Source: Candidatus Alcyoniella australis (GTDB taxonomy: Bacteria; Lernaellota; Lernaellaia; JAVCCG01; Alcyoniellaceae). From it: a stretch of DNA of 17,688 nucleotides. Position 1 is the first letter of the stretch, and each line of letters begins with the position of its first letter. Location: assembly GCA_030765605.1 (NCBI GenBank), contig JAVCCG010000094.1, positions 1 through 17,688 of the forward strand, written 5' to 3'. A program made the position numbers and the translations under genes. Below the pieces are notes generated by a model, which did no database searches, was not told the origin of the DNA, and saw only the letters and a program-made list of their open reading frames with translations. Shown piece by piece: positions 1-17,688 of this stretch.

Positions 1-1498
1 GCCCGAGCAGCGTCAGGTCGGTCTGCAGCCGAAAGTCCGGCAGCGCCAGATAGACCCAGGCCGGGTAGTCGAAATCATCGATCACGCCGTAGCCCGCTTG
101 CAGCAGCCGCTCGCGCTCGACGTCGCGGTCATAGGCCAGCACGTAGCGCGCGTCCTGGTCGACAATTGTCACGCGCTCGAAGATCCAGTGCGGCAGGTTC
201 AAATCGTAGTCCCCGGCGCGCGCCAGAGTGTAGTCGCCCTTGATGTTGATCAGGCTGCGTAGCGGCTGCTCCGCGCTGGGGTGCAGCAGCGCCGCGTCCA
301 CTGCAACGCCGCCGAGCACTCCCCAGAACGCGAGCAGCACGGCCAGCACCAGTCCGGGCCGTCGTAGCCGCGGACGGCGCGCCCGCGCCAGGCGCACGAT
401 CACCGCGGCCAGGGGCAGCGTGGCCAGGGCCGAGAGGTAGAGCACGTCGTAGCCCTTGAGGTTCTGGCGAAAGAGGCTGACCGAGGGCGGAGTCCACAGC
501 AAATAGGCTGCGAACTGCACTAGCAGCAGGCACAGCAGCAGCCATCCCAACGGCCGCGCCCGCGCAAACGACGGGCTGCGCAGCAGCAAAACCAAACCGG
601 CGATCAGCAGCGCCAGTCCCAGAGGCGCGACGTGGCCCAGGTTCTCGGAGATCAACTGCGGGAAGTAGCTCGGCTGTCGCTGAGAGTGCAACTGCGGGGC
701 CTGCTGCGCCTCGCGCTGCTGCGTCACCTGTGCTGAGGGCACGTAGTAGCGCAGATGACGCTCGAACTCGTCGCCCGAGCCGCTGGCCAGGTTGGCGCCG
801 ACGTAGACCGATACGGCCAACGCCCCGGCGGCCAGCGAACGCACTGCAAAGCGCGCCAGGCTTCGTTGATCGACGCGACGCGCGACTAGTCGATAGCTCA
901 GTACCCCGGCCAGCCCGGCGGGAAGCAGCGTGTAGGCCGACTCCTTGAGCGCCACGGCCAGGCCGAACAACGCGCCGATCAGCAGCCAGTGCGCCCAGCG
1001 CTCTCGCTGCGTTGTGGCCAGCCGAACCAGCGCGGCGCAGCAAGCGAGCATCAGCGCGGTCATTGCCGCGTTGACCGACACTCCGTGGAACATAAAGACC
1101 ATGCCCGGCGCGCAAGCGCATAAGGTTCCGGCCAACAGTGCGCTGCGGCTATCCAGGGTCATGCGGCCGATGAGTAAGATGCACAGCGTGCACAGCGCAC
1201 CGAGCAGCGCGCTGAGGCAGCGGCCTGCGCGTTGCAGTCCCATGGCGGAAGGCGGCCCGTTGCCCAGCAATTGGGCGACCCACGACGCGGCCCGCACTGG
1301 CCCGCCGTAAAGCGCATAGACCAGCCTGCCGTAGATGTCGTCGGGCGGCCCGTTGTGCAGGCAGTAGTCCAGGTCGATCGGCTGGGGCAGCAGCAGCGTC
1401 TTGAACTCCAGGCCCACGCCGTTGCCCGCCAGGTTCAGCCCCAGACTCAGCAGTACAATCAGTGCGGCCCAGGCCCGGAAATGCCGGTCAGCGCTCAG
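1..1498 (-). CDS. GT-C-like multi-pass membrane protein (dolichyl-phosphate-mannosyltransferase/ArnT-like), partial
   Basis: I translated this frame directly. It stays open from about 1498 to the window edge (about 499 residues) and continues beyond it. The product begins SADRHFRAWAALIVLLSLGL and has roughly ten hydrophobic helices. A first long loop holds acidic residues (PIDLDY, then PPDD), as in GT-C glycosyltransferases, which use an acidic residue after the first helix. The segment GLAVALKESAYTLLPAG resembles the helix/Lys region of PMT_2/GT39 proteins. That family transfers sugars from a polyprenyl-phosphate donor at the membrane. No ATG, GTG or TTG lies at the upstream gene's end. A CTG at 1498-1496 overlaps the upstream TGA (CTGA), with GAGG 7 nt before it, and is my preferred start. 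A GTG at 1597 is the alternative and would overlap by about 100 nt. The acceptor is unknown. The family call is moderate; that the frame is coding is likely. Confidence 0.75.
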   Translation of the reverse strand, partial: MSADRHFRAWAALIVLLSLGLNLAGNGVGLEFKTLLLPQPIDLDYCLHNGPPDDIYGRLVYALYGGPVRAASWVAQLLGNGPPSAMGLQRAGRCLSALLGALCTLCILLIGRMTLDSRSALLAGTLCACAPGMVFMFHGVSVNAAMTALMLACCAALVRLATTQRERWAHWLLIGALFGLAVALKESAYTLLPAGLAGVLSYRLVARRVDQRSLARFAVRSLAAGALAVSVYVGANLASGSGDEFERHLRYYVPSAQVTQQREAQQAPQLHSQRQPSYFPQLISENLGHVAPLGLALLIAGLVLLLRSPSFARARPLGWLLLCLLLVQFAAYLLWTPPSVSLFRQNLKGYDVLYLSALATLPLAAVIVRLARARRPRLRRPGLVLAVLLAFWGVLGGVAVDAALLHPSAEQPLRSLINIKGDYTLARAGDYDLNLPHWIFERVTIVDQDARYVLAYDRDVERERLLQAGYGVIDDFDYPAWVYLALPDFRLQTDLTLLG

Positions 1499-3603
1499 GG
1501 CGCGGCCTCGCCCGGATAGCCGCAGGCTGCGAACGGATCGTCGTTGGCCTCGACCAGCACCGCCCGTCCGGTGTCCACGGCCGCACGCAGGAAGCACGAG
1601 TATTGGTGCTTGGGACGATTCAGCTCGAAGGGCACGTAGTGGCCGTCGATGCCCGGCGGCTGCGGGTACTGCACCAATACGCCGGTGAACTCAGCGCCGT
1701 TGACCGCGATGTTGCCGCTCACCGGCGTTGGCAGCACCTCGCGCCCCGAAAGCTCGATAGCCCCAAGCACGTCGAGGTCGCACAGCGGCTGGGCCACGTC
1801 GAATCCCGCAGCAAGGGTCAGCGCGCTGATCATCGGCGGCAAGAAATAACCGTCGATGTAGCCGCCGATCAGCAGCACATCTTTGGGTTCGTTCCCGGGC
1901 AGCGGATCGCGTATCCAGTGCTGCGCGAACAGCGCGGCCTCGGCCGGCTCGCACATCGTCTGGAACAACGTGGCCACCGGGTGGAAATCGTCGAACTCAT
2001 TTAGCGGCATGCCGGTGAGCAGCGCCACGAGAAGCCGAAACGGAATCGGGTGTTCCTTGAGCGTCAGGTTCTGCACCCAGGTCGCGCCCGCGCCGGAGAA
2101 CACGCCGGAGCGGTACGAGGGTTCCACAGCCAAAGCCAGCTCGCCGATCGATGCGCCCGTGGAGTGGCCGAATAAAAAGAAGCTCTCCTGGTCAAAGCGC
2201 AGCGGCCCGCCGCCTGTGGGCGAGTCCGGACACAGCGCCGCCGGGACCTCGAGGCCTCGCGCCAGCTTGGGCAGCATGCAGTACTCGGACGCAGCCTGGC
2301 GTGCGTTGTCGCGGTAGGCCACCAGGTTGAGGAAGTTGAAGAAGTACAGATCGGAGAAGTCGCCCAGCACGCCGCGCGGGCCGACCGTGGCCGCCTCGAT
2401 CGACAGGCAGGCGATTCCGCGTCGCGCCAGATACAGCGCGGGTCCGCGCCCCTCGATCCCCTGTTGCCGCTCCGCGCTCGTGCCGCGGTCCACCACCTGG
2501 GTGTATCGGCCGCCCGCGCCGTTGACGTAGAACAGCAGCGGGAATCCCGCTTCGGGCATCGGCGATTTGGGCACGGTCAGGCAGAAGCGCACCTGCTCGT
2601 CCCACTGCTTGATCGGCTCGCCGTTGACGAAGACAATCTCGCCGCCGCCAAGGAAATAGTTGCGGTTGCCGTTCTGCCAGATCGGCAGCACGGTTTGGCC
2701 CTCGAGCACGTAGTAGTCGTCAAACTCGCGCAGCAGCCGCAGGCCGTAATAGTCCGGGTCGGGCAACTCGGATACGGCTTGGCGCAGGGCAAGCATCTCG
2801 GGCAGCACGTCGCCGGTGCGAAAGACCGTGGCTGCCGCGACCTGATCCGAATCAATCCCCTGCCCCTCGATCACGGGCCAGAGGTGGGCGAAAGCCGCGG
2901 CAGCGGCCGGACCGTGAAAGCCCGATGGCGCCTGGCCTAGTTTGAGCGCCTCGAGCTCGGGCGGCGAGCCCAGGGGTTGGCCCAAAGCGTCGCCCAGGCT
3001 GCGCAGCACCACTGCGGCGTAGAGCGTATCGGCGTCGAGGGTCAGTCCGGCGGGCGGCATCATCGCCAGCAAGTCCGATGGAGTGTAGGTCGTGGCCTCG
3101 TGCCGGAACGAATAGCGCAACGGCACACGCGCTCCGAGGTTCGACGAATCAGGGTCAACGTTGATCACGAACGCACGCGCCCCGTCCGTGATCGACTCGG
3201 CCCAGGTTTGCGGCAGGGCCGCGGCGTTGATCTCGCCGTCAAAGCGCATGTAGATCGCGGCCACGCGCGAGAAGCCCTTGGTCTTGGCGTCGGCCTGTTC
3301 GATGTAGTGGGTCATCAAGGCGTTGCGCCGCGGATTGTCCAGGCGCACGAAGCGCAACGTGCCGTCGTCGCGACGCATGAACTCGATGGGATACGGCGCG
3401 TCGAAAAAGCGGGCGTCGGCCGAGCAATCCAGGAAGAGCCTGACTCCGGGTAAGCCGCCCTCGCCCTGGTCGTCGTCGTCGTCGAGCAGGTCCTGGTCCG
3501 ACTCGTTGCCGGAACTATCAGCGCACCCGGCAACCAGGGCCAAGCACAGCAGCAATATCAGCGAAAATGGAATGGAGAATTTCAGGCCGAGGCCATTCCT
3601 CAA
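1495..3603 (-). CDS. Secreted alpha/beta-hydrolase-like lipoprotein
   Basis: The product has 702 residues. An N-terminal signal helix (residues 9-25) ends in a lipobox with Cys at 27 (LVAGC), so it should be a lipid-anchored envelope protein. An acidic linker with a run of five Asp follows (residues 41-45). Residues 50-340 form an N-terminal region I cannot assign. From about 353 the pattern fits an alpha/beta hydrolase: a strand and oxyanion-type loop (LLFYVNGAGG, 356-365), a nucleophile elbow GHSTG with Ser 481, and candidate acid/base residues Asp 584 (GGYIDGYF) and His 655 (DGHYVPFE). A lipase or esterase activity is plausible but the substrate is unknown. The start is TTG at 3603, overlapping the stop of the upstream gene by four bases (TTGA), which implies translational coupling. 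The downstream gene is joined the same way. Confidence 0.8.
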   Translation of the reverse strand: MRNGLGLKFSIPFSLILLLCLALVAGCADSSGNESDQDLLDDDDDQGEGGLPGVRLFLDCSADARFFDAPYPIEFMRRDDGTLRFVRLDNPRRNALMTHYIEQADAKTKGFSRVAAIYMRFDGEINAAALPQTWAESITDGARAFVINVDPDSSNLGARVPLRYSFRHEATTYTPSDLLAMMPPAGLTLDADTLYAAVVLRSLGDALGQPLGSPPELEALKLGQAPSGFHGPAAAAAFAHLWPVIEGQGIDSDQVAAATVFRTGDVLPEMLALRQAVSELPDPDYYGLRLLREFDDYYVLEGQTVLPIWQNGNRNYFLGGGEIVFVNGEPIKQWDEQVRFCLTVPKSPMPEAGFPLLFYVNGAGGRYTQVVDRGTSAERQQGIEGRGPALYLARRGIACLSIEAATVGPRGVLGDFSDLYFFNFLNLVAYRDNARQAASEYCMLPKLARGLEVPAALCPDSPTGGGPLRFDQESFFLFGHSTGASIGELALAVEPSYRSGVFSGAGATWVQNLTLKEHPIPFRLLVALLTGMPLNEFDDFHPVATLFQTMCEPAEAALFAQHWIRDPLPGNEPKDVLLIGGYIDGYFLPPMISALTLAAGFDVAQPLCDLDVLGAIELSGREVLPTPVSGNIAVNGAEFTGVLVQYPQPPGIDGHYVPFELNRPKHQYSCFLRAAVDTGRAVLVEANDDPFAACGYPGEAAP

Positions 3604-4244
3604 TTCTTCGGCCTACGCCAGACGCCGCCGGAGTCGACCCACTTTTTGAGCGAGGCCAGCGCCTCGGGCATGTCGCCCTTGGCCAGGGCGTTCTGGATCG
3701 ACTGCGGGATCGCGCCGCTGATGCTGAACACCGTGGCGTAGCGGGCGAAGGTCCGGTCGCCGGGCAGCTCATAGAGCTTGTAGCTGCCAGAGACCTTTCG
3801 CACCTCGTTGTCGTAGTCGTCGTCGAGATCCCACTTGAGCACGTAATCATCGCGATCGTACTCGTGGTCCACGCGGTAGCGGAACTTGAAGATCGACGCG
3901 CCGACGTAGAACTCGATGGTGTCCGAGTCGTGGTCGCGCTCCACCACCGTGGCCGAGATCAGCCGCGGCAGATACTCGATCTGGCGCTCGGTGGCGCACA
4001 ACAGCTGGTAGACCTCGTCGCGCGACTGCTGGAAGATCAGCAGGCTCTGCACGAAGTTCTCCGAGTTGGCCCCCTTGACGTCGCCGATCAGCAGCAAGCC
4101 CTCGGAGCACAGTTGCGAGATCTGTTCGGGCGTCATGTCCTCAAGCGCATCGTCGTCGACGCCCTCCAGGCAGTGCGGCCAGGCCGCGGAAGAAACGAGC
4201 GCTACGCTGAGCATGATTGTAATCACTGTGATGTATCGGCGCAT
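3600..4244 (-). CDS. Secreted SRPBCC/START-like protein
   Basis: The product has 214 residues and starts at ATG 4244 behind a strong GGGGAGG Shine-Dalgarno. An N-terminal signal peptide (about residues 1-21, VALVSSAA before WPHC) has no lipobox, so it is probably exported to the periplasm. The middle and C-terminal part shows alternating beta strands with charged turns (IEFYVGASIFKFRYRVDHEY, then YVLKWDLDDDYDNEVRKVSG, then a long C-terminal amphipathic helix), the pattern of the SRPBCC/polyketide-cyclase helix-grip fold that binds hydrophobic ligands. This assignment is by eye and weak at the sequence level. It is the first gene of a minus-strand operon with the hydrolase lipoprotein and the GT-C-like protein, so a role in envelope lipid or polymer handling is an inference only. 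Confidence 0.75.
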   Translation of the reverse strand: MRRYITVITIMLSVALVSSAAWPHCLEGVDDDALEDMTPEQISQLCSEGLLLIGDVKGANSENFVQSLLIFQQSRDEVYQLLCATERQIEYLPRLISATVVERDHDSDTIEFYVGASIFKFRYRVDHEYDRDDYVLKWDLDDDYDNEVRKVSGSYKLYELPGDRTFARYATVFSISGAIPQSIQNALAKGDMPEALASLKKWVDSGGVWRRPKN

Positions 4245-4252
4245 TGAACCTC

Positions 4253-4270
4253 CCCTGTTATCCGACAGGG
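4253..4270. promoter_or_regulatory. Perfect inverted repeat in a divergent promoter region
   Basis: CCCTGT (4253-4258) and ACAGGG (4265-4270) are exact inverted repeats around TATCCG. The dyad lies in the 77-bp gap between the divergent SRPBCC-like gene (ATG 4244) and the aldolase gene (ATG 4322). On the minus strand it would also form a small hairpin whose 3' arm abuts the GGGGAGG ribosome site. It could be a repressor operator or a 5'-UTR hairpin. I saw no convincing -35/-10 pair for either gene here. Confidence 0.35.
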
Positions 4271-4321
4271 CAAGTATGTTACAAAATGCCCACCGTTCTC
4301 AAGGTACTGTGCGGAGGCGCG

Positions 4322-5536
4322 ATGACCATCGCCGAAAACGGCTACGACGCGCTCAAGGAATTGCTCGCGGGACGCCGGCTGCCCTGCGCCCTGGTCGACC
4401 TCAACGCTTTTTGGCAAAACGCCGAGCGATTGGTCGAGCCGCTGCGGCGCAACGGCAAACGACTGCGCCTGGCCACTAAAAGCCTGCGCGTGCCCGAGCT
4501 GATCCAGGCCCTGGCCCAGCGCTACGTTGATCTGCTCGCCGGATTTATGACCTACACCGTGGAGGAGTCGCAGTTCCTGGCGCTACGCGGGCTGGACGAC
4601 TTCCTCGTGGCCTACCCAACGCTACAGCCCTCGGACCTGCAAATCGCGGCCGAGCTTACGGCCCAGGGCAAGACGATCAGGCTGATGGCCGACGCCCCGG
4701 CGCAGCTCGAGGCGCTGGCCGCTGCCGGACGCAAACACAACGTGGAGCTGCGCGCAGTGCTCGACCTGGACGCCAGTTTGCGCTTGGTCGGCGGACGCGT
4801 TCACCTGGGAGTGCGACGCAGCCCGCTGCGTCACGCCGATGAGGTGGCCGCCCTGGCGCAACACGCCGCGCGGCTCAAGGGAGTACGGGTCGAGGGGCTG
4901 ATGGCCTACGAGGCGCAGATCGCCGGGCTCAACGATGCGGCGCGCGAGCAACGCTGGCTCAATCCGGTCAAGCGCGCGATCAAACGGCTCTCAATGCCCG
5001 ACGTGCTCAAGCGCCGCGGACGCGCGCTGGAACTACTGCGCGACGCGGGCCTGGAACCGACGCTGGTCAACGGCGGGGGCACGGGCAGCGTCGAGTTCAC
5101 CAGCTCCGACCCGGCGGTGACCGAGGTCACGATCGGCTCGGGCTTCTTTTGCCCGCAACTGTTCTCCGAATACCACGACCTGAAATTGACGCCCGCGGCG
5201 TTCTTCGCGCTGCAGGTGGTGCGCGCCTCGGACCCGGGGCTGGTCACCTGCCAGGGCGGCGGGTATGCGGCCAGCGGAGCGGCGGGCCCCGACCGACTGC
5301 CGCGGCCGTTTCTGCCCGCGGGGCTTAGGCTGCTCTCGATGGAGGGCGCGGGCGAGGTGCAGACGCCGCTGGAGGTGCCGCAGGGAGTCAGGCTCGCACC
5401 GGGCGATCCGGTGCTGTTTCGCCATGCCAAGGCCGGCGAGCTGATGGAGCATTTCAACGAGACGCTGCTGGTCCAGGACGGCCGCGTCAGCGGCGACGCG
5501 TTAACCTATCGCGGCTGCGGCATGAGCTTCCTGTGA
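4322..5536 (+). CDS. PLP-dependent amino acid deaminase/aldolase (alanine-racemase fold, DSD1/D-threonine aldolase type)
   Basis: The product has 404 residues from ATG 4322, chosen because GGAGG lies at 4313-4317. An upstream in-frame TTG at 4244 would add 26 unconserved residues. The fold-type III PLP enzyme pattern is clear. CALVDLNAFWQNA opens the barrel. Lys 53 in LATKSLRVP is the predicted Schiff-base lysine. NGGGTGS (residues 250-256) is the phosphate-binding loop. The C-terminal segment FRHAKAGELMEHFNE (366-380), ending with YRGCG, matches the domain shared by proteins annotated as amino acid deaminase/aldolase. Family members cleave beta-hydroxy-amino acids or deaminate D-serine-type substrates, but the substrate here is not readable. 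It should be cytosolic. It is the first gene of an operon and overlaps rdgB by four bases (GTGA). Confidence 0.85.
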   Translation: MTIAENGYDALKELLAGRRLPCALVDLNAFWQNAERLVEPLRRNGKRLRLATKSLRVPELIQALAQRYVDLLAGFMTYTVEESQFLALRGLDDFLVAYPTLQPSDLQIAAELTAQGKTIRLMADAPAQLEALAAAGRKHNVELRAVLDLDASLRLVGGRVHLGVRRSPLRHADEVAALAQHAARLKGVRVEGLMAYEAQIAGLNDAAREQRWLNPVKRAIKRLSMPDVLKRRGRALELLRDAGLEPTLVNGGGTGSVEFTSSDPAVTEVTIGSGFFCPQLFSEYHDLKLTPAAFFALQVVRASDPGLVTCQGGGYAASGAAGPDRLPRPFLPAGLRLLSMEGAGEVQTPLEVPQGVRLAPGDPVLFRHAKAGELMEHFNETLLVQDGRVSGDALTYRGCGMSFL

Positions 5537-6144
5537 CGCGGATCAGCACGGACCTGGGCAAAGTAGTGCTGGCCAGCCGCAACCGCGGCAAGGCTGTCGA
5601 GCTTAATCGAATCCTCGCCCCCTTGGGGATCCAGGTCGTGTGTCTGGACCAGGTCGGGGTGCACGAGGAGCTGCCCGAGACCGGCGAGACCTTTGAGCAC
5701 AACGCGCTGCAAAAGGCCGGGCGCGTGGTCGAGCTGTGCGGCCTGGCCGCCATTGCCGATGACTCGGGCCTGGAGGTCGACGCGCTGGACGGTGCGCCGG
5801 GAGTGTACAGCGCGCGTTTCGCCGGAGAATATGCCGACGACGCGGCCAACAACGCGCTGCTGCTGCAAAAGCTTGCGGGCCTGCCGCGCGCGCAGCGCGG
5901 GGCGCGCTTTGTCTGCGTGGCAGCGCTGGTCGAGCCCCACGGCCGCGAGCTCACGGCCCGCGGCGAGTGCCGGGGAGTGATCGTCGAGCAGCCGCGCGGC
6001 GCAGGGGGCTTTGGCTACGACCCGCTATTTGAGGTGCCCGAGCTGGGCCTGACTTTTGCGCAGCTCGACGCCGAACAAAAAGACCGCATCAGCCACCGCG
6101 GACGGGCGTTTCGCGAGTTGGCGCAGAGGATCGCCCAACGATGA
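5533..6144 (+). CDS. rdgB: XTP/dITP diphosphatase (RdgB/HAM1 family)
   Basis: The product has 203 residues, the usual family length. It hydrolyses non-canonical purine triphosphates (XTP, dITP, ITP) to monophosphate and pyrophosphate in the cytosol, keeping deaminated purines out of DNA and RNA. The N-terminal SRNRGK (residues 15-20) is the SxNxxK nucleotide-binding motif. ADDSGLEVDAL (75-85) carries the conserved catalytic/metal aspartates. GAPGVYSARFAG follows, then GGFGYDPLF, and SHRGRAF (187-193) near the end is the family's purine-recognition signature. The start is GTG 5533, overlapping the aldolase stop (GTGA); no better start lies nearby. The stop overlaps the next start (ATGA). Function is near certain. 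Its place between an aldolase and a glycosyltransferase is unexplained. Confidence 0.96.
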   Translation: MTRISTDLGKVVLASRNRGKAVELNRILAPLGIQVVCLDQVGVHEELPETGETFEHNALQKAGRVVELCGLAAIADDSGLEVDALDGAPGVYSARFAGEYADDAANNALLLQKLAGLPRAQRGARFVCVAALVEPHGRELTARGECRGVIVEQPRGAGGFGYDPLFEVPELGLTFAQLDAEQKDRISHRGRAFRELAQRIAQR

Positions 6145-7262
6145 GAGTGTTGCAAGTCAACTCAAGCCACGGTTGGAGCGGCGGCCAATACCAGGTGCTG
6201 CTGCTCAGCCTCGGTCTGGTCCAGCGCGGCCACGACGTGACCATCGCCTGCCCGCCCGGATCGCAGCTCGCGCAGCGCGCGGCCCGCGCCGGTCTGGACG
6301 TGTTCGAGATCCGCATGAAGAAGGAGTACGACCTGCCCGCGGTGTTCAAGCTGCACAAGCTGATGCTTGAGCGCCGGATCGAGGTGGTCAATCCACACAA
6401 GCCCAACCCGTTCTCTTTGGCCAGCCCGGCCGCGGCCTGGGCCAAGGTTCCGGTGCTGGTGGTCAGCCGCCGGGTGAGCTTTCCCATCGGCCGCAACTTC
6501 TTCTCGCGACTCAAGTGGAAGCACTACAAGATCGACGGGTTCATCGCGGTCAGCGATCAGATCAAGCGCGTGCTGATCGACTGCAACGTGGAGCCGGAGC
6601 GGGTGCGGGTGATCTACAGCGGCACGGACGTCGAGCGCTTCAAGCCCTTTGCCGACCAGAGCGAACGACTGCGCGTGCGAAGCGAACTGGGAATCGAGCC
6701 CGACGCGCCGCTGATCGCCAAGGTCGCCACTTACTTTGAATGGAAGGGCTGGGAGGTATTCGTGCGCATGGCGGCCGAGGTTGCCAAGCGCATGCCCGGA
6801 GTGCGCTTCTTGGGCGTGGGCAACCGCACGCCCTATCTCGAACGGCTCCAGGGATTGGCGAGCGAGCTGGGCGTGGCCGAGCGCATCGTGTTCAGCGAGT
6901 TCCGCGACGACATGCCCGCGGTGTTTGCGGCCTGCGATTTGACGGTCAACTGCGCGGTGCGCGGCGAGGGATTGGCCGGCGTGCTGCGCGAATCGCTGGC
7001 CATGCACGTGCCGGTGGTCAGTTCCGACGCCGGGGGCAACTCCGAGCTGGTGACTCCCGAGGTCGGACTGATGTTCCCTCGCGGCGACCACCAGGCCTGC
7101 GCCGCAAAGGTAATCCAGCTGCTGGAAAAGCCCGAACTACGCGCGCAGATGGGCCGCGTGGGACGCGAACGCGTGGCGCAGTGCTTCTCGGATACGGTGA
7201 TGATCGACCGCTCTGAAAGCTATTTCCAGGAGCTGCTCGACGCCCGCCGCGCCAAGGGATAA
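6141..7262 (+). CDS. GT4-family glycosyltransferase (GT-B fold)
   Basis: The product has 373 residues. It starts at ATG 6141, overlapping the rdgB stop by four bases. The N-terminal Rossmann half begins MRVLQVNSSHGWSGGQ, with the Gly-rich acceptor loop of GT4 enzymes, and continues to about residue 165. VIYSGTDVERFKP (158-170) is the usual hinge to the nucleotide-sugar-binding half. The donor-site EX7E motif is present as Glu 276 and Glu 284 (GEGLAGVLRES), followed by PVVSSDAGGNSELV. A basic stretch (RLKWKHYK, 123-130) may touch the membrane. Enzymes of this type add a sugar to lipopolysaccharide core, O-antigen or other glycolipids on the cytoplasmic face. Donor and acceptor are not readable. 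There is no signal peptide. It is the last gene of the operon. Confidence 0.9.
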   Translation: MRVLQVNSSHGWSGGQYQVLLLSLGLVQRGHDVTIACPPGSQLAQRAARAGLDVFEIRMKKEYDLPAVFKLHKLMLERRIEVVNPHKPNPFSLASPAAAWAKVPVLVVSRRVSFPIGRNFFSRLKWKHYKIDGFIAVSDQIKRVLIDCNVEPERVRVIYSGTDVERFKPFADQSERLRVRSELGIEPDAPLIAKVATYFEWKGWEVFVRMAAEVAKRMPGVRFLGVGNRTPYLERLQGLASELGVAERIVFSEFRDDMPAVFAACDLTVNCAVRGEGLAGVLRESLAMHVPVVSSDAGGNSELVTPEVGLMFPRGDHQACAAKVIQLLEKPELRAQMGRVGRERVAQCFSDTVMIDRSESYFQELLDARRAKG

Positions 7263-7327
7263 TCAGCGCAACGCGGCTTCCGCCTCAAAGGTGCCTCGAT
7301 CTTTACCCCACCTGCATAAAATAAAGC

Positions 7328-7362
7328 GATGCGGGCAGGTCCTCCGTCAACCTACCCGCATC
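7328..7362 (-). terminator. Intrinsic terminator of the five-repeat lipoprotein gene
   Basis: Two 13-base arms (7328-7340 and 7350-7362) pair around a 9-nt loop. The single imperfect position is C opposite A on the plus strand but a G-U wobble on the minus strand. On the minus strand the stem is followed by a T-rich run (GCTTTATTTTATG). It lies 27 nt past the lipoprotein stop. Both points favour minus-strand use. The plus strand has no T-run after the stem, so the convergent GT4 gene has no clear terminator of its own in 7263-7388. Confidence 0.85.
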
Positions 7363-7388
7363 TAGGCGCAGCTAGCCTATCTGAAATC

Positions 7389-8315
7389 TTACCAGGTCAT
7401 CTCCTGAAAGGGGTTGACGAAGCAGGCGCACTCGAAGTTGGCGGTGTCGCACAGGCAGTGCATCGCGCCGAGTTCGTCGTGGTCGCTGAAGCCGTCAACG
7501 CCCGGGTTCTGCTCAGGATCCGCACCCGGGGTATTCTCGCCGTAGTCAGGAACCTCGGCCGGGTTGCGGCCGGGCAGGTTCGGGTCTGCGGTGTCCATCT
7601 CAGGGCCCACGGCCGAGTCGGGGTTCTGCTCGGGGTCGATGCCCGGGGTGTTCTCGCCGTAGTCAGGGACCTCGGCCGGATTGCGGCCGGGCAGATTCGG
7701 GTCTGCGGTGTCCATCTCAGGGCCCATGGCCCAGTCCGGGTTCTGCTCAGGATCTACACCCGGGGTGTTCTCGCCGTAGTCAGGAACCTCGGCCGGATTG
7801 CGGCCGGGCAGGTTCGGGTCCGCGGTGTCCATCTCAGGGCCCACGGCCGCGTCGGGGTTCTGCTCGGGGTCGATGCCCGGGGTGTTCTCGCCGTAGTCAG
7901 GGACCTCGGCCGGATTGCGGCCAGGCAGGTTCTCTTCGGTGTCCATCTGACAGCTCATGTCCACGCCGGGATTCTGCTCGGGGTCGATACCCGGGGTGTT
8001 CTCGCCGTAGTCCGGGATCTCGGCCGGATTGCGGCCAGGCAGGTTCTCTTCCTCGCCATCGAGCTCGGCGATCCAATGGTTACCTTCATCGTCGACGCAT
8101 TCACACATGCGCTTGCCAACGAAGCAGTTGCAGTCGCTGAACGCGGCGTCGGGACTCTCGAGCAGGTCGGCAAAGCCCGGGTCGCCCCAGTAGTTGACGC
8201 TGAATTCTTCGTCCTGTTGCGCGGTGGCGTCGTCGTCAGTGACTTCACAGCCGACGAACACAAACAGAGCCATTACCAGCACCGGGATCATTGTGAAGTA
8301 AGCTTTCGTTTTCAT
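7389..8315 (-). CDS. Repeat-containing Cys-rich lipoprotein, five-repeat paralogue, riboswitch-controlled
   Basis: The product has 308 residues from ATG 8315, preceded by GGAGGG. An in-frame ATG at 8330 would place the ribosome site inside the gene, so it is rejected. The signal helix (residues 5-22) ends FVGC with Cys 23 as the lipidation site; Phe at -3 is a slightly unusual lipobox. A conserved block follows (EFSVNYWGDPGFADLL, then CNC at 62-64 and CEC at 71-73). Five acidic repeats start at residues 91, 129, 168, 207 and 246, each 38-39 residues, with core NLPGRNPAEVPDYGENTPG then xDPEQNP. The C-terminus has CLC (287-289) and CAC (296-298), then FVNPFQ. I do not recognise the family. An extended surface stalk with metal-binding or disulfide-linked Cys modules at both ends is an inference. 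The gene is monocistronic with its own riboswitch and terminator, and a shorter paralogue lies upstream. Confidence 0.9.
   Translation of the reverse strand: MKTKAYFTMIPVLVMALFVFVGCEVTDDDATAQQDEEFSVNYWGDPGFADLLESPDAAFSDCNCFVGKRMCECVDDEGNHWIAELDGEEENLPGRNPAEIPDYGENTPGIDPEQNPGVDMSCQMDTEENLPGRNPAEVPDYGENTPGIDPEQNPDAAVGPEMDTADPNLPGRNPAEVPDYGENTPGVDPEQNPDWAMGPEMDTADPNLPGRNPAEVPDYGENTPGIDPEQNPDSAVGPEMDTADPNLPGRNPAEVPDYGENTPGADPEQNPGVDGFSDHDELGAMHCLCDTANFECACFVNPFQEMTW
7503..8045 (-). repeat. In-frame tandem repeat array, five units of about 117 bp
   Basis: The units begin near 8045, 7931, 7814, 7697 and 7580 (minus strand) and encode the 38-39-residue repeats of the lipoprotein. Units 2-5 are nearly identical in DNA as well as protein. 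Unit 1 is one codon shorter and has a different linker (GVDMSCQMDTEE). The last unit ends in GVDGFSDHD instead of the standard xAVGPEMDTADP linker. Near-identity at the DNA level suggests recent expansion or homogenisation and a potential for copy-number change. Confidence 0.92.
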
Positions 8316-8319
8316 TACT

Positions 8320-8374
8320 GTTCCCTCCATCAGAGCTTTGAGGGAACGGTCTGGAGAGCGATCCGGACCGTTCC
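8320..8374 (-). promoter_or_regulatory. Riboswitch expression platform 1 with alternative helices and SD sequestration
   Basis: Reading the minus strand, GGAACGGTC (8374-8366) can pair perfectly with GACCGTTCC (8351-8343), but its first five bases are also the 3' strand of aptamer stem P1. GTTCCCTC (8347-8340) can alternatively pair perfectly with GAGGGAAC (8327-8320), which contains the Shine-Dalgarno of the lipoprotein gene (ATG 8315). If ligand stabilises P1, the first hairpin is lost and the SD-masking hairpin forms. If P1 is open, the first hairpin forms and the SD is free. This predicts a translational OFF switch. Confidence 0.75.
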
Positions 8375-8458
8375 TGCGGCAGCCGAGCCATCTCCACCAT
8401 GGAGACCTCCGGCTTTGCGCCCCCGCCTCGCGGCGGGTTTGCCCTTGTCACGGAACTT
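8370..8458 (-). promoter_or_regulatory. Cyclic-di-GMP-I (GEMM) riboswitch aptamer 1
   Basis: On the minus strand the leader contains the GEMM core GTGACAAGGGCAAACC, then a 6-bp helix CCCGCC/GGCGGG closed by a GCGA (GNRA) tetraloop, then GGGCGCAAAGCC. A second arm TCTCC/GGAGA follows, then GGCTCGGCTGCCGC. P1 is closed by GTTCC (8456-8452) and GGAAC (8374-8370). The order, spacing and conserved bases match the cyclic-di-GMP-I family as I know it. The base at the ligand-discriminating position (G for cyclic di-GMP, A for the cGAMP-type variant) reads G in my alignment by eye. It lies about 55 nt upstream of the lipoprotein start. Confidence 0.9.
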
Positions 8459-8540
8459 GTCCCTTTGAGGACATCCGCAAACCTTAACCGATTTTCAGTG
8501 ATCACGCCCATTTCGGACCAACTGTACGTGTCATGGTTAT

Positions 8541-8557
8541 TACACTATCCGTGCCAA
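8541..8557 (-). promoter_or_regulatory. Sigma-54-like promoter of the five-repeat lipoprotein gene
   Basis: On the minus strand TTGGCACG (8557-8550) matches the -24 element of the sigma-54 consensus exactly. Four bases later comes GTGTA (8545-8541), where the consensus has TTGCA, so the usual -12 C is a T. The spacing is correct. The same arrangement precedes the paralogue. Transcription would begin near 8530, leaving a leader of about 70 nt before the aptamer. Confidence 0.55.
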
Positions 8558-8663
8558 CAGTAAGAAATATAGTTTTATCAAGTGATCTCATTTGGTTATG
8601 TGTTTTTCGGGCATTTGACGACAAACAATAAGCATTGCGGTGAACATACGAAATGAAATGCTC

Positions 8664-8678
8664 GTTACTATCTGTAAC
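8664..8678. promoter_or_regulatory. Palindrome GTTAC-N5-GTAAC, possible activator site
   Basis: GTTAC (8664-8668) and GTAAC (8674-8678) form a perfect inverted repeat around TATCT. It lies about 140 bp upstream of the predicted start from the sigma-54-like promoter, a typical distance for an enhancer-binding protein. I did not find a matching copy upstream of the paralogue, which weakens the idea. Apart from this site, the promoter, the riboswitch and the terminator at 8744-8771, I see nothing in the AT-richer gap 8459-8798. Confidence 0.3.
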
Positions 8679-8743
8679 AAATCCCTGAGAAGAATGAGAA
8701 GCTAGAAAGATAATGGAGGAGGCCCATGGCGGGTAAAATAGTT

Positions 8744-8771
8744 GCGCGGGCGGGGAAGACCCCGCCCGCGC
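8744..8771 (-). terminator. Intrinsic terminator of the two-repeat lipoprotein gene
   Basis: GCGCGGGCGGGG (8744-8755) and CCCCGCCCGCGC (8760-8771) form a perfect 12-bp stem with an AAGA loop. On the minus strand the stem is followed by AACTATTTTACC, a moderate T-run. It lies 27 nt past the stop codon of the paralogue, the same position as the terminator of the other cassette. Confidence 0.85.
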
Positions 8772-8798
8772 GCGCTCTAAGGTGATTCTACCTAAACC

Positions 8799-9467
8799 CT
8801 ACTCTGTGCTCTGAAAGGGGTTTACGAAACAGATGCATGAGGAGTTGACCTGGCTGCACAGGCAGCTCAGCGGGTTGGGCTCGCCATAGAGCGAGAAGTC
8901 CTGCTCGGACTGATCGCTCTGGTGGCCGCTGATCGCGTTGTCGTCGTTATCAGGATTCTGCTCTGGATCGAACTCGGCGATACCAATGCTGAAGTCGCCC
9001 GGGTTCTGTTCGGGATCTACGCCCATCGAGTTTTCGCCGTAGTCCGGGATGTCGGCCGGGTTGATTCCGGGCAGGTTCTCTTCTTGAACAGTGTCCATCT
9101 CAGGGCCCACGGCCGCGTCGGGGTTCTGCTCGGGGTCGATGCCCGGGATATTCTCGCCGTAGTCCGGGATCTCGGCCGGATTGCGGCCAGGCAGGTTCTC
9201 TCCCTCGTCGTCAAGCTCGGCCATCCAGTGGTCGCCTTCATCGTCAACGCACTCACACATGCGCTTGCCGACAAAGCAGTTGCAGTCGCTGAACGCGGCG
9301 TCGGGCTGTTCGAGCAGGTCGGCAAAGCCCGGATTGCCCCAGTAATGGACGCTGAACTCCTCGGCCTGATCGTCCAGAGCGCCGTCGTCCGCGCTTTGGC
9401 AACCGACGAACGCGAACAGCGCCACAACGACTACCGGAATCATCGTCAGGTAAATGTTGTGTTTCAT
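8799..9467 (-). CDS. Repeat-containing Cys-rich lipoprotein, two-repeat paralogue, riboswitch-controlled
   Basis: The product has 222 residues from ATG 9467, with GGAGGG seven bases upstream. A longer frame from 9596 would run through the riboswitch and is rejected. The signal helix ends FVGC (Cys 23). Residues 37-86 are almost identical to the neighbour, including CNC (62-64) and CEC (71-73). Two repeats begin at residues 91 and 131 (NLPGRNPAEIPDYGEN and NLPGINPADIPDYGEN), and a remnant DPEQNPD is at 167-173. The C-terminus has CLC (202-204) and CIC (211-213), then FVNPFQ. Function is unknown. The conserved ends and variable centre suggest that the termini carry the activity and the repeats act as a spacer. 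It has its own promoter, riboswitch and terminator and is therefore probably expressed independently of the neighbour. Confidence 0.9.
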   Translation of the reverse strand: MKHNIYLTMIPVVVVALFAFVGCQSADDGALDDQAEEFSVHYWGNPGFADLLEQPDAAFSDCNCFVGKRMCECVDDEGDHWMAELDDEGENLPGRNPAEIPDYGENIPGIDPEQNPDAAVGPEMDTVQEENLPGINPADIPDYGENSMGVDPEQNPGDFSIGIAEFDPEQNPDNDDNAISGHQSDQSEQDFSLYGEPNPLSCLCSQVNSSCICFVNPFQSTE

Positions 9468-9471
9468 TGTT

Positions 9472-9519
9472 GTTCCCTCCGTCAGAGCATTTGGGAACGA
9501 GTGTCTGAGCACCCCGTTC
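9472..9519 (-). promoter_or_regulatory. Riboswitch expression platform 2 with alternative helices and SD sequestration
   Basis: On the minus strand GAACGGGGTG (9519-9510) can pair with CACTCGTTC (9503-9495) with one bulged G and one G-U pair. Its first bases are also the P1 3' strand. GTTCCC (9498-9493) can alternatively pair with GGGAAC (9477-9472), the 3' half of the ribosome site before ATG 9467. The logic equals that of platform 1, although the sequence has drifted and the SD-masking helix is shorter (6 bp against 8 bp). Confidence 0.7.
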
Positions 9520-9602
9520 TTGCGGCAGCTGAGCCGTCTCCCGTGGGAGACCTCTTGCTTTGCGCCCCCACCTCGCAATGGGTTTGCCTTTGTCACGGAA
9601 CA
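9515..9602 (-). promoter_or_regulatory. Cyclic-di-GMP-I (GEMM) riboswitch aptamer 2
   Basis: The minus-strand leader contains GTGACAAAGGCAAACC, then helix CCCATT/GGTGGG with a GCGA tetraloop, then GGGCGCAAAGCA. A second arm GTCTCC/GGAGAC follows, then GGCTCAGCTGCCGC. P1 is GTTC (9601-9598) with GAAC (9519-9516). Relative to aptamer 1, helix P2 has changed while staying paired (with two G-U pairs), which supports a selected RNA structure. AGCA replaces the more usual AGCC, and one base next to the predicted ligand-discriminating G is A instead of G. Confidence 0.85.
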
Positions 9603-9673
9603 TGCTCTATGTCCGTGGGCCTCTTGTTTTCACTGATCGGGCTGTTTATCAGCCTCTCATATAAGATAATGCT

Positions 9674-9690
9674 TACAGTAAGCGTGCCAA
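9674..9690 (-). promoter_or_regulatory. Sigma-54-like promoter of the two-repeat lipoprotein gene
   Basis: On the minus strand TTGGCACG (9690-9683) is an exact -24 element, followed after four bases by CTGTA (9678-9674), with T in place of the usual -12 C. Conservation of this exact layout in both cassettes, where the flanking leader sequence has largely diverged, supports it. Transcription would start near 9663, about 60 nt before the aptamer. Confidence 0.55.
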
Positions 9691-9760
9691 GACACGACCT
9701 ATCAGCTTTTTACTTTTATGATCAGTAGGTTACTGGACAGGCTAGCAGTGGCAGCGATCC

Positions 9761-9790
9761 GGATTTATCCAAAACCCGTCCCACTTTTTG
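9761..9790 (-). pseudogene. Short remnant copy of a receiver-domain end
   Basis: These 30 bases match 27 of 30 bases at 10227-10256, inside the histidine kinase, where they encode QKVRWVLDKS at the end of the first receiver domain. Read in the corresponding minus-strand frame the remnant gives QKVGRVLDKSGSLPLL and soon reaches a stop near 9726. It lies just past the kinase stop, in a different frame. It looks like the scar of a lost or rearranged receiver domain. Confidence 0.4.
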
Positions 9791-9809
9791 GAAGAAAGAT
9801 TACTTTTTG

Positions 9810-12800
9810 TTATTGCTCGGTGATTCCCAAGAGTTGCTCAATGGCGTGGATCATCTCTTTGCGCTTGAAGGGCTTTTGCAGAAAGTCGACGTAGTCGTAT
9901 CCGCTCAGGGACTGCTCGATCTCGCTAGGTTCGTAGCCGCTGGTGAGCAGCAGCGGAAGGTCCTGCTTTAACTCGCGGATCCGCGGCAGCAGCGTATGTC
10001 CGAGCCGATCGGGAAGGGTTTCGTCGAGCAGCACAAAGTCGATCTGCTCTTGATGCTCCTCGAGCTTTTTCATGCCGTCCTGGGCGTTCTGGGCGGCGAG
10101 GGTAGTACATCCGGCCATTTCGAGAAACGCCGCGACAGTTATACGGATGCTCTCCTCGTCGTCGATCAGCAGCGCGGTCGCTCCCTTGAGCGAGCTTCTG
10201 CGCTTGGGGCCGGCCTTGACCTTCGTGGATTTATCCAAAACCCACCGCACTTTTTGCGCCAGCTCCTGGGGTCGAAACGGCTTCTGGATAAAGTTGATTC
10301 CGCGCTCCAACACGCCGTGATGGGCGATGGCGTTTTCGGTATAGCCCGACATGAACAGGGTCTTCATTTTGGGATTGATCTTGCTCAGTAGATCGCGCAG
10401 CTGCTTGCCGCCCTTGAGCGGCATCACCACGTCGGTCAGCAGCAGATCGATGGTCTGCTCGCGCCCCTTGCACAGCTGCAGCGCCTGTTCTCCGTCTTGG
10501 GCCTCGATCACCGTATATCCCTGGGACTGCAGGGCTCTGAGGGCCAGCTTGCGAACGATCTCCTGGTCCTCGGCCAACAGAATCGTTTCGCTGCCGCGCA
10601 CTGAAAACGGCTTTTCAACCGCGGCATATGTCTCGGCCTCGGCGCCGGCCGTGGGCAGATAGACCTTGAAAGCGGTCCCCTTGCCCGGCTCGGAGTAGAC
10701 GTTGATGTGCCCATGGTTCTGATGGACAATGCCGTGGATCGTCGACAGCCCCAGGCCGGTCCCCTTGCTCGTGGCCTTGGTGGTGAAGAACGGCTCGAAG
10801 ATGTTTTTCAGCGTGTCGGCGTCCATGCCCACGCCCGTGTCGCTGACCGCGAGCAGCACGTAATCGCCGCTTATCGCTTCGTTGCAGGTCTGGCATCTGT
10901 TGCCTTCGAGGCAGACGTTCATCGTCTCGATGGTCAGCTTGCCGCCCTGGGGCATGGCATCGCGGGAGTTGACCGCCAGGTTGACCAGGATCTGATCGAT
11001 CTGCCCTGGATCGATCAGCACCCTGCTGGGTTTCTGCTTGTGAATGAAGACAAAATCAATGTCTTCGCCGATGATGCGCCGCAGCATCCGCTCCGATTGC
11101 TCCACCGCCGTGTTGAGGTCCATCACCTTGGGCGAAACCAGCTGCTTGCGCGAGAAGGCCAGTAGCTGCGCGGTGAGCTGGGTAGCTGAATCCGCGGCCT
11201 TCTGGATTTCGGCTACATCCTTTTTCAGCGGATCACCGTCGTTGAGCGCACTGTAGACGATATCGGAGAATCCACGGATCGCGGTCAGCAGGTTGTTGAA
11301 ATCGTGGGCCACGCCGCCGGCCAGACGTCCGATCGATTCCATCTTCTGCGACTGGGACAACTGTTGCTGGAGCTGCTCGCGCTCCTGTTCGGTCCGCTTG
11401 CGCTCGGTGATGTCGGAGCAGAAGGCCATGAACAGATCAGCGGAAAGGGCCACGGCCTTGATACTGGTGTAAATATCGGCCCCGTCCTTCTTGCGTATGA
11501 TGACTTCCGTTTGCATCTCCCCTTTTTCGATGAAATCGCCAAACGGGGCGAAGGTCTCGGGCGGCACATCGGGCGGGGCCAGCTGGGGAATCGACATCTG
11601 CAACAGTTCTTCCCGCGAGTAGCCGGTCATCAGGCAGGCGGCCTGATTGACGTCGATAAACGCGCCCTCGTTGTTGACGATGAAAATCCCCTCCGGCGCG
11701 TTTTCAATGTAGATCCGGTGCCTCTCCTCGCTATTGCGTAGCGCCTCCACGGCCAGCCTGCGCTCGGTAATGTCGCGCGTGCTGCCCTGCAAGGCGATGG
11801 GATCTCCGTTTTCGTCGAAAATCACCTTGCCGCTGATTTCAACGTGAACCGGCTCTCCGTCCTTTTTCAGAATCGCAGTCTCAAATACGATCCCGGAACT
11901 GCTCGAACCCTTTGAAAGCTGGCTGGCAATAACCTGGGTCATCTGGGAAAAGTACGCTGGATCGGCGTGTTCCAGCAGTCCGGTGCCGATCCACTCCTCG
12001 GAAGTATGGCCGGTTAACTGTTCAACCGCCGGATTGACGTAGGTGAACTCGAAGTTCAGATCCATCGTCCAAATCACGTCGTCGGTGTTGTCGGCCAGCA
12101 ATCGATACTTGGCCTCGCCCTGGCGCAGCGCCTCCTGGGCGCGCTTGCGCTCGGTGATGTCGATCGACAGAATGAAGATCCCCTCTGGCACAGGCTGAAT
12201 GCTCAGTTCGAACCAGCCGATGGAGCCGTCGGAATAGACGAATTCGTTTTCCATTCGGTGCGACGTGCGTTGTTCCATGCAGCGGCGCAGATGGACGAAC
12301 AGCTCGGTCTGCTCAATGCCGGGATAGACCTCCATCATCGTGTGGCCCAATAAATAATCTTTGGTCTGGCGTCCGTGCATGGTGACCGCATCGTTGAGAT
12401 AGAGGTAGCGCCAATCAAAGCCGATGATCTGGCAGCCCTCCATGATGTTGTCCAGGGTGTTGCGGCAAAGTCCCTCGCCCACGCGCAGCGCCTCCGGTGA
12501 ACACTTGCCTGCGGATCCATCGTGCGCGATCTCGAGATACCCGGCCTCGCCGTTGTCCAACTTGCAGGATGAGACCGACAAGTCGACGAACAGCGAGCGG
12601 CCCTCCGCGGTGCGCAGCCGCGCCTCTCCCTGCCAAGAGCCTTCCCGCTGGACCTGTTCGAAAATCTGTGATCGCGAGAACGATTCGTCGGCGATCTGGA
12701 TCAGCTCCTCGATCGCACGTCCCAGCGCAGCGGCCCGCTGGATTTGATATAGCTTTTCAGCCCCCGAATTCCAGAACACCACGCGGCCGCGTGCGTCCTC

Positions 12801-12914
12801 AATAATCGCAGCGTCGGGAAAATCTTTTAAAGTATTAAATTCGTCCAAGTACGTTTGGTTGTCCACGTTATGCCGCCCTCGATTTGTTAGCGATTTTCTA
12901 GCAAACAATATCAT
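9810..12914 (-). CDS. Soluble multi-PAS hybrid histidine kinase with two receiver domains
   Basis: The product has up to 1034 residues and no membrane helix, so it should be cytosolic. In order: PAS-like domains at about 25-130, 145-255, 265-375 and 395-503 (three of them end in the typical DITER). HisKA follows, with phospho-His 537 (GGVAHDFNNLL). The HATPase has the N box around Asn 649, DTGVGM (692-697) and GTGLGL (718-723). Receiver 1 (about 773-895) has acceptor Asp 828 and receiver 2 (about 912-1030) has Asp 964. A Cys pair CQTC (674-677) sits inside the ATPase domain. It would autophosphorylate and pass phosphate to its own receivers or a partner. No output domain or cognate regulator lies nearby. 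The start is uncertain: ATG 12914 has a poor ribosome site, while GTG 12866 (residue 17) has GAGGG upstream and may be the true start. Confidence 0.92.
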   Translation of the reverse strand: MILFARKSLTNRGRHNVDNQTYLDEFNTLKDFPDAAIIEDARGRVVFWNSGAEKLYQIQRAAALGRAIEELIQIADESFSRSQIFEQVQREGSWQGEARLRTAEGRSLFVDLSVSSCKLDNGEAGYLEIAHDGSAGKCSPEALRVGEGLCRNTLDNIMEGCQIIGFDWRYLYLNDAVTMHGRQTKDYLLGHTMMEVYPGIEQTELFVHLRRCMEQRTSHRMENEFVYSDGSIGWFELSIQPVPEGIFILSIDITERKRAQEALRQGEAKYRLLADNTDDVIWTMDLNFEFTYVNPAVEQLTGHTSEEWIGTGLLEHADPAYFSQMTQVIASQLSKGSSSSGIVFETAILKKDGEPVHVEISGKVIFDENGDPIALQGSTRDITERRLAVEALRNSEERHRIYIENAPEGIFIVNNEGAFIDVNQAACLMTGYSREELLQMSIPQLAPPDVPPETFAPFGDFIEKGEMQTEVIIRKKDGADIYTSIKAVALSADLFMAFCSDITERKRTEQEREQLQQQLSQSQKMESIGRLAGGVAHDFNNLLTAIRGFSDIVYSALNDGDPLKKDVAEIQKAADSATQLTAQLLAFSRKQLVSPKVMDLNTAVEQSERMLRRIIGEDIDFVFIHKQKPSRVLIDPGQIDQILVNLAVNSRDAMPQGGKLTIETMNVCLEGNRCQTCNEAISGDYVLLAVSDTGVGMDADTLKNIFEPFFTTKATSKGTGLGLSTIHGIVHQNHGHINVYSEPGKGTAFKVYLPTAGAEAETYAAVEKPFSVRGSETILLAEDQEIVRKLALRALQSQGYTVIEAQDGEQALQLCKGREQTIDLLLTDVVMPLKGGKQLRDLLSKINPKMKTLFMSGYTENAIAHHGVLERGINFIQKPFRPQELAQKVRWVLDKSTKVKAGPKRRSSLKGATALLIDDEESIRITVAAFLEMAGCTTLAAQNAQDGMKKLEEHQEQIDFVLLDETLPDRLGHTLLPRIRELKQDLPLLLTSGYEPSEIEQSLSGYDYVDFLQKPFKRKEMIHAIEQLLGITEQ

Positions 12915-13002
12915 AGGAGCCTAAAACGAGTCCGTTAATGAGCGCATTGATAATCACCGCGGCTTCGAGCCGGACACTTTAAAAGTACCGAGCGATTCGG
13001 GC

Positions 13003-13030
13003 TTGACAAGTTGAAGCGGGCTACTACAAT
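13003..13030 (+). promoter_or_regulatory. Sigma-70 promoter of the glycyl radical operon
   Basis: TTGACA (13003-13008, a perfect -35) and TACAAT (13025-13030, one mismatch to the -10 consensus) are separated by 16 bp. The predicted start is near 13037, leaving a short leader of about 33 nt before the regulator's ATG at 13070. It reads into the regulator and the glycyl radical genes behind it. In the rest of 12915-13002 I see no clear promoter for the divergent kinase gene. Confidence 0.8.
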
Positions 13031-13036
13031 GGCAAC

Positions 13037-13047
13037 TGGTAATACCA
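13037..13047. promoter_or_regulatory. FadR-type operator over the transcription start
   Basis: TGGTAATACCA is a perfect palindrome of the form TGGT-N3-ACCA, the core recognised by FadR-subfamily GntR regulators. It lies seven bases past the -10 element, over the expected start site, directly ahead of the regulator gene. A protein bound here would block transcription, so autorepression relieved by an effector is the simple reading. Confidence 0.65.
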
Positions 13048-13069
13048 CCTGCCAAGCACAAAGGTGAAC

Positions 13070-13801
13070 ATGAAGGCGATGCTCGATCCGATCAAGACCG
13101 ACAGTCTCAAGGACGTGTTCATCGCGCGTTTCGAGGAGCTGATCCTTTCGGGCAAGCTCTCCATCGGCCAACGCCTGCCCTCGGAGCGCGAGCTGGCGTT
13201 GCAGCTGGGCGTCAGCAGGCCTGTGGTGCACGAGGGGCTGGTCGACCTGGAGTTCAAGGGCCTGGTGTCGATGAAGCCGCGTGTGGGCACGGTGGTCAAC
13301 GACTACCGCCGCCAGGGCTCCCTGGCCCTGCTCACATCGCTGGTCAACTACCGCCGGGGGTTGTTCGAGCCGCGACTGCTGGCCTCGATGCTGCAAATGC
13401 GCATGCTCTTCGAGATTGAGACCGCGCGCCTGGCAGCGCATTGTCGTAGTGACGCGCAGCTCGCCGAGCTGCGCGACTTGCTCAAGCGCGAGCAATCCGC
13501 CGAGCGCACCGACATCGCTTATATCACCGAGCTCGACTTTGAGCTGCACCACATGGTGGCCCTGGCCTCGGACAACATGATCTACCCGCTGGTGATCAAC
13601 TCTTTTAAACAGGTCTACACCAATCTCACCGGATTGTTCTTCTCCGAGCCCGCGGTGGTCGAGCAGGTATTCGCCTTCCATCGCGAACTGGTCGAGGCGA
13701 TCGCGGCCCAAGACGAGCAGCGCGCCGCGCAGCAAATGCAACGCATCCTCGAGCACGGGGCCGAGCATTTAGGATCGATAATCCTCAAACAACAGGGGTA
13801 A
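13070..13801 (+). CDS. GntR-family (FadR/FCD) transcriptional regulator of the glycyl radical operon
   Basis: The product has 243 residues from ATG 13070, chosen because AAAGG lies just upstream. An in-frame GTG at 13064 lies inside that ribosome site. Residues 10-80 are the winged helix: LPSERELALQLGVSRPVVHEGLVDL is the GntR recognition region, then GLVSMKPRVGTVV forms the wing. Residues about 85-235 are an all-helical FCD ligand domain with candidate metal ligands Asp and His (ELDFELHHM) and a later His (FAFHREL). FCD regulators bind small carboxylic acids or related metabolites and usually repress. The gene lies four bases before the glycyl radical enzyme gene in the same transcript, behind its own apparent operator. 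The effector is therefore probably the substrate or product of that enzyme (inference). Confidence 0.92.
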   Translation: MKAMLDPIKTDSLKDVFIARFEELILSGKLSIGQRLPSERELALQLGVSRPVVHEGLVDLEFKGLVSMKPRVGTVVNDYRRQGSLALLTSLVNYRRGLFEPRLLASMLQMRMLFEIETARLAAHCRSDAQLAELRDLLKREQSAERTDIAYITELDFELHHMVALASDNMIYPLVINSFKQVYTNLTGLFFSEPAVVEQVFAFHRELVEAIAAQDEQRAAQQMQRILEHGAEHLGSIILKQQG

Positions 13802-13805
13802 GAAA

Positions 13806-16316
13806 ATGAGCGTAGCGGCCGACCGCACCTATCAGATCAAGCAGCCCAAGGGGCTCTCCGCGCGCATCCAGTGGCTGCGCGACTACTACTTCCAGGGCAC
13901 GCAGCGGCCGTGGAACAACGAGTTCACGCCCTTTGGCACGGGCACTCCCTGGGACGTGCAGCACAACGAGATGGCCTACTTCATCGTGCCCGAGAACTAT
14001 CTGCTGTTGCAGACCTTCGTCAGCTCGTTCCGCCAGGCAGCGCGCCCGATCGACCTGCCCGCGAAGTTCTGGGATTGGTCTCAGCCCGAGCGCCGCGCCT
14101 GGTTCGTCAAGCAGGTGATGGTCGAGCACCTGCCCCACGAACTGCTGCCCGGCGATCTGATCGCCGGCGCGCGCTTCAACCTCCAGACCTCGCTGTGCCT
14201 GGACCGCAAGCAGGCGAAGAAGCACTGGGAGCTGATCGCCGGTAAAAACGGCGCACGGCGGGCGGTCAAGTGGTTCCACGACCACGGCTACGGCAACGCC
14301 GGCGCCACCCCCGGCCACATTGTGCCGGGCCATGAGCGCGTTTTGCAGATCGGCTGGAAGGGCGTGCACGCCGACCTGGTCGCCAAGTACGACGCCCTGG
14401 GCAAGCGCGAAAAGAAAGGACCCAAGGGCGCACAGCTACGGGCGATGATCACCGCGGCCCAGATGCCGCGCGACCTGGCGGCCAAGTACGCCGATCTGTG
14501 CCGCGACCTGGCATTGGCCGAGGCCGACCTTGACCGCCGCTCCGAGCTTGAGCAAATGGATCACATCTTGCGCAAGGTTCCCTGGGAGCCGGCCGAGACT
14601 TTCTGGGAGGCACTCCAGGCGTTGTGGCTGACCCACATGCTGATCATGTCCGACGAGAACTACCCCGGACCCGGCATCAGCTTCGGCCGCATCGACCAAT
14701 ACCTGCTCCCCTATTGGCAGCACTCAATCGAGCAGGGCGTGGACCGCGAGTTCCTCAAGGAGATGCTCAAGTGCTTCTGGATGCACTGCAACACGGCCTA
14801 CGACGCGATCATCCGCGCGGGCTACCAGGGGATCACCGCGGGCTTCGGCCAGCTGATCACGCTCTCGGGCATGGGCCCCGCGGGGCGCGACATGACCAAC
14901 GATCTGACCTACGCAATGCTCGAGGTGATCGACGAACTCTCGCCGATCCTCGAGCCCAAGCCCAACGTGCGGCTGCACTGCAACTCGCCCGACGAGCTGC
15001 TGGACAAGCTGATTGAGATGATCTCCACCAGCCAGGGCGCGCCGTTTCTGCTTAACTTCGACGAGCGTTCGATGGCGGGCATGCTGCGCGAGGCCAAACG
15101 CGCCAATCTCCAGCGGCTGATCAACCTGGACAACGTCCACGACTACGCGCCCGTGGGCTGCCTGGAAAACACGATGGTCGGCAACGACCGTTCGGGCACG
15201 GTGGACATCAACCTCAACCTGCTCAAGGCGGTCGAGCTGGCGTTGAACAACGGCCGCGACCTGCATCAGGTGCGCGACGTGATTACCGGCAAGGTCGATC
15301 CCATTGGCCAGGACGGACCGGCCACGGGCGACGCCGCGAAGTTTGAAACCTTCGAGCAGTTCTGGCAGGCCTACGCCGAGCAGACGCGTCAGATCATCGC
15401 GCGCTCCGCCGAACTCTATGAGAAATCCGAATCGATCCGCGCCCAATACTGCCCCACTTCCTACCTAAGCTGCATGGTCAAGGGCTGCGCCGAGCAGGGC
15501 CTGGACGTCACCCAGGGCGGAGCCGAGATCGCGCTGGTGACCCTCGAGGCCGTGACCTACGCCACCACCGTGGACTCGCTGCTGGCAATCAAGTACCTGG
15601 TGTTCGACGAGGGCGCCTGCACCATGCCCGAGCTGATCCAGGCGCTGCGCGACAACTGGGAGGGGCACGAGGTGCTCCAGGCGCGGGCCAAGAACAAGGC
15701 CCCCAAGTACGGCCGCGACGACGACGAGTCCGACGCCATGGCCACGCGCGTAATGGAGCTGTGGACCGACGAAACCTGGAACTACAAGACCCAATCGACC
15801 GGCCGCCAATTCCGACCGGGGATGCTCTCCTGGAACTACTGGGTCGGCGACGGCTTCGTGCTCGCGGCCAGCCCCGACGGCCGCCCCCAGGGGCAGTTCC
15901 TCTCCAACGCAATCTGTCCCAGCAACGGCTCGGACACCAACGGCCCCACGGCCAACACCAACTCGGTGGGCAAGGTCTTCGGCGGCAAGTCCGACTGCGG
16001 CGAGGGCGACTGGAACGACTACCGCAGCGCCCTGCCCAACGGCGCGAGCCACACCATCACCTTCAATCCCTCGATCCTGCGCGACCCCGAGCACCAGCAA
16101 AAATTCAAGGCGTTCTTGCGCGGCTACGCTGTCAACGGCGGGTCCGCGCTACAAATCAACATGCTCGACAAACAGATGCTGCTCGACGCCCAGCGCCGGC
16201 CCCAGGACTACCGCCACCTGCTTGTGCGCGTCACCGGGTACAACGCCTACTTCACCTCCATCGGCCGCGAGCTGCAGAACGAGGTGATCGCGCGGCTGAG
16301 CCACAGCGACTTCTAG
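13806..16316 (+). CDS. Glycyl radical enzyme, C-x-E type, substrate unknown
   Basis: The product has 836 residues, in the usual range. GHIVPGHERVL (170-180) is a conserved N-terminal family motif. The thiyl-radical Cys is 452 with Glu 454 (APVGCLENTM). The Gly radical site is Gly 811 in VRVTGYNAYF, 25 residues from the end; most relatives have Ser or Gly where this protein has Asn 813. A single Cys followed by x-Glu occurs in glycerol/propanediol dehydratases, choline TMA-lyase, hydroxyproline dehydratase, isethionate lyase and arylacetate decarboxylases. It excludes pyruvate formate-lyase (Cys-Cys) and speaks against benzyl- or alkylsuccinate synthases. VH replaces the common AR before the DYxxxGCxE block, and Asn replaces the common Pro after Glu. 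The start is ATG 13806 with AGGGG upstream. No microcompartment gene or small decarboxylase subunit is in view. The exact reaction is not assignable. Confidence 0.95.
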   Translation: MSVAADRTYQIKQPKGLSARIQWLRDYYFQGTQRPWNNEFTPFGTGTPWDVQHNEMAYFIVPENYLLLQTFVSSFRQAARPIDLPAKFWDWSQPERRAWFVKQVMVEHLPHELLPGDLIAGARFNLQTSLCLDRKQAKKHWELIAGKNGARRAVKWFHDHGYGNAGATPGHIVPGHERVLQIGWKGVHADLVAKYDALGKREKKGPKGAQLRAMITAAQMPRDLAAKYADLCRDLALAEADLDRRSELEQMDHILRKVPWEPAETFWEALQALWLTHMLIMSDENYPGPGISFGRIDQYLLPYWQHSIEQGVDREFLKEMLKCFWMHCNTAYDAIIRAGYQGITAGFGQLITLSGMGPAGRDMTNDLTYAMLEVIDELSPILEPKPNVRLHCNSPDELLDKLIEMISTSQGAPFLLNFDERSMAGMLREAKRANLQRLINLDNVHDYAPVGCLENTMVGNDRSGTVDINLNLLKAVELALNNGRDLHQVRDVITGKVDPIGQDGPATGDAAKFETFEQFWQAYAEQTRQIIARSAELYEKSESIRAQYCPTSYLSCMVKGCAEQGLDVTQGGAEIALVTLEAVTYATTVDSLLAIKYLVFDEGACTMPELIQALRDNWEGHEVLQARAKNKAPKYGRDDDESDAMATRVMELWTDETWNYKTQSTGRQFRPGMLSWNYWVGDGFVLAASPDGRPQGQFLSNAICPSNGSDTNGPTANTNSVGKVFGGKSDCGEGDWNDYRSALPNGASHTITFNPSILRDPEHQQKFKAFLRGYAVNGGSALQINMLDKQMLLDAQRRPQDYRHLLVRVTGYNAYFTSIGRELQNEVIARLSHSDF

Positions 16317-16326
16317 GAGTACGTCG

Positions 16327-17352
16327 ATGTCCGAGAAGTCCGACCACGCTACTGTGCTGCAACTGATCCGGATGTCCACCGAGGACGGCCCGGGGATCCG
16401 CACCTCGGTGTTCTTCAAGGGCTGCTCCCTGCGTTGCGACTGGTGCCACAACCCGGAAAGCATCAGCTTCAAGCCCCAGCTGCAGTGGGTCGGCTCGCGC
16501 TGTATCGGCTGCCTGCTGTGCATCGAGACCTGCCCGCGCGGCGCACTGACAATGGGCGATCAGGGGATCGCCATCGACCGCGAGAAGTGCATCGGTTGCG
16601 GCGATTGCGCCCAGCAGTGCCCGACCACCGCCCTGGAGCTGCTCGGCACAAGCTGGAGCGTGGACGCGCTGGTGGCCGAGGTGCTCAAAGACCGCGCGTT
16701 CTTCGAACAATCCGGCGGCGGAATCACGGCCACCGGCGGCGAGCCCGCGGCCCAGGCGCGGTTCGTGGCCAAGTTCTTCGAACTGCTGCGCGAGCGCGGC
16801 GTGCACACGGCGCTGGACACCTGCGGCCAGTGCGCGACATCGCAGATCGAGCTGATCCTGCCCCACACGCAGCTGGTGCTGTTCGACGTCAAGCTCATCG
16901 ATCCCCAGCGCCACTTGCAACATACCGGCGCACTGCGCGACAAGATCGAGCAGAGCTTCGCTTGCGTGGTGCGCGCGGTGCGCGAACCCGGCGGCCCCAG
17001 CGAGTTGTGGGTGCGCACCCCGATCATCCCCGGCGCCACGGACGACGAGGCCAACATCGCGGCCATCGGGCGCTACCTGGCCGAGCATGCCCACGGCGCA
17101 ATCGAACGCTGGGAGCTGTGCGCGTTCAACAACCTGTGCCGCGACAAGTACTCGCGCCTGGACCAGGACTGGCCATACAAAGATGCCCCGCTGATGACCG
17201 AGGCCCAGATGGAGCGCCTGGCGCAGGTCGCGCGCCAATCCGGCGTCGCCCCGGAGATCGTCCACTGGACCGGGTCGGTGCAGATGAAAAACAACAGCGC
17301 GCAACCGCCGCTGAAGCTGGTCAAGCCATGCCAATACGGAGCTGAATCGTGA
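16327..17352 (+). CDS. Glycyl radical enzyme activase (radical SAM, two extra Fe-S clusters)
   Basis: The product has 341 residues. It uses S-adenosylmethionine and a [4Fe-4S] cluster to make the 5'-deoxyadenosyl radical that abstracts H from the partner's Gly 811. The radical SAM motif CxxxCxxC is Cys 33, 37 and 40 (KGCSLRCDWCHNPES). A ferredoxin-like insert follows, with Cys 59, 62, 65 and 69 and Cys 88, 91, 94 and 98, able to hold two more [4Fe-4S] clusters. This is the form seen in activases of non-PFL glycyl radical enzymes. GGGITATGGEP (residues 130-140) is the SAM-binding segment. The start is ATG 16327, 10 bp after the enzyme's stop, and that stop lies within the ribosome site (TAGGAG). 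The stop overlaps the next start (GTGA). Confidence 0.95.
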   Translation: MSEKSDHATVLQLIRMSTEDGPGIRTSVFFKGCSLRCDWCHNPESISFKPQLQWVGSRCIGCLLCIETCPRGALTMGDQGIAIDREKCIGCGDCAQQCPTTALELLGTSWSVDALVAEVLKDRAFFEQSGGGITATGGEPAAQARFVAKFFELLRERGVHTALDTCGQCATSQIELILPHTQLVLFDVKLIDPQRHLQHTGALRDKIEQSFACVVRAVREPGGPSELWVRTPIIPGATDDEANIAAIGRYLAEHAHGAIERWELCAFNNLCRDKYSRLDQDWPYKDAPLMTEAQMERLAQVARQSGVAPEIVHWTGSVQMKNNSAQPPLKLVKPCQYGAES

Positions 17353-17688
17353 ACAAGCGCAAAACGTTCGAACAGTCACACCTCGCATTTTTCGAGCCCA
17401 CCGAGAAGGTCGGACTGCTGGGCACCATCGACCCCCAGGGTCTGCCCCACGTCTCGCTGATTACATCGATGCAGGCCAAGTCGCCGACCATGCTGATCTG
17501 GGGCGAGTTCACCAAGGGGCTCTCCAAAGAGTACGTGCGCCAAAACCGCAAGACCGGCTTCCTGATCATGACCCTCGACCGCAAACTGTGGCGCGGCAAG
17601 GCCGACTACGACCACGCGGCCACCGAGGGCGCGGACTACGAGATGTTCAACAACAAGCCGATGTTCCGCTACAACAGCTACCTGGGCA
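17349..17688 (+). CDS. Pyridoxamine 5'-phosphate oxidase-like FMN-binding protein, partial
   Basis: The frame opens at GTG 17349, overlapping the activase stop by four bases, and runs off the window after 113 codons. The product begins MNKRKTFEQSHLAFFEPTEK, then VGLLGTIDPQGLPHVSLI, the first strands of the split-barrel flavin-binding fold. FLIMTLDRKLWRGKADYDH follows, in the position of the strand after the FMN-phosphate region. Members of the family bind FMN, F420 or heme and act as reductases, oxidases or unknown. Coupled translation with the activase puts it in the glycyl radical pathway, perhaps reducing the enzyme's product or protecting the system from oxidants; both are inferences. No signal peptide is visible. 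Confidence 0.8.
   Translation, partial: MNKRKTFEQSHLAFFEPTEKVGLLGTIDPQGLPHVSLITSMQAKSPTMLIWGEFTKGLSKEYVRQNRKTGFLIMTLDRKLWRGKADYDHAATEGADYEMFNNKPMFRYNSYLG

Follow-up and report, generated by a model that had tools for sequence, protein, structure and literature searches.

Paralogous lipoprotein leaders of Candidatus Alcyoniella australis: one c-di-GMP-I aptamer each and a putative translational OFF switch

Two neighbouring minus-strand lipoprotein genes on a contig of Candidatus Alcyoniella australis (JAVCCG010000094.1; its 17,688 analysed nucleotides are the window hereafter) are each preceded by a leader with the looks of a riboswitch, which raises the question of what these leaders sense, whether they act jointly or apart and in which direction ligand binding would switch the genes behind them. 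On the evidence given below, we think that the paralogous leaders, with one canonical c-di-GMP-I aptamer each, are probably independent translational OFF switches.

Two aptamers in a duplicated unit

Rfam covariance models identify both minus-strand leaders as c-di-GMP-I (GEMM-I) aptamers (Table 1), exactly where a preliminary description of this DNA had put GEMM riboswitches and with the core motifs that it had given for them. Both copies score above the gathering cut-offs of RF01051 (35 bits), the model proposed in that description, and of RF03167 (59 bits). The preliminary reading thus holds up in substance: the two leaders are additional members of the known c-di-GMP-I riboswitch class, and a third copy was not found by RF03167 or RF01051 in the 4.29 Mb genome (98% complete).

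Table 1. Features of the window that are discussed in the text (positions counted from the first nucleotide)
Feature	Position	Strand	Basis
Sigma-54-like promoter, upstream cassette, TGGCACGCTTACTGTA	9674..9689	-	10/12 consensus matches, shuffle p 0.006
c-di-GMP-I aptamer, upstream copy	9520..9597	-	RF03167 62.2 bits, E 7.8e-13; RF01051 58.9 bits
Candidate expression platform, upstream copy	9468..9519	-	sequence, complementarity and shuffles, folds
Upstream platform segments	1 GTTCC 9601-9597 (5' of aptamer); 2 GAACG 9519-9515; 3 GTTCCC 9498-9493; 4 GGGAAC 9477-9472 (Shine-Dalgarno)	-	
Acidic repeat lipoprotein, 222 aa	8799..9467	-	ORF; lipobox-like FVGC; about two copies of a 39-residue repeat
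Terminator-like hairpin 3' of the 222 aa gene	8744..8771	-	12-pair GC stem, then T-rich tail
Sigma-54-like promoter, downstream cassette, TGGCACGGATAGTGTA	8541..8556	-	10/12 consensus matches, shuffle p 0.0035
c-di-GMP-I aptamer, downstream copy	8374..8452	-	RF03167 69.6 bits, E 5.9e-15; RF01051 64.4 bits
Candidate expression platform, downstream copy	8316..8373	-	sequence, complementarity and shuffles, folds
Downstream platform segments	1 GTTCC 8456-8452; 2 GGAACGGTC 8374-8366; 3 GTTCCCTC 8347-8340; 4 GAGGGAAC 8327-8320 (Shine-Dalgarno)	-	
Paralogous acidic repeat lipoprotein, 308 aa	7389..8315	-	ORF; 117-base tandem repeat; about five copies of a 39-residue repeat
Terminator-like hairpin 3' of the 308 aa gene	7328..7362	-	14-pair stem, then T-rich tail

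Between the copies helix P2 changes from CCCGCC/GGCGGG to CCCATT/GGTGGG with its pairing kept, and the P3 arm retains its stem and alters its loop, both as previously described. As covariation between two copies, however, the P2 change is thin, since of the three differing pairs a single one is fully compensatory (G-C to A-U) and the other two go from C-G to U-G wobbles. Ten aptamers of the same class, aligned and evaluated against the Rfam structure plus three distal P3 pairs, have 91.3% standard pairs overall, with P2 paired to 100% and doubly changed at four of its six pairs, and P3 paired to 91.5%. Over the whole structure 7 pairs are doubly changed, compared with 3.4 in shuffles; with the partners shifted by 1-3 columns, the share of paired cells falls from 91% to 36-47%. 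Selection on the RNA structure is well supported by the aligned sequences.

The duplication takes in TTGGCACG and the leader, aptamer, platform and gene that follow, and identity between the two units over aligned bases amounts to 71% from promoter to aptamer, 86% in the aptamer, 94% in the platform (with gaps) and 83% in the coding region. Whole-cassette duplication therefore holds for promoter region, aptamer, platform and gene; the terminator, which had been counted in, has to be left out, the 3' regions being no more alike than shuffles. Nor are the riboswitches 'tandem' as they had been called: they are two single-aptamer leaders of separate genes. A cooperative tandem riboswitch with both aptamers in one leader was rejected, the aptamers being separated by an entire gene with a terminator-like hairpin behind it. 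The Bc3-5 tandem of Bacillus thuringiensis (PMC4759541) likewise brings neighbouring aptamers of one class together, but in the window a promoter-like site, a gene and a terminator-like hairpin go with each aptamer separately, and no leader is shared. A true tandem c-di-GMP-I pair, about 75 bases apart and ahead of a transglutaminase-like protein, was seen in an unrelated genome (G057, loci L009 and L018), in contrast to the window.

As for the neighbourhood, the cassettes are immediately preceded, on their own strand, by a hybrid histidine kinase with several PAS and two receiver domains (9810-12914). Beyond it, 13064-17352 holds a glycyl radical enzyme cluster made up of a GntR/FadR-type regulator, a pyruvate-formate-lyase-like glycyl radical enzyme, whose scores stay under all NCBIfam equivalog cut-offs, and the corresponding activating enzyme.

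A four-segment platform and the direction of switching

The leaders have four alternately complementary segments: segment 1 (GUUCC) forms the 5' strand of P1, segment 2 (GGAACGG) its 3' strand, segment 3 (CCGUUCCCUC) an anti-Shine-Dalgarno and segment 4 (GAGGGAAC) the Shine-Dalgarno (SD). Pairings 1-2, 2-3 and 3-4 are found again in three other genera (G002, G004, G006), the platform of G006 being read by eye and the automatic helix test having chosen a different helix there. In G002, segments 3 and 4 are altered jointly (GUUUCCUC/GAGGAAAC) with their pairing kept, and the upper part of the 2-3 hairpin, compared by eye, varies by genus and is largely paired (GGUC/GACC, GUCG/CGAC, UCUGU/ACAGA, GGUC/GGCC). 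With only the middle shuffled, the joint p for both helices and their overlap is 0.0003 for copy 1 and 0.010 for copy 2 of the window, 0.0003 for G002 and 0.0013 for G004, for a platform type that is confined to five mutually homologous leaders. In a genome collection, 11 loci matched a search pattern in which the aptamer is joined to GAACG, and the only one of the same class (L034) apparently is the G006 contig.

We infer from these complementarities a switch that would work as follows. Held in the pocket of G20, A47 and C92, c-di-GMP would stabilise P1 (segment 1 GUUCC with segment 2 GGAAC) and so keep segment 2 off segment 3; the latter (GUUCCCUC), left free, would pair with the SD in segment 4 and mask it, so that no lipoprotein would be translated. 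Without ligand, segment 2 would pair with segment 3 instead (GGAACGGUC/GACCGUUCC) and release the SD. A U-run is absent after the 2-3 hairpin, which argues for translational rather than termination control, and transcription termination by the platform was rejected.

Constrained folds in which P1 takes up segment 2 lower SD accessibility in copy 1, G006, G002 and G002B and leave it nearly unchanged in G004 and in copy 2 (0.29 vs 0.32), the latter having weaker platform helices and a C/A mismatch in P1. What counts against the OFF model, besides copy 2, G004 and the small set of homologous leaders, are the unconstrained minimum-energy folds of copy 1, copy 2 and G006, which pair segment 1 with the SD besides forming 2-3, as the SD would then be masked even when no ligand is bound. 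The same arrangement of 1-4 plus 2-3 speaks for an ON switch built from the same aptamers and ligand, where ligand-formed P1 would withdraw segment 1 from the SD or cotranscriptional folding would leave the SD open in the bound state, and class I aptamers with either output are on record (PMC9262584). We nevertheless hold an ON switch to be rather unlikely, since once P1 forms, free segment 3 would be a better SD partner (8 pairs in copy 1) than segment 1 (5 pairs), and since G002 keeps 3-4 by compensatory change and loses the contiguous GUUCC/GGAAC pairing of 1-4. Hence, we favour the translational OFF switch. Vc2 from Vibrio cholerae (RF01051) is described as a P1-dependent translational OFF switch (PMC9262584) and resembles the window leaders in its three-helix aptamer, GNRA-capped P2, G20/A47/C92 pocket, P1-linked platform and, as proposed here, OFF type. 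They differ from Vc2 and RF01051 in having G rather than A at position 43 (GGGGCGC for GGGACGC), in their four-segment GUUCC/GGAAC platform and in their cargo, a lineage-specific repeat lipoprotein.

Pocket bases and the probable ligand

Both copies have G20, A47 and C92 in the RF03167 alignment as well as in the ten-sequence alignment, the numbering being mapped onto the window aptamers from what we take to be the Vc2 sequence. These are the reported c-di-GMP contact residues (PMC4744006), with A47 stacked between the two guanines of the ligand (PMC9049102); yet these three residues are also present in Vc1, whose affinity for c-di-GMP is far below that of Vc2 (PMC4744006). There are five GGDEF matches in the genome, of which the four typical ones carry Asp at the substrate-selectivity site (NDxYGHxxGD), where Ser or Thr would mark the cGAMP-making Hypr enzymes (PMC9140294). 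The genome also has 19 PilZ and eight HD_5 (HD-GYP-type) matches, and EAL domains were not found in it by the domain search. Pocket bases and the Asp-type GGDEF repertoire together make c-di-GMP the expected ligand of both aptamers.

Model scores could be read otherwise: RF03167, labelled "c-di-GMP-I-GGC", is the top-scoring Rfam model for both window copies, which match it over its full length and above cut-off, and likewise for each of the eight aptamers scanned from relatives. The leaders might then genuinely belong to the GGC variant class or the cGAMP class and sense something other than c-di-GMP. We regard this as improbable. 'GGC' presumably denotes G20-G47-C92, and at the position equivalent to Vc2 47 the RF03167 consensus has G (CGCGAAgC) whereas both window copies have the canonical A (CGCAAAGC), an A that is also present in other RF03167 matches listed beyond the window. 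Hence, the label is misleading here, RF03167 capturing canonical aptamers, and assignment to the GGC variant class was rejected despite the best model score because the diagnostic G47 is absent. The cGAMP (GEMM-Ib) riboswitches of Geobacter have the same fold, but cGAMP was likewise rejected as ligand, since position 20, an A in cGAMP aptamers, is G in those of the window, and since the four typical GGDEF domains, none of them Hypr-type, carry the Asp of c-di-GMP producers. Even less probable, if only slightly, is that the riboswitches are degenerate or weakly functional, their aptamers kept by recent descent and at least copy 2 no longer switching, which its P1 mismatch and weaker platform helices would fit but which sits badly with an invariant core, with a P2 fully paired through compensatory changes across genera and with a platform that is the best-preserved duplicated part among aligned bases.

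Changing cargo and changing promoters

Paralogous genes do stand behind both leaders, as had been described, their products sharing 75% identity over the first 159 residues. Both proteins are strongly acidic, with a lipobox-like signal (FVGC) and CxC cysteine clusters near both ends; calling them surface proteins, as the preliminary description did, has its sole basis in that lipobox-like signal peptide, from which lipid anchoring of both would follow. Neither lipoprotein matched a Pfam or NCBIfam family, and homologues were found neither in six relatives from the class nor in 14 other genomes. The same leader type precedes other acidic-repeat lipoproteins in G002 and G004 (GNEVDEPNGEYDP... 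and GVNPDKPHDFVEGDDD...); in G006 it stands before yet another lipoprotein, of which the contig contains just the beginning.

A second riboswitch group (L019, L021, L025 and L028, from G002, G004 twice and G006) heads a single lipoprotein family of visibly similar sequences, which is not seen behind the window riboswitches, and its platforms differ in sequence from the window type; folds and shuffles give a clear switch prediction for L021 only and none for L019, L025 and L028. Elsewhere in the window, two adjoining minus-strand genes (1495-4244) matched no Pfam or NCBIfam family; at the start of the 702 aa product of one, a lipobox-like signal gives way to an Asp-rich stretch, an arrangement shared with several of the relatives' lipoproteins.

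Both cassettes have a sigma-54-like site of the form TGGCACG-N4-[C/G]TGTA, in which the GC of the -12 element is GT, starting 104 (downstream) or 92 (upstream) bases before the aptamer. Being paralogous, the two sites amount to one observation, and the window has three other 10/12 matches to the sigma-54 consensus. Three of the relatives' riboswitch leaders, and less clearly a fourth, carry sigma-28-like sites instead (for example TAAAGTTA or TCAAGTTT, 12 nt, CCCGATAA or GCCGATAA), with p values, uncorrected for ten leaders and two motifs, of 0.001 in G002B, 0.028 in G004B1, below 0.0005 in G004B2 and, weaker, 0.037 in G002A; the motif is borderline in G004C and not significant in G006A, G004A and G006B. 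Such sites lie 5' of the riboswitch-lipoprotein genes at L021, L025, L028 and L008 (G002, G004), which suggests a flagellar-regulon link of these genes in the relatives. As a control for the sigma-28 motif, flagellin promoters were weakly supportive in G004 (11/16, with the -10 element ACCGATAC as in G006B) and not supportive in G003.

All six relatives have flagellin, and five of them have a FliA that scores above cut-off; in the remaining one (G005) a stop interrupts FliA. The same search found neither FliA nor flagellin in the window's genome, where RpoN is present. One appealing but unproven interpretation of this pattern is that promoters were swapped after motility had been lost. More widely, and tentatively, the phylum (GTDB FEN-1099, equivalent by name to the candidate phylum Lernaellota; PMC11382960) may possess a fixed c-di-GMP-I OFF module whose cargo has been replaced or has diverged by genus, with sigma-28 in several flagellated relatives and sigma-54 where FliA and flagellin are missing, so that the switch would have survived the motility regulon under whose control it may once have stood.

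While the sensor type is familiar, we consider it mildly new that, across the lineage, it is paired with lipoproteins that change fast and with promoters that change as well. Since the RF03167 label can fall on aptamers that do not have its distinguishing nucleotide, the ligand of such aptamers is better called from the pocket bases than from the top model. What these leaders add is a recurring, putatively translational platform, a changing lipoprotein cargo and a promoter pattern; they bring an uncultured candidate phylum into the range of c-di-GMP riboswitches and suggest, in a concrete and testable form, that c-di-GMP is connected with motility-type promoters and orphan repeat lipoproteins.
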